Origin: Candidatus Tectomicrobia bacterium
GTDB taxonomy: Bacteria > UBA8248
Reading direction: 5' to 3'
Length of the DNA: 64,000 nucleotides
NCBI GenBank assembly: GCA_016192135.1
Contig: JACPUR010000035.1
Location: forward strand, 159,056-223,055
Shown here: in pieces, positions 1-64,000 of the stretch
How positions within the stretch are numbered: the first letter of the stretch is position 1
Layout of the letters: each line of letters opens with the position of its first letter
Position numbers and translations under genes: made by a program
Notes under the pieces: model-generated
The model's database searches: none
Told to the model about the DNA's origin: nothing
What the model saw: the letters and a program-made list of their open reading frames with translations, nothing else

Positions 1-1144
<1,144 letters not shown>

Positions 1145-1156
1145 CGTCACCTTCGA

Positions 1157-1188
1157 CGCCGCCGGTGCGGCCGGCCGCACCGGCGGCG
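1157..1188. terminator. Perfect 32-base palindrome after eno, possible U-less terminator
   Basis: Two 16-base arms (1157-1172 and 1173-1188) are exact reverse complements with no spacer. RNA would form a very stable GC hairpin 13 bases after the enolase stop, between convergent genes. There is no T-tract, so a classical intrinsic terminator is not shown. It may block 3' exonucleases, stop transcription without a U-tail, or be a protein-binding dyad. Confidence 0.4.
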
Positions 1189-1247
1189 CCTACAGCTCGC
1201 GGGGCGCGCTTCCCTGCGACTGGCGGAGATTCCCCGAGCTGTGGTTC

Positions 1248-1436
1248 TTAGGCGGCGGTGAGCTCGTTCCGGGCCGACATCGACCGGAGCGCGCCTTCGG
1301 TCACGATGCCCATGCAATCGGGGCAGCAGCCGGAGAGGACGGGGATGGACCGGCCCTTCGGCACCTCGGTCCGGGCCGAGGCGAGCTCCTTGCCCTCCAC
1401 CAGGATCTCCGAGCACATCCAGCACTGAATCGCCAC
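1248..1436 (-). CDS. 62-residue cysteine-motif (zinc-ribbon-like) protein
   Basis: Function unknown. The 62 residues hold a C5-W-M-C8 pair near the start and S-G-C-C-P-D-C at 35-41, giving C-x-x-C, 29 residues, C-x-x-C: a plausible four-cysteine metal site. The start is GTG at 1436, chosen because GAGGAG sits eight bases upstream. The second half resembles the SxGxCPxC motif often found at the ends of response regulators and PAS proteins, and a second small protein at 3900-4151 has the same layout. It follows the FG-GAP gene on the same strand after about 160 bases, which include an inverted repeat. No homologue is claimed. That it is a real gene rests on the cysteine pattern and the RBS. Confidence 0.6.
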   Translation of the reverse strand: MAIQCWMCSEILVEGKELASARTEVPKGRSIPVLSGCCPDCMGIVTEGALRSMSARNELTAA

Positions 1437-1471
1437 GGCCAGTCTCCTCTCTCTCCGGCGGTACGCCTTGC

Positions 1472-1492
1472 GCCGATACCTGATGTATCGGC
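1472..1492. promoter_or_regulatory. 8-base inverted repeat, possible operator
   Basis: GCCGATAC, five bases, GTATCGGC: perfect arms 36-56 bases upstream of the GTG at 1436. It is AT-richer than its surroundings and lies where a promoter or operator of the small cysteine protein would be expected. A short RNA hairpin in the leader is the alternative. Nothing else is seen in the gap 1437-1595. Confidence 0.4.
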
Positions 1493-1595
1493 CGGCGGCC
1501 GGGAGGGTTGAGCGGGGTTTTTCGCAAAAGCGGCGGATTTCGGGCTCAAGTCCGGCGGAAGGCTGCCGAGGGCGGCCCGGGAGAGGCGGAAATCC

Positions 1596-2954
1596 TCATC
1601 CCCGGGAGAGGAGGAGGAGCAGATTTCCGGCGGCGTCGGCCAGGGCGAGGTCGTCCCGGCCGTCGCCGTCGAAGTCCCCCGCCACGATGTTGGAGGCCGC
1701 CGGCGAGGTGAGCTCGAGGGTCCAGCGCAGCTTCCAGCGGTTGCCCACGAGCGCCAGGGCGGCCAGGCGCTTCCGGCCCCGTTCCTGGAGGACCACCTCC
1801 ACGAATCCTCCGCGCCGGAGCAGGGCGAACTGCCACATGTTGCGCGAGCCGGCCGCATGGGTGGTGAAGCCCGGCCGCCGGGCCCGTTCCCTCAGGTCCC
1901 CCTGGTGGATCCGGAGCGCCAGCAGCGAGCCCGCCATGTGGGGGGCCTCCACCGCCAGCACCTTGATCCCCGAATGGTCCACGTCGAACGCGCCCAGGAC
2001 GTGCGACCACCGGCTCCCGGCGCTCGCCCCACGGGCCTTCACCCTCAGCTCGCCCTTCTCCAGGCCGAGCAGGAGGTGGGCCGTGCCGCGGGCGTCGCTG
2101 CGCGTCACCAGGATCTCCTCCCGCCCGTCCCCGTCGATGTCCGCCGCCAGGGCCCCGAGCGCCTCGAACACCGCGCCCGCCCCCGCCGCGTAGCGGCCCA
2201 TGGGGCGCAGGCGGTCTCCCTCGAGGCGGAAGATGCGGAGCTCGGTGGGCTCGACGGCATCCCCCAGCACCCCGTGGCGGCGGCGGTCGGTGGGCGCGGC
2301 CGGCGCGACGAGCTCCAGGTTTCCGTCCCCGTCCAGGTCGGCGGCGGCGAGGAGGGCGTCCTTCAGCACGGGCGAGGGCAGCCCGGGGCTCCCGGGCGCG
2401 AGGCGGTGCGCCTCGCGCCAGCCGCTCCCGCTCTCCCGGAAGAGGAGGAGCGAGCCGTCCTCGCCCACGGCGGCCGCGGCGGTCCGGCTCAGCGCGGCGG
2501 GGCGGGAGAGGGCCGAGAGGGGCTCGCTCGGGCGCACGAAGCGCCACTCCCGGGCCACCGTGTTGACGATGACGAAGAAGCCGTCCCGCCCCGGGCCCCC
2601 CAGGCGCCCCCCGCCCAGGTCGGCCGGGGGCACCTCGGCCGTCAGGTCGGAGGGGATGGGGTTGCGCTCCCAGCGGAGGGGCGCCCGGATGCTCTCGGCG
2701 CCCAGCCGGGGGGCGTGGAATTTCCCCTCCGCCGTCAGCACCAGTAGGCCCTGGGCCCTCTCGCGCGGGCGGCGCGGGGGGGTCGCGATGAGCCAGCGGG
2801 GCGTCCCTCCCGGGACGGCGAGGCGCAGCAGGCGGTGGGTCGAGGGCGGGCCGGTCAGGTCGCCGATCTCGGCCGCGCCCGGGAGCAGGGGAGCCCCCAG
2901 GATGGGGAGGGCCAGGCAGAGGCCCAGCCAGAGCGGCCAGGACGACCCAGGCAT
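1596..2954 (-). CDS. Secreted FG-GAP/VCBS-repeat protein
   Basis: A 452-residue exported protein of unknown role, probably a calcium-binding beta-propeller. ATG 2954 is preceded by GGAGGG six or so bases upstream. Residues 1-28 are a signal peptide (WPLWLGLCLALPILGA, then a small-residue cleavage zone). Calcium-binding repeat loops DLDGDG (206-211), DIDGDG (272-277) and DFDGDG (427-432) are followed by the usual hydrophobic strand; DVDHSG at 324-329 is a degenerate copy. FG-GAP proteins often bind ligands or act in adhesion outside the cytoplasm, but no ligand can be read here. It lies 56 bases after an SDR gene, probably the same transcript. A much longer open frame continues upstream antisense to nothing meaningful; the signal peptide and RBS fix the start. 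Confidence 0.8.
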   Translation of the reverse strand: MPGSSWPLWLGLCLALPILGAPLLPGAAEIGDLTGPPSTHRLLRLAVPGGTPRWLIATPPRRPRERAQGLLVLTAEGKFHAPRLGAESIRAPLRWERNPIPSDLTAEVPPADLGGGRLGGPGRDGFFVIVNTVAREWRFVRPSEPLSALSRPAALSRTAAAAVGEDGSLLLFRESGSGWREAHRLAPGSPGLPSPVLKDALLAAADLDGDGNLELVAPAAPTDRRRHGVLGDAVEPTELRIFRLEGDRLRPMGRYAAGAGAVFEALGALAADIDGDGREEILVTRSDARGTAHLLLGLEKGELRVKARGASAGSRWSHVLGAFDVDHSGIKVLAVEAPHMAGSLLALRIHQGDLRERARRPGFTTHAAGSRNMWQFALLRRGGFVEVVLQERGRKRLAALALVGNRWKLRWTLELTSPAASNIVAGDFDGDGRDDLALADAAGNLLLLLSRG

Positions 2955-3010
2955 CCCCCCTCCTGCGGTGGGGCGGGCGGAGCCCGCGCGTGAAGGATGA
3001 TCCGCGGAAG

Positions 3011-3772
3011 TTACGCCGCCGTGGTTCCTCCGTCGGCCAGCACGATCGAGCCGTTCATGAACTCGTTTTCCGGGGAAACCAGGAACAGCGCCGTGGCGGC
3101 CATGTTCTCCGGCTTCCCGAACTGGCGGATGGGGATCTTGTTCCGGCGGTTCTCGGCGAACTCGGGATCGTTGGCCAGGCGCTCCTTCACCCGGCCGCTC
3201 TCGACCACCCCCGGCGCCAGGCAGTTCACCCGGATGCCGGAGGGCCCCAGCTCCAGGGCCAGGCACTTGGTCAGGTTGTGCATCACCGCCTTGGTGCAGG
3301 AGTAGAGGCTGAAGTTGGGGGTGCCGTGCTCGGCCGCCTCGGAGCCCAGCATGAGGATGCGCCCGCTCTTCTGCGGAACCATGATGCGGGCGGCCTCGCG
3401 GGAGGCGATGTAGGCCGCCTTCGCGTTCACCTGGAAGAGGAGGTCGATCTCGTCGTCCTCGACCTCCGTGATCAGCTTGAAGCTGCGGGTGCCGGCGCAG
3501 TTGACGAGGATGTCGAGCCCGCCGAGGAACTCCGCGCCGTCGCGGACGAGCCGCGCGGCGTCCTGGGAGCGGGCGAAGTTGTATCCCTTGCCGCCGGCCC
3601 GCACGCCGTGCCCGGCGCACCCCTCGATGGTCCGGCGGAGGCCCTCGGCGTCGCTTCCGCCCCCGGACCATACGGCCGCGCCCTCGGCGGCGAACCGGAT
3701 GGCGATGGCGGCCCCCATGCCGGACGAGGCCCCGGTGACGACCGCGCGCTTCCCTTCCAGCATTCTTGGCAT
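3011..3772 (-). CDS. SDR-family NAD(P)-dependent oxidoreductase
   Basis: Short-chain dehydrogenase/reductase of 253 residues, classical length, cytosolic. The Rossmann motif TGASSGMG is at 13-20, NCAG at 91-94, and the catalytic set is N116, S144, Y157 and K161 (YSCTK). The C-terminal SIVLADGG is typical. The substrate cannot be predicted. After strand 2 (AVWSGGG) there is no obvious acidic or arginine selector, so NAD versus NADP preference is unclear. The start is ATG 3772 because GGAGGT lies four bases upstream; a GTG 12 bases further up would place the RBS inside the gene. A promoter-like pair lies upstream and the FG-GAP gene follows. Confidence 0.9.
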   Translation of the reverse strand: MPRMLEGKRAVVTGASSGMGAAIAIRFAAEGAAVWSGGGSDAEGLRRTIEGCAGHGVRAGGKGYNFARSQDAARLVRDGAEFLGGLDILVNCAGTRSFKLITEVEDDEIDLLFQVNAKAAYIASREAARIMVPQKSGRILMLGSEAAEHGTPNFSLYSCTKAVMHNLTKCLALELGPSGIRVNCLAPGVVESGRVKERLANDPEFAENRRNKIPIRQFGKPENMAATALFLVSPENEFMNGSIVLADGGTTAA

Positions 3773-3817
3773 GCATACCTCCACGAGGCGTACAAAGCGG
3801 AAAGATGGAATGGAGGC

Positions 3818-3848
3818 ATTATCCGCCAGGGGGACGGCGGGGCGTCAA
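3818..3848 (-). promoter_or_regulatory. Candidate sigma70 promoter of the SDR / FG-GAP unit
   Basis: Reading the minus strand, TTGACG (3848-3843) and GATAAT (3823-3818) are separated by 19 bases. Both hexamers match the consensus at five of six positions, but the spacer is two bases long. Transcription would start near 3811, about 38 bases before the SDR start codon. Confidence 0.4.
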
Positions 3849-3899
3849 CCGGGGCGGGGAGCCCCGTAGAGGGGAGCCGAGCGGCGCGCTGCCTTTCCG

Positions 3900-4151
3900 C
3901 TAGCTGCTCCGGCGGAGATCGTGCAGGGTGGCGGCCGCCGGCAGGGTGCCCGCCTCCTCCTTGAGGACGGCCATCCGGGCCTGGAAGCAGAGGCCGCAGA
4001 TGCCGTGCGACACCCGCTCCGCCGCCTGGGACGAGGGAAGGAGCCAGAGGCCGGTGTGCGCCTGGGGGGGATTCCCCGGCGCCGCCTCCTCCAGCGGCTC
4101 TTCGATGACGTCATGGCAATAGCAGCATCGCTTGCTCCAGGCGGCGGGCAT
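3900..4151 (-). CDS. 83-residue CxxC...SHGICxxC protein beside HD-GYP regulator
   Basis: Function unknown. The protein has C9-C10-Y-C12-H near its start and S48-H49-G50-I51-C52-G-L-C55 after a G-L-W segment. This is the cysteine module (CxxC, about 30-40 residues, SHGICPxC) usually found fused to receiver, PAS or GAF signalling proteins. Here it stands alone, 21 bases downstream of a REC-HD-GYP response regulator and so almost surely cotranscribed with it. ATG 4151 has GGAGGAAG about eight bases upstream. A metal- or redox-sensing partner of the regulator is an inference. The 62-residue protein at 1248-1436 shares the layout. Confidence 0.72.
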   Translation of the reverse strand: MPAAWSKRCCYCHDVIEEPLEEAAPGNPPQAHTGLWLLPSSQAAERVSHGICGLCFQARMAVLKEEAGTLPAAATLHDLRRSS

Positions 4152-4172
4152 TTCCGTCTTCCTCCGTGCGTG

Positions 4173-5270
4173 TTAAGAGGCCAGCGTTTCTTCCGTCTGA
4201 TAGCGCTTCTGGATTTCCTGGACCTCGTCCAGGCGTTCGAAGAACACGTCCAGCACCTGCGGGTCGAACTGGGTCCCCCGGCCCTCCCGGAGGATCTCCA
4301 GCGCGTGGTCGCGGGGGAAGGCCTCCTTGTAGGGGCGCTGGCTCGTGAGGGCGTCGTAGACGTCGGCCACCGAGCAGATGCGGCCCCACAGCGGGATTTC
4401 CTCCCCGCCGAGGCCGTTCGGGTAGCCCTCGCCGTCCCACCGCTCGTGATGGGAGAGGGCGACCTTCTCGCCGGCCCGGAGGAGCTCCGAGGAGGAGCTG
4501 CCCAGGATGCGGCCGCCGATGACGGTGTGCTGCTGCATGATCCGCCACTCGTCCGAGTCGAGCTTGCCGGGCTTGAGCAGGTTCTTGTCCGGGATGCCCA
4601 GCTTGCCCACGTCGTGCATGGCGCAGGCGTGGAAGACCGTTTCCACCTCGCTGGGGGGCAGCCCGCAGCCCCGGGCGATGAGCGCCGCGTAGCGGCTCAT
4701 GCGCTTGACGTGGGCGCCGGTCTCCTTGTCCTTGTACTCGGCCGCGACGGCCAGCCGGTGGATGGTCTCTAGGTGGGCATCGTGGGCGAGCCGCTGGGCC
4801 TGGACCATGTCGGCCAGCGCCTTGCGGAGGGTGGCGGTGCGCTTCTCCAGCATGTCCTCGAGCTCGGAGCGCGTCTTCTTGATCTCGTCCTGCGCCTCCT
4901 TCATCTTGAGGAGGAAGGACATGCGCACCGAGAGCTCGGTGAAATCGACGGGCTTGGAGATGAAATCGTGGGCCCCGACGCGGATCGCGCGGATGCGGTC
5001 GTCCTTGCCGCCGTGCCCGGTGACCATGAGGACGGGCAGGTCCGCCGTCTCCTCGTCGGCGCGCAGCTGCCGCACCACCTCGAAGCCGTCGATGCCGGGC
5101 ATCACCACGTCGAGGAGGACGAGATCGCAGCCCAGGCGCACCTTGGCCAGCGCCTCGAAGCCGTCGCGGGCGTCCTCCACCTCGTAGCCGAGCGATTCCG
5201 CCATCGTCTTGAGGAGAAGGCGGAACCGCGTATCGTCGTCCACGATCAGAACGCGCTTCGGGTACTTCAT
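4173..5270 (-). CDS. Response regulator: receiver plus HD-GYP phosphodiesterase
   Basis: A two-domain, 365-residue cytosolic regulator. Receiver domain 5-122: acidic pocket D11-D12, phosphoacceptor D54, T84, K106. A short coiled coil (about 125-165) leads to an HD-GYP domain (165-355) with H187, the H219-D220 pair in AMHDVGKLGIPD, H248, HHE at 274-276, GYP at 282-284 and D303. All expected metal ligands are present, so cyclic-di-GMP hydrolysis to GMP is likely. ATG 5270 is preferred: AAGGA lies about nine bases upstream, while the ATG at 5279 abuts it. No histidine kinase is encoded nearby. A cysteine-module protein follows 21 bases downstream. Upstream is a GCCGATAA element. Confidence 0.93.
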   Translation of the reverse strand: MKYPKRVLIVDDDTRFRLLLKTMAESLGYEVEDARDGFEALAKVRLGCDLVLLDVVMPGIDGFEVVRQLRADEETADLPVLMVTGHGGKDDRIRAIRVGAHDFISKPVDFTELSVRMSFLLKMKEAQDEIKKTRSELEDMLEKRTATLRKALADMVQAQRLAHDAHLETIHRLAVAAEYKDKETGAHVKRMSRYAALIARGCGLPPSEVETVFHACAMHDVGKLGIPDKNLLKPGKLDSDEWRIMQQHTVIGGRILGSSSSELLRAGEKVALSHHERWDGEGYPNGLGGEEIPLWGRICSVADVYDALTSQRPYKEAFPRDHALEILREGRGTQFDPQVLDVFFERLDEVQEIQKRYQTEETLAS

Positions 5271-5571
5271 GGGCGGCATTCCTTGCACCTTGCGTACCAA
5301 ACCAGCCGCACGCGCGGAAAAACCCGCACGGGAACCTGAGGTGATCGCCTCGGCGGACGGCCTCATCTTGTACTCTTGCTTTATCGGCGGGGGAAGGGTT
5401 TCCTTAAGTCCGTTTTTGCCGATCCGAGAAGAAGGTCACAATTTAATCATTCCTTCATTTCGAGGAGAGGTTCCCATCGTCCCGGCGTGAAAGGACGGAG
5501 AATCGTTCGTTAATCCGGCGTATCGCGGAAGTGTCCGAAGCTTGGGGAGTGTCGAGTCTGGAGGAAACGCG
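5271..5571. other. 301-base divergent intergenic region
   Basis: This region separates the HD-GYP regulator (minus) from the RidA gene (plus). It is visibly more AT-rich at 5395-5465 than the genes around it. On the minus strand it contains a sigma28-like element (5381-5406). No convincing plus-strand promoter with proper spacing was found, and no open frame in it looks like a gene. Confidence 0.6.
5381..5406 (-). promoter_or_regulatory. sigma28 (FliA)-like promoter of the HD-GYP regulator
   Basis: On the minus strand GCCGATAA (5388-5381) equals the sigma28 -10 consensus exactly. TAAGGAAA (5406-5399) lies 10 bases upstream; the -35 consensus is TAAAGTTT with an 11-base spacer in E. coli, so only TAA.G matches there. 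A transcript would start about 100 bases before ATG 5270. No flagellar gene lies in the window to support a motility regulon. Confidence 0.35.
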
Positions 5572-5997
5572 ATGCCGAAGAAGATCGAGCACCTTCACTG
5601 GCCCGGCGCCCCGGACATGTGGATGCCTTACGCGCCGGCCATCCGCGTCACGGGGGGCAGCACCGTCTACCTGGCCGGGGTGACGGCCGCCCCCGTCTAC
5701 CATCACCACCCCCACCGCCCCGAGGAGTTCGATTCCATGCCGCCCGGCATGGAGGGCCAGGCGCGGGCCGCGCTGGAGAACCTGAAGCGCGGCCTGGAGG
5801 CCGTGGGCGCCACCTTCGCCGACGTGGTGACCGCCAGCCGATACGTGACCGATCTCTCCGAGCAGGACGCCCTGAACCGGGCCTGGGCGGATTATTTCGG
5901 CGACGCCCGGCCCGCCACCACGACCGTCCAGGTGGTGCGGCTGGCCACCGACCCGAGGTGCCTCGTGGAGATCAACGCCGTCGCCGTCGTCGGCTAA
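5572..5997 (+). CDS. RidA/YjgF family protein
   Basis: A 141-residue member of the RidA superfamily (enamine/imine deaminases and relatives, homotrimeric, cytosolic). The conserved substrate-binding arginine is R123 (VVRLATDPR) and the following VEINAVA holds E133, matching the RidA carboxylate-binding strand, so imine deamination is possible. The loop VYHHHPHRPEEF (43-53), rich in histidine, is longer than in E. coli RidA and points to a subfamily whose substrate is unknown. The start is ATG 5572 with GGAGGAAA six bases upstream, not the longer frame from 5542. It stands alone, with a promoter for the next gene beginning 40 bases after its stop. Confidence 0.9.
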   Translation: MPKKIEHLHWPGAPDMWMPYAPAIRVTGGSTVYLAGVTAAPVYHHHPHRPEEFDSMPPGMEGQARAALENLKRGLEAVGATFADVVTASRYVTDLSEQDALNRAWADYFGDARPATTTVQVVRLATDPRCLVEINAVAVVG

Positions 5998-6036
5998 GCC
6001 GGGCGGCGGTTTCGGAGGGCGGCGGAAAACAATGGC

Positions 6037-6065
6037 TTGTCATACCCGCAACGCTTTGATAGCAT
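6037..6065 (+). promoter_or_regulatory. sigma70-like promoter of the acidic TPR protein
   Basis: TTGTCA (6037-6042), exactly 17 bases, TAGCAT (6060-6065). The -35 matches five of six consensus positions and the -10 four of six. Transcription would start near 6072, about 40 bases before ATG 6114. Confidence 0.6.
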
Positions 6066-6113
6066 TGGAGAAGTGATGCGCTTCCGCCCCCTTTCCCTCC
6101 ATCCGTAGACGAC

Positions 6114-8180
6114 ATGGCGCGCCGACCCAGGGATCCCAAGGCTCGAATCGAGGCCCTCGGCCAGCGGATGGAGAAAGTCCCGTCCTCTCCGGCCTTTTTC
6201 CCGCTGGCCTCGCTCCTCTGGCAGCAGGGGGACGCCCCCCGCGCGGAGAAGTTCCTGCGCGCCGGCCTCGAGGCGCACCCCGCGTATTCCGCCGCCCGGG
6301 TCCTGCTGGGGGAGATCCTGCTGGCGATGGATCGCCCGGAGGAGGCCGCTGAAGAATTGGCGGCCGCCGTCCAAGTTTCGCCGTGGAACCTCCAGGGCCA
6401 GCGCCTGCTCGCCGACTGTCTCCACCGCGCGGGCGACGAGGCGGGGGAGCGCAAGGCGCTTCGCATCGCCGCCATGTTCGACTCCTCCGACGCCGGGGCG
6501 CGGGCCCTGCTCGAGGAGGCTCCGAGGCCGGCTCCGGAGGCGAAGCGCGCGCGTCCGGAGGCCGGGGAGGAGGCGCCCGCCCCCGTCGCCACTCCGTCGC
6601 TCGCGGAGCTCTACACGTCCCAGGGCCACCACGCCCAGGCCGCCGAGGTGTACCGCCAGCTTCTCCGGAAGGAGCCGGGGAACGCCGAGTGGAAGAAGAA
6701 GCTCGGCCTCCTGGAGGAGCGCCTCGCCCCCGGCGCCTCCCCGCCCGGGCCCCCCGCCTCCGCGGTCCCGGACCTCGATTTTGATCTCGAGGAAGAGATC
6801 GCGCCCGGGGCGCGGAGCGGGGAAGAAAAATCCCCCGCGCCGGCCCCCGCCCTCGACGACGACCTGGATGCCCTGCTGGGCGAGGCGGACCGGGCCCAGG
6901 CGGCGCTCCCGGCCCTCGATCAGGAAGACGGCGATCTGGCGCTCGAGATCGCGGAGGAGCCGAAGGCCGGCGGGGCGGCACCCGGCGCCCCCGCGGGAGA
7001 GGCCGCCCTGGAGGACGATCTGGAGGCTTTCCTCGAGATGGAGGATGAGCCGGCCGGAGCGGCCCCTGCGCCTCCCGCGGCCTCCGGTCCGAAGGGGGCC
7101 GCGCCCGGCGGGGAGCTCGACGATCTGGAAGGCCTGTTCGCGGGGGCGGAGGAGGAGCCTGACGCCGCTCCTTCTCCAAAACCTCCTCAAGCGGCGCTTC
7201 CCACGGCGGGCGCGGAGGACGATCTGGACCTGGACGCGCTGTTCGCGGCCGAGGAGGAGGGCGCCCCGGCGGCGGCTCCTCCGGTGTCTGGGCCTCCGGC
7301 GCCGGGCAGGATGGCGCCTGTCCCCGAGGCGGTGTCCGGCGAGGAGCTGGAGAGTCTGTTCCTCGAGGACGAGGAGGGGGAATCCGTCCCCGCGCCTCCC
7401 CAGGCCCAAGCGGCCCCGCCGGCGGCCGCGCCAACCGAAGAGTTGGATTTCGATTTGCTGGAGGAAGAGGAAGCGGGGGCGAAGCCTTCCGCTCCCGCCG
7501 AGGCGGCGCTCCCGGCCGGGGAACCCGATGAGCTGGACCTCGGAGCGTTGTTCGAGGAAGAGGAAGACGAGGACGCCCCGGCGCAGGCGGCTTCCGCTTC
7601 CCTGGGGGCCGCGGACGGCGAGGCGATCCCGGATGAGGAGCTGGCGGGCCTCTTCGCGCCGGAGGAGGACGAGGCCGCGCCCGCCGCCCCGCGGGCCCGG
7701 CCGGAGGGGGAGGATGCGGCCGTCCTCGACCTCGACCTGGAAGCGGAGCTGCTGGAGGAGGACCTGAGCCTCCAGGCGGAGCCGGGCGGGGCGGAGGAGG
7801 CGGGAGACATCCTCCCCGGGGAAGAAGCGGCTCCCGCCGAAGCCCCGCGCGAATCCCGGGTGCCCGAGGCCGCCCCGGCCAATGGCGCCGAGATGGATCC
7901 CTTCCTCCGGAACCTCATCGGGCTCTACGTCGAGGAGGGGAACCTCCCCCAGGCGCTCGACCTGTGCCGCAAGGCGCTGGCCCTGGGCCCGCCCCCGGCT
8001 TGGCTCGCGGGGCGGATGCAAGAGATCGAGGGCCGGCTGGCGGAAGGGTTGCGGGAAGGCCCCAAAGGGGATAAGGAGGGGGGGGTCCGCTCCTTGTCTC
8101 CCGCCGAAGTGGTCGAACGCCTGGAAGACTGGCTCCGGGCTCTTCAGCGCCGCAAGGCGAGGATGCCCGCGAGCCAATAG
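6114..8180 (+). CDS. TPR protein with a long acidic repeat-motif region
   Basis: A 688-residue protein of unknown function without signal peptide or membrane segment. Residues 25-130 and 160-200 form TPR-like helical pairs (for example [21 protein letters not shown]). Residues 205-590 are a disordered linker rich in Ala, Pro and Glu. It carries nine or ten short acidic-hydrophobic motifs of the form [DE][DE]L-x-x-LF, 30-50 residues apart. Residues 595-680 form another TPR-like pair and end in [20 protein letters not shown] 6114 is the first start after the promoter at 6037-6065 but has no clear Shine-Dalgarno. This looks like a multivalent scaffold. FimV-like hubs share the general design (TPR plus acidic linker) but no homology is claimed. 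Transketolase follows after 68 bases. Confidence 0.82.
6768..7763 (+). repeat. Array of acidic DDLxxLF-type peptide motifs
   Basis: Within the 6114-8180 protein the motifs are at residues 219-228 (LDFDLEEE), 247-257 (DDDLDALLG), 299-310 (EDDLEAFLE), 334-344 (LDDLEGLF), 368-382 ([12 protein letters not shown]), 409-421 ([12 protein letters not shown]), 442-453 ([12 protein letters not shown]), 472-484 ([13 protein letters not shown]), 506-520 ([13 protein letters not shown]) and 538-550 ([13 protein letters not shown]). Peptide sequence is conserved more than DNA sequence, so this is a selected short-motif array and not a recent tandem duplication. Confidence 0.75.
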
Positions 8181-8248
8181 GCCGAAGAGCGCGGCGGGCC
8201 GGGGAGAGGCCCGGAAGATATGAATTTTCGCGAAGGAGCGCCTTGCAG

Positions 8249-10318
8249 ATGACGCCACCCGTCAAGGCCGGCCCGGCGGTTTCCAGCGCCCCCGAGGAGG
8301 AGCGGCTCGCCGAACTGCCCCTGGATGCCCTCTGCGTCCACACCATCCGAACCCTTTCCATGGACGCCGTCCAGAAGGCCGTCTCCGGCCATCCGGGCGC
8401 GCCGATGTCCCTCGCCCCGCTGGCCTACGTGCTCTGGACGCGCTTCCTCCGGCACAACCCCCGCAACCCCGGGTGGTTCGACCGGGACCGCTTCGTGCTC
8501 TCGTGCGGCCACGCCTCGATGCTCCTGTACTCGGTGCTCCACCTGACGGGCTACGACCTCCCGCTCGAGGAGATCAGGCGCTTCCGCCAGTGGGGGAGCC
8601 TCACCCCCGGCCACCCCGAGTACGGCCACACCCCGGGCGTCGAGACCACCACCGGCCCCCTCGGCCAGGGCTTCATGAACGCGGTCGGCATGGCGATGGC
8701 CGAGGCGCACCTGGCGGCCCGCTACAACCGGCCCGGGCACGAGGTGGTGAACCACCGGACCTTCGTCCTCGTGAGCGACGGGGACCTGATGGAGGGCGCC
8801 TCGCACGAGGCCGCCTCCCTGGCCGGCCACCTGGGCCTGGGCAAGCTCGTCGCCGTCTACGACGACAACCAGATCACCATCGACGGGAGCACCGATCTCG
8901 CCTGCTCGGACGACGCCGCGGCCCGCTTCGCCGCCTACGGCTGGCACGTCCTCAACCTGGGCGAGAAGGCCGAGGACCTCGGCGCCCTCTCCCAGGCCCT
9001 GGACCGCGCCGCCGCCGAGACGGGCCGGCCCTCGCTCGTCATCGTCCGCTCCCGCATCGGCTACGGCTCCCCGAACGCGGAGGGCAAGTCCAAGGCGCAC
9101 GGGGAGGCGCTGGGCGAGGAAGAGGTCAAGCGAACGAAGGCCGCCTACGGCTGGCCCGAGGACGCCCAGTTCCTCGTCCCCGCCCGCGCCGCCGCCCACA
9201 TGGGCAAGGCCGTCGAGAGAGGCGAGGCGCTGGAGCGGGCCTGGAGGGAGAAGCTAGAGGCCTACCGGCGCGCCCACCCGCAGGAGGCCGCTGCGCTCGA
9301 GGAGGCCATCTCCGGAAAGCTCCCCGCCGGCTGGGATCGGGGCCTTCCCGCCTTCAAGCCCGAGGACGGCCCCCTGGCCACCCGCGCGGCCTCGGGCAAG
9401 GCGCTCAACGCGCTCGCCTCGAAAGTGGGGGCCCTCATCGGCGGGAGCGCCGACCTCGCCCCCTCGAACAATTCCATCATCCAGGGCTCGGGCAACTTCC
9501 TGCGGGGGCGCCACGGCGAGCGGAACATCCACTGGGGGGTCCGCGAGCACGCCATGTGCGGGGCCTGCAACGGGATGGCGCTGCACGGCGGGGTGCGGCC
9601 CTACGCGGCGACCTTCTTCGTCTTCACCGATTACGCGCGCCCCTCCATCCGCCTGGCGGCGCTGATGGGGCTTCCGGTCATCTACATCATGACCCACGAC
9701 TCCATCGGCCTGGGGGAGGACGGCCCCACCCACCAGCCCATCGAGCACCTGGCCTCGCTCAGGGCCATGCCGGGGCTCTGCGTCATCCGGCCCGCCGACG
9801 CGAACGAGGCCGTGGCCGCCTGGAAGGCCGCCCTCCAGCGGCTGGACGGGCCCACCATGCTCGTCCTGACGCGGCAGGCGCTCCCGGTGCTGGACCGCTC
9901 CCGGCTCGCGGCGGCGGAGGGCCTCCACCTCGGCGCCTACGTGCTCTCCCCGGAGAGGGGAGGCGCCCCCGGCCTCGTCCTCATCGGCACGGGCTCGGAG
10001 GTGGCGCTCACCCTCGAGGCGCAGGCCGCCCTGGCCCGGGAAGGGGTGGACGCGCGGGTGGTCAGCATGCCGAGCTGGGAGCTCTTCCGGCAGCAGCCGC
10101 AGTCCTACCGCGAGGAGGTGCTCCCGCCCGCGGTCAAGGCGCGGCTGGCGGTGGAGGCGGGCTCCACCTTCGGCTGGCGCGAATGGGTGGGTGAGGCGGG
10201 CGGCGTCCTGGGGATCGACCGCTTCGGCGCGAGCGCGCCGGCGAAGGAGAACTTCAAGCGCTTCGGTTTCACGGTGGAGAACGTGGTGGAGCGGGCTAAG
10301 CGGCTGCTGGGCCGCTGA
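8249..10318 (+). CDS. tkt: Transketolase
   Basis: Thiamine-diphosphate enzyme of the non-oxidative pentose phosphate pathway; moves two-carbon ketol units between sugar phosphates. At 689 residues it is a full-length single-chain enzyme. Visible landmarks are [15 protein letters not shown] near the N-terminus, [14 protein letters not shown], the thiamine-diphosphate segment [13 protein letters not shown] with a DDNQITIDG metal-binding part, then the pyrimidine domain with [19 protein letters not shown] and the C-terminal domain with [12 protein letters not shown]. The start is ATG 8249, ten bases after AAGGAG; a TTG at 8243 is possible but crowds the RBS. The gene lies 68 bases after the acidic TPR protein and may share its promoter. 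Confidence 0.97.
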
Positions 10319-10437
10319 TCCCGGTCTCCGCCCGCGAATGGGCCGCTCCGCCGAATTGCGGGAGACGCGCCTCCCATGATTTCAAGCCGCCCCGGGGGCG
10401 GCGCGCGCCCGCGAACCGCCGCCTGGCAGCCGGACGT

Positions 10438-11100
10438 ATGATTCGCTTGACGGGAGTCTGGAAGCGCTACGAGGAGGGCGGCTTCGCCCTCCAGGAGATG
10501 AGCCTTCACGTCCCCCGCGGGGAATTCGTCTTCATCACCGGGCCGAGCGGCGCCGGCAAGACCACCCTCCTCTCCCTCATCTACGGGGCGGAGTCCGTCG
10601 ACCGGGGCCAGATCTTCATCGCGGGCCGCAACATCACCCGGCTGCGGCGGAAGGATCTCCCCCACCTCAGGCGGGGCATCGGGGTGGTGTTCCAGGACTT
10701 CAAGCTGCTCCCCCGGCGGACCGTGTTCGACAACATCGCCTTCTGCCAGCGGGTCATCGGCGTCTCGGCCTCCGAGGCCCGGCGGCGGGTGTACGCGGTG
10801 CTCAAGCTGGTGGGGCTCGCGTCGAAGCGCAACGCCTTCCCGCGCTTCCTCTCGGGCGGGGAGCAGCAGCGGGTGGCCATCGCCCGGGCGCTGGTCAACC
10901 GCCCGCCGCTCCTCATCGCGGACGAGCCCACGGGCAACCTCGACCAGGCAATGGCCCGCGAGGTGATGGATCTATTCCGGGCGATCAACCGGATGGCGAC
11001 GACCGTGGTGGTCGCCACGCACGACAGCGCCCTCGTCGAGTACATGGGGAAGCGGGCCATGCGGCTGGACAACGGCCGGATCGGGGACGGCGCCAGGTGA
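10438..11100 (+). CDS. ftsE: Cell division ATP-binding protein FtsE
   Basis: ATPase of the FtsEX divisome complex, bound to the inner membrane through FtsX. At 220 residues it has the usual length. Walker A is GPSGAGKTT (residues about 35-43), the Q-loop is VVFQDFKLL, the ABC signature LSGGEQQR, and Walker B LLIADEPTGNLD with the H-loop ATHDSAL. The family-typical gene order FtsE-FtsX-EnvC-CtpA is kept, and the stop overlaps the ftsX GTG by four bases. ATP hydrolysis is expected to drive a periplasmic change in EnvC. No promoter with good spacing was found in 10319-10437, which holds only a short GC palindrome. Confidence 0.95.
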   Translation: MIRLTGVWKRYEEGGFALQEMSLHVPRGEFVFITGPSGAGKTTLLSLIYGAESVDRGQIFIAGRNITRLRRKDLPHLRRGIGVVFQDFKLLPRRTVFDNIAFCQRVIGVSASEARRRVYAVLKLVGLASKRNAFPRFLSGGEQQRVAIARALVNRPPLLIADEPTGNLDQAMAREVMDLFRAINRMATTVVVATHDSALVEYMGKRAMRLDNGRIGDGAR

Positions 11101-12002
11101 TCCGCTGGCTGCAGAGCTTCCCCTATTTCCTGCGCGAGGCGTTCAAGGACCTGCGGGAGAACGCGGGCGGCGCCGCCATCGCCCTCGGGACGACGACGAT
11201 CAGCCTCATCCTGCTCGGGGCGCTCTGGATCGTGCAGCTGAACGTCGCGGGGCTGGTGGACGCCTGGCGGGAGCGCTTCCAGCTCACCATCTTCCTCGGC
11301 GGCCAGTCCACCCCCGAGCAGCGGGGGGCGCTCCGCAAGACGGTGCTGGCCGCCCCGGGGGTGGAGCGGATCGAGGAGGTGAACCCGGAGGAGGCCTTCC
11401 GCGAGATGCAGGGCTGGCTCGGCCAGGACGCGGACCTGCTCCGGGGGCTGGACCGCTCGTTCCTCCCGCCGTCCTACCGGGTGATCTTCCGGCCGGGCCG
11501 GCGCGATCTCGCCCACGTCGAGCGCCTGATGGCCCAGGTGCGGACGATGCCCGGGGTGGAGCGGACGCGCAACGACATCCTGTGGCTCCGCCGCCTGGAG
11601 GGCCTCATCCGCATCGTCACGGTGGCCGTGTGGACGCTCACCTTCCTGCTGGGCCTGGGCGTCGTGTTCATCATCGGGAACACCATCCGCCTCACGCTGT
11701 TCGCCCGGCGGGAGGACATCGCCATCATGCATCTCGTCGGGGCGACCGACCTGTTCATCAAGACGCCCTACGTGACCGAGGGGGCGCTGTGCGGGGCGGC
11801 GGGGGGGCTCCTGGCCTTCGGGGTGCTGTGGGGGGTGTTCCACGGGCTGTTCCAGCCCATCGCGGGGGGGGCGACAGGAGCGGATTTCGCCGTCCACGCG
11901 GGCGGCTGGAGGCTGGCCCTGGGGCTGGTGGGCTCGGGCATGGCCCTGGGCCTCATCGGGAGCTTCGTCTCGGTGCGCCACTTCCTGCGGGGGAGCCGGT
12001 GA
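11097..12002 (+). CDS. ftsX: Cell division protein FtsX
   Basis: Permease-like partner of FtsE that relays ATP-driven movement to the periplasmic amidase activator. It has 301 residues with the FtsX topology: short cytoplasmic start, TM1 around 25-48, a periplasmic domain of about 120 residues, then three TM segments near 175-200, 222-245 and 270-292. The family segment NTIRLTLFARREDIAIMHLVGATD precedes TM3. Start GTG 11097 overlaps the ftsE stop (GTGA) and its own stop overlaps the envC ATG by one base (TGATG), so the three genes are translationally coupled. Confidence 0.94.
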   Translation: MIRWLQSFPYFLREAFKDLRENAGGAAIALGTTTISLILLGALWIVQLNVAGLVDAWRERFQLTIFLGGQSTPEQRGALRKTVLAAPGVERIEEVNPEEAFREMQGWLGQDADLLRGLDRSFLPPSYRVIFRPGRRDLAHVERLMAQVRTMPGVERTRNDILWLRRLEGLIRIVTVAVWTLTFLLGLGVVFIIGNTIRLTLFARREDIAIMHLVGATDLFIKTPYVTEGALCGAAGGLLAFGVLWGVFHGLFQPIAGGATGADFAVHAGGWRLALGLVGSGMALGLIGSFVSVRHFLRGSR

Positions 12003-13231
12003 TGGGCCTCCGGCACGGGAAAACGAGGGTTTTCTCCGAATTCCGCGCGCGCCGAATTGCTGGCCGGGCTCCCTTCGCGGTAGGATGGATTTTGGCCGTT
12101 CTTACGTCCCTGGGCTTGGCCCCGCCGGAAGGTTCGGCGGCCGCCCCGGACGGGGGGGCCGAGGCGCGGGCGGAGCAGGAAATCCGCCGTCGGGAAGAGC
12201 GCCTGCGCGCCATGGAGCAGCTTTTGGCGCAGGAGCAGGCCCGCGAGGCCCGGCGGCGGCGTCAGACGGAATCCGTCCTGGAGACGCTGGACGCCGCGGC
12301 GGCGCGGCTGGCCGCCGAGGACGAGCGGCTCCGGATCCTCGCGGAGCGGCTCCAGCTCTCGGAACTCCGGCTGGAGGAGGTGCAGGGCCGGGCCCGGGCC
12401 ATGCGGGAGGAGCGGGAATCCCTCCGGGCGCGGCTCAAGGAGCGCCTCCGGGAGTTGTACATGGGGGGGCCGGCGGGGACTCTGCGGCTTCTCGTCATGT
12501 CGCGCTCGGTGGAGGACATGCTGGACCGCTGGTCGCTGGCGGGGGTCCTCTCGCGCCACGACGCGCGGCTGATCGAGAGCTTCCGCAGGAGTGAGGAGAC
12601 GCTGGCGGCGCTCGAGGAGGAGGTCCGGAAGGAGGTCCGGGAGCGGGCGGCCCTTCTCGCGCGCCAGGCCGAGGCCAAGAAGCGCGCGGCCGGGCTCTAT
12701 ACCAGCCGCTCCGCTCAGCTCGACGAGCTGGAGAAGGACAGGGAGAAGCGCCGGCGGCTCATGGAGGAGCTGGAGGCCTCGCGGAACAGCCTGCGCGACT
12801 CCATCTCGCGGCTCCTCGCGCCGGAGGGCGCCGGAGAGGCCGAGGGCGGGCCGTTGCGGGAAGGCGCGTTGCCCTGGCCGGTCGCGGGCGTGCCGCTCCC
12901 GCCCGGCGGCGCGAAGAAGGAGGGGCGCAGCCTCCGGATCCAGGCCCCGCAGGGGGCTCCGATCCGGCCCGTGGCCCCGGGCGAGATCGTGTACGCGGAT
13001 TGGGTGCGGGGCTACGGCCATCTCCTCGTGCTCCGGCATGCGGGGGGGATGTACAGCGTATACGGGGGGGCGGGAGACGTGTTCGTCGGCCGGGGCGATA
13101 AGGTGGCCGCCGGCAGGATCATCGCCCGCGTCGGCACGACGGAGGCGCTGGGAGGCGCAGCGCTCTATTTCGAGATTCGGAAAGGCGCCGTTCCGCTGGA
13201 TCCGCTGCGGTGGCTCTCACCGCGGCGTTAG
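12002..13231 (+). CDS. envC: EnvC-like amidase activator with degenerate LytM domain
   Basis: A 409-residue periplasmic protein. An uncleaved-anchor or signal segment (about 24-45) is followed by a long charged coiled coil (about 50-275) and a C-terminal LytM/M23 fold (about 295-405). All four zinc-ligand positions are lost: the HxGxD region reads RSLRIQ, the YAHL region SVYGGAG, and the HLHFE region ALYFE. It therefore should not cut peptidoglycan itself but activate N-acetylmuramoyl-L-alanine amidases, as EnvC does under FtsEX control. The coiled coil and gene order support this. A longer open frame upstream belongs to the ftsX region; ATG 12002 in the TGATG overlap is the natural start. 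Confidence 0.88.
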   Translation: MGLRHGKTRVFSEFRARRIAGRAPFAVGWILAVLTSLGLAPPEGSAAAPDGGAEARAEQEIRRREERLRAMEQLLAQEQAREARRRRQTESVLETLDAAAARLAAEDERLRILAERLQLSELRLEEVQGRARAMREERESLRARLKERLRELYMGGPAGTLRLLVMSRSVEDMLDRWSLAGVLSRHDARLIESFRRSEETLAALEEEVRKEVRERAALLARQAEAKKRAAGLYTSRSAQLDELEKDREKRRRLMEELEASRNSLRDSISRLLAPEGAGEAEGGPLREGALPWPVAGVPLPPGGAKKEGRSLRIQAPQGAPIRPVAPGEIVYADWVRGYGHLLVLRHAGGMYSVYGGAGDVFVGRGDKVAAGRIIARVGTTEALGGAALYFEIRKGAVPLDPLRWLSPRR

Positions 13232-13277
13232 TGAAGGGAGGAGGCCCGGCCTGGGCTTCCCCCAAGGAGAAGCAAGC

Positions 13278-14588
13278 ATGATGAAGAAAGGCGTTGTGGG
13301 CGGTTGGGCAACGTGGGTGCTCGCGGTGACGGTGCTCGCCGCGGGCCTGGCGATGAGCCCCATGGGCAGCACCGCCGCCCGGGAGGAGTCCGCGTACTCG
13401 GAGCTGCGGACCTTCACCGAAGTGCTGAGCCTGGTCGAGGAGAACTACGTCAACCCGATTGAGCAGCAGAAGCTCGTCCGTGGCGCCATCCACGGCATGC
13501 TCCGGACCCTGGACCCCCACACGAGCTACCTGACTCCCGAGTTCTACAAGGAGATGCAGGTCGAGACCACGGGGCGGTTCGGCGGGCTGGGCATCGAGAT
13601 CAGCATCCGCGACGACATCCTGACGGTGGTGACCCCCATCGAGGACACGCCCGCCTTCCGCGTGGGAGTCAAGGCCGGGGACCAGATCATGGCCGTCGAG
13701 GGCGAGAGCACCAAGGACATGAACCTCCAGGACGCCGTGAGGCGCCTGCGCGGCGAGCCGGGCAGCAAGGTGAAAATCACCGTGCGCCGGAAGGGCATCG
13801 ATAAGCTCCTCGACTTCACCATCGAGCGCGAGATCATCCGCATCAAGAGCGTGCGGAGCCAACTGCTGCCCGAGGGCATCGGCTACATCCGCCTCCGGAG
13901 CTTCCAGGGCAACACGGGCGCCGAGGTGCGCGACGCCCTCTCCAAGCTCATGGCTCAGAAGGCCCGCGGGCTGGTGTTCGATCTCCGCAATAACCCGGGC
14001 GGGCTGCTCTCCCAGGCCGTGGAGGTGTCGGACATCTTCCTGGAGCCGGGCAAGCTGGTCGTCTACACGAAGGGGAGGCTCGAGAGCCAGCAGCAGCGCT
14101 TCTCCTCCTCCCAGCGCGGCATCGGGGCCGAAATCCCGATGGTGGTGCTCGTGAACGCGGGCAGCGCCAGCGCCTCGGAGATCGTGGCCGGGGCCCTCCA
14201 GGACCTGAAGCGGGCGCCGGTGCTGGGCGAGAAGACTTTCGGGAAGGGCTCGGTCCAGACCATCGTGCCGCTTTCGGACGGCTCGGGCCTGCGGCTGACG
14301 ACGGCGCTCTACTACACGCCGAAGGGCCGGCTCATCCAGGGCGAGGGCATCGAGCCCGACGTCAAGCTCTCGGCGGAAGGCCAGGTCGCGAATCACCTGC
14401 GGGAAAAGGACCTGCCGGGCCATCTGCCCAGCCTGTCCGAGCGGAGCGGGGGCAAGTCCCAGTCCGCGCCCCCGGTCCCCCAGGTTCGCCCTCCGCAGAT
14501 GCCAGCCGGGGACGAGAAGGACGGCCAGCTGGATGCGGCCGTGGAGTACCTGAAGAGGGAAGTGCTGGACAAGGCCAAGAAGGGATAG
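13278..14588 (+). CDS. ctpA: Carboxyl-terminal processing protease, S41 family
   Basis: Periplasmic serine protease that trims or degrades envelope proteins, including in other bacteria peptidoglycan hydrolases. It has 436 residues: signal peptide 1-35, N-terminal helical part, PDZ domain about 95-185 (GGLGIEI, VKAGDQIMAVEG), S41 catalytic domain about 195-365. The catalytic dyad is S298 (GSASASE) and K323 (KTFGKGS), with the NNPGG substrate-channel motif at 238-242. Start ATG 13278 has AAGGAG eight bases upstream. It follows envC by 46 bases, as in deltaproteobacteria, which links it to cell-separation control. A hairpin with a T-run follows. Confidence 0.95.
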   Translation: MMKKGVVGGWATWVLAVTVLAAGLAMSPMGSTAAREESAYSELRTFTEVLSLVEENYVNPIEQQKLVRGAIHGMLRTLDPHTSYLTPEFYKEMQVETTGRFGGLGIEISIRDDILTVVTPIEDTPAFRVGVKAGDQIMAVEGESTKDMNLQDAVRRLRGEPGSKVKITVRRKGIDKLLDFTIEREIIRIKSVRSQLLPEGIGYIRLRSFQGNTGAEVRDALSKLMAQKARGLVFDLRNNPGGLLSQAVEVSDIFLEPGKLVVYTKGRLESQQQRFSSSQRGIGAEIPMVVLVNAGSASASEIVAGALQDLKRAPVLGEKTFGKGSVQTIVPLSDGSGLRLTTALYYTPKGRLIQGEGIEPDVKLSAEGQVANHLREKDLPGHLPSLSERSGGKSQSAPPVPQVRPPQMPAGDEKDGQLDAAVEYLKREVLDKAKKG

Positions 14589-14658
14589 GGGACTCTTGCA
14601 ACAGGGGCGGCCGGTCCGGATGCCTCCGGCCGCTCTCCCGATGGGTGCGAGGTTGTCG

Positions 14659-14698
14659 GTTCGGCCCCGCCGGATGGTCCCGGGGGGGCCGAACTTTT
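14659..14698 (+). terminator. Intrinsic terminator after ctpA
   Basis: A 10-base stem, GTTCGGCCCC (14659-14668) with GGGGCCGAAC (14685-14694), is followed at once by TTTT. The loop is 16 bases and the T-run is short, so termination may be partial. A second GC hairpin (about 14606-14633) lies between it and the ctpA stop. Confidence 0.5.
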
Positions 14699-14743
14699 GA
14701 TCCCCGGGGGGGCCGGCGGCGTTCCAAGGGGCGAGGCGGACTC

Positions 14744-15919
14744 ATGAGCGGAGGGCACAGGCTCATCCTGGGGATCGAGACAAGCTGCGATGAAACAGCG
14801 GCTTCGGTGCTTCAGGTTGAGGATTGGGATGAAGGCCTTGCCCCCCCTCGCGTGCTCTCCAACGTGGTGGCCAGCCAGCATGATCTTCACGGCCGCTTCG
14901 GCGGTGTGGTGCCGGAGCTGGCCTCGCGCCGCCACGTCGAGATGGCCGATCCGGTCCTCCGGGCGGCCCTGGAGGACGCGGGCGTCTCCCTGGACGAGGT
15001 GGGGGCGGTGGCGGTGACCCGCGGGCCGGGCCTGGTCATCGCCCTCCTGGTCGGGCTTTCGGCCGCGAAGGCCATCGCCTGGAGCCGTGGAATCCCGCTG
15101 GTGGGGGTCCACCACCTGGCGGGGCACATCTACTCCCTCTTCCTCGATAATCCCGCCCCGGGGGAGGAGCAGGCCTCCGGCGCGGCGGGAGGGCCGCCCC
15201 CCTTCCCGCACCTGGCGCTCGTTGTCTCGGGGGGCCACACCGACTTTTACCGGGTCGATGCCCCGGGCCGGGAGGCGCACCTGGGGGGTACGCTGGACGA
15301 CGCGGTGGGGGAGGCCTACGACAAGGTGGCCGCCTCCATGGGGCTGGGCTATCCCGGCGGGCCGATGGTGGATCGGCTGCATGCCGCCTTCCGGGCGGAA
15401 AATCCATCCCGGGAGGCTGTCCCCCTGCCGCGCCCTTATCTTGAGGACAAGCTTTACAGCTTCAGCTTTAGTGGATTGAAAACCGCGGCCTTGACATTCT
15501 TGCGGGAGAGAGGTTTCTACCATGACGATCCCACCCTCGCCCCCTGGGCCCGCCCGAGCGGGATGCCCGAGGCGGACGCCCGTGCGCTGGCGGCCGGATT
15601 CCAGGAGGCGGCGGTGGACGTGCTCGTCGAGAAGGCGGCCCGGGCGGCCCGAGCGCAGGGGCTGAGGGCCGTCTCGGTGAGCGGGGGGGTGGCGGCCAAC
15701 CGCCACCTGCGGGGCCGGCTGGCCGAGCGGGCCAAAGCCTCCGGCTGGTCGCTCCATCTTCCCGCCCGGCGCTATTGCACCGATAATGCAGCCATGATCG
15801 CCTGCGCGGGGGCCTTCGCCCTGAGGGGCCGGGAGGAGGCCGGGATGGACTATCTGGCCCTCGACGCGGACCCGGCCTGGGAGCTGGACCCCTCCGGCGC
15901 GGCCGATTCGCGGAGATAG
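14744..15919 (+). CDS. tsaD: tRNA threonylcarbamoyladenosine transferase TsaD
   Basis: Makes the t6A modification at position 37 of ANN-decoding tRNAs, with TsaB, TsaC and TsaE (not in this window). ASKHA fold: the N-terminal LGIETSCDETA (9-19) and the metal-binding H124-x-x-x-H128 in GVHHLAGHIY are present, as are VVSGGHT, the DAVGEAYDK signature, the FSFSGLKT segment, and the C-terminal SGGVAANRHLR and YCTDNAAMIA. At 391 residues it is longer than E. coli TsaD through small loop insertions (for example the Gly/Ala/Pro loop near 140-153). ATG 14744 is the family-like start; longer upstream frame runs through the ctpA terminator. dus follows after eight bases. Confidence 0.97.
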   Translation: MSGGHRLILGIETSCDETAASVLQVEDWDEGLAPPRVLSNVVASQHDLHGRFGGVVPELASRRHVEMADPVLRAALEDAGVSLDEVGAVAVTRGPGLVIALLVGLSAAKAIAWSRGIPLVGVHHLAGHIYSLFLDNPAPGEEQASGAAGGPPPFPHLALVVSGGHTDFYRVDAPGREAHLGGTLDDAVGEAYDKVAASMGLGYPGGPMVDRLHAAFRAENPSREAVPLPRPYLEDKLYSFSFSGLKTAALTFLRERGFYHDDPTLAPWARPSGMPEADARALAAGFQEAAVDVLVEKAARAARAQGLRAVSVSGGVAANRHLRGRLAERAKASGWSLHLPARRYCTDNAAMIACAGAFALRGREEAGMDYLALDADPAWELDPSGAADSRR

Positions 15920-15927
15920 GGGAACGG

Positions 15928-17019
15928 ATGCGTGCCGAGGAAGCGGGCCCTCCCGAGCTCGAAGAAGCGCTGGCGGACGTGCCGCCGCCTCCCCCGGGGT
16001 TCCTGGAGCCCCTGGAGATCGGGGATATCCGCCTGAAAAGCCGGCTCGTGATGGCGCCCATGGCCGGCTACACGAACCTTCCCTTCCGCCGGCTGGTGGC
16101 CTCGCGGGGGGCGGGGATGGTGGCGGCCGAGATGGTGAGCTGCCAGGCGCTCGTCCGCCGGCACGCCAAGACCTTCGCCCTCATGCGGATGGAGGCCGGG
16201 GAGCGGCCGGTTTCCATCCAGCTCTTCGGCGCCGACCCCGCGATGATGGGGGAGGCCGCCTCCATCGCCGAGGAGGCGGGGGCCGACGTCATCGACCTCA
16301 ACTGCGGCTGCCCGGTCAAGAAGATCACCAAGACCGAGGCCGGCTCCGCCCTTCTCTGCGATCCGGACCGCGCGGGGGAGATCGTCTCGGCCATGGTCCG
16401 GTCGGCCCGCAAGCCCGTCACCGTCAAGATGCGCACCGGCTGGGACACCATCGGCGCCCGGCAGGCGGAGCGGTTCGCCCGGGCGGTGGAGGAGGCGGGG
16501 GCCGCGGCCATCACCGTCCACGGCCGGACGCGCCAGGCCATGTTCGGGGGGACGGTCGATCTCGAGGCCATCGCCCAGGTCAAGCGGGCCGTCTCCATCC
16601 CCGTCCTCGGCAACGGGAGCATCCTCACCCCCGCCGACGCGATGCGCATGATCGAGCGCACCGGGGTGGACGGCCTGATGATCGGCCGGGGGGCCATCGG
16701 CAATCCGTGGATCTTCTCCCGGCTCACCCACTGGCTCCGGACGGGGGAGCTTCCGCCCCCGCCCTCCCTGGAAGAGCGCCGCGCCGTGGCGCTCGCGCAC
16801 CTGCGCGGCCTGGGCGAGGAGCTGGGGGAGAGGATGGGCGTCCTCCACGCCCGCAAGCACCTGGCGGCCTACACCAAGGGGATGCGGGGCGGCGCGGCCT
16901 TCCGGGAGCGGGTGAACCAGCTCGAATCCCTGGAGGAGGCCGCCGGGGCGGTCGAGGCGTTCTTCGACGAGGCGGGGCGCGAGGCCCCCTCGTGTGCGAG
17001 GCGGCCGGATGCGGCTTGA
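15928..17019 (+). CDS. dus: tRNA-dihydrouridine synthase (DusB-like)
   Basis: FMN enzyme that reduces uridines in the tRNA D-loop. It has 363 residues, with an N-terminal tail of about 30 residues rich in Pro and Glu before the barrel. Landmarks are the FMN-binding LVMAPMAGYTNLPFR, the active-site cysteine in DLNCGCPVKK (proton donor), VKMRTGW, TVHGRTR and GNGSI, followed by GLMIGRGAIGNPW. The order fits the DusB/Dus subfamily. The stop overlaps the next gene by 11 bases. Confidence 0.95.
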   Translation: MRAEEAGPPELEEALADVPPPPPGFLEPLEIGDIRLKSRLVMAPMAGYTNLPFRRLVASRGAGMVAAEMVSCQALVRRHAKTFALMRMEAGERPVSIQLFGADPAMMGEAASIAEEAGADVIDLNCGCPVKKITKTEAGSALLCDPDRAGEIVSAMVRSARKPVTVKMRTGWDTIGARQAERFARAVEEAGAAAITVHGRTRQAMFGGTVDLEAIAQVKRAVSIPVLGNGSILTPADAMRMIERTGVDGLMIGRGAIGNPWIFSRLTHWLRTGELPPPPSLEERRAVALAHLRGLGEELGERMGVLHARKHLAAYTKGMRGGAAFRERVNQLESLEEAAGAVEAFFDEAGREAPSCARRPDAA

Positions 17020-17788
17020 GCGGAAGCGGGCCCTGGTGACGGGCGGGGGACGGGGCATCGGCCGCGCCATCGCGCTCGCCTTCGCCGGCGAGGGGGCGGA
17101 CGTGGCGGTCGCCGCCCGCACCCGCGCCGAGATCGAGGGCGTCAAGGCCGAGATCGAGGCCCGGGGCCGAAGGGGGCTGGCGCTGCCCTGCGACGTGGGT
17201 GCGCCGGGCGAGGTCGAGAGGGCGGTGGCGGCGGTGGAGGAGGCCTGGGGAGGCGTGGACATCCTCGTGGCGAACGCCGGGCTGCTCCGCCACGCCCCGC
17301 TGGAAGGCACGTCCGACGCCCTCTGGGACGAGGTGCTCCGGGTGAATCTCACCAGCGTGTTCCGGGCGGTTCGGGCCGTGCTCCCGGGCATGGTGGAGCG
17401 CGGCTGGGGGAGGGTGATCGCCATGAGCTCGGTTTCGGGGAAGGTGGGCGGCGCCAACCGCAGCGCCTACCACGCCGCCAAGCACGGGGTGATCGGCCTG
17501 GTGCGCTCGGCCGCGCTCGAAGTGGCCCAGCGGGGGGTGACGGTCAACGCCATCTGCCCGGGCTTTGTGGAAACCCGCATGATCTCCGACAATAGGGACG
17601 ACTTCATCCGCTTCGGCGGGAACGACGGCGGAGAGGACGTCCTCCGGAAATTCCGGGAGGAGATCCCCATGAAGCGCTTCCTCGATCCGTCCGAGGTGGC
17701 CGCGATGGCGGCCTTTCTCGCCAGCGAGGACGCGCGCGGCGTCACCGGCGAGGCGTACACGATCTCCTGCGGAGCCGTGCAGGCCTAG
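17009..17788 (+). CDS. SDR-family oxidoreductase, FabG-like
   Basis: Short-chain dehydrogenase of 259 residues. TGGGRGIG is at 11-18, NAG at 89-91, and the catalytic set N113, S141, Y154 and K158 (YHAAK) is complete. R37 after strand 2 (AARTR) suggests NADPH. FabG or 3-hydroxyacyl dehydrogenases are the nearest familiar type, but the insert NRDDFIRFGGNDGGEDVL (196-212) after the ETRM segment differs from FabG and the substrate is unknown. ATG 17009 with GAGG seven bases upstream is chosen over GTG 16994, which would begin inside that RBS region. It overlaps dus by 11 bases, so it is in the same operon. Confidence 0.9.
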   Translation: MRLERKRALVTGGGRGIGRAIALAFAGEGADVAVAARTRAEIEGVKAEIEARGRRGLALPCDVGAPGEVERAVAAVEEAWGGVDILVANAGLLRHAPLEGTSDALWDEVLRVNLTSVFRAVRAVLPGMVERGWGRVIAMSSVSGKVGGANRSAYHAAKHGVIGLVRSAALEVAQRGVTVNAICPGFVETRMISDNRDDFIRFGGNDGGEDVLRKFREEIPMKRFLDPSEVAAMAAFLASEDARGVTGEAYTISCGAVQA

Positions 17789-17827
17789 CCTCCACTCCGC
17801 CGCTGTACCGCCCTGGAGTTGTCCCCG

Positions 17828-20497
17828 ATGTCCCGACGGCCGCGCCGGCTCAACGCGCCATCCCTCCGGCGGGAGCCCGCGCTGACGGGCCCGGCCGTGG
17901 AGGGCGAGCGCGCCCGGGCGCGGAGGCGGCTCAGGTCCCGGCCGAAGCCTCCCCCCGCCGGCGATGCGTCTCCCTCCTCCACATCCGGCAAGGCGTCATC
18001 GGCCCGGCGGCGGGGCGGGTTCCCCCGTGCGATGCGGGGCTTCCTCGCCTTCGTCCTCCTGGGCGCGACCGTCGCCGCGGTCGCCGCCGCCGCGGGGGGG
18101 ATCGCCTACTACCGCAAGGTGGCGCGGGAGCTGCCGGACGTGGAGCTCCTCCGGACCTACCGTCCCAGCCTCGTCACCCGGGTGTTCGACCAGCACGGCG
18201 GGCTGGTGCGCGAGTTCTTCGTCGAGCGGCGCTTCCTGCTCCCGCTGGAGGAGATTCCCCGGAACGTGATCCAGGCCACCATCGCCACCGAGGATTCGCG
18301 CTTCGAGGAACATCCGGGAGTAGACGTCATCGGCATCGGCCGGGCGGCCCTGCGGAACATCGCCGGGGGCGAGATCGTCCAGGGCGGCAGCACCATCACC
18401 CAGCAGCTCGCGAAGACCCTCTTCCTCACGCCGGAGCGCAGCCTCGACCGCAAGCTCAGGGAGGCGGTGCTGGCCTTCCGCATCGAGAGCCGCTTCGGCA
18501 AGCGGGAGATACTCAACCTCTACCTGAACCAGATCTACTACGGCCACGGCGCCTACGGCATCGAGGCCGCCGCGCGCGTCTACTTCGGCAAGGGCGCGAA
18601 GGACCTGACCCTGCCGGAGGCCGCCCTCCTCGCCGGCCTCCCCCGGGCGCCCAATACCTACAGCCCCTTCCGCTCGCTCGACCGGGCCAAGCGCCGCCGC
18701 GCCCACGTCCTGCGGCGGATGTACGCCGAGGGCTACATCTCGGGCATGGAGCGCGATCTGTCGGCCCGGGCGCTCGTCCGGCTCGCGAAGGTGCCGCCGA
18801 GCGGCGGGGAGGCCGAGTACGCCATCGAGGAGGCCCGGCGCCAGGCGGGGCGGCTGGTGGGCACCCAGCGGTTCTACCGGGACGGGCTCCGGATTCACAC
18901 CACCATTCATTCGGACATCCAGCGCGAGGCGACGAGCGCCTTGCGCAAGGGTCTGCAGGAGGTGGATCGGCGGCGGGGCTACCGCGGCCCCATCGGGCGC
19001 GTCAGCCTCCGGTGGAGCGAAGACCGGATATGGAACTTCGTGGCCATCTTCCTCGCCCAGCGCGAGGAGTGGCCGGAGTTCCGCGCGGGGCGGTGGGAGC
19101 CGGCGGTGGTGACCAAGGTTTCGCGGCGGAGGGCCGATCTGAAGCTGCGGGGCGCCGAGGGTTTCCTCCTCCTCGAGGACGCCGAGTGGGCGCGCCCGTT
19201 CGACCCTTCCCGGAACGGGCTCGGCGACAAGCTCGCGAACCTGGAGGAGGCGCTCCGGCCGGGGGACGTCGTGCTGGCCGAGCGCCTCCCGGCGAACGGC
19301 AAGCCCGAGGCCGCCCCCGCGCGGGTGAGGCTGGTCCAGGAGCCCCAGGTGCAGGGAGCCGTCGTGGTGCTGGAGCCCCGCACCGGCGCCATCCGGGCCA
19401 TGGTGGGGGGCTACGACTTCGAGCGGAGCCGCTTCAACCGGGCCACCCAGGCCGTCCGGCCGCCGGGCTCGGCCTTCAAGCCGTTCGTCTACCTCGCGTC
19501 CCTGCGCGAGGGGTGGACGCCCTCGGACATCATCCTCGACGCACCTGTGATTTTCCCCTCCGAGGGAGGGGAGTGGAAGCCCACCAACTTCGAGGAGCGC
19601 TTCTTCGGCCCCACCACCCTGCTCGACGCCATCACCTATTCGCGCAACGTCGTCACGGTGAAGCTGGCGAGCGCGATAGGGGTGAGGAAGATCATCCGGC
19701 GGGCCCGCGAGCTGGGCATCCGCTCCCCCCTCAAGCCGAACCTCTCGCTGGCCCTGGGCTCCAACGGGGTGACCCTGCTGGAGCTGGCCTCGGCCTACGG
19801 CACCCTGGCCAACGGAGGGGTGCGCGTGGAGCCCCACCTCCTGCAGCGGGTGGAGGATGCCGCCGGCCGCGCCATCTGGGGCGTCTCGCCCGCGGTGAGG
19901 CGCTCCGTCCCCCCCGAGGAGGCCTACGTGATGGTGGACCTCCTCCAGCGGGTGGTCGAGGCGGGGACGGCCTCCAGGGCCCGGGAGCTCAAGCGCCCGC
20001 TCGCCGGCAAGACGGGCACGACGAACGACTATCAGGACGCCTGGTTCGTCGGGATATCTCCCCTGTTCGCGGTGGGGGTATGGGTGGGCATGGACGACAA
20101 GAGCACCCTGGGCCGCAACGAGACAGGGGGCCGGACGGCCCTGCCGATCTGGATGGAAGTGATGGCGTCCCTGCACGAGGGGCTGCCCGCCATGGACTTC
20201 CAGCGGCCCCAAAAAGTCTCGATGGTCTACGTGAACCCCCGCACGGGCGCCCGCCTTCCCAGGGAAGAGCCGGGCGGGGTGTGGCAGGCCTACCTCCCGG
20301 GGAGCGAGCCGGACTTCGCGCCCCGCCAGGTGCGGCCGGACGATCTGAAGGCCTTCGCCGCGGAACCCGAAGCGGCCGGGCCCGCCCCCCGCGAGCCGGA
20401 GGAACTCTCCCTGGCGGAGCAGGGCGGCGGGCCGCCGGGGCCGGGGGAAGCTGAAGGTCCCGGCTTCAATCCCTTCCGGGGCGATCAGGGGAGATGA
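17828..20497 (+). CDS. mrcA: Penicillin-binding protein 1A
   Basis: Class A PBP: polymerises lipid II glycan and cross-links stem peptides. It has 889 residues, with an Arg/Pro-rich cytoplasmic tail of about 68, a TM helix 70-95, a GT51 glycosyltransferase domain with catalytic E155 (TEDSRFEEHPG) and GGSTITQQLAK, an OB-like insert (about 380-520), and a transpeptidase domain with S548-x-x-K (SAFK), S605-R-N and K728-T-G. ATG 17828 is chosen since GGAG lies nine bases upstream; the TTG at 17819 abuts it. The C-terminal tail (after 830) is acidic and proline-rich. It converges on the LpoA-like gene 21 bases away. Confidence 0.96.
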   Translation: MSRRPRRLNAPSLRREPALTGPAVEGERARARRRLRSRPKPPPAGDASPSSTSGKASSARRRGGFPRAMRGFLAFVLLGATVAAVAAAAGGIAYYRKVARELPDVELLRTYRPSLVTRVFDQHGGLVREFFVERRFLLPLEEIPRNVIQATIATEDSRFEEHPGVDVIGIGRAALRNIAGGEIVQGGSTITQQLAKTLFLTPERSLDRKLREAVLAFRIESRFGKREILNLYLNQIYYGHGAYGIEAAARVYFGKGAKDLTLPEAALLAGLPRAPNTYSPFRSLDRAKRRRAHVLRRMYAEGYISGMERDLSARALVRLAKVPPSGGEAEYAIEEARRQAGRLVGTQRFYRDGLRIHTTIHSDIQREATSALRKGLQEVDRRRGYRGPIGRVSLRWSEDRIWNFVAIFLAQREEWPEFRAGRWEPAVVTKVSRRRADLKLRGAEGFLLLEDAEWARPFDPSRNGLGDKLANLEEALRPGDVVLAERLPANGKPEAAPARVRLVQEPQVQGAVVVLEPRTGAIRAMVGGYDFERSRFNRATQAVRPPGSAFKPFVYLASLREGWTPSDIILDAPVIFPSEGGEWKPTNFEERFFGPTTLLDAITYSRNVVTVKLASAIGVRKIIRRARELGIRSPLKPNLSLALGSNGVTLLELASAYGTLANGGVRVEPHLLQRVEDAAGRAIWGVSPAVRRSVPPEEAYVMVDLLQRVVEAGTASRARELKRPLAGKTGTTNDYQDAWFVGISPLFAVGVWVGMDDKSTLGRNETGGRTALPIWMEVMASLHEGLPAMDFQRPQKVSMVYVNPRTGARLPREEPGGVWQAYLPGSEPDFAPRQVRPDDLKAFAAEPEAAGPAPREPEELSLAEQGGGPPGPGEAEGPGFNPFRGDQGR

Positions 20498-20518
20498 AGC
20501 CGCCCCCGCCGCATCCGG

Positions 20519-22531
20519 CTAGGGAAGGGCGGAGCGGGGGCCTCCGGCGGCGGGCGGCGGGAGGGCGGGGGCGGGGGCCAGCCCCTCCCGGTGGGGCGTG
20601 ATCATCTGCAGGTGGACGATCTTGTTCCGCCGGACGGTGAGGACGAAGAGCTGCCGCAATGCGTCGCCCTCCGGCCCCATGTCCGTCAGGCCCATGATTC
20701 CCTCGAAGCCGCGCAGGGTGGCCAGGTAGTCGCGCATCTCCCGCCTCGTCTTGGCCCCCTTGGCGAGCCCCTCGAAGACCATCTTCGCCGCGTCGTAGCC
20801 CATGGCGGAGAAGATGTCCGGCTTCCGGCCGAAGAGCTGGGTGTACTCCTTCGTGAACCGGGCGATGCGCGGGTCCTCGGAATCGGGAAAGAACCCGTCC
20901 ACGAAGATCGCCCTCTCCACGTAGCGCTCGCCGAAGCGGAGGAGGTCGTCGTTGTTCCAGCCGTGGCCTCCCAGCAGCCGGACGCTGTGCATGTTGTAGA
21001 AGGGGATCTGCGGGGCGATCAGCACGGCCTTGTCGTGATAGGCGGGGACGAAGAGCGCCTCGAAGGGCAGGGCCAGGCGGAAGGGCTCGTTGGGCCTGAG
21101 GCCCAGCGCGCGCTTCTGGCGGGCGAGCTGGTTGTCGTCCATCCCGCCCAGGGCGCGCATTTGGGGGCCGAAGTCGTTGGCGTCGTGCGGGAAGGGGATG
21201 GACTTGGCCACCTGCCCGCCCAGCCGCTGGACGCTCTCGGCGAAGTGGCGCGCGAGCTCGCGGCCGTCGGTGTCGTCGGGATAGAGGATGGCGAACTGGC
21301 GCAGGCCGAGGGCCTTGACGGCGTACGCCGCCGCGCCCTCGGCCTGGAGCTTGTTGGTGAGGGTGTTGCGGAAGAACCAGGGTCCGCGCCCCGCCATCTG
21401 GGTGCGGATGGCGAAGGGCGTGAGCAGGGGCGTCTCGAACCGGGCCGCCGCGGCGGCGGCGGCCTCGGCCGCCGAGCTCAGGAAGGGCCCCACGAGGGCC
21501 AGGACCTTCTCCTGCTGGATGAGCTCCTCCGTCTTGGCGACCGCGTCGCCCGGGGAGCCGGCCGCGCCGCGGGTGTCCCGCACCGCGATCTGGATTTGGA
21601 GCTTGGGGTTCTGCTCCAGCGCATGGCGCAGGGCGAGCTGGACGCCCTGATAGACGCGCTCGCCCGCCGCGGCCGCGGGCCCGGACAGGGGGAGGAGCAC
21701 CCCCACCCGCCCCTGGTTCACCGAAAGCTGATCGCGCAGCCGGCTCTCCAGCTCGAGAGCCGCCTCCCGGTCGGGATGATCGGGGTAGTCCTCGAGGAAG
21801 CGGCGGATGGCGGCGAGCGACGCCTGGGGCCTCCCCTCGTCGGCGGCGCGGCGCGCCAGGGCCAGCCGGAGGATGGGGCCCGTCGGCGCCTGCTTGATCT
21901 TCTCCACGGCGGAGAAAAGCTGGTGCTGGGCCACCTTCGCCTCGGCGAGGAGCCTCAGCCGGGCCTTGATGCGCTCGGGGTGCGGGAGCTGATCGCTCGC
22001 GTTCAGGGCTTCCGCGTAGGAGAGGAGGGCGGCGAAGGGATCGTTCCGGATCTCGTAGACGTCCCCCAGCGCGGCCAGCAGATAGGCGCGCCGCAGGGCA
22101 TTCCCCTCCCGGCTCAGGCTCCCGCGCAGGGGGAGCCAGGCGTTTTCCGCGTCGCCCGCCGCCTGAAGGGCGAGGCCGAGCCAGAACTCGCTGTCCGAGT
22201 AGAAGTGAGAGAGGGGGAAGCGGCTCTGTAGCGTCTTGAGGCGGTCGGCGGCGTCCGCGTAGTGCCCCTCGGCGTAGGCGATGCGAGCGAGATCGAAGAG
22301 CGCCGCCTCGGCCGCGACGCTCTGGGGATCCCGGCTCAGCACCGCCAGGAGGTCCTCGGCCGGGCGCTCCGGCCGGGCCGGGGCGGGCGCCATCCACCGC
22401 TCCTGCGGGGCAGGCTGCGGCGCGGACAGCGGGGGGAAAGCGGGAAACGGGCTGGCCGCCTGCGCGCAGAGCGGGAGCGCCAGCATCCAGGCGATGAAAC
22501 AGGCGGTTCGGGCGAAAGCGTGTCGTCTCAT
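20519..22531 (-). CDS. LpoA-like TPR plus Leu/Ile/Val-binding-fold protein
   Basis: A 670-residue exported protein. Signal peptide 1-25 ends in CAQA-ASPF. An N-terminal TPR-like helical region (about 60-290) precedes a type-1 periplasmic-binding fold (about 300-640: RVGVLLPLSGPAAAAGERVYQGVQLAL, FFRNTLTNKLQAEGAAAYA, FDG-type loops). This two-part plan is that of LpoA, the outer-membrane activator of PBP1A, and the gene converges on PBP1A. Unlike LpoA it lacks a clear lipobox (LPLC has Leu at -1). ATG 22531 is chosen because a TTGACA promoter at 22615-22587 lies inside the longer open frame. A stand-alone amino-acid-binding protein is less likely given the TPR half. Confidence 0.82.
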   Translation of the reverse strand: MRRHAFARTACFIAWMLALPLCAQAASPFPAFPPLSAPQPAPQERWMAPAPARPERPAEDLLAVLSRDPQSVAAEAALFDLARIAYAEGHYADAADRLKTLQSRFPLSHFYSDSEFWLGLALQAAGDAENAWLPLRGSLSREGNALRRAYLLAALGDVYEIRNDPFAALLSYAEALNASDQLPHPERIKARLRLLAEAKVAQHQLFSAVEKIKQAPTGPILRLALARRAADEGRPQASLAAIRRFLEDYPDHPDREAALELESRLRDQLSVNQGRVGVLLPLSGPAAAAGERVYQGVQLALRHALEQNPKLQIQIAVRDTRGAAGSPGDAVAKTEELIQQEKVLALVGPFLSSAAEAAAAAAARFETPLLTPFAIRTQMAGRGPWFFRNTLTNKLQAEGAAAYAVKALGLRQFAILYPDDTDGRELARHFAESVQRLGGQVAKSIPFPHDANDFGPQMRALGGMDDNQLARQKRALGLRPNEPFRLALPFEALFVPAYHDKAVLIAPQIPFYNMHSVRLLGGHGWNNDDLLRFGERYVERAIFVDGFFPDSEDPRIARFTKEYTQLFGRKPDIFSAMGYDAAKMVFEGLAKGAKTRREMRDYLATLRGFEGIMGLTDMGPEGDALRQLFVLTVRRNKIVHLQMITPHREGLAPAPALPPPAAGGPRSALP

Positions 22532-22586
22532 CTCGTATGCGGAAAAAGCCTTGCGGGAAAGAGGAAATGGACGAAGCTGCACCGAC

Positions 22587-22615
22587 AGGGTAGGTAGAGA
22601 GGAGAAGAGTGTCAA
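22587..22615 (-). promoter_or_regulatory. sigma70-like promoter of the LpoA-like gene
   Basis: On the minus strand TTGACA (22615-22610) is a perfect -35, followed after exactly 17 bases by TACCCT (22592-22587). Transcription would begin near 22580, about 50 bases before ATG 22531. It stands back to back with the promoter at 22638-22666. Confidence 0.62.
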
Positions 22616-22637
22616 GGATGCATTTCTTGGGGCCGGT

Positions 22638-22666
22638 TTGCACGCCGGATAGGGGAGCGGTAGGCT
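22638..22666 (+). promoter_or_regulatory. sigma70-like promoter of the M50 protease unit
   Basis: TTGCAC (22638-22643), 17 bases, TAGGCT (22661-22666). The predicted transcript begins near 22673, almost on the first in-frame ATG (22674), which argues for the GTG start at 22698 or for a leaderless message. Confidence 0.55.
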
Positions 22667-22697
22667 CAGGAATATGCCGCCGCCGGAGGAAATGCGC

Positions 22698-23660
22698 GTG
22701 ACGAGCCCGCTGCGTCCCTCCCAGCCGGATCACTTGGCCTGGCCCTCCGCTTGGTGGAAGCCCGATCCCGGCATGGGATATGAGCCCGAAGACCCGGGGC
22801 GGCGGCCCGGCCAGGCGGCGAGGCGCTGGCTGATCCCAGCCCTGCTGCTTCTGACGACCCTGCTCACCACCTTGCTGGCGGGCGCTTTTCAGCGCGGCTT
22901 TTTCCCCACGGCTATCCTCGCCCATCCGCTGCTCATCTTCCAGGGGCTGCCCTTCGCCGGGACCTTGCTCCTGATCCTGGGCGCCCACGAGTGCGGCCAT
23001 TACCTCGCCGGGAGGAGGTGGGGAGTGGACGTGTCGCCCCCCTATTTCATCCCCGCCCCCACCCTCTTCGGGACCTTCGGCGCGGTCATCCGCATCCGGG
23101 GAAAGATCCTGAACCGCAACGCGCTGCTGGACGTGGCGGCCGCCGGCCCCCTGGCGGGCATGGTGGTGGCCCTTCCCGCCGTCCTCATCGGGCTCTCGCT
23201 CTCCCGGGTGGTCACCGGCGGGGAAGGGGAGGCGGCGCAGGGGCTCGGCCTGGGCACTCCCTGGCTCTTCGATTTCGCGGCCCGGGCCATCCTGGGCCCG
23301 CTGGAGCCGAGGGACGACGTGGTGCTCCATCCCGTCGCCTTCGCGGGATGGTGCGGCTTCCTGGTCACCGCCCTGAACCTGATCCCGGCGGGGCAGCTCG
23401 ACGGCGGCCACGTCGTATACACCCTCTTCGGGCGGTGGCACCGCGCGATCACCCTGGCGGTCGGCGTGATCCTCCTCGGCATGGCCTTTTGGTGGGAGGG
23501 ATGGCTCCTGTGGGGGGCCATCGTGCTCGTCCTGAGCCGGAGCCACCCCCCCCTCCTCGACGAGTGGACGCCCCTCTCCGCCGGGAGGAAATGGCTCGGT
23601 TTCGCGTGCCTTGCCTTGCTGGCCTTGACCTTCATCTGGGTTCCGATCCACCTTCCCTAG
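22698..23660 (+). CDS. Site-2-type M50 membrane metalloprotease
   Basis: An integral-membrane zinc protease of about 320 residues. The HECGH motif (HExxH) lies in the second hydrophobic helix (LLLILGAHECGHYLAGRRWG), and the third ligand region is NLIPAGQLDGGH (N-x-x-P-x-x-x-x-D-G). Six hydrophobic segments are visible. It lacks the PDZ domain of RseP and resembles compact EGY1/YwhC-like M50 members, whose substrates are mostly unknown. GTG 22698 has GGAGGA at an ideal seven bases; ATG 22674 and ATG 22692 are alternatives. pilM follows after 27 bases. Processing of a membrane anti-sigma factor is possible but no such factor is encoded nearby. Confidence 0.85.
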   Translation: MTSPLRPSQPDHLAWPSAWWKPDPGMGYEPEDPGRRPGQAARRWLIPALLLLTTLLTTLLAGAFQRGFFPTAILAHPLLIFQGLPFAGTLLLILGAHECGHYLAGRRWGVDVSPPYFIPAPTLFGTFGAVIRIRGKILNRNALLDVAAAGPLAGMVVALPAVLIGLSLSRVVTGGEGEAAQGLGLGTPWLFDFAARAILGPLEPRDDVVLHPVAFAGWCGFLVTALNLIPAGQLDGGHVVYTLFGRWHRAITLAVGVILLGMAFWWEGWLLWGAIVLVLSRSHPPLLDEWTPLSAGRKWLGFACLALLALTFIWVPIHLP

Positions 23661-23687
23661 GGTAGCCCTCGCCCCGGAAGGAGCGCC

Positions 23688-24749
23688 GTGTTCGGCAAAC
23701 CGCGTTTTCCCCTCTCCGTCGACATCGGCAGCCATGCCATCAAGCTGGTCCAGTTCGAGCATAAGAAGAAAAAGCTCGCCCTCAAGCGGCTGGGGATGGC
23801 GTCTTTGGCTCCCGGCGCCGTGGCCGAGGGAGTGATCCGCGACCCGGAGGAGGTGATGCGGGCCTTCGAGGAGCTGGTCGCGGCCGAGAAGGCCAAGGAG
23901 CGCGAGGTGGTCGTCGCCCTCTCGGGCTCGGCGGCCGTTGTCCGGCCGGTGCGGGTCCCCTCGGATCCGTCCCTGCCGGTGGAGGAGGCCATCGAGGCCG
24001 AGGCCGCGCAGATCCTTCCGTTCCCGGTGGAGGAGGCCCGCCTCACCCACAGCCGGATGGGGAGGGTCGAGGCCGGCGGCCAGCGCATGGAGGAATTCCT
24101 CCTCGTGGCGGTGCGCCGGAAGCCTTTGGCGGACCTGGTGGAGCTTTTCCGCCATCTCGAGTACGAGCCGAAGGTGGTGGACGTGGCCCTCCTCGCCCTG
24201 GAGAGCGCGATCGAGCTCGCCGAAGTCGAAGAGGGAGAGGGATGCCTCGCCCTGGTGGACATCGGCGCCGGCCAGACGCTGGTCCACATCCTGCGGAGCG
24301 GGCGCACCCTGCTGACGCGGGTGATCCCGCGCGGGGGAGCGGCGGTGACGGCGGCCCTCGCGAAAAGGCTCAACGTGAGCTCGGCCGACGCCGAGGCGAT
24401 GAAGCTGGGGGCGAAGCCGGTCCCCAGCCCCCGCGCCGCCGCCGAGGCGGTGCGCGGGGAGGCCGAGCGCCTGGGCCTCGAGTTGGGGCGCACGTTCCAG
24501 CTCCTGGGGGAGATGGCCCCGGGGGAGCGCGTCACCCGCCTGGTGCTGTGCGGCGGCGGGGTCCATCTCGATGGCCTTCCGGCCTTCCTGGCCACCTCCC
24601 TGGACATCCCGGCCGAGATCCTCCAGCCGTTCCGTCATGTTCAAGTGGCAGGGGAGGTGTTCGACCTTAACTACGTGGAAACATTGGGCCCCGTCGCTGC
24701 CGTAGCGGCCGGATTGGCCTACCGGGCGATGGAGAGCGGCGAATCATGA
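23688..24749 (+). CDS. pilM: PilM-like actin-fold protein without PilN/O/P/Q
   Basis: A 353-residue cytosolic protein of the PilM family, an actin-like ATPase fold that in type IV pili docks PilN at the inner membrane. Seen are SVDIGSHAIKLVQ (phosphate 1), ALSGSAAVVRPVRVP, the linker AEAAQILPFPVEEAR, the second phosphate loop LVDIGAGQTLVHI, and the C-terminal LCGGGVHLDGL. GTG 23688 follows AAGGAG at five bases. Usually pilM is followed by pilN-O-P-Q. Here the stop overlaps aroB by four bases and the partners are missing, so it either serves pili encoded elsewhere or another role. Confidence 0.85.
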   Translation: MFGKPRFPLSVDIGSHAIKLVQFEHKKKKLALKRLGMASLAPGAVAEGVIRDPEEVMRAFEELVAAEKAKEREVVVALSGSAAVVRPVRVPSDPSLPVEEAIEAEAAQILPFPVEEARLTHSRMGRVEAGGQRMEEFLLVAVRRKPLADLVELFRHLEYEPKVVDVALLALESAIELAEVEEGEGCLALVDIGAGQTLVHILRSGRTLLTRVIPRGGAAVTAALAKRLNVSSADAEAMKLGAKPVPSPRAAAEAVRGEAERLGLELGRTFQLLGEMAPGERVTRLVLCGGGVHLDGLPAFLATSLDIPAEILQPFRHVQVAGEVFDLNYVETLGPVAAVAAGLAYRAMESGES

Positions 24750-25843
24750 GGAAGGTCCGCGTGGCCTTCGGGGAACGAAGCTACGCCATCTCTATCGGGC
24801 CCTCGATGCTGGGCTGCCTGGGAGAGGCGGCCCGGGCCTTCTTCTCGGGCGGGCGGGCCCTGGTGCTGAGCGACCGCAACGTGGCCCGGCACTATGGGAA
24901 GGTGGCGGTGGCCTCGCTCCGCAGGGGAGGGATTTCGGCGGAGCTCATGGCCGTCCCGGCGGGGGAGCGGAGCAAATCCCTCGCCCAGCTCTCCCGGGTC
25001 TTCGACCGGCTGGCGGCCCTGAGGCTCGACCGCGGCTGCGGCCTGGTGGCCCTGGGCGGGGGGGTGATCGGCGACCTCGGGGGACTGGCGGCGGCGGTGT
25101 ACCTGCGCGGGATCCCCTACCTCCAGGTCCCCACCTCCCTCCTGGCCCAGGTGGACAGCTCGGTCGGGGGCAAGACGGCCGTCGATCATCCCCTGGGCAA
25201 GAACCTCATCGGCGCCTTCTATCAGCCGGCCGCCGTCCTGAGCGACATCTCCTGCCTCGATACCCTTCCGGCGCGGGAATTCCGCTCGGGCCTGGCGGAG
25301 GTGGTGAAGCACGCCGCCATCGCCGACGCGGAGCTGTTCGGCTATCTGGAGCGGAACGCCGGGCGCATCGAGGCGCGGGAGAAGGGCGCGATCGAGTGGA
25401 TTGTGGCAGAGAACTGCCGCATCAAGGCGCGGGTGGTGGAGAAGGACGAGCGGGAGACGGGGCTTCGCCAGACCCTCAACTTCGGCCACACCCTGGGGCA
25501 CGCCATCGAGGCGCTGGCCGGCTACTCGCGCCGCCTGCTGCACGGGGAGGCCGTGGCCATCGGGATGGCGGCGGCGGCGCGCCTCTCGCGCGCGGCGGGC
25601 ATGTGCACGGAAAAGGACGTCGAGCGCCTCACCGCTCTTCTGGAGCGCTTCGGCCTGCCGGCGGCCGTGCCGCGCCCGCCCGCCCTGCCCCAGCTTGAGC
25701 GGGCGGTCGCGAGCGACAAGAAGCGGCGGAGGGGGAAGCCCCGCTTCGTTCTCCTGGAGCGGATCGGGAAGGTCCGCTGCGGCTGCGAGCTCCCCTCCCG
25801 GGGATGGCGGGCCGCCCTGGCCGGCCGGGACGTGAAGGCCTGA
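24746..25843 (+). CDS. aroB: 3-dehydroquinate synthase
   Basis: Second step of the shikimate pathway: converts DAHP to 3-dehydroquinate, using NAD and a divalent metal. It has 365 residues. Landmarks are the NAD-binding GGGVIGDLGG, the catalytic segment PTSLLAQVDSSVGGKTAVDHPLGKN, the metal-ligand region LAEVVKHA, RQTLNFGHTLGHAIE (two His) and LLHGEAVAIGM. ATG 24746 overlaps the pilM stop (ATGA). A promoter then starts the aroQ unit 27 bases after the stop, so aroB and aroQ are adjacent but separately initiated. The C-terminal tail after LERIGKVRCGCELP is cysteine-containing and slightly long. Confidence 0.96.
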   Translation: MRKVRVAFGERSYAISIGPSMLGCLGEAARAFFSGGRALVLSDRNVARHYGKVAVASLRRGGISAELMAVPAGERSKSLAQLSRVFDRLAALRLDRGCGLVALGGGVIGDLGGLAAAVYLRGIPYLQVPTSLLAQVDSSVGGKTAVDHPLGKNLIGAFYQPAAVLSDISCLDTLPAREFRSGLAEVVKHAAIADAELFGYLERNAGRIEAREKGAIEWIVAENCRIKARVVEKDERETGLRQTLNFGHTLGHAIEALAGYSRRLLHGEAVAIGMAAAARLSRAAGMCTEKDVERLTALLERFGLPAAVPRPPALPQLERAVASDKKRRRGKPRFVLLERIGKVRCGCELPSRGWRAALAGRDVKA

Positions 25844-25869
25844 TCGGGCGGGAAGCCTCCAGGGCCGCG

Positions 25870-25898
25870 TTGACGCCCGCAGGGGCTCGCCCTACCAT
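25870..25898 (+). promoter_or_regulatory. sigma70-like promoter of aroQ-peptidase-efp
   Basis: TTGACG (25870-25875, five of six), exactly 17 bases, TACCAT (25893-25898, four of six). The expected start near 25905 leaves about 60 bases before the aroQ GTG. Confidence 0.6.
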
Positions 25899-25965
25899 CC
25901 CGGCCTTGATTTTCCGGCGGCGGACGCGGGATTCGCGCCCTTAACCCCCCTCTGGACGGTGCCAC

Positions 25966-26466
25966 GTGCGCATTCTGCTCCTGAACGGACCCAACCTGAA
26001 CCTCCTGGGCGCCCGCGAGCCGGAGAAATACGGCCAGATCCCCCTGGCGCGCCTGGAGGAGGCCCTCCGGGCCCAGGCGAAGGCCGAGGGGGTGGAACTC
26101 GACTGCATCCAGTCGAACATCGAAGGAGAGCTGGTGGACGCCCTCCAGCGCGCGGCCGGGATGAAGCCTCTCGACTTGGGCCGGGCCCCGGCCGGGAAAT
26201 GCACGGCCTGCGTCTTCAACCCCGGCGGCTACACACACACCAGCGTGGCCCTGCGGGATGCCATCGCCGGGACGGGTCTACCTGTTTATGAAGTGCACAT
26301 CACCAATGTGCTGAATCGTGAGGACTTCCGGCACCGCTCCCTGATCGGCCCGGTGGCCGCCGGCTCCATCATCGGGCTGGGCCTCCAGGGCTACTCGCTG
26401 GCGCTCCAGGCGGCTATCGACCGCCACGTGAAGGGCGCGGCATTCCCGCTGGAGAAGCGGGCGTGA
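25966..26466 (+). CDS. aroQ: Type II 3-dehydroquinate dehydratase
   Basis: Third shikimate step: dehydrates 3-dehydroquinate to 3-dehydroshikimate; dodecameric, cytosolic. It has 166 residues against about 145-150 in most members. LLNGPNLNLLGAREPEKYG holds the active-site Asn, Arg and Tyr of the flexible lid; QSNIEGEL, FNPGGYTHTSVALRDAI, EVHITN (catalytic His) and REDFRHRS follow. The extra length is an insert of about ten residues (MKPLDLGRAP) just before the strand leading to the active-site loop. Start GTG 25966. The stop overlaps the next gene by four bases (GTGA). Confidence 0.94.
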   Translation: MRILLLNGPNLNLLGAREPEKYGQIPLARLEEALRAQAKAEGVELDCIQSNIEGELVDALQRAAGMKPLDLGRAPAGKCTACVFNPGGYTHTSVALRDAIAGTGLPVYEVHITNVLNREDFRHRSLIGPVAAGSIIGLGLQGYSLALQAAIDRHVKGAAFPLEKRA

Positions 26467-27533
26467 GGCACCGGCTGGCGCGCCTGCGCCGGGCGATGCG
26501 GGAGAATCAAATCCCCGCCCTGGCGGTGCTCAACCTCCGCAACGTGCGCTACCTGACCGGCTTCACCGGCTCGGCCGGGGCTTGCCTCGTGACGGGCGGG
26601 GGGGCGGTCTTCATCACGGACTTCCGCTACCGCGCCCAGGCGGCGCGGCAGGTGGATTCCGCCTTCCGCTATGCCGAGCACCGGGGAGGCCTCCCCGGCC
26701 TGGCCGAGGAGGCCAAGCGGCTCAGGCTCAAGGGCTTGGCCTTCGAGGAGAACCATCTCTCCTACGGGGACTACCGGCGGCTCAGGAAGCTGGCGCGGGG
26801 GGTGAAGCTCATCCCGGCGCCGGCCCTGGTGGAAGAGCTCAGGCTCGAGAAGGAGGCGCCGGAGGTCAGCCTCCTGCGCAAGGGCGCCGGAATCAACGGC
26901 GGGGCGCTGGCCGAGGCGCTGGCCGCCATCCGCCCCGGAGTCCGGGAGCGGGAGATCGCCCTCGCGCTCGAAACCGCCATGCGCAACCTCGGGGCCTCGG
27001 GCCCCTCCTTCGGCACCATCGTGGCCTCCGGCCCGCGCTCGGCGCTGCCGCACGGGGTGGCCTCGGACCGGAAGGTCCGGCGGGGGGATATGATCACCAT
27101 CGACTTCGGCGCCGTGGTGGAAGGCTATCACGCCGACACCACGCGGGTGGCCTGCCTCGGCAGGCCCTCGCGGAAGGGGGAGAAGATCTACAACATCGTG
27201 CTGGAGGCGCAGATGGCCGCGGTCGGGGCGGTGGCGCCGGGCGTCTCCGCCGCCGAGGTGGACGCCGTGGCCCGGAAGATCATCCAGAAGGCGGGCTACG
27301 GCGAGGCCTTCGGGCACGGGACGGGCCACGGCGTGGGGCTCGACATCCACGAGGGTCCCCGGGTGGCGCCGGGCTCGCGTGATATCCTGAAGCCGGGCAT
27401 GGTGGTGACCATCGAGCCCGGCATTTACCTCCCCGGCTGGGGCGGCGTGCGAATCGAGGACATGGTCCTCGTCACCGGGAAGGGCAGGGAAGTGCTCACG
27501 AGGCCGATCTCGAAGGACCTGGCGGTTCTTTGA
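26463..27533 (+). CDS. M24 Xaa-Pro dipeptidase/aminopeptidase
   Basis: A 356-residue metallopeptidase of the PepP/PepQ group, which removes residues before proline. The N-terminal creatinase-like domain (1-125; RNVRYLTGFTGSAGACLV) is followed by the pita-bread domain. Its dinuclear metal ligands are seen in IDFGAVVEGYHADTTR (two Asp), GHGTGHGVGLDIHE (His), TIEPG (Glu) and RIEDM (Glu). Start GTG 26463 overlaps aroQ. The order aroQ-peptidase-efp is common in deltaproteobacteria and Firmicutes. No signal peptide, so it is cytosolic and likely involved in peptide turnover. Confidence 0.93.
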   Translation: MRHRLARLRRAMRENQIPALAVLNLRNVRYLTGFTGSAGACLVTGGGAVFITDFRYRAQAARQVDSAFRYAEHRGGLPGLAEEAKRLRLKGLAFEENHLSYGDYRRLRKLARGVKLIPAPALVEELRLEKEAPEVSLLRKGAGINGGALAEALAAIRPGVREREIALALETAMRNLGASGPSFGTIVASGPRSALPHGVASDRKVRRGDMITIDFGAVVEGYHADTTRVACLGRPSRKGEKIYNIVLEAQMAAVGAVAPGVSAAEVDAVARKIIQKAGYGEAFGHGTGHGVGLDIHEGPRVAPGSRDILKPGMVVTIEPGIYLPGWGGVRIEDMVLVTGKGREVLTRPISKDLAVL

Positions 27534-27563
27534 GCGGCGGCGGAAGGGAGGATCGGAAGAGGC

Positions 27564-28127
27564 ATGCCTTCGACGAATGAATTCCGGAACGGGCTCAAGG
27601 TCGAGCTGGAGGGAGAGCCCTTCGTCATCGTGGAGTTCCAGCACGTGAAGCCCGGCAAGGGCGGCGCCTTCGTGCGCACGAAGCTGAAGAACCTGCGCAC
27701 GGGCCGGGTGATCGACCGGACCTTCCGCTCGGGGGAATCGCTGGACTCCCCCGACGTCGACCAGCGTGAGATGCAGTTCCTCTACCAGGACTCCGATGCC
27801 GTGACCTTCATGGACACCACGACCTTCGAGCAGATACCGCTCCAGCGCGCGAACCTGGGCGAAAGCGTGAAGTGGCTCAAGGAGGAGATGGTGGTCCATA
27901 TCCTCTTCCACAAGGGGGCGGCGATCTCCTTCGAGCTCCCGACTTTCGTGGAGCTGGTCATCCGCAAGACCGAGCCCGGCGTGCGGGGCGACACCGCGTC
28001 CGGCGGGACGAAGCCGGCCGAGCTGGAGACGGGGGCCGTCGTCAACGTGCCGCTCTTCCTGAACGAGGGGGACGTCCTCAAGATCGACACCCGGACGGGC
28101 GAATACATCGAGCGCGTCAAGTCCTGA
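27564..28127 (+). CDS. efp: Translation elongation factor P
   Basis: Rescues ribosomes stalled at polyproline. It has 187 residues with the three-barrel plan. The tip of domain I reads VKPGKGGAFVRTK, so the modifiable lysine is K32. Domains II and III are present, with the C-terminal signature LFLNEGDVLKIDTRTGEYIERV. A loop DTASGGTKPAELETG in domain III is normal. No EpmA/EpmB gene is in the window, so the modification state is unknown. Proline-rich stretches in the 6114 protein and the PBP1A tail are plausible clients. In many relatives accB-accC follow; here the liv transporter follows instead. Confidence 0.97.
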   Translation: MPSTNEFRNGLKVELEGEPFVIVEFQHVKPGKGGAFVRTKLKNLRTGRVIDRTFRSGESLDSPDVDQREMQFLYQDSDAVTFMDTTTFEQIPLQRANLGESVKWLKEEMVVHILFHKGAAISFELPTFVELVIRKTEPGVRGDTASGGTKPAELETGAVVNVPLFLNEGDVLKIDTRTGEYIERVKS

Positions 28128-28145
28128 CGGGCCCGGGAGGGGCCG

Positions 28146-28174
28146 TTGAAAAACCCGCCCTCCTGTGACATCGT
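28146..28174 (+). promoter_or_regulatory. Weak candidate promoter upstream of livK
   Basis: TTGAAA (28146-28151, five of six) is followed after 17 bases by CATCGT (28169-28174), which matches only three positions. It is the best-spaced pair in the 163-base gap between efp and livK and is offered with little confidence. Confidence 0.25.
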
Positions 28175-28290
28175 GCGGTCCAACAGGAAATCCTGCACGG
28201 TGAGGCATTCGGCCGCGGACGCACCGGGGGAGCGGACCTGGGCCCGGGCCGCATGCCTCCCTGGATGCGCCCATGCGGGGGAGAAGCGTG

Positions 28291-29415
28291 ATGCGGAAAT
28301 GGACCCTATTCCTGATTGCGTTGTGCGCGGCTCTCGTGCTCTCGGTTCCGGCGCGCGCGGCCGAGATGATCAAGATCGGCGTGGCTGGCCCGCTGACGGG
28401 GGATCAGGCCGCCTTCGGAGAGATGCTCAAGAACGGCGCCCTCCTCGCCATGGAGGAATGGAACGCCAAGGGGGGCGTCACCCTGAGGGGCAAGAAGGTC
28501 AAGGTGGACCTCTTGTGGGGGGACGACCGGCACGACCCGCGCGAGGGCGTGTCCATCGCGCATAAGTTCGTGAATTCGGGCGCCGTCGGGGTGGTGGGGC
28601 ATTTCAACAGTTCCGTCTCCATCCCCGCCTCCACTGTCTATGCCGAGGCCGGCATCGTTCAGATCACCCCGGCCTCGACCAATCCCAAGCTAACGGAGCA
28701 GGGCTTCAAGACGGTGTTCCGGGCCTGCGGGCGCGACGACCAGCAGGGGCAGGTGGCGGCCGCCTTCATCGTGAACAAGCTGAAGGCGAAGAACGTCGCC
28801 ATCCTTCACGACAAGACGACCTACGGCCAGGGGCTCGCGGACGAGACCCAGCGCTTCCTGGGCCAGCTCGGGGTCAAGCCGGTCTTCTACAGCGGCATCG
28901 TCCAGGGCGACAAGGATTTCACCCCCGTCCTCACCGCGGCCAAGCAGAAGAACCCGGAGGTCGTCTTCTTCGGGGGTATCCATCCCGAGGCCATCCTCCT
29001 CGTGAAGCAGATGCGCGAGCGGCTGGGGATGGAGGCGGCCTTCGTGACCGGGGACGGCGTGTACGTGGACGAGTTCTTCAAGATCGCCGGCAAGGCGGCC
29101 GAGGGGAGCTACGTCACTTTCACGCCGGACCAGGCGAAGATCCAGGCCGCCCAGGGAGTCATCACCAAGCACCGGGAGCGCTTCGGCAAGGAAGTGGGGG
29201 CCTACACCATCTATGCCTACGTGGCCGCGAACCTCATCCTGAACTCCATCCAGGAGACGAACACCACCGCGGGGCAGAGGCTCGCGAACCATCTGCGGAG
29301 CAAGGCGTGGAGCACGGCCCTGGGCAAGATCCAGTTCAACGCCAAGGGCGACGTCCTCGAGAGCCCCTACGTGGTCTGGCAGGTGAAGGGGGGGAAGTTC
29401 GTCCAGGTGAATTGA
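28291..29415 (+). CDS. livK: Branched-chain amino-acid-type ABC transporter binding protein
   Basis: Periplasmic substrate-binding protein (type-1 fold, 374 residues) of a HAAT-family importer. Signal peptide 1-24 ends VPARA-AE. The mature start MIKIGVAGPLTGDQAAFGEMLKNG and the AHKFVNSGAVGVVGHFNSSVSIPAS segment (ligand-contacting serines) are typical. ATG 28291 follows GGGGGAG by seven bases; ATG 28273 would place that RBS within the gene. The ligand need not be Leu/Ile/Val: HAAT proteins in such bacteria also take urea, amides or aromatic acids. A strong terminator separates it from the permease genes. Confidence 0.93.
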   Translation: MRKWTLFLIALCAALVLSVPARAAEMIKIGVAGPLTGDQAAFGEMLKNGALLAMEEWNAKGGVTLRGKKVKVDLLWGDDRHDPREGVSIAHKFVNSGAVGVVGHFNSSVSIPASTVYAEAGIVQITPASTNPKLTEQGFKTVFRACGRDDQQGQVAAAFIVNKLKAKNVAILHDKTTYGQGLADETQRFLGQLGVKPVFYSGIVQGDKDFTPVLTAAKQKNPEVVFFGGIHPEAILLVKQMRERLGMEAAFVTGDGVYVDEFFKIAGKAAEGSYVTFTPDQAKIQAAQGVITKHRERFGKEVGAYTIYAYVAANLILNSIQETNTTAGQRLANHLRSKAWSTALGKIQFNAKGDVLESPYVVWQVKGGKFVQVN

Positions 29416-29442
29416 TGCGGCTCGGATGAATGGAGGCGGACG

Positions 29443-29474
29443 AGAGGGGAGGCCGTTGCCTCCCCTCTTTTTTT
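29443..29474 (+). terminator. Strong intrinsic terminator between livK and livH
   Basis: An uninterrupted 11-base stem (29443-29453 with 29458-29468), a CGTT tetraloop, and seven T from 29468. This is the textbook shape. It lies inside the transporter cluster, 28 bases after the livK stop and 33 before livH. Confidence 0.9.
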
Positions 29475-29506
29475 AGGCGGTTTCCGGAAGCGGCCGGGAG
29501 CGCGGG

Positions 29507-30415
29507 ATGCTCACCCAGCAGATCGTGAACGGGATCGTCGTCGGCTCGGTGTACGCGCTGATCGCGCTGGGCTACACCCTGGTGTACGGCATCCTCCAGC
29601 TCATCAACTTCGCCCACGGCGAGATCTACATGATGGGCGCCTACGTGGGGATCGCCGTCCTCGCCGTCCTGGGCGCCATGGGGGTGACGGAGCAGAGCCT
29701 CGCCATCTCCATCCTCCTGGTCTTCCTCGTCCCGATGGTCTACTGCGCGGCCTACGGGGTGACGCTCGAGCGCGTGGCCTACCGGCCCCTCCGCAGGGCC
29801 CCGCGCCTGTCCCCCCTCATCAGCGCCATCGGGATGAGCATCTTTCTGCAGAACTATGTCCAGGTGGCGCAGGGCGCCCGGGAGAGGGCTTTCCCGAACC
29901 TCCTCCACCTCGGCAGCTTCGAGCTGATGGGCGCCCACGTGAGCGGGCTCCAGGTCTTCATCCTCGCGGCCGCCCTCGCCATGATGGCGGGGCTCCAGGT
30001 TTTCATCCACAAGACCCGCCTCGGCCGCGCCATGCGGGCGACCGCGCTGGACCGGACCATGGCCTCCCTGGTCGGGGTGGACGTGAACCGCGTCATCGCG
30101 ATGACGTTCGCCATCGGGTCGATCCTGGCCGCGGTGGCGGGGGTGATGGTGGGGATGTACTACGGGGTGGTGAACCACTACATCGGTTTCGTGGCCGGCA
30201 TCAAGGCTTTCACCGCGGCCGTCCTGGGCGGCATCGGCAACGTGACGGGCGCGCTCCTGGGCGGCTTCCTGCTCGCCCTGCTGGAGAGCTTCTGGGCGGG
30301 CTACGTTTCCGCCGTGTACAAGGACGTCTTCGCCTTCGCCGTGCTCATCGTCGTCCTCATCTTCCGGCCCGAGGGCATCCTGGGCGGCTCGGCGGCGGAG
30401 ACCGACCGCTCATGA
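29507..30415 (+). CDS. livH: Branched-chain amino-acid-type ABC permease LivH
   Basis: Inner-membrane permease of 302 residues with about eight hydrophobic segments. The N-terminal IVNGIVVGSVYALIALGYTLVYGILQLINFAHGEIYMMGAYV is the LivH hallmark, and the cytoplasmic coupling stretch KTRLGRAMRATALDRTMASLVGVDVNRV precedes the last helices. The C-terminus FRPEGILG is standard. ATG 29507 lies after the terminator, with no recognisable promoter between them, so expression probably depends on read-through from livK. Its stop overlaps livM by four bases. Confidence 0.95.
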   Translation: MLTQQIVNGIVVGSVYALIALGYTLVYGILQLINFAHGEIYMMGAYVGIAVLAVLGAMGVTEQSLAISILLVFLVPMVYCAAYGVTLERVAYRPLRRAPRLSPLISAIGMSIFLQNYVQVAQGARERAFPNLLHLGSFELMGAHVSGLQVFILAAALAMMAGLQVFIHKTRLGRAMRATALDRTMASLVGVDVNRVIAMTFAIGSILAAVAGVMVGMYYGVVNHYIGFVAGIKAFTAAVLGGIGNVTGALLGGFLLALLESFWAGYVSAVYKDVFAFAVLIVVLIFRPEGILGGSAAETDRS

Positions 30416-31602
30416 GGAGCCTGGCCGCCGCGCCCCTCTGGGGACTGTGGTTCGCCTTCCTGGCGCTCCCATTCTCGGGCCTGGAGGGGAGCCTCCGGAT
30501 CGGCCTCGCCTGCGCCCTTGTGGTGGGGGCGGCGCGGCTCGCCGGGGTGGCGCTGCGCGCCGAGGCGGTCGCCCCGCGGGTGGCGAAGGGGCGGGAGACG
30601 GTCGCGGAGCTCTGGGAGTCCTTCCTGCGGGGGATGCGGGACAAGCGGGTGGCCCCCTTTGTCCTGCTGGGCATCATGGCCCTGCCCTGGTGGCTCGGGC
30701 GCTACGAGACGGACGTCCTGGTCGTCGCGGGCATCTACGTGATGCTCGCCCTCGGCTTGAACGTCGTGGTGGGCTTCGCCGGGCTGCTGGACTTGGGCTA
30801 CGTGGCCTTCTATGCCGTGGGGGCCTACTCCTACGCCCTCTTGAACACCTGGCTGGGGCTTCCCTTCTGGCCCGCCTTGCTGGGAGGTGCCGCGCTCTCC
30901 GCCGCCTTCGGAATTCTCCTCGGCATCCCCGTGCTCCGCCTGAGGGGGGACTATCTCGCCATCGTGACCCTCGGCTTCGGCGAGATCATCCGGATCGTCC
31001 TCAACAACTGGGACGACGTGACCCGGGGCCCGAACGGCATCCTGGGCATCGGGAGGCCCCTCCTCGGCGAGTTCAGGCTCTCCCAGCCGATGCACTTCTT
31101 CTACCTCGTCCTGGCCCTGTGCCTTTTCACGATCTTCATCGTGAACCGGCTGAACCGCAGCCGCATCGGGCGCGCCTGGGCCGCGATGCGGGAGGACGAA
31201 TCCGCGGCCGAGTGCATGGGGGTGGACCTCGTCCACGCGAAGCTGACGGCCTTCGCCTTCGGCGCGTCGTGGGCGGGCCTCGCCGGGGTCGTCTTCGCGG
31301 CGAAGCAGACCTTTGTCTCGCCCGAGAGCTTCTCCTTCTTCGAGTCCGTCATCATCCTCTGCATGGTGGTCCTGGGGGGCATGGGGAGCGTCCCGGGCGT
31401 GATCCTGGGCGCGCTCATCCTCATCATCCTCCCCGAGATGCTCCGGGAGATCACCTTTTTCCGGCCCATGCTGCTCGGCGGGGCCTTGGTGCTGATGATG
31501 GCGCTCCGCCCGCAGGGCTTCCTCGAGGCGCGGGGGCTGCGCCTGGCCGAGGGGGCGCTTCCGCCCGAGATGCGCGAGAAGGCCGAGAGGACGGGCCGGT
31601 GA
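30412..31602 (+). CDS. livM: Branched-chain amino-acid-type ABC permease LivM
   Basis: Second permease subunit, 396 residues. The N-terminal 90 residues are poorly conserved: two hydrophobic helices and a charged link. Then comes the LivM core: YVMLALGLNVVVGFAGLLDLGYVAFYAVGAYSYALL, LRGDYLAIVTLGFGEIIR, GRAWAAMREDESAAECMGVD (ATPase coupling) and VLGGMGSVPGVILGALILIILPE. The start ATG overlaps the livH stop (ATGA) and its own stop overlaps livG by four bases, so the permeases and ATPases are translated in a chain. Confidence 0.95.
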   Translation: MRSLAAAPLWGLWFAFLALPFSGLEGSLRIGLACALVVGAARLAGVALRAEAVAPRVAKGRETVAELWESFLRGMRDKRVAPFVLLGIMALPWWLGRYETDVLVVAGIYVMLALGLNVVVGFAGLLDLGYVAFYAVGAYSYALLNTWLGLPFWPALLGGAALSAAFGILLGIPVLRLRGDYLAIVTLGFGEIIRIVLNNWDDVTRGPNGILGIGRPLLGEFRLSQPMHFFYLVLALCLFTIFIVNRLNRSRIGRAWAAMREDESAAECMGVDLVHAKLTAFAFGASWAGLAGVVFAAKQTFVSPESFSFFESVIILCMVVLGGMGSVPGVILGALILIILPEMLREITFFRPMLLGGALVLMMALRPQGFLEARGLRLAEGALPPEMREKAERTGR

Positions 31603-32369
31603 CCGCCTCCCTGCTGGTGTGCCGTGGGCTCACCCGGCGGTTCGGCGGCCTGACGGCGCTGGATTCGCTCCACCTCGAGGTGCGGCCGGGGGAGGTGGTC
31701 GGGCTCATCGGCCCGAACGGGGCCGGGAAGACCACCGCCTTTAACGTCATTACCGGAATCCACCGGCCCACGGCCGGGCTTGTGCTCTTCGAGGGGCGAA
31801 GCGTCGTGGGCCTGCGGCCGAGCGCCGTCCTCCGGCGGGGGATCGCGCGCACCTTCCAGAGCATCCGCCTTTTCCGGGGGATGAGCTCCCTTGAGAACGT
31901 CCTCGTGGGCCGCCACGCGCGGCTGCGCACGGGCCCGCTCGGGGCCATCCTCCGCTCCGGCCGGGTGGTGGAGGAGGAGCGGGCGGCGGTGGACTTCGCG
32001 ATGGAGCTTCTCCGCTTCGCGGGCATCGATCGCCACGCCCTGGCCCGGGCCGACAGCCTCTCCTATGGGGATCAGCGCCGGGTGGAGATCGCCCGCGCCC
32101 TGGCGAGCGAGCCGAGGCTCATCCTCCTCGACGAGCCGGCCGCCGGCATGAACCCCCGGGAGAAGACAGTGCTGAACGAGTTCATCCTGGCCATCCGCGA
32201 TCGGGGGGTGACGGTGCTTCTCATCGAGCACGACATGCGGGTGGTGATGGGCATCTCGGATCGCGTCGTCGTCCTCGACCACGGCGTCAAGATCTGCGAG
32301 GGGACGCCCGAGGCGGTGCGGCGGGACCCGAAAGTCCTGGAAGCCTACCTGGGCAGCGCGCATGCTTGA
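31599..32369 (+). CDS. livG: ABC transporter ATPase LivG
   Basis: Cytoplasmic ATPase of 256 residues. Walker A GPNGAGKTT, Q-loop ARTFQSIRLF, the LivG-type signature LSYGDQRRVEIARAL, Walker B LILLDEPAAGMN and the H-loop IEHDMRVVM. The LSYGDQ signature and the AAGMN Walker B end are characteristic of LivG as opposed to LivF. GTG 31599 lies in the GTGA overlap with livM. A much longer open frame upstream is the shadow of livM. Confidence 0.95.
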   Translation: MTASLLVCRGLTRRFGGLTALDSLHLEVRPGEVVGLIGPNGAGKTTAFNVITGIHRPTAGLVLFEGRSVVGLRPSAVLRRGIARTFQSIRLFRGMSSLENVLVGRHARLRTGPLGAILRSGRVVEEERAAVDFAMELLRFAGIDRHALARADSLSYGDQRRVEIARALASEPRLILLDEPAAGMNPREKTVLNEFILAIRDRGVTVLLIEHDMRVVMGISDRVVVLDHGVKICEGTPEAVRRDPKVLEAYLGSAHA

Positions 32370-33066
32370 GATCGCGGACATCCACTTCTACTACGGGCGC
32401 ATCCACGCCCTACAGGGCGTCTCCTTCCAGGTTCCCTCCGGCAAGGTGGTGTGCCTAATCGGGAGCAACGGCGCGGGCAAGTCCACCGCCCTGATGGCCG
32501 TCAGCGGGGTGAACCGCATCGCGCGCGGGGCCATCCGCTTCGAGGGCCAGGACATCCACGCGCTTCCGCCCGAGCGGATCGTGCGCCTGGGAATCAGCCA
32601 GGCGCCCGAGGGCAGGCGCATCTTCTCCCTCCTGACCGTGCTGGAGAACCTGGAGATGGGCGCCTACCTGCGCCGGGACGCGGAGGAGGTGAGCCGCGAC
32701 CTGGACTACGTCTTCTCGCTTTTCCCGGTGCTCCACGAGCGGCGCCGCCAGCGGGGAGGCACTCTCTCCGGCGGGGAGCAACAGATGCTGGCCATCGGCC
32801 GGGCCCTGATGGCGCGGCCGCGCCTCCTCCTGCTGGATGAGCCCTCGCTGGGACTCGCTCCCCGGATGGTGGAGGTCATCTTCGGCGCCCTGGAGCGCAT
32901 CCGCGGGCAGGGGACGGGAATCTTCCTGGTGGAGCAGAACGCCCACGCCGCGCTGGCCTTCGCGGACTGGGCCTACGTCATGGAGACGGGGCGGATCGTG
33001 ATGGACGGCCCGCCGGAGGAGTTGCGCCGCTCGGCGGCCGTGCGGGAGGCCTACCTGGGGGAGTAG
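32362..33066 (+). CDS. livF: ABC transporter ATPase LivF
   Basis: Second ATPase, 234 residues. Walker A GSNGAGKST, the LivF-typical ISQAPEGRRIFSLLTVLENLEMGAY, signature LSGGEQQMLAIGRALM, Walker B LLLLDEPSLGLAP and VEQNAHAALAFAD. It overlaps livG by eight bases and ends the operon; a promoter begins five bases after its stop. With livK, livH, livM and livG it completes one importer. Confidence 0.95.
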   Translation: MLEIADIHFYYGRIHALQGVSFQVPSGKVVCLIGSNGAGKSTALMAVSGVNRIARGAIRFEGQDIHALPPERIVRLGISQAPEGRRIFSLLTVLENLEMGAYLRRDAEEVSRDLDYVFSLFPVLHERRRQRGGTLSGGEQQMLAIGRALMARPRLLLLDEPSLGLAPRMVEVIFGALERIRGQGTGIFLVEQNAHAALAFADWAYVMETGRIVMDGPPEELRRSAAVREAYLGE

Positions 33067-33070
33067 CGTC

Positions 33071-33099
33071 TTGCCCGTTTCCCCTTCCGGGCCTACACT
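33071..33099 (+). promoter_or_regulatory. sigma70-like promoter of the NIPSNAP gene
   Basis: TTGCCC (33071-33076), exactly 17 bases, TACACT (33094-33099); each hexamer matches four of six. It begins five bases after the livF stop, making the next gene independent of the transporter operon. Start expected near 33106, about 38 bases before ATG 33144. Confidence 0.58.
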
Positions 33100-33143
33100 T
33101 GCCGCGCGTTTCCCGTACATTTCTTGCGAGGAGGGGCTGCCGG

Positions 33144-33761
33144 ATGATCTATGAGATTCGGATATACACCCTAACGGTGGGCGGGGTGGCCGAGTTCGAG
33201 AAGAACTTCGGCGCGGTGGTCGAGAACCGGATGAAGATGTCCAAGCTGGTGGGCTTCTTCCACTCCGACATCGGCGACCTCAACCGCGTCATGCACATAT
33301 GGGAGTACGAGGACCTCGCGCACCGGGCCCGGGTGCGGGCCGAGACCATGAAGCAGCCCTGGTGGCCCCCGAAGGGCAACGAATCGATCATCCAGAAGCA
33401 GATTTCCAAGATCGCGACATGCCCTGCCTTCCGGCCCGAGCCGCGCTCGGGCGCGCTGGGCGGCGTCTACGAATTCCGCACCTACACGGTCATCCCCGGA
33501 AAGATGGGCGAGATCCTCAGCCGCTGGACCCAGCACCTGCCCGCCCGCGAGGCGCTCTCGCCCCTCGCCGCCTGCTTCACGACCGACATGGGGCCCCTCA
33601 ACGAGTTCATCCACGTCTGGCCCTACAAGGACCTCAACCACCGCAACGAGACCCGAACGGCCTCCCAGAAGCTGCCCAACTGGCCCCCGGGCTCGCGGCC
33701 GTTCCTGATGTCCCAGAACACGGAGATATGGATGCCGGCCTCTTTCTCGCCGCTGCACTAG
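33144..33761 (+). CDS. Tandem NIPSNAP-domain protein
   Basis: A 205-residue cytosolic protein made of two NIPSNAP (dimeric alpha-beta barrel, ferredoxin-like) repeats. The first (1-100) starts IYEIRIYTLTVGGVAEFEKNF and has HIWEYEDLAHRARVRA; the second (105-205) starts VYEFRTYTVIPGKMGEILSRW and has HVWPYKDLNHRNETRTA. The matched positions show internal duplication. Bacterial NIPSNAP proteins have no settled activity; some act in small-molecule or stress metabolism. GAGGAGGGG lies upstream of ATG 33144. It has its own promoter and terminator, so it is a one-gene unit. Confidence 0.9.
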   Translation: MIYEIRIYTLTVGGVAEFEKNFGAVVENRMKMSKLVGFFHSDIGDLNRVMHIWEYEDLAHRARVRAETMKQPWWPPKGNESIIQKQISKIATCPAFRPEPRSGALGGVYEFRTYTVIPGKMGEILSRWTQHLPAREALSPLAACFTTDMGPLNEFIHVWPYKDLNHRNETRTASQKLPNWPPGSRPFLMSQNTEIWMPASFSPLH

Positions 33762-33772
33762 GCCGGAAAGCG

Positions 33773-33808
33773 AAAAGGGCGCTCCCTCGCGAGGGAGCGC
33801 CTTTTTTT
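33773..33808. terminator. Bidirectional intrinsic terminator, NIPSNAP gene and uppP
   Basis: A 10-base GC stem (33778-33787 with 33792-33801) around CGCG, extended by AAAA on the left and seven T on the right (33802-33808). It reads as a terminator from both sides and lies between the convergent NIPSNAP and uppP genes. Confidence 0.88.
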
Positions 33809-33865
33809 CGGCTTGGTAGCAGGCAGGGGACGGCTGAAGCGGCAGATGTGCAGGTTGCGACGCTC

Positions 33866-34639
33866 TCACCGCATGATCAGCAGAAATACCGCGACCAAGA
33901 GAATCCGGTAGACGCCGAAAGCGCTGAATGTGTGCCGCTGGATATAACTGAGGAAGAATTTGATGCTGAGGATCGCCATGACAAAGGAAACGGCGAAGCC
34001 GATCGCGAGGAGGTGGAACTCCGCGATCGAAAAGGCATGAAGATTCTTCAGCAGATCAAGGCCCGTCGCGGCGAACATGGTGGGAACGGCGAGGAGAAAC
34101 GAGAATTCCACGATCAATTCCCGCCGGATGCCCAAGATCATCCCCCCGACGATGGTGGCGGCGGAGCGCGAGACCCCCGGTATCATGGCGACGGATTGCG
34201 CAATCCCGATGCCCAGCGCCTTGGTGTAGCTGATTTCCTCGATGGTGGGCGCCTCGTCCCTCTCCGTAAAGACATACTCGAAAATCACGAGGATCAAGCC
34301 TCCAACGGCGAGAGAGGCCAGCACAACCGGCATGCTCTGGAACAGGATGGTCTTGATGATCTTGTAAAACGCCAGTCCCAGGATGCCCGTCGGGATGAAC
34401 GCCACGATAATTTTCTTGAGGGATTCCCAGTGGAGGAACCTTTGCCGGTAAAGGACGACCACGGCCAGAATCGCGCCGCTCTGAATGGATATCTCAAAGG
34501 TCTTGGTGAATTCCGATTGGGAGATGCCCAGCAGCTCGGCGGTGAGAATGAGATGGGCCGTGGATGAGATGGGGAGAAATTCCGTAAAGCCCTCGATGAT
34601 TCCCAGGACAATCGATGAAAAAACGTTGATCTCCGCCAT
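33866..34639 (-). CDS. uppP: Undecaprenyl-diphosphatase UppP/BacA
   Basis: Integral-membrane phosphatase that turns undecaprenyl diphosphate into the monophosphate carrier for peptidoglycan and glycans, and can give bacitracin resistance. It has 257 residues and about eight helices. Family motifs: IIEGFTEFLPISSTAHL (E16, E20, H29) and PGVSRSAATIVGG (catalytic Arg). ATG 34639 is the family-like start; TTG 34696 would add 19 residues. The gene is plainly less GC-rich (sample lines 53-57 percent) than its neighbours (70 percent and more), a sign of later arrival. It follows manC by 98 bases with no good promoter, so it may be the last gene of manB-VTT-manC-uppP. Confidence 0.95.
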   Translation of the reverse strand: MAEINVFSSIVLGIIEGFTEFLPISSTAHLILTAELLGISQSEFTKTFEISIQSGAILAVVVLYRQRFLHWESLKKIIVAFIPTGILGLAFYKIIKTILFQSMPVVLASLAVGGLILVIFEYVFTERDEAPTIEEISYTKALGIGIAQSVAMIPGVSRSAATIVGGMILGIRRELIVEFSFLLAVPTMFAATGLDLLKNLHAFSIAEFHLLAIGFAVSFVMAILSIKFFLSYIQRHTFSAFGVYRILLVAVFLLIMR

Positions 34640-34737
34640 TTCCTGGATGATCCCTCGAAAAAGTAACTCGCCGAATCGCCAAGCCGTATCGGTCAAAACG
34701 GCCGAAAGTTATGGCCTCGCCTAGAAAATCCCCCTGG

Positions 34738-35862
34738 TCAGAGGAAGCGAGCCTGCCCTTCGGCGAGGAGCTTCTTGACCAGTTCGCCCACCGTCTGGTC
34801 GCGGTCGCCCGCGCAGACGAGGATGGCGTCGTCGGTTTCGATCAGCACCAGGTTCTCCACGCCCAGGGCCGCGACGAGAGGCTTCGAGGAGCGCACGATG
34901 AGATTGCGGGAGTTCACGGCCGCCGCCCGGGACTTCCGGGGGATGAGCCAGAGGTTGCCCGCCTCGTCCAGCGGGAGCACGCGCCGGAGCACGCTCCAGC
35001 TCCCGAGGTCGTTCCAGTCCATGTCGGCCGGCAGGACGACCACCCCGTTCGCGCGCTCCATGACGGCGTAGTCGACGCTGATGGACTCGCAGCTCCGGAA
35101 GGCGCGCTCGAAGGCCTCCCGCTGCCGCTGGCGGAGGGCGGTGGCGGCGCGGCGCAGGCTCCGCCCGGTCGCGGGGATGTGGAGATTGATCTCGCCGATG
35201 AGGCGCTCGGGGCGGCAGATGAAGATGCCGGCGTTCCAGTAGTAGCCGCCCGCCGCGAGGTACTGCTCCGCCTGGGCGAGCGGGGGCTTCTCGATGAAGC
35301 GCTGCACGGCCCGGGCCTCCGTCCCGCCCGGGCTCCGGAACCTCCGCCCTGCCTCGATGTAGCCGTAGCCGGTCGCTGGCCACTGCGGCGGGATGCCCAG
35401 GGTCACGATGGCGTCCCGCTCCCGGGCCATCTCCGCTCCGGCGCGGACCAACCGCCTGAGAACGGCGGGCCGGCCGATGTAATGATCCGCCGGAAAGGCG
35501 GCCATGACGGAGCCGGGCTCCCAGCTCTCGATGAGATGGGCCGCCAGGCCGAGGCAGGGGGCGGTGTTCCGGCCCTCGGGCTCCAGGATGACGCGGCTCG
35601 GCGGCACGTCCGGCAGGGCCTCGCGGATGAGGCGCCGGTGGGCGGCGGAGCCCACGACCAGGGTGCGCTCGGCCGGGACGAGGCCCTTCAGGCGGCCGAC
35701 CGTCAGGGCGAGCAGCGAATCGCGCGCCTGGCTCTCCCGGGAGGGGCTGCCGCCGCCCGGGGGAAGGAATTGCTTGGGGCGGCGGGATCGGCTCACGGGC
35801 CAGAAGCGGGTGCCGCTCCCGCCCGCCATCACGACTGCCCACAGGGTCTGCTTGGAAGCCAT
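34738..35862 (-). CDS. manC: Mannose-1-phosphate guanylyltransferase
   Basis: Makes GDP-mannose from mannose 1-phosphate and GTP. It has 374 residues, the single-domain form without the phosphomannose-isomerase extension. The nucleotidyltransferase signature VVMAGGSGTRFWPVSRSRRPKQFL lies at the N-terminus, followed by FPADHYIG, GYGYIEAG, FIEKP and DWNDLGSW, and a C-terminal beta-helix part (NLIVRSS, LIETDDAILVC). ATG 35862 overlaps the stop of the upstream VTT gene by one base (TGATG). With manB it gives a GDP-mannose pathway; the mannose-6-phosphate isomerase is not in the window. Confidence 0.95.
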   Translation of the reverse strand: MASKQTLWAVVMAGGSGTRFWPVSRSRRPKQFLPPGGGSPSRESQARDSLLALTVGRLKGLVPAERTLVVGSAAHRRLIREALPDVPPSRVILEPEGRNTAPCLGLAAHLIESWEPGSVMAAFPADHYIGRPAVLRRLVRAGAEMARERDAIVTLGIPPQWPATGYGYIEAGRRFRSPGGTEARAVQRFIEKPPLAQAEQYLAAGGYYWNAGIFICRPERLIGEINLHIPATGRSLRRAATALRQRQREAFERAFRSCESISVDYAVMERANGVVVLPADMDWNDLGSWSVLRRVLPLDEAGNLWLIPRKSRAAAVNSRNLIVRSSKPLVAALGVENLVLIETDDAILVCAGDRDQTVGELVKKLLAEGQARFL

Positions 35863-36449
35863 CAGAGGATCCACTTGAGAAGGACGAAGCCGCCGGCCAG
35901 CAGGAAAAAGAAAACGAACGTGAGCGTGTTGAAGTAGCGGTCGATGAAGATGCGGATCGGGTGGCCGAACCGGTGGATCAGCCAGGCCACGAGAAAGAAC
36001 CGGGCGCTCCGGCTCAGGGTGGAGGCGATCAGGAAGACCAGGAAGCTGATGTGGAATGCGCCCGCGGTCACGGTGAAGAGCTTATAGGGGATGGGCGTGA
36101 AGCCGGCGATGCCCACCGCCCAGGCGTCGTAGGCGACGTAGTAGGATTGGATCAGGGCGTACTTTTCCATCCCGCCGTAGGCGCTGAGGATGGGCCTGCC
36201 GACGGTCTCGAAGAGGAAGAGCCCGACGAGGTACCCTGCCACGCCCCCGGCCACGGAGGCCGCCGAGCAGACGGCCGCGTAGAAGAAGGCGCGCGTGGGC
36301 CGGGAGAGCGACAGGGCCATGAGAAGCGGGTCGGGAGGGACGGGGAAGAAGATGGATTCCGAGAAGGAGAGGCCGGCCAGGGCCGTGGTCCCATAGTGGG
36401 AATGGGCCCAGCTCAGGACCCAATCGTACAGGCGCCGGACGCTACGCAT
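35862..36449 (-). CDS. VTT-domain (YqaA/DedA superfamily) membrane protein
   Basis: An inner-membrane protein of 195 residues with about five hydrophobic segments. Seen are the VTT motif region FSESIFFPVPPDPLLMALSLSRP (re-entrant loop with the acidic and proline residues), GGVAGYLVG, and GFTPIPYKLFTVTAGAFHISFLVFL followed by SRSARFF. This pattern is the YqaA branch. In related DedA proteins such loops move lipids, including undecaprenyl phosphate, across the membrane. ATG 36449 overlaps the manB stop by eight bases and its stop overlaps manC, so it is an integral part of the GDP-mannose operon. Substrate is not shown. Confidence 0.88.
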   Translation of the reverse strand: MRSVRRLYDWVLSWAHSHYGTTALAGLSFSESIFFPVPPDPLLMALSLSRPTRAFFYAAVCSAASVAGGVAGYLVGLFLFETVGRPILSAYGGMEKYALIQSYYVAYDAWAVGIAGFTPIPYKLFTVTAGAFHISFLVFLIASTLSRSARFFLVAWLIHRFGHPIRIFIDRYFNTLTFVFFFLLAGGFVLLKWIL

Positions 36450-37818
36450 TCGGGAGCTGGACGGAGGGGAACTTCTTGAGCTGGTCGAACACCTCCCGCT
36501 GGTAGGCCCGGAGCGAGCTTTCATCCAGGGCCTCGAAGCGGAGGACGAGCACGGGCTGGGTGTTGGAGGCCCGCACGAGGCCCCAGCCCTTGGCGAAATT
36601 GATTCGCGCCCCGTCCACCTCGATGACTTCGTATTTCCCGCGGAAATGGGCCTTGATCTCCTCCACGATGGCGAACTTGTCCTCGTCGGTGCAGTCGACC
36701 CGCATCTCGGGGGTGGCGATGGCCGGAGGGATTTCCCGCATCCGCTCGGCCAGCGTCTTTCCGCCGCTGCCCAGCAGGTGCAGGAGGCGGGCCGCGGCAT
36801 AGATGGCGTCGTCGTAGCCCAGGTAGCCGTCCACGAAGAAGATGTGGCCCGAAAGCTCTCCCCCAAGGGGGGCCTTTTCGGCCACCAGGCGGGCCCGGAT
36901 GAGGGAATGGCCCGTCGCGGACATGACGGGGCGGCCCTTCATCTTTTGGACGGCCTCGGCCAGCCGGGAGGAGCACTTGACGTCGAAGACGATGGCCTCG
37001 CCCGGCCGCCGGGCCAGGATGGGTTCGGCGTAGAGGATGAGAAGCTCATCCCCCCAGATGATCCGCCCGGTGGAATCCACCACCCCCAGGCGGTCGCCGT
37101 CGCCGTCAAAGCCGATGCCCACCTCGGCGCCCGTCTCCTTCACCTTCGCGATGAGGCTCTGCAGGTTTTGGGGGATGGTGGGGTCGGGATGGTGGTTGGG
37201 ATAGGTGCCGTCGGGCTCGGTGAAAATACCCGTCACGTCGGCTCCGATGGCCTTCAGGGTCCGGGTGGCCAGGGGGCCGGCGATGCCGTTTCCGGCGTCG
37301 ATGACCACCTTCACGGGACGCTCGAGCTCGAGCCCCTGGCTCGCGCGCGCCACGTAGTCGGGCTGGAGGTCGATTTCCCGGAAATCACCCGGCTGGGCCG
37401 CCTGGTGGAGCTTCTTGTCCCGGATGAGGTGATAGAGCGCCTGGATTTCTTCCCCGTGGATGGCCTCTTTGTCCTTGGTAATCTTGAAGCCGTTGAATTC
37501 GGGCGGATTATGGCTTCCGGTGATCTGAACGCCCCCCCGGACGTCCAGCCGGTGCGTGGCAAAGGAAAGGCAAGGCGTCGGGACCATGCCCACGCCGGTG
37601 ACGGCGCAGCCGGCCGCGCAGAGGCCCTCCCGGAGGTACTGGTAAAACTCGGGGGAGGAGAGGCGGTTGTCCCGCCCCAGGGCCACGTGCGCCCCGTTGG
37701 CTCCGCCCATGTGGGTCCCGATGGCCTGCCCGATGGTCCGGACCACCGGCGGCGTCAGATCGCGGCCTACCACCCCCCGGATGTCATATTCGCGAAAAAT
37801 GCGGGGATTCATTTCCAT
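36442..37818 (-). CDS. manB: Phosphomannomutase/phosphoglucomutase
   Basis: Interconverts hexose 6- and 1-phosphates, here probably mannose 6-phosphate to mannose 1-phosphate for manC. It has 458 residues and four domains: phosphoserine loop TGSHNP (100-105, S102), metal loop DGDGDRLG (near 238-245), sugar-specificity loop GGELSGHIFF, and phosphate-binding C-terminal domain (RASNTQPVLVLRFE). The AlgC/ManB type of proteobacteria is the nearest match, which often accepts glucose too. ATG 37818 is preferred because GGGAAG lies nine bases upstream; ATG 37827 abuts that sequence. Confidence 0.95.
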   Translation of the reverse strand: MEMNPRIFREYDIRGVVGRDLTPPVVRTIGQAIGTHMGGANGAHVALGRDNRLSSPEFYQYLREGLCAAGCAVTGVGMVPTPCLSFATHRLDVRGGVQITGSHNPPEFNGFKITKDKEAIHGEEIQALYHLIRDKKLHQAAQPGDFREIDLQPDYVARASQGLELERPVKVVIDAGNGIAGPLATRTLKAIGADVTGIFTEPDGTYPNHHPDPTIPQNLQSLIAKVKETGAEVGIGFDGDGDRLGVVDSTGRIIWGDELLILYAEPILARRPGEAIVFDVKCSSRLAEAVQKMKGRPVMSATGHSLIRARLVAEKAPLGGELSGHIFFVDGYLGYDDAIYAAARLLHLLGSGGKTLAERMREIPPAIATPEMRVDCTDEDKFAIVEEIKAHFRGKYEVIEVDGARINFAKGWGLVRASNTQPVLVLRFEALDESSLRAYQREVFDQLKKFPSVQLPNA

Positions 37819-37873
37819 GGTTTTCATCTTCCCGTGAGAAGCGGGCGCCGATTTGGGCCGTTCAGCGGGCCAA

Positions 37874-37902
37874 ATTATTGCATTGGCCGAGTGACCCGGC
37901 AA
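37874..37902 (-). promoter_or_regulatory. sigma70-like promoter of manB-VTT-manC(-uppP)
   Basis: On the minus strand TTGCCG (37902-37897), exactly 17 bases, AATAAT (37879-37874, five of six). Start expected near 37867, about 50 bases before ATG 37818. It faces away from the plsC promoter. Confidence 0.62.
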
Positions 37903-37965
37903 GAACAAAAGGAATAGGGTGTTTCCCTGGAAAGGGGGACAGAGGCATTTGGGCCGGAATGGCGA

Positions 37966-37994
37966 ATGCCATCCTTGAAAAGGAGCGCTATAAT
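37966..37994 (+). promoter_or_regulatory. sigma70-like promoter of plsC
   Basis: ATGCCA (37966-37971, four of six), exactly 17 bases, TATAAT (37989-37994), a perfect -10. Start expected near 38001. Together with the minus promoter at 37874-37902 it divides the 258-base gap between manB and plsC. Confidence 0.58.
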
Positions 37995-38076
37995 CCATCG
38001 ACGGGAGAAATGTTTCGGTTCATCCTTTGGCCGCCGTGTCCCCTGCCCGATTTCGAGGGAGTATCCAGGAAAACAG

Positions 38077-38772
38077 ATGGGCGGTCCGGGTCCTTGGAAA
38101 GAACGGTGGATGATCTGGGCGGGTGTTGTCCTGCTCGGGATTTTCTTCCGCCTGTTCCTCCGGCTGAAAGTTTCGGGCTGGGAGAACATTCCCGCCGGCG
38201 GCGGTGTCCTTTTCCTCAGCAATCACCGCTCGGCGCTGGATGTCCTCGTAATCCCCTGGTGCATCTACAAGAAATTTCCGCAAGAGGTGATTCGCCAGGT
38301 TTCGAAGGATGATCTCTTCCGGATTCCCGTCGTGGGGTGGGTCATCACCCAGTGGCGGGCATTCCCGGTGAAGCGCGGGGCGGCCGATTTGTCTTCGCTC
38401 CGCCGACTGGAGGAATATGTCCGGCGGGACAAGGTGGTCCTCTATCCGGAAGGGACGCGGAGCCGCGACGGTTCGCTCGGACAAGGCAACCGGATGGTGG
38501 GGCGGATCATCCGCGACGCCCGCCCCATGGTGGTCCCCGTGGCTATCCGGGGGACCGAGAAAGTGGTCCCTCTCGGGAAGACGCTGCCCCGCCCGGGGGC
38601 CACGGTCGAGGTGATGTTCGGCCCGCCGGTGCCGCTCGGGGAGGAAATGGCCATCGGGAACGCGAAGGAATCGAGCCAGGCCATCGTAGACAAGGTGATG
38701 GCCGCAATCGGGCACCTTCTCGGCGAGGATAAAGCGCGCTCCCGGGCCGCGTCCATAGGCGGGGCCGGGTGA
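38077..38772 (+). CDS. plsC: 1-acyl-sn-glycerol-3-phosphate acyltransferase
   Basis: Makes phosphatidic acid from lysophosphatidic acid and an acyl donor at the inner membrane. It has 231 residues: one hydrophobic helix (12-30, WAGVVLLGIFFRLFL), the catalytic SNHRSALD (H-x4-D), the DDLFRIPVVGWVI segment, and the glycerophosphate-binding YPEGTRSRDG, then VPVAIRGT. ATG 38077 has AGGA seven bases upstream; the open frame runs further but covers the promoter. The stop overlaps dciA by one base. Confidence 0.94.
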   Translation: MGGPGPWKERWMIWAGVVLLGIFFRLFLRLKVSGWENIPAGGGVLFLSNHRSALDVLVIPWCIYKKFPQEVIRQVSKDDLFRIPVVGWVITQWRAFPVKRGAADLSSLRRLEEYVRRDKVVLYPEGTRSRDGSLGQGNRMVGRIIRDARPMVVPVAIRGTEKVVPLGKTLPRPGATVEVMFGPPVPLGEEMAIGNAKESSQAIVDKVMAAIGHLLGEDKARSRAASIGGAG

Positions 38773-39287
38773 TGGCTTCCCGCGCCCTGCCGGCCGATTT
38801 CGCCCGTCTCCTGGGGGACATGCGCCGCCAGGAGCCCTGGGGCCGGAAGCTCTTCCGCCACCGTGTTTTCCAGGTGTGGGAGGGGGCCGTGGGGAAGTCG
38901 CTCGCCCGGGTCGCCCGGCCGGCGGCCGTGCGGGGCGCGCGGCTCTTCGTGGAAGTGAGCGATTCGGCGTGGCTTCAGGAGCTGAAACTCCGCGAGAAGG
39001 ATTTGCTGGCCGGCCTCAATGCGGCGCTCGGGACGGAGGAGTTCAAGGCGCTGACGTTCCGGCTGGGGGAGTGGGAGCCGGATGCGCTTGCGGCCCGGGC
39101 GGAGGCGCCCGGGCCCACGCCCGCCTCCATCTCCGCGGAGGATGAGCCTGCGATCGAGGCTGCGCTCAAGGGCTTGGGCGACCCCGAGCTTCGGGAACGC
39201 GCCGAACACCTTCTTCACCGGGCCCGGAGCCGCGGCAATCCGCCGGGCGGGCCGTTGCAAGCCGTGCATGGGGGGAAAGGGGAATGA
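38772..39287 (+). CDS. dciA: DciA-type helicase-loader protein (DUF721)
   Basis: A 171-residue protein with the DUF721 fold (about 25-100): FQVWEGAVGKSLARVARPAAVRGARLFVEVSDSAWLQELKLREKDLLAGLNAAL, then LTFRLG. DciA is the ancestral loader of the DnaB helicase in bacteria lacking DnaC/DnaI. The rest (100-171) is charged and probably disordered. dnaB lies 11 kb away in this window, so a DciA-DnaB pair is available. ATG 38772 overlaps the plsC stop; GTG 38769 is possible. The stop overlaps the next gene by four bases. Confidence 0.82.
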   Translation: MASRALPADFARLLGDMRRQEPWGRKLFRHRVFQVWEGAVGKSLARVARPAAVRGARLFVEVSDSAWLQELKLREKDLLAGLNAALGTEEFKALTFRLGEWEPDALAARAEAPGPTPASISAEDEPAIEAALKGLGDPELRERAEHLLHRARSRGNPPGGPLQAVHGGKGE

Positions 39288-41005
39288 GGAAAGAGACGCT
39301 CTGGCTGGCGGGGGCTTGCCTGCTCGCCGGGCTGGGAGCGGGATGCGCGTCGTCCATGGAAGGGCAGGTGGAAGTCAATGTGGCCGACGAAACCGGCCTT
39401 CCGGGCACGGCGGAGTCCTATTACCACTTTATCCTGGGCTACCGGGACGAATTGAACAGCCGCCTGGACGATGCGCGGGAGAAACTCTCGCAGGCGGTAC
39501 AGGGAGACCCAAAATCTTCCTTCCTTCTGACCCGGCTCGCGTCCCTCATGGTGCGCCAGGGGAACATGGACCGCGCCGAGGAGCTGGCGCGGAGAGCCGT
39601 CGCCCTGAACGGGAAGGAGACGCAGGCCTATCTTATCCTCGGGGGGGTCTATACGGCGCGCGGCAAGCTGGCCGATGCCGTCGCGATTTATGAGAAGCTG
39701 CTCAAGATCAAGCCCAACGAGAACGAGGTGCGGCTTCTCCTGGCGACCTCTTATCTGGAGCTCGGCCGGAACCAAGAGGCGGTCGACATCCTGGAGAACT
39801 TGGCCAAGGACCAGCAAGGCGACGTACTGTCCCGGTTCTACCTGGCCCAGGGCTACATCCGCCTGAAGAAGTACGACGAGGCGGAGCGCGAGCTCAAGTT
39901 CCTCACCGAGCATCAGCCTCAGTTCACGCGCGGCCTCCTGATGCTGGGCGGCCTGCATGAGACCCGCGGCGAGTTCGGCAAGGCCGAGGAAGTCTACAAG
40001 AAGATCCTCGTGTATGAGCCGGACAATCGGCAGGCCCGCGCCCGGCTGGGCCAGGTTTACATCCGCAAGGAGAACCTGGAAGGGGCGCTCAAGGAGTACG
40101 AGCGGCTCGTCCAGGATGAGCCCGGCAACCTCGATGTCCACCGCACCCTCGGCTTCCTGCGCTTCGAGCGCCGGAACTTCCAGGAGGCGCTGCGGGAATT
40201 TCGCTTCGTGCTGGCGAAAAACCCCAAGGACGAGCCCGTCCGCCGCTTCGTCGCCGCCATCTATGAGGAGCTCGATCAGGCCAGCCTGGCCGAGAAGGAG
40301 CTCAAGGACCTGATCCGGCTCGTTCCCCAGACGGTGGAGGGCCGGGTCCAGCTCGCCCGCCTCTATGCCAAGACCAACGCATGGGACAAGGCATCCTCCG
40401 TCTTGGACGAGGCCGCGGCCGTCAATCCGAAGGATGCCCGCATCCCCTTCGCGCGGGGCGGCATCCTGATGCGGCAGAAGAAATACGCCGAGTCGGTGGA
40501 GTTCCTCCAGGTCGCCGTCAATCTCGATCCGAAATCCACCCTGTACCGTTTCAACTTGGCGTCGGCCTTTTACGAGCTCAAGCGCTGGGGCGATGTGGAG
40601 GCCGCGACGCGTGAAATCATCCGGCTCAACCCGAAGCACGCCAATGCCCTGAACCTTCTGGGCTACATGTTCGCCGAGCAGAACAAGAACATCCCGGAGG
40701 CGGAGCAGCTCCTTACCCGCGCGCTCGCCATCGAACCGGCGAACCCGGCTTTTCTCGACAGCATGGCCTGGGTTTACTACCGGCAGGGTAGGTACAAGGA
40801 GGCCCTGGAGAAGATCATCCATGCCCTGAACCAGACGCCCGACGACGCCGTCATGCTCGATCATCTCGGCGACATTCATTTCTCGCTGGGCGATGTTCCC
40901 AAGGCGCTGGACGCGTGGCGAAAGTCCTTGAAGGCGGATCCGAAGAATTCCGAGGTGCAGGAGAAGATTCGCCGCCATGAGGAGGCGGGGCGGAAAGCCC
41001 GGTAG
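39284..41005 (+). CDS. TPR-repeat lipoprotein
   Basis: A 573-residue lipoprotein: signal with lipobox LGAGC (cysteine about residue 21), so probably anchored to the outer membrane. Almost all the rest is about fifteen TPR pairs (for example AEELARRAVALNGKETQAYLILGGVYTARGK and ARLGQVYIRKENLEGALKEYERLVQDEP). Such proteins act as assembly platforms or in secretion and outer-membrane biogenesis; the exact partner cannot be read. Its position directly before a LolB-like gene is recurrent in proteobacteria. The start ATG overlaps the dciA stop (ATGA). Confidence 0.88.
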   Translation: MRKETLWLAGACLLAGLGAGCASSMEGQVEVNVADETGLPGTAESYYHFILGYRDELNSRLDDAREKLSQAVQGDPKSSFLLTRLASLMVRQGNMDRAEELARRAVALNGKETQAYLILGGVYTARGKLADAVAIYEKLLKIKPNENEVRLLLATSYLELGRNQEAVDILENLAKDQQGDVLSRFYLAQGYIRLKKYDEAERELKFLTEHQPQFTRGLLMLGGLHETRGEFGKAEEVYKKILVYEPDNRQARARLGQVYIRKENLEGALKEYERLVQDEPGNLDVHRTLGFLRFERRNFQEALREFRFVLAKNPKDEPVRRFVAAIYEELDQASLAEKELKDLIRLVPQTVEGRVQLARLYAKTNAWDKASSVLDEAAAVNPKDARIPFARGGILMRQKKYAESVEFLQVAVNLDPKSTLYRFNLASAFYELKRWGDVEAATREIIRLNPKHANALNLLGYMFAEQNKNIPEAEQLLTRALAIEPANPAFLDSMAWVYYRQGRYKEALEKIIHALNQTPDDAVMLDHLGDIHFSLGDVPKALDAWRKSLKADPKNSEVQEKIRRHEEAGRKAR

Positions 41006-41026
41006 GCGGCCATCAAACCATTGCGC

Positions 41027-41869
41027 ATGCGGCGTCTCGTCCTAGGCATCCTGGCGCTGTTCCTCTCCGGTTGCGCCGCGAGGGAAACCGCTCCGCCCCC
41101 CGTTCCGCCGGCCGTCTCCGAAGTCCTTGCGCGTATTCGCAACCGCCCCCGCCCGCGCTCCCTGCGGACGCTCGCCAATTTTCAGCTCCGGTTCAGCGCC
41201 GAGGAGCCGGGAGGGCTCCTCGCCCGGGAACTGGGCCTCGGGGGTACCTATGCAGGGAAGGCGATTCTCTTGTGGCGCGCGCCGGCTTCCCTGCGGCTGG
41301 AGCCCCTGACTCCGCTGGGGACACCTGTCGCCGTCGTGGTGGCCCGGGAGAAGTCCCTGCGCGCTTACCTGCCCGGGCGGGCGAGATTCTTCGAGGGGCG
41401 GGCGGATGCTTCTTCCATGGCTCGGCTGTTCGGGGTGCCGATCGGCACCGGATTGCTCGTCCGCCTACTTCAGGGGGCGCTGCCGGTGGCGGAGGGAGCG
41501 GAGGCGGAGCAAGGCCGGATCGGCTGGGATGAAGAAGCGAGCGCTTTCCGCCTGGAACTTCCGCCGGGCGGGGGCCTGGATCGCCGGCAGGTGGTGTGGC
41601 TGGAGCGGGATTCCTGGAGGCCCCGCCGGGCCCTGCTGGGCGAGCCCGGTGCGGAGATGGAAGTGCATTTCGGGCCCTTCCGCGAATGGGGCGGGGGGCA
41701 TCTTCCGGAATGGGTGGAGATGACCGCCCCGAAGGGCGCCAGCCGGCTTCGGGTGGAAGTTACACTGCCGCCCTCCGCTTCCCCGGCGGAATTTCCGGAG
41801 GGCGTTTTCGACCTGGCCGCCCCGCCCGGCGTCCGGGTGCTCCCCCTCGACGAAAGCGCCTTCCGGTGA
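41027..41869 (+). CDS. LolB-like outer-membrane lipoprotein
   Basis: A 280-residue lipoprotein with signal ILALFLSGC (cysteine about 18). The body looks like the LolB/LppX half-barrel: LANFQLRFSAEE, GKAILLWRAPASLRLEPLTPLGTPVAVVVA, and a late VEMTAPKGASRLRVEVT strand. LolB receives lipoproteins from LolA and inserts them in the outer membrane. Sequence alone is a weak match, but the order LolB-ispE-prs-rplY-pth is the classical proteobacterial one and supports the call. It could also belong to the DUF4292 group. ATG 41027 has no good RBS; TTG 41021 is possible. The stop overlaps ispE by four bases. Confidence 0.7.
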   Translation: MRRLVLGILALFLSGCAARETAPPPVPPAVSEVLARIRNRPRPRSLRTLANFQLRFSAEEPGGLLARELGLGGTYAGKAILLWRAPASLRLEPLTPLGTPVAVVVAREKSLRAYLPGRARFFEGRADASSMARLFGVPIGTGLLVRLLQGALPVAEGAEAEQGRIGWDEEASAFRLELPPGGGLDRRQVVWLERDSWRPRRALLGEPGAEMEVHFGPFREWGGGHLPEWVEMTAPKGASRLRVEVTLPPSASPAEFPEGVFDLAAPPGVRVLPLDESAFR

Positions 41870-42735
41870 CCACCCCTGAAGGTTTCTGGCTGGCGAGTCC
41901 CGCCAAGGTGAATCTAGGGCTGCGCGTGCTGGGGAGCCGTCCCGACGGCTATCACGAGATTGTCACCTGGATCCAGCAAGTGTCCCTATCCGACCGCATT
42001 TGGCTGGGAAAACGATGCTCCTCCATTCATCTGACGGTGGCCGGAGAATGCGTCCCCGCTGGGCGGGGAAATCTCGCCTACCAGGCCGCCGCTGCCCTCA
42101 GGGGGGAGGCCGGGGACCGGACGCTGGGAGCCCGCATCCATCTTGAGAAGCACATTCCCGCCGGCGCCGGCCTGGGCGGGGGGAGCGGAAACGCCGCGGC
42201 AGTGCTGTGGGGCCTCAACCGGCTCTGGCGCCTCGGCTTGTCGCCGACAGCCCTTCGCCGCGTCGGGACCTCTCTCGGCTCGGACGTGCCTTCCTTCCTG
42301 GCGGGACCGGCCTCCCTCTGCCGAGGCAGGGGGGAGCGCGTGACGCCCCGGCCGCCCCTGCGGCGGGGGTGGTTCGTCTTGGCCAAACCTGGCTACTCTC
42401 TCTCGACAGCCGAGGTTTACGGCTGGATCCGGGGGGCCCGGAGCGGTCAGGAGGCAGCAGAGCCTGTGACGAACGACAGAACGCCCATCTATCGGAATGA
42501 TCTGGAAAAAGTGGTGTTCGCCCGCCACCCTGGCCTGAAAAAGGCCCGCGATCGCATGCTCTGCCTGGGCGCCTCCCGGGCGATGCTGAGCGGCAGCGGG
42601 GCCGCGCTGTGGGGTTTATTCTCCAGCCAGGAAGAGGCGCTCAAGGCTCTGGCTGGATTCCGGCCGGGCCGGGGGTGGAGGGTCTGGCTCGCCCGGCCGC
42701 TGACGGCTTCCGCTTGGCTCGTCCGGAAAGAATGA
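41866..42735 (+). CDS. ispE: 4-diphosphocytidyl-2-C-methyl-D-erythritol kinase
   Basis: GHMP kinase of the MEP isoprenoid pathway, phosphorylating CDP-methylerythritol. It has 289 residues. Landmarks are the N-terminal SPAKVNLGLRVLGSRPDGYHEI, the ATP-binding PAGAGLGGGSGNAAAVL, SDVPSFLAG and the C-terminal LSGSGAALWGLF. The segment IPAGAGLGGGS is the family motif 2. Its product feeds undecaprenyl phosphate, the carrier recycled by uppP in this window. GTG 41866 overlaps the lipoprotein stop. Confidence 0.95.
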   Translation: MTTPEGFWLASPAKVNLGLRVLGSRPDGYHEIVTWIQQVSLSDRIWLGKRCSSIHLTVAGECVPAGRGNLAYQAAAALRGEAGDRTLGARIHLEKHIPAGAGLGGGSGNAAAVLWGLNRLWRLGLSPTALRRVGTSLGSDVPSFLAGPASLCRGRGERVTPRPPLRRGWFVLAKPGYSLSTAEVYGWIRGARSGQEAAEPVTNDRTPIYRNDLEKVVFARHPGLKKARDRMLCLGASRAMLSGSGAALWGLFSSQEEALKALAGFRPGRGWRVWLARPLTASAWLVRKE

Positions 42736-42824
42736 GAGGCGACATGCCCGGCCGCGCGTGAAGAAACACGAACGAATAGCGAAATTATATCTTTTTTGCA
42801 TTTCCGCCCGACTGGCGGCGCGAC

Positions 42825-42853
42825 TTGACCCCATTAGGAAATTTGAGTACTTA
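42825..42853 (+). promoter_or_regulatory. Candidate promoter of prs-rplY-pth
   Basis: TTGACC (42825-42830, five of six), 17 bases, TACTTA (42848-42853), where only the leading TA fits. The gap 42736-42897 is strikingly AT-rich for this genome, as expected for a promoter region. Confidence 0.4.
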
Positions 42854-42897
42854 GAACCGCTCTTTGACTTCGGCCCCCGCGCATGGAGACGGACGAA

Positions 42898-43842
42898 GTG
42901 AGGGACTACGAGCTCAAGGTCTTCGGGGGCCGGTCGAACCCCGACCTGTTCACCGAGATTGTGAAGGCGCTCGGCGTCCAGCCGGGGATGATCGAAATCG
43001 AGGACTTCAGCGACGGGGAAACCTTCGTCCGGATCGAGGAGAACATCCGGGGAGCCGACGTCTTCGCCATCCAGAGCATCTGCCATCCGGGAAACGCCAA
43101 CCTGATGGAGATGCTCATCATGATGGACGCCTTCCGGCGATCGTCGGCCGAACGGATCACGGCGGTCATCCCGTACTACGGCTATGCCCGCCAGGACCGG
43201 AAGGTCCAGCCGCGCGTGCCCATCACGGCCAAGCTGGTGGCGAATCTGCTCGCCGCGGCGGGCGCGGACCGGGTCATCACGATGGACCTGCATGCGGGCC
43301 AGATCCAAGGGTTTTTCGACATTCCCGTGGATCACCTATATGCCGCGCCCATCATGATCGACTATTTCTGCCAAAAGAACTTGCAGGACCTCGTCGTGGT
43401 TTCTCCCGACGCCGGCGGGGTGGAGCGGGCACGGGCCTACGCCAAGCGGCTGAACGCCGGCCTCGGCATCATCGACAAGCGCCGGGAGCGGGCGAACGTG
43501 GCGGAGGTGGTCCGCATCATCGGAGACGTGAAGGACCGCGACGTTCTCATGGTGGATGACATCGTGGACACGGCGGGCACCCTGACCCAGGGGGCTCAGG
43601 CGCTCATGGATGCGGGCGCCCGGCGGGTCTTCGCGAGCTGCACCCACGCCGTCCTCTCCGGCCCCGCCATCAAGCGAATCAATGGCTCGTGCCTGGCGGA
43701 GGTTGCGATCACCGACACCATACCGTTGTCCGAGGAGGGGACGCGCTCCGGCAAGATCACGGTGCTGAGCGTGGGTCATCTCCTGGCCGAGGCGATCCGC
43801 CGCATCCACGAGGGCGCGTCGGTCAGCAGCCTCTTCGTCTGA
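42898..43842 (+). CDS. prs: Ribose-phosphate pyrophosphokinase
   Basis: Makes PRPP from ribose 5-phosphate and ATP for nucleotide, His and Trp synthesis. About 314 residues from GTG 42898, chosen since GGAG lies eight bases upstream; ATG 42883 would add five residues and has no RBS. Motifs: FSDGETFVRIEENIRG, PYYGYARQDRK, the PRPP synthase signature DLHAGQIQGFFDIPVDHLYA, VVSPDAGGVERA, and the PRPP loop MVDDIVDTAGTL. This is the class I, phosphate-activated type. rplY follows after 40 bases. Confidence 0.97.
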   Translation: MRDYELKVFGGRSNPDLFTEIVKALGVQPGMIEIEDFSDGETFVRIEENIRGADVFAIQSICHPGNANLMEMLIMMDAFRRSSAERITAVIPYYGYARQDRKVQPRVPITAKLVANLLAAAGADRVITMDLHAGQIQGFFDIPVDHLYAAPIMIDYFCQKNLQDLVVVSPDAGGVERARAYAKRLNAGLGIIDKRRERANVAEVVRIIGDVKDRDVLMVDDIVDTAGTLTQGAQALMDAGARRVFASCTHAVLSGPAIKRINGSCLAEVAITDTIPLSEEGTRSGKITVLSVGHLLAEAIRRIHEGASVSSLFV

Positions 43843-43882
43843 GAAGGCCCGCCCGGCGGGCCAACCGTTGGAGTAAACCGAG

Positions 43883-44566
43883 ATGGACAGAGTCAATCTG
43901 GAAGTAGAGCGCCGCACAGGGAAGGGCAAGAGCGCCGCGCGCCACCTCCGCCGGGAGGGAAAGGTCCCCGCGGTGGTGTACGGGATCCATGACCCGGCCT
44001 CGGTGGCGGTCAGCCCCAAGGAGCTCGACCGGGTGCTCGGCACCCGGGCGGGCGTCAACGTCATCGTTCAATTGAACGTTACGGGCGATGCCCAGGGCGA
44101 GCGTCCCGTCCTGATCAAGGACCTCCAGCGCGACCCCATGAAGGGCAGAATCCTGCATGCGGATTTTCTCGAAATCCGCATGGACCGCAAGATCAAGGTC
44201 GAGGTGCCCATCATCCTCAAGGGTGACGCCCCCGGCATCAAGCAGGGGGGCGTGCTGTCCCAACTCCTCCGCGAGCTGGAGGTGGAGTGCCTCCCGATCG
44301 CCATCCCCGAGGAAATCGTCGTGGACGTTTCCGGCGTCAACCTGAACGGCGTCGTCCACGTGCGCGAGATATCGCTCCCGGAGGGCGTGGACCTCATGAC
44401 CGATCCGGAGGAGCCCATCCTGACGGTGGTGGCTCCGGAAGAAGAGAAGCCGGCCGAGGAGGCCGCCGCCGTCGCGGCCGAGGGCGCTCTTCCGGCGGAG
44501 GGCGCTGCCGCGGCCCCCGCGGGCGAAGCGGCCAAGGCCGAGTCTGGCAAGGAAGAGAAGAAGTAG
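43883..44566 (+). CDS. rplY: 50S ribosomal protein L25/CTC
   Basis: 5S-rRNA-binding protein of the large subunit. It has 227 residues, the long CTC form: L25 domain 1-92 (RTGKGKSAARHLRREGKVPAVVYG), the second TL5-type beta domain 95-185, then an Ala/Glu/Lys tail of about 40 residues. The long form is usual in deltaproteobacteria and Gram-positives. prs-rplY-pth is a conserved trio. Confidence 0.95.
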   Translation: MDRVNLEVERRTGKGKSAARHLRREGKVPAVVYGIHDPASVAVSPKELDRVLGTRAGVNVIVQLNVTGDAQGERPVLIKDLQRDPMKGRILHADFLEIRMDRKIKVEVPIILKGDAPGIKQGGVLSQLLRELEVECLPIAIPEEIVVDVSGVNLNGVVHVREISLPEGVDLMTDPEEPILTVVAPEEEKPAEEAAAVAAEGALPAEGAAAAPAGEAAKAESGKEEKK

Positions 44567-44596
44567 GGGGGAGGGCCGCGCGTCTCGGCCGGACCG

Positions 44597-45154
44597 ATGG
44601 CCTCGCCTTTGGTTCTGGTGGGTTTGGGGAATCCGGGGCCGGAATACGCCCTCACCCGCCACAATGTCGGTTTCTGGGCGCTGGACCGGATCTCCGAGGC
44701 GCACCGGATTCCGATCCGCACGCCGCGCCACCACTCGCTCATGGGCGCCGGCTCGATCGGCGGACAGCGGGTGGTTCTCGCCAAGCCGCAGACATACATG
44801 AACCTGAGCGGCAAGGCCGTCCGGGCTCTCCTCCGGGCGGAAGGATTGGGGCCCGAGAGCCTCATCGTTCTCCACGATGACATGGACATCTTCCTGGGCC
44901 GGGTGAAGTTCAACACGACCGGCGGGGATGGGGGCCATAACGGGATTCGGAGCATCATCGAGGCGCTCGGCAGCCGGGAGTTCCGGCGCCTGCGCATCGG
45001 CCTCGGGCGCCCGCCGGTGGCCATGGGGGATCGGTCGGACTGGCTGCTCTCGCCGTTCGGGGCATCCGAGCTCGAGGCAGTCGAGGAATCGGTGACGCTG
45101 GCAGCCGAGCGCGCGGTGGCGCTCGTGAGGGAGGAGGCAAGAGGGGGCGCCTAG
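44597..45154 (+). CDS. pth: Peptidyl-tRNA hydrolase
   Basis: Frees tRNA from dropped-off peptidyl-tRNA. It has 185 residues: VGLGNPGPEYALTRHNVGFWALD with the catalytic His in TRHNVG, KPQTYMNLSGKAV, the Asp in HDDMDIFLGRVKF and the GGDGGHNGIRSI loop. All catalytic parts are present. A terminator-like hairpin overlaps its end. Confidence 0.97.
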   Translation: MASPLVLVGLGNPGPEYALTRHNVGFWALDRISEAHRIPIRTPRHHSLMGAGSIGGQRVVLAKPQTYMNLSGKAVRALLRAEGLGPESLIVLHDDMDIFLGRVKFNTTGGDGGHNGIRSIIEALGSREFRRLRIGLGRPPVAMGDRSDWLLSPFGASELEAVEESVTLAAERAVALVREEARGGA

Positions 45155-45170
45155 GGCTGGCGCCTCCTTT
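45143..45170 (+). terminator. Probable terminator of the pth operon
   Basis: Nine-base stem (45143-45151 with 45159-45167, one G-T pair), seven-base loop, then only TTT. It overlaps the last codons of pth. The U-run is short, so efficiency is uncertain. Confidence 0.5.
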
Positions 45171-45241
45171 CCTAGGGAGTCTCCGGTTTCTCCGGCGCGC
45201 CCGTGCCGCGGGAGCGGGAAAGGGAGGAGGAAAGGAAGCTG

Positions 45242-47239
<1,998 letters not shown>

Positions 47240-47280
47240 GAGAAGAAAAAACAAGAAGCCTGAATCCATCTCACGCTTCC

Positions 47281-47320
47281 CCCGGCCCGCAGCGCGCCTC
47301 CAGGGGGCGCCCGGGCCGGG
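47281..47320 (+). terminator. Large GC hairpin after hppA, no U-tail
   Basis: CCCGGCCCG (47281-47289) pairs perfectly with CGGGCCGGG (47312-47320), with further pairing inside. It lies 42 bases after the hppA stop. No T-run follows, so it may end transcription weakly or belong to the rpsF leader. Confidence 0.35.
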
Positions 47321-47342
47321 GTGGCCCGGGGGGCCGGATCTG

Positions 47343-47351
47343 TGCTAGGCT
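47343..47351 (+). promoter_or_regulatory. Possible extended -10 promoter of rpsF operon
   Basis: TG-C-TAGGCT is an extended -10 shape, and TAGGCT also serves as -10 at 22661. No -35 hexamer lies 17 bases upstream. The predicted leader of about 65 bases contains a hairpin (CCGGCC, AAAA, GGCCGG at about 47376-47396) before the S6 gene. Confidence 0.35.
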
Positions 47352-47420
47352 CCAGCCCTTGATGTTCCTCCTCGCTCCGGCCAAAAGGGCCGGGGCCGCT
47401 CAGTCCATGGGGAGATTCGA

Positions 47421-47933
47421 ATGCCTCAATATGAAACGATGGTCCTGCTGTCCCCGAACCTCACCGATGAAGCGGTCGAGGAAAGCGTCCAGAACTTCAG
47501 CAATCAAGTGACGGCGGGGGGCGGGGAAGTCCTCAAGGTGGATCGGTGGGGCAAGAAGCGCCTCGCCTATCCCGTCCAGCGCCAGCGGCACGGCTTCTAC
47601 TACATCGTCACCTACAAGTCCGAACCGGCGGTCGTCCAGGAGATTGAGCGCGGCATGCGACTCAACGAGGACACCTACCGCTACATGACGATCCGCATGG
47701 ACGCCGCCCTGCTCCGCAAGCTCGAGAGAAACGAGCAGAACGCGAAGCGGCAGGCCGCCATGGCGCAGGAGGGCCGGCGCGGCGACGACGACCGGGGCGA
47801 TCGCGACCGGGGCGATCGCGACCGCGGCGATCGCGACCGGGGAGAACGGGATCGCGGCGACCGGGGCGACAGGGATCGCGGCGATAGGGATCGGGGAGAT
47901 CGCGGCGACCGGGGCCGGAGGGATGAGGACTAG
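47421..47933 (+). CDS. rpsF: 30S ribosomal protein S6 with charged repeat tail
   Basis: S6 binds S18 and 16S rRNA in the small-subunit platform. Residues 1-100 are a normal S6 domain (YETMVLLSPNL, VDRWGKKRLAYPV, GFYYIVTYKSEP, YRYMTIRMD). Residues 119-170 are an unusual tail of DRGD/RDRGD repeats, a near-perfectly mixed-charge segment of about 50 residues. Many S6 proteins have short acidic tails, but this one alternates Arg and Asp. The operon order rpsF-ssb-rpsR-rplI-dnaB is classical. Confidence 0.96.
   Translation: MPQYETMVLLSPNLTDEAVEESVQNFSNQVTAGGGEVLKVDRWGKKRLAYPVQRQRHGFYYIVTYKSEPAVVQEIERGMRLNEDTYRYMTIRMDAALLRKLERNEQNAKRQAAMAQEGRRGDDDRGDRDRGDRDRGDRDRGERDRGDRGDRDRGDRDRGDRGDRGRRDED
47775..47930 (+). 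repeat. Tandem GAT-CGC-GAC-CGG-type repeat encoding the S6 tail
   Basis: Imperfect direct repeats of a 12-base unit with a GGCGATCGCGACCG core run in frame at the 3' end of rpsF. Early copies are almost identical; later ones vary at third positions (AGG for CGG, GAT for GAC). Such a run can change copy number by slippage without frameshift when units of three are gained or lost. Confidence 0.8.
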
Positions 47934-47957
47934 CCCGGTTCCGGGCGGGAGGCTGCC

Positions 47958-48386
47958 ATGGCCCAGATGAACGCCGTTTTTCTGCGGGGGAACATGACGC
48001 GCGATCCCGAGAAGCGCTTCCTCCCCTCCGGGTCGTCGGTCGTGAACTTCGGGCTGGCTGTCAACCGCCGCTACCGCAGCGGCGAGGAGTGGAAGGAGGA
48101 CACCTGCTTCGTCGACATCGTCGTCTACGGGAAGCAGGGGGACTGGATCATCGAGCAGTGCCGCAAGGGAAGCCCAATCCTCGTGGAGGGCCGCCTCAGC
48201 TTCCGGAGCTGGGAGGGCCAGGACGGCCAGAAGCGGAGCAAGCACGAGGTGGTGGCCAACACGGTCCACATCCTCGCCCGCCGGGAAGACGGCGGCGAGG
48301 GCGGGGGCTCCCGCGCCTACCAGGGCGGCGGGGCCTCCCGGGGAGGGGACGAGCCTCCCATGACCGACGACGACATTCCATTCTAG
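47958..48386 (+). CDS. ssb: Single-stranded DNA-binding protein
   Basis: Protects single-stranded DNA and recruits replication and repair proteins. It has 142 residues: OB fold 1-108 (AVFLRGNMTRDPEKRFLPSGSSVVNFGLAVNRRYR, FVDIVVYGKQGDW, ILVEGRLSFRSWEGQDGQKRSKHEVVA), a Gly/Arg linker, and the C-terminal partner-binding tip MTDDDIPF. Located between rpsF and rpsR as usual. Confidence 0.97.
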   Translation: MAQMNAVFLRGNMTRDPEKRFLPSGSSVVNFGLAVNRRYRSGEEWKEDTCFVDIVVYGKQGDWIIEQCRKGSPILVEGRLSFRSWEGQDGQKRSKHEVVANTVHILARREDGGEGGGSRAYQGGGASRGGDEPPMTDDDIPF

Positions 48387-48422
48387 CCGCATAGGCTTGA
48401 GAGAAGGGCCTGGAGGAAGCAG

Positions 48423-48692
48423 ATGATCATGATGCCTCGCCCGGCGGGCGACAAGAAGAAGAAAAAGAAGAAGCGGTATGTGCGCAAGAAGATCTGCCGG
48501 TTCACGGCGGAGGGGATCGCGTATATCGATTACAAGGACGTGAAGACCCTCCGGAACATGGTGAGCGAGCGCGGAAAGATCATTCCCCGCCGCGTCACCG
48601 GCACCTCGGCCCGCTTCCAGCGGCAGCTCACCGTCGCCATCAAGCGGGCCCGCTACATGGCCTTGATGCCCTATACCGTGGATCACGGCTAG
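48423..48692 (+). CDS. rpsR: 30S ribosomal protein S18
   Basis: Partner of S6 in the small-subunit platform. It has 89 residues with a strongly basic start ([13 protein letters not shown]) and the S18 core [51 protein letters not shown]. Only one cysteine (C25) is present, so it is not the zinc-binding form. GGAGGA lies five bases before ATG 48423. Confidence 0.97.
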
Positions 48693-48709
48693 GACGAGGA
48701 GACGAGAAG

Positions 48710-49240
48710 ATGGCTCGCGTGATCCTGCGGAAGGAAGTCGAGAACCTTGGCGAGGTCGGCGACATCGTCGAGGTGAAGGACGGCTACGCCCTGAACTATC
48801 TCATCCCCCGCGGGCTGGCTCTCCACGCCACGGCCAGCACCGTCCGCGCCACCCAGCACGAGCAGCGCGTGCGGGAGGCGCAGATCCAGTCGGCGCGGCG
48901 CTCCGCCGAGGACTTCGCCGGCAAGTTCAAGGGCATCGAGGTGGAGCTTACCATGAAGGCCGGCGAGGACGGCCGCCTCTTCGGCGCGGTCACCAACCGG
49001 CAGATCGAGGAGGCCCTGGCGGCCCAGGGGCTCGAGGTGAACCGCCGCCGCATCCTCCTCGAGGAACCCATCCGCCGGGTGGGGGATCATGATGTCGCCA
49101 TCCGGCTCCATCCCGAGGTGAAGACGACGGTGCGCGTCCGCGTCGTCGCCGAGGAGGCTCCCGGTGAGGGGGCGCCCGAGGCGGCGTCCGGAGAAGGCGG
49201 GGAAGGCTCTCCCGAGAAGGCGGAGGAGAGCGCCGGGTAG
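48710..49240 (+). CDS. rplI: 50S ribosomal protein L9
   Basis: L9 spans the large subunit and limits frameshifting. The 176 residues comprise the N-domain (VILRKEVENLGEVGDIVEVKDGYALNYLIPRGLALHAT), the long helix (about 41-75), the rRNA-binding C-domain to about 150, and an extra acidic Gly/Glu tail of about 25 residues. It ends just before a strong terminator. Confidence 0.96.
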   Translation: MARVILRKEVENLGEVGDIVEVKDGYALNYLIPRGLALHATASTVRATQHEQRVREAQIQSARRSAEDFAGKFKGIEVELTMKAGEDGRLFGAVTNRQIEEALAAQGLEVNRRRILLEEPIRRVGDHDVAIRLHPEVKTTVRVRVVAEEAPGEGAPEAASGEGGEGSPEKAEESAG

Positions 49241-49275
49241 GGAGCTTTTTTCCGCCGCAGTAGAAGCAAGTGCTT

Positions 49276-49305
49276 GAAAAAGGCCGCCCCAAGGCGGCCT
49301 TTTTC
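49276..49305. terminator. Intrinsic bidirectional terminator after rplI
   Basis: A perfect 13-base stem (49276-49288 with 49293-49305), loop CCAA, with A5 on the left and T5 on the right. It separates the ribosomal operon from dnaB and rules out the dnaB starts that lie within or before it. Confidence 0.88.
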
Positions 49306-49321
49306 AATGGATTGCCGGGGC

Positions 49322-49350
49322 TTCCGCTTACGCCTGAACTGCGGTAGGCT
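49322..49350 (+). promoter_or_regulatory. Candidate promoter of dnaB-alr-mlaF-tgt
   Basis: TAGGCT (49345-49350) in the context GCGGTAGGCT, the same ten bases as the -10 region at 22657-22666. Seventeen bases upstream is only TTCCGC (49322-49327), a poor -35. A start near 49357 fits the TTG start of dnaB. Confidence 0.38.
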
Positions 49351-49402
49351 GTCGTCCACGCCCGGTTTCGCTCGTCGCTTCACGTATCCTCGGAGCCGTT
49401 CC

Positions 49403-50827
49403 TTGACCCCTCCCGAAGCCCAAAGGTCCGAGGGCAGGGACCGCCTGCCCCCCCAGAACATCGAGGCCGAGGAGCGCGTCCTGGGCGCCCTTCTTCTCGA
49501 TCCCGGCATGGTGGCGCCCGTGATGGAGGTGCTGCGCCCCGAGCACTTCTACCGGAGGAATCACCGGGTCATCTTCGAGGCGATGGTCCGCCTGTTCGAG
49601 CGTTCCGACCCCATCGACATCCTGACCGTCGTGGACGCCCTCAAGAAGGAAGGCCAGCTCGAGACGGCCGGGGGCTCCGAGAGCGTCGCCCGCCTGGCGG
49701 ACGACGTCTCGAGCGCCCGCCGGGCGGTGACCCACGCCAAGCTCATCCGCAATGCGGCCATCCTCCGCAGCCTGATCCAGGCGTCCAACGCCATCGCCGA
49801 GCGCGCCATCACGGCCGAGGAAGAGGTGGACGGAATCGTGGACGACGCCGAGCGCGCCATCCTCGAAGTCTCCTCCGACCGCTACCAGCAGAGCATGGGG
49901 AGCATGCGGGATGTCATCAAGATCACCTTCCCGCACCTGGAGGAGCTCTACGACCGCAAGGAGCTCGTGACCGGTGTCCCGACCGGCTACACCGACTTCG
50001 ACCGCCTCACGGCCGGCCTTCAGCCCGGGGAACTGTGCATCATCGCCGGGCGGCCCAGCATGGGCAAGAGCGCTTTCGCGCTCTGCGTCGCCGAGTATGC
50101 GGCGGTGGCCGCCAAGGTCCCGGCCGCCATCTTCAGCCTCGAGATGAGCGCCCGCTCCCTGGCCATCCGCATGATGTGCGGCCGGGCCATGGTGAACGCC
50201 CGCCAGCTCCAGAGCGGCTACATGCCCTCCAGCAAGTGGCCGGACCTCATCCGCGCGGCGGGGGAGCTTTCCGAGGCGCCGATTTTCATCGACGACGCCA
50301 CCGACCTCTCTGTCTTCGATATCCGTGCGAAATGCCGCCGCCTCCAGGCGGACAAGGGATTGGGGCTCGTTGTGGTGGACTACCTCCAGCTCCTCTCCCA
50401 CCGGGGGCGCTCCAGTGAGAGCCGCCAGGTGGAGATCTCCGAGATCTCGCGGGGCCTCAAGGGCCTAGCCAAGGAACTCAACCTCCCGGTGGTCGCGCTG
50501 AGCCAGCTCTCGCGCCAGGCCGAGCAGCGCGAGGGCAAGCGCCCCACCCTCGCCGACCTCCGCGAGTCGGGGGCCATCGAGCAGGACGCCGATCTCGTGG
50601 CTCTTCTCTTCCGCGAGGAGTATTATAGTTCCACCCCCGAGAACAAGGGCGTGGCCACCATCATCGTCGCCAAGCAGCGCAATGGCCCCATAGGAGACCT
50701 GGAGCTCAGGTTCTTCCCCGATTACGCCCGATTCACGAACCTCGACACCTTCCATGAAAGCCCCTCTGCGGCGGCCCCCGCGCCGGCCGGGGCCGACGCC
50801 TACGGCGAGGAGGAGACGCCGTTTTGA
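49403..50827 (+). CDS. dnaB: Replicative DNA helicase DnaB
   Basis: Hexameric 5'-3' helicase of the replication fork. About 474 residues from TTG 49403, which has GGAG seven bases upstream and gives the family-like start RLPPQNIEAEERVLGALLLD (14-33). An upstream frame to 49274 crosses the terminator. N-terminal collar domain to about 125; RecA-type motor with Walker A GRPSMGKS (216-223), SLEMSA, the Walker B stretch GLVVVDYLQLL and the arginine-finger region LADLRESGAIEQDAD. Loading is probably by the DciA protein encoded at 38772. The last 30 residues are Ala/Pro-rich. Confidence 0.96.
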   Translation: MTPPEAQRSEGRDRLPPQNIEAEERVLGALLLDPGMVAPVMEVLRPEHFYRRNHRVIFEAMVRLFERSDPIDILTVVDALKKEGQLETAGGSESVARLADDVSSARRAVTHAKLIRNAAILRSLIQASNAIAERAITAEEEVDGIVDDAERAILEVSSDRYQQSMGSMRDVIKITFPHLEELYDRKELVTGVPTGYTDFDRLTAGLQPGELCIIAGRPSMGKSAFALCVAEYAAVAAKVPAAIFSLEMSARSLAIRMMCGRAMVNARQLQSGYMPSSKWPDLIRAAGELSEAPIFIDDATDLSVFDIRAKCRRLQADKGLGLVVVDYLQLLSHRGRSSESRQVEISEISRGLKGLAKELNLPVVALSQLSRQAEQREGKRPTLADLRESGAIEQDADLVALLFREEYYSSTPENKGVATIIVAKQRNGPIGDLELRFFPDYARFTNLDTFHESPSAAAPAPAGADAYGEEETPF

Positions 50828-50838
50828 CCCTTCGGCGG

Positions 50839-50871
50839 TTCGGCAAGCTCACCGGCCTGAGCCATGCCGAA
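50839..50871. repeat. REP-like imperfect palindrome between dnaB and alr
   Basis: TTCGGCA (50839-50845) pairs with TGCCGAA (50865-50871), and GCTCA (50847-50851) with TGAGC (50858-50862), leaving a CCGGCC loop. An outer copy CCCTTCGGC (50828-50836) can pair with GCCGAAGGG (50866-50874). The sequence resembles the dispersed TTCGRCAAGCTCA-type palindromes of GC-rich proteobacteria. Only one copy was seen here. Confidence 0.5.
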
Positions 50872-50930
50872 GGGCGGGCTCGGGATCATGGACGTCGGCG
50901 GGCTCAGCGGAGCCGTGAGGCTTTCGAGCC

Positions 50931-52196
50931 ATGAGCGGCGTGGGCGCGCCCTTCCTCGCCGGGGGTCCGGCGGCGGGCGCCTCTCTGCGGCCGGGAATGC
51001 GCACGGCCCTTTTCGTGGACCTCGACGTCCTCTCCCAGAACTACCGGACAGTGACGGAGGCCGCCGGGCGCGAGGTCATGGCCGTGGTCAAGGCCGAGGC
51101 GTATGGGCACGGGAGCGTGGAGGCCGCCCGGGCGTTCCGCCGGGCGGGGGCGCGCTGGCTGTGCGTGGCGTCGGTGGAGGAGGCGGAGGCGCTCCGCTCT
51201 CCCGGGGCGGAGGAGGGGGAGGGGGGCACCCGGGGCGCCCGTATTCTCCTGATGAGCGGCGTCCTGCCCGGATGTGCCCCCCGCATCGCCGCGCTGGGCC
51301 TCGACGCGGCCGTGTGGGACATGGCGCAGGCGGAGGCCCTCTCGGCGGCCTCCGAGGCCCTGGGGCGGCGGGCGGCGATCCACCTCAAGGTGGATGCGGG
51401 GATGGGGAGGCTGGGGATCGCCCCCGGCGAAGCGGCGGATTTCCTGCGCCGGGTGTCCGCCCTGCGCGGGGTGGAGGCCGCGGGCCTGATGAGCCATCTC
51501 TCCCGCGCGGACGAGGAATGGGGGGGGGACGAAACCCGGCGGCAGTTCGCCGTGGTGCGCTCGGTGGCGGAGGCGCTCCGGGCCGAGAGCCTGCTCCCGC
51601 CGATACTTCACTGCGCGAACAGCGCCGGCGGGATTCTCTTTCCCGAGGCGCCGGGCGGGCTGGTCCGGGCGGGGATCGCGCTTTACGGCTGCCCCCTGGG
51701 GCCGGCGCGCAAGGCGCCGGTCCGGCTCGCGGTGACGTGGAAGGCGGCCATCATTCAGGTCAAGCCCATTGCGGCCGGCGCGCCCGTGGGGTACGGAGGC
51801 ATCTACCGGAGGAAGGCGGCGGGCGCCATCGCCGTCCTGGCGGCCGGCTACGCGGACGGCTACCCCCGCCTTCTCTCCAACCGGGGGGAGGCCGTCCTTC
51901 GCGGCAAGCGCGTCCCCGTCGCGGGAAGGGTCTCGATGGACATGCTGACCCTGGACGTCACCGGCCTCGAGGGAGTAAGGATGGGGGACGAGGCGGTCCT
52001 CCTCGGTGGCGGGGATGGGGAGGCCGTCTCCATGGATGACTTGGCCTCCCGGGCCGAAACCATCCCGTACGAGATTTTATGCGGCATCTCCCCCCGCGTC
52101 CCCCGCGTCTACATGCGCGAGGGGCGGTGCGTCGGGTTTCGGGTGCTGGGGGGCCGGATGGCCGGAGGGGCCGCCGGAGAGGAAGGGGAGCGGTGA
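50931..52196 (+). CDS. alr: Alanine racemase
   Basis: PLP enzyme that makes D-alanine for peptidoglycan. It has 421 residues from ATG 50931; ATG 50997 (MRTALFVDLDVLSQNY) looks like the usual family start and may be the true one, dropping a 22-residue Gly/Ala tail. The PLP-lysine motif reads VVKAEAYGHG, with Glu where Asp is usual. The second catalytic residue, Tyr, is in GYGGIYRR. Other landmarks: KVDAGMGRLG, HCANSAG, RAGIALYG and GRVSMDML. The stop overlaps mlaF by four bases. Confidence 0.94.
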   Translation: MSGVGAPFLAGGPAAGASLRPGMRTALFVDLDVLSQNYRTVTEAAGREVMAVVKAEAYGHGSVEAARAFRRAGARWLCVASVEEAEALRSPGAEEGEGGTRGARILLMSGVLPGCAPRIAALGLDAAVWDMAQAEALSAASEALGRRAAIHLKVDAGMGRLGIAPGEAADFLRRVSALRGVEAAGLMSHLSRADEEWGGDETRRQFAVVRSVAEALRAESLLPPILHCANSAGGILFPEAPGGLVRAGIALYGCPLGPARKAPVRLAVTWKAAIIQVKPIAAGAPVGYGGIYRRKAAGAIAVLAAGYADGYPRLLSNRGEAVLRGKRVPVAGRVSMDMLTLDVTGLEGVRMGDEAVLLGGGDGEAVSMDDLASRAETIPYEILCGISPRVPRVYMREGRCVGFRVLGGRMAGGAAGEEGER

Positions 52197-52954
52197 GCGG
52201 CGCGACCAAGATCGAGTTGCGCGGTCTCGAGAAATCCTTCGGGGCGAACCGCGTCCTGCGCGGCCTGAGCTTCCGGATTCCCGCCGGCAAGATCACCGTC
52301 ATCATCGGGCGGAGCGGGGAGGGGAAGAGCGTCCTCCTGAAGCACATGATCGGGCTGGTCCGGCCCGACAAGGGCCAGGTCCTCGTGGACGGGGAGGACA
52401 TCACCGGCCTGAGGGACCGGGATCTCAACCGCGTCCGCGGAAAGTTCGGCATGCTCTTCCAGGGGGCGGCCCTGTTCGACTCGATGAACGTGGCGGAGAA
52501 CGTGGCGTTTCCCCTGCGGGAGCACTCGCGCCTGTCTCCGGAGGAGATCATGGCGCGGGTGACGGACAGGCTCCGCCTGGTGGGCCTGGAGGGGGTGGAG
52601 GACCGCATGCCCTCCGAGTTGTCGGGCGGGATGAAGAAGCGGGTGGGCCTCGCCCGGGCGCTCGTGCGGGAGCCGGAGATTATCCTCTACGACGAGCCCA
52701 CCACCGGCCTCGACCCCATCCTGACCGATTCGATCAACCGCCTGATCGTCCACACCCAGAAGACGCTGGGCGTCACCTCCGTCATGATCAGCCACGATGT
52801 GGAAAAGGCGCTCGAGTTCGCGGATCGGGTGGCCATGCTCCACCAAGGATGCATCGCCGCCGAGGGGACGCCGGAGGAGCTCCGGGCGATGGATGACCCC
52901 CTGGTGCGGCAGTTCCTCTCCGGAAGCGCCGAGGGGCCGATCAAGGTCCTGTGA
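52193..52954 (+). CDS. mlaF: MlaF-type ABC ATPase without MlaE/MlaD neighbours
   Basis: Cytoplasmic ATPase of the Mla/MCE lipid-transport type, 253 residues. Walker A is GRSGEGKSV, with Glu where most ABC proteins have Gly or Ser, as in MlaF; FGMLFQGAALFDSMNVAENVAFPLREH, the signature LSGGMKKRVGLARAL and Walker B IILYDEPTTGLDPI are all MlaF/MkL hallmarks. MlaF normally works with permease MlaE and MCE protein MlaD, encoded next to it. Here the flanking genes are alr and tgt, with four-base overlaps on both sides, so the partners must be elsewhere. GTG 52193 start. Confidence 0.9.
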   Translation: MSGATKIELRGLEKSFGANRVLRGLSFRIPAGKITVIIGRSGEGKSVLLKHMIGLVRPDKGQVLVDGEDITGLRDRDLNRVRGKFGMLFQGAALFDSMNVAENVAFPLREHSRLSPEEIMARVTDRLRLVGLEGVEDRMPSELSGGMKKRVGLARALVREPEIILYDEPTTGLDPILTDSINRLIVHTQKTLGVTSVMISHDVEKALEFADRVAMLHQGCIAAEGTPEELRAMDDPLVRQFLSGSAEGPIKVL

Positions 52955-54156
52955 GCGCGCCCATCCGTTTTCGAGTCACGGCCGGCGAACCCGGAGAGGC
53001 GGCCAGGCGCGGCCTCCTCGAAACTCCCCACGGAGCCTTCGAAACCCCCGCCTTCATGGCGGTCGGGACCCAGGCCACCGTTAAGACCCTCGATCCGCGC
53101 GACCTGCGCGAGGCCGGGTGCCGGATTCTCCTCGCGAACGCCTACCACCTTTCCCTGCGGCCCGGGGCGGACCGCATCGCCCGCCTGGGAGGCCTCCATC
53201 GGTTCATGGGCTGGGACGGGCCCATCCTCACCGACAGCGGAGGCTACCAGCTCTTCAGCCTGGCCCCCCTGGCCCGGGTGACGGACGAGGGAATCGACTT
53301 CCAGAGCCACCTGGACGGCGCCCGGCACATGCTCACCCCCGAGCGGGCGGTGGAGATCCAGGAGGCGCTGGGGCCGGACATCGCCATGGTGCTGGACGAG
53401 CCGCTCGGGTTCCCGCACACGCGGGAGGAGGCCGAGGCGGCGCTCGTCCGGACGACGGCGTGGGCCCGGCGCGCGCTCGATGCCCACAGGCGGCCGGATC
53501 AGGGGTTGTTCGGAATCGTGCAGGGGGGCGCGTTCGAGGACCTGAGGCGCCGGAGCGCCGAGCAACTCGTGCCGCTCGATTTCCCCGGCTACGCCATCGG
53601 CGGGCTCAGCCTGGGCGAGCGGAAGCGCGAGACGGATGCCCTCCTGGCCGCGGCGGCGGAGGTCCTCCCCCGGGAGAAGCCCCGCTACGTGATGGGGATG
53701 GGCACCCCGGGAGATCTCGTGCGGGCGGTCCGGCTGGGGGCGGATCTGTTCGACTGCGTCATGCCCACGCGCCACGCCCGGCGGGGCAACCTCTTCACCT
53801 GGGAAGGGCGGCTCTCCATCAAGCGGAACGAATTCGCCGAGGACGCCTCGCCCATCGATCCCGCGTGCGGCTGCCCAGCCTGCCGGGGGGGCTTCAGCCG
53901 GGCCTACCTGCGCCATCTCTTTCAGGCCGAGGAGTCGCTCGGCCAGCGGCTCATGACGCTCCACAACGTGTTCTTTTATCAGGAGTTGGTCGGGAGGATG
54001 CAGGAGGAGATCCGCTCCGGCCGTTTCTCCGCCTGGGCGGAGAAGGTGTTGGGCGGCCCCCTCGGCCAGGACCCCGAGGGCCCGTCGAGGGGCCGGGGCC
54101 TTCGCCGGAGCCCGGCCGGGAAGCCCCTCGGCCCGGTTTCTCCTGACGAAGAATAA
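52951..54156 (+). CDS. tgt: tRNA-guanine(34) transglycosylase
   Basis: Exchanges guanine 34 for a queuine precursor in GUN-anticodon tRNAs. The 401 residues carry the catalytic acids DSGGYQLFS (general acid/base Asp) and the nucleophile in DCVMPTRHARRG, GIVQGG, MGMGTP, and the zinc site C-G-C-P-A-C with the later His. Two pocket positions differ from the standard bacterial enzyme: DEP replaces DEC, and GGLSLGE replaces GGLAVGE. The C-terminal 40 residues are Arg/Gly/Pro-rich and unusual. GTG 52951 overlaps mlaF. No queuosine-synthesis gene lies in the window. Confidence 0.95.
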   Translation: MSAPIRFRVTAGEPGEAARRGLLETPHGAFETPAFMAVGTQATVKTLDPRDLREAGCRILLANAYHLSLRPGADRIARLGGLHRFMGWDGPILTDSGGYQLFSLAPLARVTDEGIDFQSHLDGARHMLTPERAVEIQEALGPDIAMVLDEPLGFPHTREEAEAALVRTTAWARRALDAHRRPDQGLFGIVQGGAFEDLRRRSAEQLVPLDFPGYAIGGLSLGERKRETDALLAAAAEVLPREKPRYVMGMGTPGDLVRAVRLGADLFDCVMPTRHARRGNLFTWEGRLSIKRNEFAEDASPIDPACGCPACRGGFSRAYLRHLFQAEESLGQRLMTLHNVFFYQELVGRMQEEIRSGRFSAWAEKVLGGPLGQDPEGPSRGRGLRRSPAGKPLGPVSPDEE

Positions 54157-54180
54157 AGGTCTGATTCTCAAAGCCTTCGA

Positions 54181-54209
54181 TTGACAAGGCGGCAGGCCTT
54201 TGCTACCAA
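54181..54209 (+). promoter_or_regulatory. sigma70-like promoter of yajC-secD-secF
   Basis: TTGACA (54181-54186) is a perfect -35; TACCAA (54204-54209) follows after exactly 17 bases. Start expected near 54216, about 25 bases before ATG 54241. Confidence 0.6.
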
Positions 54210-54240
54210 GAACGGGTTTTGCCAATTCACGGGAGGGGAC

Positions 54241-54609
54241 ATGCACGCGGGTCTGTGGCAGCGGCTCATAGATGGGCTGGTTCCCGAAGCGGCGGCCGCT
54301 GCGACGGGCGGGGGCGGGGGAGAGCCGAGCTTCCTGATCCAGTTGGCGCCGTTTTTCCTGGTCTTCGTCATCATCTACTTCCTGATGATCCGGCCCCAGC
54401 AGAAGAAGTCGCAGGAGCACCGGGCGATGCTTGAAGCCCTCAAGCCGGGCGACAATGTGATCGCCGGCGGCATCTTCGGCGAGATCGCGAAAATCAAGGA
54501 CGACGTGGTCACCCTGAAGATCGCCGAGAACGTGCGCATCCGCGTCCATCGTTCGGCCATCTCCTCCAAGACGGCGGCGGAAGCCGATAAGCCGCAAGGC
54601 GCTTCCTGA
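54241..54609 (+). CDS. yajC: Preprotein translocase subunit YajC
   Basis: Small inner-membrane partner of SecDF. The 122 residues contain one TM helix (about 32-52, FLIQLAPFFLVFVIIYFLMIRPQQKKSQEH), the family signature, and a cytoplasmic SH3-like part (LKPGDNVIAGGIFGEIAKIKDDVVTLKIAENVRIRVHRSAI). ATG 54241 has GGGAGGGG upstream; the longer frame covers the promoter. Confidence 0.95.
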   Translation: MHAGLWQRLIDGLVPEAAAAATGGGGGEPSFLIQLAPFFLVFVIIYFLMIRPQQKKSQEHRAMLEALKPGDNVIAGGIFGEIAKIKDDVVTLKIAENVRIRVHRSAISSKTAAEADKPQGAS

Positions 54610-54679
54610 GACTTCCGGCATCCGACGGAGGGAAGCCCGCCCGAGCGGTCCCCCTTCGGCCGGAGTGTGAGAGGAAAAC

Positions 54680-56227
54680 ATGAAAGGCATGGGATGGCGG
54701 GCCGCGGTGGTCGCCGTCGTGATCGGCGCCGCGGTCTTTTTCCTGATTCCCCCGAAGGAGCGCCTCCACCTCGGGCTGGACCTGCAGGGCGGGATCCATC
54801 TCGTGCTGGAAGTCCAGGCCGAGAAGGCGGTGGAGGCGAAGGTCGACCGTTATTTCGCCGAGATCCAGAGCCGTCTCACCCAGGATGACATCCGCACCCA
54901 GACCCTCCGGCGAGAGGGAAACCGCGTCACCATCGGCTTGGTCAGGGAAAGCGACCGGGGCAAGCTCCTCTCCCTGATGGCGGGCTATCCGGACCTCGTC
55001 CTCCAGGGCACCGAGGGCGCTCCCCCCACCTTCGCCTACGCGATGCCGGCCCAGCAGGCCAACCGCATCATGGATCAGGCGGCGGCCCAGGCCATCGAGA
55101 CGCTTCGCAACCGAGTGGACCAGTTCGGCGTGCGCGAGCCCTTGCTGCAACGCCAGGGGGAGCGCCGGATCATCGTCCAGCTCCCCGGCGTGCAGGACCC
55201 CGCACGCGCCAAGGCCCTCATCGGCAAGACGGCCCAGCTCGAGTTCAAGCTGGTGGACGATTCCGCGAACGCGGCCCAGGCCCAGCAGACGGGGCCGCCC
55301 GAGGGGACGCAGCTCCTCTTCGAGACGAGGCGCGATCCGGCGACGGGGCAGACGGTCCGCCAGACGCCCCTGATCGTGAAGCGGGAGGCCCTCCTGACGG
55401 GCGACAACCTGACGGACGCCCGGGTGGAGATCGGCGACCGCTTCAATCAGCCCTACGTCAGCGTGGCTTTCGACTCCCTGGGCGCGCAGACCTTCGACCG
55501 CGTCACGGCGGCCAACGTGGGCAAGCGGCTGGCCATCGTGCTGGACGGGGTGGTGTACAGCGCTCCGGTCATCCAGGAGCGGATCAGCGGGGGGAGGGCG
55601 CAGATCACCGGCAGCTTCACCATCGAGGAAGCGCGAGACCTGGCCATCGCCCTGCGGGCGGGGGCGCTGCCGGCGCCGGTCCAGGTGCTGGAGGAGCGGA
55701 CGGTGGGGCCTTCCCTTGGGTCGGACTCCATCCGCCAGGGCATCATCAGTATCGTCGTGGGCTTTCTTCTCACCGCGGTTTTCATGTGTTTCTACTACAG
55801 GCTGAGCGGCTCCGTCGCGGTGCTGGCCCTGGTGCTGAACCTCCTGATTATGATGGGCGCCCTCGGCTTCTTCGAGGCCACCCTGACCCTGCCCGGAATC
55901 GCGGGAATCATCCTGACGGTCGGCATGGCCGTTGACGCGAACGTTCTCATCTTCGAGCGCATCCGAGAGGAACTCCGCCTCGGGAAGACGGTCCGCTCCG
56001 CCCTGGACGCCGGCTACAACAAGGCCTTCCTCACCATCCTGGACTCGAACGTAACCACCCTGGTGGCCGCCCTGGTGCTGCTCCAGTTCGGGACGGGCCC
56101 CATCAAGGGTTTCGCCATTACCTTGAGCGTGGGTATCATCGTCAGCATGTTCACCGCCATCTTCGTGACTCGCTTGATCTATGACTTCGTGCTTTCCCGG
56201 CACGACGTGAGGAGCCTGAGCATCTGA
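54680..56227 (+). CDS. secD: Protein translocase subunit SecD
   Basis: RND-family subunit that uses the proton gradient to pull secreted proteins out of SecYEG. The 515 residues: TM1 (6-24), first periplasmic domain with LGLDLQGGIHLVLEV, then LRNRVDQFGVREPLLQRQGERRIIVQLPG, and five C-terminal TM helices with GMAVDANVLIFERIREEL. ATG 54680 has GAGGAA close upstream. The stop overlaps secF by one base. Confidence 0.97.
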   Translation: MKGMGWRAAVVAVVIGAAVFFLIPPKERLHLGLDLQGGIHLVLEVQAEKAVEAKVDRYFAEIQSRLTQDDIRTQTLRREGNRVTIGLVRESDRGKLLSLMAGYPDLVLQGTEGAPPTFAYAMPAQQANRIMDQAAAQAIETLRNRVDQFGVREPLLQRQGERRIIVQLPGVQDPARAKALIGKTAQLEFKLVDDSANAAQAQQTGPPEGTQLLFETRRDPATGQTVRQTPLIVKREALLTGDNLTDARVEIGDRFNQPYVSVAFDSLGAQTFDRVTAANVGKRLAIVLDGVVYSAPVIQERISGGRAQITGSFTIEEARDLAIALRAGALPAPVQVLEERTVGPSLGSDSIRQGIISIVVGFLLTAVFMCFYYRLSGSVAVLALVLNLLIMMGALGFFEATLTLPGIAGIILTVGMAVDANVLIFERIREELRLGKTVRSALDAGYNKAFLTILDSNVTTLVAALVLLQFGTGPIKGFAITLSVGIIVSMFTAIFVTRLIYDFVLSRHDVRSLSI

Positions 56228-57162
56228 TGGAATTCTTCCGGCCCGGCTTGAATTTCGACTTCGTAGGCAAGCGGAAGATGTTCATGGGTGTCTCCGCCGC
56301 CGCGATCCTTCTCTCCTTCGTTCTCCTCGCGACGCGGGGGCTGAACTACGGCATCGACTTCGTGGGAGGGACCATCGTCCAGGTGGCCTTCAAGGAGAAG
56401 AAGCCCATCGGCGACATCCGTGGGGCGGTTTCGGCCCTGAACCTGGGCGACGCCCTCATCCAGGAGTTCGGCTCGGATCGCGAATTCCTGATCCGGGTGA
56501 AGGAGTTCCGCAGCGACGTGGAGGGCGTGGACAAGCGGATCGCGGGAGCGTTGGAAAAATCCTTCGGAAAAGGTTCCTTGGAGATTCGGCGCACGGAGTC
56601 GGTGGGGCCCCAGGTGGGGGAGGACCTGAAGCGGAAGGCGATGAGCAGCCTTATTTTCGCCTGTATCGGCATTCTGATTTATGTGGGGCTGCGCTTCCGG
56701 TTCGTGCCGGCGGCGGCCTCCATCGTCGCCCTTCTCCATGACGTTATCATCACGATGGGGATCCTGTCCCTGACCGGCAAGGAATTCAACCTCCCCATTG
56801 TGGCCGCCGTGCTCACCATCATCGGCTACTCCATCAACGACACCATCGTCATCTTCGACCGCATCCGGGAGAACACGCGCCTCTCGCGGCGCTCGGAACT
56901 GGGCGAGGTAATCAACTCATCCATCAACCAGACTCTCTCCCGCACCATTCTCACCGGCGGCACCACGCTGCTCACGCTTCTGGCCTTTTTCTTTCTAGGC
57001 GGGGAGGTGATCGCGGACTTCTCCTTTATCCTGATTGTGGGAATCATCATTGGGACCTATTCCTCCATCTACGTCGCCAGCCCCATCCTCGTGGCCTTCC
57101 CCGGCTACTCGGGGGGCGCCGCAGCGCCCAGGCGCAGCAAGAAGGCCGCCGCCCGGGCGTAA
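56227..57162 (+). CDS. secF: Protein translocase subunit SecF
   Basis: Partner of SecD. The 311 residues have TM1 (18-38), GLNYGIDFVGGTIVQV, a periplasmic domain of about 90 residues, and five TM helices with GYSINDTIVIFDRIREN and the S-x-x-QTLSRTILTGGTTLL segment. The C-terminus is basic (RRSKKAAARA). It converges on argG across a 69-base gap with only an imperfect hairpin. Confidence 0.97.
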   Translation: MEFFRPGLNFDFVGKRKMFMGVSAAAILLSFVLLATRGLNYGIDFVGGTIVQVAFKEKKPIGDIRGAVSALNLGDALIQEFGSDREFLIRVKEFRSDVEGVDKRIAGALEKSFGKGSLEIRRTESVGPQVGEDLKRKAMSSLIFACIGILIYVGLRFRFVPAAASIVALLHDVIITMGILSLTGKEFNLPIVAAVLTIIGYSINDTIVIFDRIRENTRLSRRSELGEVINSSINQTLSRTILTGGTTLLTLLAFFFLGGEVIADFSFILIVGIIIGTYSSIYVASPILVAFPGYSGGAAAPRRSKKAAARA

Positions 57163-57231
57163 GTTTCCGCCGCGTCATCTTGCGTTTAGGCGTGAAAAAG
57201 CCCCGAAGGCGGCCCTTTTATGCGCGCGGGA

Positions 57232-58446
57232 TTAGTTCCCCCGCTGGGCCCGGACCTTGAGCCGGAGGGCGTTCAGGCGGATGAAGCCATCGGCGTCCTT
57301 TTGCGCGTAGACCGAGTCGGCCTCGAAGGTGGCGAGGTCGGGCCGGTAGAGGTTCTTCTCCTTGGGGGCTCTCCTCCCCACCACTTGGCAGGTCCCCTTG
57401 AAGAGCTTCACCCGGGCGGTGCCCCAGACCGAGCGGGCCGCCTCGTCCACGGCCGCCTGGATGAACTCCCGCTCGGGCGAGAACCAGAAACCGTTGTAGA
57501 CGAGCCGCGCATACTGGGGAATGAGCGAGTCCCGCAGGTGGAGCACCTCGCGGTCGAGGGTCAGGGACTCGACCCCGCGCCGGGCGGCGTGGAGGACGGT
57601 GCCGGCCGGGGTTTCGTACACCCCCCGGCTCTTCATCCCGACGAAACGGTTCTCGACCAAGTCCACCCGGCCCACGCCGTGGCTCCCGGCCAAGGCATTC
57701 AGGCGCTCCATGAGGGCCACCGGAGCGAGCCGCTCGCCGTCCAGCGAAACCGCGTCGCCGTTCTCGAAGCCGACTTCCACGTAGGCGGGCTTGTCCGGCG
57801 CCTTCTCGGGGGAGACGGTGAGGACGAACATGTCCGCCGGAGGCTCGGCCCAGGGATCCTCCAGGATGCCTCCCTCGAAGCTGATGTGGAGGAGGTTGCG
57901 ATCCATCGAGTAGGGCTTCGCCGCCGTGACGGGCACCGGAATGCCGTGCCGCTGGGCATAGGCGACGAGCTCGGAGCGTCCGCCGAAGTCCCACGTGCGC
58001 CAGGGGGCGATGACGGTGATCGAGGGGTCGAAGGCCGCGTAGCCCATCTCGAAGCGCACCTGGTCGTTGCCCTTGCCCGTCGCGCCGTGGGCCACGGCGT
58101 CGGCCCCCGTCTTGCGCACCACCTCCATCTGCCCCTTGGCGATGATGGGCCGGGCGATCGAGGTACCCAGGAGATAGGAGCCTTCGTACACGGCCCCCGC
58201 CCGGAGCATGGGGAAGACGAAGTCCCGGGCGAACTCTTCGCGGAGGTCCAGGACGTGGCATTCGTCCGCCCCCGTCGCCAGCGCCTTCTTCTCGAGGCCC
58301 TCAAGCTCCCCCGTTCCCTGGCCCACGTCCGCCGCGTAGGCCACGACCGGGCAGCGGTAGGTCTCCTTGATCCACTTCAGCATGACCGAGGTGTCGAGCC
58401 CGCCGGAGTAGGCGAGCACCACCTTTTGCGGCTTAGCGGCCATCAT
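57232..58446 (-). CDS. argG: Argininosuccinate synthase
   Basis: Joins citrulline and aspartate with ATP. The 404 residues: PP-loop [14 protein letters not shown] near the N-terminus, [32 protein letters not shown] (citrulline/aspartate-binding) and the C-terminal helix that closes the tetramer. Start ATG 58446 with GGGGGA upstream overlaps the argF end by 14 bases. It is the last gene of the argB-D-F-G run; argH, the usual next gene, is absent because secF converges here. Confidence 0.97.
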
Positions 58447-59362
58447 TTCCCCCGAGAAGGACTTCCAGAAGGATCTTCTGCGCGTGGAGGCGGTTCCCCG
58501 CCTGCTGGAACACCACGCTGCGCGGCCCGTCGATGACCTCGGCCGAGACTTCTTCCCCCCGGTGGGCCGGGAGGCAATGCATGAAGACGGCGTCCTTGTC
58601 CGCCCAATGGAAAGTCTCGCCGTGCACGCGGTAGGGCGTGAGCAGCTCGTGGCGGAGGGCTTCCTCGCCCTCCTGGCCCATGGAGGTCCAGACGTCGGTG
58701 TAAAGAGCGTGAGCGCCCCCGCACGCCGCCTGGATCTCGTTCGTTATCTGGATGATGGCGCCCGAGGCCGCCGCAAGTTCCCGCGCCCGGGCCACGACCC
58801 CCGCATCGGGCTGAAGCTCGGGCGGGCAGGCGACGCTCACCCTCACCCCAATCAACGCGCCCACGAGGAGGAGGGAGTGGGCCACATTGTTCCCGTCCCC
58901 CAGGTAGGCGAGCTTGAGGCCCTCCAGGCGCCCGAAGCGCTCGAGGAGGGTGAGGAAGTCCGCCAGCGCCTGGCAGGGATGGTGCAGGTCCGTCAATCCG
59001 TTGATGACCGGAACCGAGGCGTGGCGGGCGATCTCCTCCACCCGCTCGTGGCCGAAGGTGCGGACGACGATCCCGTCCACGTACTCGCTTAGCACGCGGG
59101 CGCTGTCCGCGGGCGTCTCGCCCCGGGCGAGCTGAGTGTCCTGCGGGGAGAGGAAGATGGTCCTCCCGCCGAGCTGGGCCACGCCCGCCTCGAAGGAGAC
59201 GCGCGTGCGCGTCGAATGCTTCTCGAACAGCAGGGCCAGGGTCTTCCCCGCCAGGGAAGCGGACCGGGCGGAGCGTCCCCGGCGCTTGCGGTCGAGGGCC
59301 TCCCGCAGGAGCTCGCGCGTCTTCTCGGCCGAGAGCTCGGTGCCGTCCAGGTAGTCCTTCAT
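58433..59362 (-). CDS. argF: Ornithine carbamoyltransferase
   Basis: Makes citrulline from ornithine and carbamoyl phosphate. It has 309 residues: carbamoyl-phosphate motif STRTR (near 50), HPCQALAD, the ornithine-side DVWTSMGQE, and the catalytic [13 protein letters not shown] 59362 overlaps the argD stop by one base (TGATG). A much longer open frame upstream is an argD shadow. Confidence 0.97.
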
Positions 59363-60555
59363 CACGCCGCAAGGTCCTTCAGCGCGCCGTCCAGGAAGTC
59401 CGCCAGCCTGTCGATCATCGCGGGCTCCACCACCAGGGGCGGGATGAGCCGGATCACTTTTCCCACCGCCACGTTCAGGAGGAAGCCGGCCGCCAGGCCC
59501 TTCGTCACGATGGATGCCGCGTCCCGGTCCACCTCCATTCCCAGGAGGAGTCCCTTCCCGCGAACGTCCTTCACGATGGGATGGCGCGAGGCCAGCTCCC
59601 GGAGGCGCTTCAGGGCGTGATTCGACACCTCCTCCACCCGCCCGAGGAAGCCCGGGGCCAGGGTGGCATCCATGGCCGCGCAGCCCGCCGCCGTGGCCAG
59701 CGGGTTGCCCCCGAAGGTGGCCGCGTGGTCCCCCGGCTCGAAGGCCATGGCCTTGTCGCTCGCCACCAGGGCGCCGATGGCGGTGCCGCCGGCCAGGCCC
59801 TTGGCCAGGCTCATGGCGTCGGGCGCCACGCCGTAGTGCTCGTGCGCCCAGAGCTTCCCGGTGCGGCCCATCCCCACCTGGACCTCGTCGAAGAGAAGCA
59901 GGAGGTCGTTGGCGTCGCAGATGTCCCGGAGCCCCTGGAGGAAGCCCTCGGGGGGGACGTTGACCCCTCCCTCGCCTTGGATGGGCTCGACCAGGATGGC
60001 GCAGGTCTTCTCGCTCACCGCGGCCGCCACCGATTCGATATCCCCGAAGGGGAGATAGCGGAAGCCGGGCACGAGAGGATGGTAGCCCTTGTGGAACTTT
60101 TCCTGGCCCGTCGCCGTCATGGAGGCGAAGGTCCGGCCGTGGAAGCTCGCCTGGAAGCTCAGGATCTCGTGCCGCCCCTCCCCGTGCTTCTTGTGGGAGT
60201 ACTTGCGCGCCAGCTTGATCGCGGCCTCGACGGCCTCGGTGCCGCTGTTGCAGAAAAAGACCTTGTGGCCGAAGGAGTTCTGGGTGAGGCGCTCGGCCAG
60301 GCGGATCTGCGGCTCGATGTGGTAGAGGTTCGACACGTGGAGGAGCCTGCCCGCCTGCTCCCGAAGCGCCGCCACCACCGCCGGATGGCAATGGCCCAGG
60401 TTGCACACCGCCAGCCCCGAGACGAAGTCGAGGTACTCCTTCCCGTCCGCATCCCACACGCGGCAGCCCTGCCCGCGTACCAGCGCCACCGGGTAGCGGC
60501 CGTAGGTGGGGGCCACGTGCTGGGCGGCGAGCGAGACGAGCGCGGCGTTGGACAT
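59362..60555 (-). CDS. argD: Acetylornithine aminotransferase
   Basis: PLP class-III aminotransferase making N-acetylornithine. The 397 residues include the start of the large domain GCRVWDADGKEYLDFVSGLAVCNLGH, the phosphate-binding NSGTEAVEAAIKLAR, FHGRT, LVEPIQGEGG, LLLFDEVQVGMGRTG and the PLP-lysine motif SLAKGLAGG. ATG 60555 has AAGGAA eight bases upstream. It may also act on succinyldiaminopimelate, as E. coli ArgD does. Confidence 0.95.
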   Translation of the reverse strand: MSNAALVSLAAQHVAPTYGRYPVALVRGQGCRVWDADGKEYLDFVSGLAVCNLGHCHPAVVAALREQAGRLLHVSNLYHIEPQIRLAERLTQNSFGHKVFFCNSGTEAVEAAIKLARKYSHKKHGEGRHEILSFQASFHGRTFASMTATGQEKFHKGYHPLVPGFRYLPFGDIESVAAAVSEKTCAILVEPIQGEGGVNVPPEGFLQGLRDICDANDLLLLFDEVQVGMGRTGKLWAHEHYGVAPDAMSLAKGLAGGTAIGALVASDKAMAFEPGDHAATFGGNPLATAAGCAAMDATLAPGFLGRVEEVSNHALKRLRELASRHPIVKDVRGKGLLLGMEVDRDAASIVTKGLAAGFLLNVAVGKVIRLIPPLVVEPAMIDRLADFLDGALKDLAA

Positions 60556-60583
60556 CGCGGTGTTCCTTTCTCTGAACCGGGGC

Positions 60584-61459
60584 TCAGCGAACGATCTGGG
60601 TGCCCACCCCTTCGTCGGTGAACACTTCCAGGAGGACGGCGTGGGGGACTCGGCCGTCCACGATATGGGCCTTCTTCACGCCGGAGGCCAGGGCTTCCAG
60701 GCAGGCCTCCACCTTGGGGATCATGCCGCCCTGGATGACGCCCTCTTCCCGCAGCCGCTGCGCGTCGGGAGCCTTCAGGGTGCTGATGAGGTTTCCCTTC
60801 TTGTCCTGAATTCCGGGGACGTCGGTCAGGAGAATGAACTTCTCCGCGGCCAGGGCGCCGGCGATGGCCCCGGCGGCGGAGTCGGCGTTGATGTTGTAGA
60901 CGTTCCCGTCGTCGTCCACCCCCAGCGGGGCGATCACCGGGATGTAGTGCGCCCGGGTGAGGTGGTGGATGATGCCGGGCTCGACCCTCACCACCTCGCC
61001 CACATGGCCGAGGTCGACGATCTCGTCCGCGCCCTCGGCGGTCTTGCGGCTCAAGGTGAGCTTCCGCGCGCGCGTCAGCCCGGCGTCCGATCCGGAGAGG
61101 CCCACCGCGGCCCCTCCGTGGCGGTTGATGAGCCGGACGATGCCCTTATTGGTCGAGCCCGAGAGCACCATCTCCACCACCCCGACGGTTTCTTCGTCCG
61201 TGACCCGGAGGCCCTCGATGAACTCGGTCGCCTTGCCGATCTTCTTGAGGAGATCCCCGATCTGGGGCCCGCCCCCGTGGACGACCACGACGTTGATGCC
61301 CACGTACTTGAGCAGCACCACGTCCTGGGCGAAGGGCGACTGCAGGCCCTTCTCCACCTGAGCGGCCCCGCCGTACTTGATCACCACGGTCTTCCCCGAG
61401 AAGCGCTGGATGTAGGGAAGCGCCTCGACCAGGGTGGCCGCCCGTTCTCTCGCGTCCAT
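60584..61459 (-). CDS. argB: Acetylglutamate kinase
   Basis: Phosphorylates N-acetylglutamate, the committed and usually arginine-inhibited step. It has 291 residues: VVIKYGGAAQ, VVVHGGGPQIGDLL, GVVEMVLSGSTNKGIV, VGLSGSDAGL, and NINADSAAGAIAGAL. The N-terminal helix MDARERAATLVEALPYIQRFSGK is the element that in arginine-sensitive enzymes joins the hexamer, so feedback inhibition by arginine is plausible. ATG 61459 has GAGGAG six bases upstream. Own promoter at 61502-61530. Confidence 0.96.
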   Translation of the reverse strand: MDARERAATLVEALPYIQRFSGKTVVIKYGGAAQVEKGLQSPFAQDVVLLKYVGINVVVVHGGGPQIGDLLKKIGKATEFIEGLRVTDEETVGVVEMVLSGSTNKGIVRLINRHGGAAVGLSGSDAGLTRARKLTLSRKTAEGADEIVDLGHVGEVVRVEPGIIHHLTRAHYIPVIAPLGVDDDGNVYNINADSAAGAIAGALAAEKFILLTDVPGIQDKKGNLISTLKAPDAQRLREEGVIQGGMIPKVEACLEALASGVKKAHIVDGRVPHAVLLEVFTDEGVGTQIVR

Positions 61460-61501
61460 GGTGCTCCTCACTGTGCCGGAAGGGCTACCAACAGGGCGGG
61501 A

Positions 61502-61530
61502 AATATACACCGGGGGGAGGGCGGGGCCAA
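61502..61530 (-). promoter_or_regulatory. sigma70-like promoter of argB-D-F-G
   Basis: On the minus strand TTGGCC (61530-61525), exactly 17 bases, TATATT (61507-61502, five of six). Start expected near 61495, about 36 bases before ATG 61459. It lies in the gap after hslU, so the arginine genes need not depend on the xerC-hslVU transcript. No clear ARG box was seen. Confidence 0.65.
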
Positions 61531-61562
61531 GGGGAGGAGGAAAGGCCGGTCCCGGGGCGGAA

Positions 61563-62921
61563 TCAGAGGATGTAGCGGCTCAAGTCGAGGTTTTCGACGA
61601 TGTCCTGGAGCTTATCGCGGACGTAGGCGGCGTCGATGGAGATCTCCTGTCCGGCCATGTCCGGGGCGGAGAAGGAGATGTCCTCCAGCAGGCGCTCCAT
61701 GATGGTGTGGAGCCGGCGCGCGCCGATGTTCTCCGTCTGCTCGTTGATCCGGGCGGCGAAGCCCGCCACCTCCTGGATGGCGTCGTCGGTGAAGGAGATC
61801 TTCACGCCCTCGGTGGCCAGGAGAGCCGGGTACTGCCGCACGAGGGCGTTCTCCGGCTCCTTGAGGATGCGCACGAAGTCCTCCCGGCCCAGGGGCTTGA
61901 GCTCCACCCGGATGGGGAAGCGCCCCTGGAGCTCGGGCAGGAGGTCCGAGGGCTTGGCCATGTGGAAGGCGCCCGCCGCGATGAAGAGGATGTGGTCCGT
62001 CTTGACCGGCCCGTGCTTTGTCTGGACGGTCGAGCCCTCGACGATGGGCAGGAGGTCGCGCTGCACCCCCTCCCGTGAGACGTCGGGGCCGTGGCGGCCG
62101 CCCCCGCTGGTGGCGATCTTGTCGATCTCGTCGAGGAACACGATGCCCGACTGCTCGGTGCGGTGAATGGCCTCGGAGTTCGCCTTGTCCGGATCGATGA
62201 GCTTGTCGGCCTCCTCCTGGCAGAGGAGCTTGAAGGCCTCCGGCACCCGCATGCGGCGGGTGCGGTTCCGCGGAGGAAAGAGGCCGCCCATGATCTCCTT
62301 GATGTTCAGCCCCATCTGCTCGAGGTCAGGCCCGCCCAGGAACTGGATCTCCGGCCCCTTGTCGCTCACTTGCATCTCGACCTCGCGGTCGTCCAGCCTG
62401 CCCTCCTCCAGGAGGGAGCGGAACTTCTCCCGGGTCCGCTTGTAGCTTTCCTCGCCCAGGGGATCGCGCGGCTGGCCCCGCTCGTCGATGGCGGCGAAGC
62501 CCGGGGGGCGGGGCAGGAGGAGGTCCAGCAGGCGCTCCTCGGCCAGATTCTCCGCGCGCACCCGGTTGACCTCGCGCATCTCCTCGCGGACCATGTTCCG
62601 GGCCAGCTCGACGAGATCGCGGATGATGCTCTCCACGTCCCTGCCCACGTAGCCCACCTCGGTGAACTTGCTCGCCTCCACCTTGATGAAGGGGCTCTTG
62701 GCCAGGCGGGCGAGGCGGCGGGCGATCTCCGTTTTCCCCACACCGGTCGGGCCGATCATGATGATGTTCTTGGGGGCGATGTCCTCCCCGATCTCGGGGG
62801 GGAGCTGCTGGCGCCGCCAGCGGTTGCGCAGCGCGATGGCGACGGCGCGCTTCGCCTCCGCCTGGCCGATGACATAGCGGTCGAGTTCTTCGACGATGCG
62901 GGCGGGGATGAGCTGTTCCAT
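61563..62921 (-). CDS. hslU: HslU ATPase of the HslUV protease
   Basis: AAA+ unfoldase that feeds HslV. The 452 residues: N-terminal [25 protein letters not shown], Walker A GPTGVGKT (57-64), the pore motif GYVGRD, the I-domain (about 110-240), Walker [11 protein letters not shown] and the sensor region, ending in the HslV-activating tail LSRYIL. ATG 62921 overlaps the hslV stop by one base. Confidence 0.97.
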
Positions 62922-63469
62922 CAGAGGCTTTCGATCGTGATCTTGTGGTTGGTGTAGATGCAGATATCCGCCGTGATGTCCAAGGCGCGGCGGACGACGT
63001 CGGCGGCGGCCAGTTCAGGCTCCAGGCTGAGGATCCCGCGTGCCGCCGCCGTGGCGATGGGACCGCCGCTTCCGATGCCCAGGATTCCGTCGTCGGGCTC
63101 GATGATGTCCCCGGTGCCCGAGAGGATGAGGGAGGTTTCCTGGTTCGCGACGGCGAGCAGGGCCTCCAGCCGCCGGAGCACCCGGTCCGTGCGCCAGTCT
63201 TTTCCCATCTCGACGGCGGCCCGGGCGAGGTTGCCGCGGTACTCCTCGAGCTTTCCCTCGAAGCGCTCGAAGAGGGCGATGGCGTCCGAGGCGGAGCCCG
63301 CGAAGCCGGCGAGGACCTTCCCCCCGCTCAGGCGGCGGATCTTGACCGCGCCGAGCTTGACGGCCGTCTGGCCCATCGTGACCTGGCCGTCCCCGCCCAT
63401 GGCCGTCTGGCCGCGGTAGCGGACGGCGAGGATGGTGGTGGAGCGGATCCTGGCATTGGGTTCGGTCAT
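62921..63469 (-). CDS. hslV: HslV peptidase
   Basis: Proteasome-like threonine peptidase, 182 residues. The catalytic Thr is T11 in STTILAVRY, preceded by a ten-residue propeptide ([10 protein letters not shown]) that must be removed; most gamma-proteobacterial HslV lose only Met. There is no alternative start codon nearer the Thr. [10 protein letters not shown] and the GIGSGG loop are typical. ATG 63469 overlaps the xerC stop by four bases. Confidence 0.96.
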
Positions 63470-64000
63470 TGGCGTTTTTCCCGTTTCCTTCCTGGAGCGC
63501 CGCGCTCCTTGGCCCGGGGGTGCGCGGCGTCGTACACGGCCCGGAGATGATCGAAATTCACCTGGGTGTAGCGCTGGGTGGTGGAAAGGCTCGCGTGGCC
63601 CAGCAGCTCCTGGATGGACCGCAGGTCCGCCCCGTCCTCCAGGAGATGGGTCGCCGCGCTGTGGCGCAGCGCGTGCGGAGTGAAATGATAGCCGAACCCA
63701 CCCTTGAGTTCATAGCCCCGCAGGATGTCTCGGGCCCGGTCCGTCGTGAGCCGCCCGCCGCGCGCGCTGCGGAAGAAGGGCGACGCCCCGCACTCGGCTT
63801 CCCCGGCCGGCAGGGGAGGGCGCTCCGGCCGGAAGCGCTCGACGGCCTGGGCCGCCTTCTTCGTCATGGGGACGATGCGCTCCTTCCGGCCCTTGCCGCG
63901 CACCCGGAGGAGGCGCTCCTTCGTGTCCACGTCCTCATTGTTCAGGGCCGCCAGCTCCCCCACCCGGAGACCGGAGCCGTAAAGGATCTCCAGCATGGCC
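63466..64000 (-). CDS. xerC: Tyrosine recombinase XerC, 5' end outside window
   Basis: C-terminal catalytic domain of a Xer-type recombinase (about 177 residues visible); the N-terminal DNA-binding domain lies beyond 64000. Catalytic residues: Arg in YGSGLRVGEL, Lys in VRGKGRKER, His-x-x-Arg in PHALRHS, His in LLGHASLSTTQRYT and the nucleophile Tyr in that same segment. The xerC-hslV-hslU order is known from Bacillus (codV-W-X) and deltaproteobacteria, which favours the chromosome-dimer-resolving XerC over a phage integrase. Confidence 0.93.
   Translation of the reverse strand, partial: AMLEILYGSGLRVGELAALNNEDVDTKERLLRVRGKGRKERIVPMTKKAAQAVERFRPERPPLPAGEAECGASPFFRSARGGRLTTDRARDILRGYELKGGFGYHFTPHALRHSAATHLLEDGADLRSIQELLGHASLSTTQRYTQVNFDHLRAVYDAAHPRAKERGAPGRKREKRQ

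Follow-up and report, generated by a model that had tools for sequence, protein, structure and literature searches.

Conserved acidic short motifs arrayed in the disordered linker of a TPR protein from Candidatus Tectomicrobia

Why would a bacterial protein carry the same short acidic peptide many times over in a linker that otherwise drifts? The question is raised by a gene in a 64,000-nucleotide stretch of the 3.92 Mb genome of Candidatus Tectomicrobia bacterium (contig JACPUR010000035.1; hereafter the window). A preliminary description had reported ten copies of a [DE][DE]LxxLF peptide between TPR ends, likened the peptide to the CheY-binding N-terminus of FliM, and proposed many identical docking sites for one partner. 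We asked which copies are real, whether the peptide itself is selected, how the array arose, and what it could bind.

Architecture of the array protein and selection on the motif

The array gene encodes a protein of 688 residues whose parts, all on the forward strand of the window, are as follows.

6114-8180, forward strand: open reading frame of the array protein, 688 aa, with TPR at the N-terminus, an acidic motif linker and, at the C-terminus, a TPR hairpin followed by a helix
6135-6725, forward strand: folded N-terminal TPR domain, residues 8-204 (Pfam TPR; AlphaFold2 pLDDT mostly about 90-97)
6741-7886, forward strand: disordered acidic Ala/Pro linker, residues about 210-591 (AlphaFold2 pLDDT nearly all <50; composition)
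6768-6800, forward strand: related but different acidic element at the linker start, residue 219 (conserved as FDMDFEEEL and FDVDFEEEI in the congeners)
6861-6878, forward strand: motif copy 1, the founder, DLDALL, residues 250-255 (position aligned in 14/14 orthologues)
6921-6959, forward strand: weak, poorly conserved acidic element, EDGDLALEI at residue 271 (congener alignment)
7017-7034, forward strand: motif copy 2, DLEAFL, residues 302-307 (pattern; congener alignment)
7122-7139, forward strand: motif copy 3, DLEGLF, residues 337-342 (pattern; congener alignment)
7227-7244, forward strand: motif copy 4, DLDALF, residues 372-377 (pattern; congener alignment)
7344-7361, forward strand: motif copy 5, ELESLF, residues 411-416 (pattern; congener alignment)
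7440-7466, forward strand: degenerate copy ELDFDLLEE, residues 443-451 (slot missing in both congeners)
7536-7553, forward strand: motif copy 6, DLGALF, residues 475-480 (pattern; congener alignment)
7638-7655, forward strand: motif copy 7, ELAGLF, residues 509-514 (pattern; congener alignment)
7719-7763, forward strand: related acidic element near the linker end, residue 538 (conserved as LDLDMEVELEEGDL and VDLEAELEEEDL in the congeners)
7899-8054, forward strand: C-terminal TPR hairpin with the helix after it, residues 596-647 (Pfam TPR_1 at 604-625; AlphaFold2)
8100-8162, forward strand: C-terminal amphipathic helix, residues 663-683 (AlphaFold2 medium confidence; invariant residues)

Pfam confirmed TPR at both ends of the protein (TPR_14 6e-15, TPR_19 1.4e-11), and a fold search of the PDB returned mostly generic TPR proteins. 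The linker is as Ala/Pro-rich and disordered as had been described, with 27% D/E, 38% A/P, 3% K/R and 16% hydrophobics, and it is unstructured in an AlphaFold2 model built on a shallow alignment of 14 orthologues. The orthologues of two congeners are full-length, 64% and 60% identical to the array protein and free of internal stops, and a literature search found no publications on this TPR array family. The C-terminal helix, in which V666, E671, W673, L674, R679 and R680 are invariant among 10 orthologues, keeps the pattern V..LE.WL..L.RRK family-wide and could be a membrane or partner contact.

The strict pattern [DE][DE]LxxLF fits three copies exactly (residues 336, 410 and 508), while the relaxed pattern [DE][LF]xx[LF][LF] occurs seven times in the linker against 0.19 expected (2000 shuffles; p = 0.0005, the floor of the test). 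The array is therefore real and its motif exceeds what composition predicts, but the consensus first given was too narrow and a count of ten is reached only when degenerate elements (residues 219, 271, 442 and 538) are included. Among 54 distinct copies from the array-bearing orthologues the consensus is [DE][LF][DE][SAG][LI][LF]x[DE], extended to [DE][DE][LF][DE][SAG][LI][LF]x[DE][EA]. Positions left free by the search pattern are also constrained, with an acid at +1 in 94% of these copies, a small residue at +2 in 94% and an acid at +6 in 83%, and about half carry an extra hydrophobic residue at -3 that would lengthen the same helix face. By pattern search the array gene is the densest motif cluster in its own genome, where lone matches elsewhere lie mostly in antisense-looking or unrelated frames.

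Comparison with the two congeners supports selection on the motif itself. They keep the core L/F residues of the seven copies at 19/21 and 21/21 positions; of the remaining hydrophobic linker residues, 14/39 and 12/39 are identical (Fisher p = 4e-5 and 5e-8). The contrast is somewhat inflated, since an aligner tends to pair one motif with another when the linker is of low complexity. Core conservation also exceeds that of the folded TPR domain, where 0.79 and 0.77 of aligned positions are identical. About a third of the conserved core positions have changed codon, and the DNA of the window array no longer shows tandem repeats at the spacing of the motifs, bearing out the earlier statement that peptide conservation exceeds DNA similarity. 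Free drift of the L and F positions at fixed spacing, named beforehand as the observation that would speak against the motif, is not seen within the genus.

Origin and copy number of the motif across the family

The gene is present in 16 of the 18 genomes of the phylum sample, and the nearest public relatives (L021 to L033) come from records labelled Candidatus Tectomicrobia and Nitrospinota. The preliminary description had proposed comparing motif number between species; among orthologues this number proved to range from 0 to 16. By the broad pattern there are 9-16 copies in genus g3, 7-8 in the window's genus (g1), 2 in g6, 1-2 in g2, and none in any of the seven genomes of g5, which we call array-less. 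The founder peptide is aligned throughout the 14 orthologues analysed, with D252 invariant and E257 nearly so. Its g5 version is ENLDLIAGEVKGE, and no other window of the g5 linker is conserved as well (0.94 vs a mean of 0.68). In the AlphaFold2 model the founder falls in a low-confidence helix (249-260). The simplest history suggested by these alignments is a single ancestral peptide that expanded in some lineages.

The array of L009 (g3) contains in-frame tandem repeats of 147 bp (3.9 copies, 91%) and 138 bp (2.3 copies, 82%), and that of L031 (g3) contains in-frame repeats of 78 bp and 126 bp. Since such young repeats persist in relatives and the DNA of the window array has decayed, arrays grow by in-frame duplication, after which the DNA diverges and the peptide stays; the old copies in the window have kept their peptide, not their DNA. 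In the acidic linkers of L009, L031 and the distant relative L102, whose unit is 120 bp in 4.2 copies, the young in-frame duplications (78 to 147 bp) encode repeat peptides that differ by lineage.

These duplications also speak for reading the linker as an acidic entropic spacer only, in which slippage multiplies a motif that is carried along without function. Its hypervariable length fits that reading, as do the quite different repeats in the acidic linkers of distant relatives. In the window and its congeners, however, similarity between copies has decayed at the DNA level and the rest of the linker drifts while the hydrophobic core stays, and we regard a pure spacer as improbable.

The family works without an array in g5, so the array is an elaboration and not the core function; the TPR domain is equally conserved there and must do its work independently of the array. 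This bears on the idea that the motifs dock intramolecularly or between like molecules, in the grooves of the TPR domain, and so cause auto-inhibition or build a homotypic condensate. Short peptides are common ligands of TPR grooves, F29 and W36 are conserved and should face the groove by TPR register, and stickers between acidic spacers would suit a condensate. Yet array-less g5 keeps the TPR domain just as strictly, with both F29 and W36, and AlphaFold2 places no copy with confidence. We set self-docking aside as very unlikely after two AlphaFold2 models gave no confident docking. One orthologue, L022:1705-3810, lacks 15 residues of the second TPR through either a real deletion or an assembly fault.

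The gene order eno, FG-GAP-like protein, SDR, RidA, array gene, tkt is conserved down to g5, and in g1 and L031 this block is followed by ftsE, ftsX, envC and ctpA. One gene of the window interrupts the order.

4173-5366, reverse strand: response regulator with HD domain (HD-GYP; PF13487, PF00072), between SDR and RidA (Pfam)

This receiver gene has no counterpart between SDR and RidA in g5 or in L021, a congener, where eno, SDR, RidA and tkt remain in place; in L022 it lies beside RidA.

More distant relatives (L087-L104), in another phylum that is probably Desulfobacterota, lie between aroB and aroQ/pepQ/efp/accBC. They share the N-terminal TPR, a variable acidic linker, a 'T[IL]AE[LI]Y..QG' TPR and an L..WL..[IL] C-terminus with the array protein, but the linker precedes the second TPR block and its repeats are other or absent. 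No described function was found in the literature for this distant TPR family beside aroB/aroQ/efp. Another acidic repeat design occurs in the distant relative L062 (G125), whose linker consists of repeated SDLSDQSDASDLVSDVLDRSQAEEIAAKEEPVQPEP units. A conserved small protein that often lies beside the distant relatives (L093:6653-7270, reverse strand) has no Pfam match. A pilQ-type secretin lies near the distant-relative genes in several genomes. Two functional links were considered and dropped. On visual inspection a small protein next to the distant-relative genes resembled roadblock proteins, which suggested a Roadblock/LC7 link; Pfam gave no match, and PF03259 is absent from every relative in the array family. 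A PilT-family match exceeded the cut-off in no genome of the array family, which leaves a type IV pilus link without support.

Known scaffolds and candidate partners

The preliminary description knew of no family with this design, which was too strong: in HubP and FimV, polar landmark proteins of Gammaproteobacteria, a disordered acidic region whose acidic repeats vary in number likewise goes together with TPR at the C-terminus (PMC12918733, PMC8789113). Judged by these published descriptions, the array protein shares with them an extended acidic disordered region containing short helices, a repeat number that shifts between close species, and the C-terminal TPR, and in HubP/FimV partners bind the acidic modules (PMC12918733, PMC8789113). 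The array protein differs in having an N-terminal folded TPR and a defined short motif and in lacking LysM and transmembrane segments. Neither Pfam nor NCBIfam found a LysM domain, no membrane segment was seen (the chain starts in a TPR helix, and the linker is poor in hydrophobics), and the FimV C-terminal domain TIGR03504 matched neither the window's genome nor the family f1 relatives, with no match above cut-off anywhere. The acidic disordered region with variable repeats is present, but the array protein is closest to HubP/FimV in design without being one of them.

Paxillin LD motifs (LDxLLxxL) offer a second comparison, with several acidic amphipathic helices in a disordered scaffold whose hydrophobic faces dock while the acids meet a basic rim (PMC7703752). 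The array protein likewise carries, in a disordered scaffold, several copies of a short acidic motif that would form an amphipathic helix. However, paxillin is eukaryotic and without homology to it, and the array motif is not a paxillin-type LD motif because a hydrophobic residue stands at +7 in only 7% of the 54 copies, the usual residue being E or A. The array is real and selected, and we read the protein as a new variation on a known type of multivalent scaffold.

On balance we lean towards reading the array protein as a cytosolic multivalent docking scaffold with equivalent linker motifs and TPR ends, probably one that grips many copies of a single partner. The folded TPR ends would hold something conserved family-wide, and the disordered acidic linker would present short linear motifs, equivalent to one another, in an array that differs by lineage. 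We infer that every copy binds the same partner and folds on binding: the peptide would turn into a short amphipathic helix as its hydrophobic face (0, +3, +4) enters a groove of the partner, where the flanking acids would meet basic residues around the groove. Many copies on one flexible tether would raise avidity and local partner concentration, in the way that HubP holds partners on its acidic modules. No motif copy was docked with confidence in the two AlphaFold2 models, which rest on the shallow 14-row alignment. The partner candidates, in order, are a non-chemotactic receiver domain and a MinD/ParA-type ATPase.

The first candidate follows from FliM, whose N-terminal EIDALL peptide binds CheY (PMC9126983, PMC6946799). 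If the motifs docked a response-regulator receiver in this style, the array would titrate or cluster a phosphorylated regulator. The likeness to FliM holds at the core: phi-[DE]-[SA]-L-[LF] matches both EIDALL and the QEEVDALL of the FliM of the same genome, which begins MNQILSQEEVDALL. The FliM peptide, like the array motif, is seen as a short acidic amphipathic helix with a phi-D-A-L-L core. The likeness ends outside it, since the LSQ context of FliM occurs in 0/54 array copies, the array has many copies in mid-protein, and it is found also in genomes without detectable FliM. FliM was found in g1 and g6 only and CheW in g1, g2 and g6; both went undetected in g3 (two genomes 97-98% complete), which has the longest arrays. 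Chemotactic CheY is therefore an unlikely general partner: it does not fit g3, and the receiver gene next door is not conserved either. The adjacent receiver HD-GYP protein (4173-5270), which the preliminary description had proposed to model with the motif, is unsupported as the partner because its gene is not a conserved neighbour. The motif class is moreover generic, and unrelated pockets bind such helices. Docking of some receiver domain, though it heads the candidates, seems to us unlikely.

For the second candidate, the protein would be a soluble analogue of HubP that positions an FlhG-like or ParA-like ATPase. This is conceivable because the N-terminus of FliM is reported to mediate the interaction of FlhG with FliM/N (PMC12826062). 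In addition, the acidic cytosolic modules of HubP, whose architecture the array protein parallels, are described as the main binding sites for its partners (PMC8789113). Against it, a MinD/ParA-type ATPase is no conserved neighbour of the array gene, and the array protein is without the LysM and membrane regions by which HubP is positioned; we consider this partner rather improbable.

A second protein with the motif and its meaning

A scan of relatives with the refined motif found a second motif cluster in another gene of one of them (G003), and orthologues were recovered from the window's own genome and G002, G004, G007, G008 and G012, in the array genera g1, g2, g3 and g6. These proteins begin with a zinc ribbon, continue as a long acidic linker and, if the sequence is complete, end in an RDD membrane domain (Pfam matches of 7e-18 and 2.6e-14). 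They are unrelated to the TPR array protein, though encoded in the same genomes.

L123:4099-6321, forward strand: zinc-ribbon/RDD protein of the window's own genome (G000:C34), outside the window (motif and Pfam)
L124:2596-4605, L125:3947-6046 and L127:1837-3987: zinc-ribbon/RDD proteins in relatives
L126:2714-4924, reverse strand: zinc-ribbon/RDD protein in a relative
L106:3151-4140: zinc-ribbon protein cut by the contig end, RDD unseen

Their linkers carry copies of the motif class (EDFDSLLEE, EDLAALFADE, DELDALLNE and, in L114, SQADLDALLGG, the one copy with an SQ context), although the strict motif is sparse in the window's genus, where the refined pattern gives 0 in L113 and L115. They also carry repeated W-motifs (DDMWAEAFAEQEA; DDMWAEAFAEQ type), which Pfam identifies as FliN_N at 43.7 bits (2.5e-11) in L124, 38.3 in L127 and 24.8 in the own genome, with a cut-off of 24. 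The EIDALL-type peptide and the FliN N-terminal W-motif are best known from the flagellar switch. Two flagellar switch peptides are thus combined in one protein, a point in favour of the receiver reading, yet the protein is also found in g3 genomes without detectable FliM. None was recovered from the seven array-less g5 genomes. Joint absence of the array and the zinc-ribbon protein marks a single lineage split and so counts as about one event, a weak correlation.

This companion protein is the most promising new lead. A flagellar-switch-like peptide code (FliM-N-like DLDALL, FliN-N-like DDMWAEAF) might serve as multi-copy docking sites for a shared non-flagellar partner on two unrelated scaffolds, one a cytosolic TPR protein and the other a zinc ribbon/RDD membrane protein, also in species without a flagellum, though we hold this to be a long shot.

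If the motifs do dock one partner, the orthologues with 0, 1-2, 7-8 and 9-16 copies form a natural valency series, which would allow the evolution and effect of valency to be studied in a bacterial disordered scaffold. From the companion protein it also seems that neither the EIDALL-type peptide nor the W-motif of the FliN N-terminus is confined to the flagellar switch, and whether the two have a receptor in common is a question that can be tested directly.
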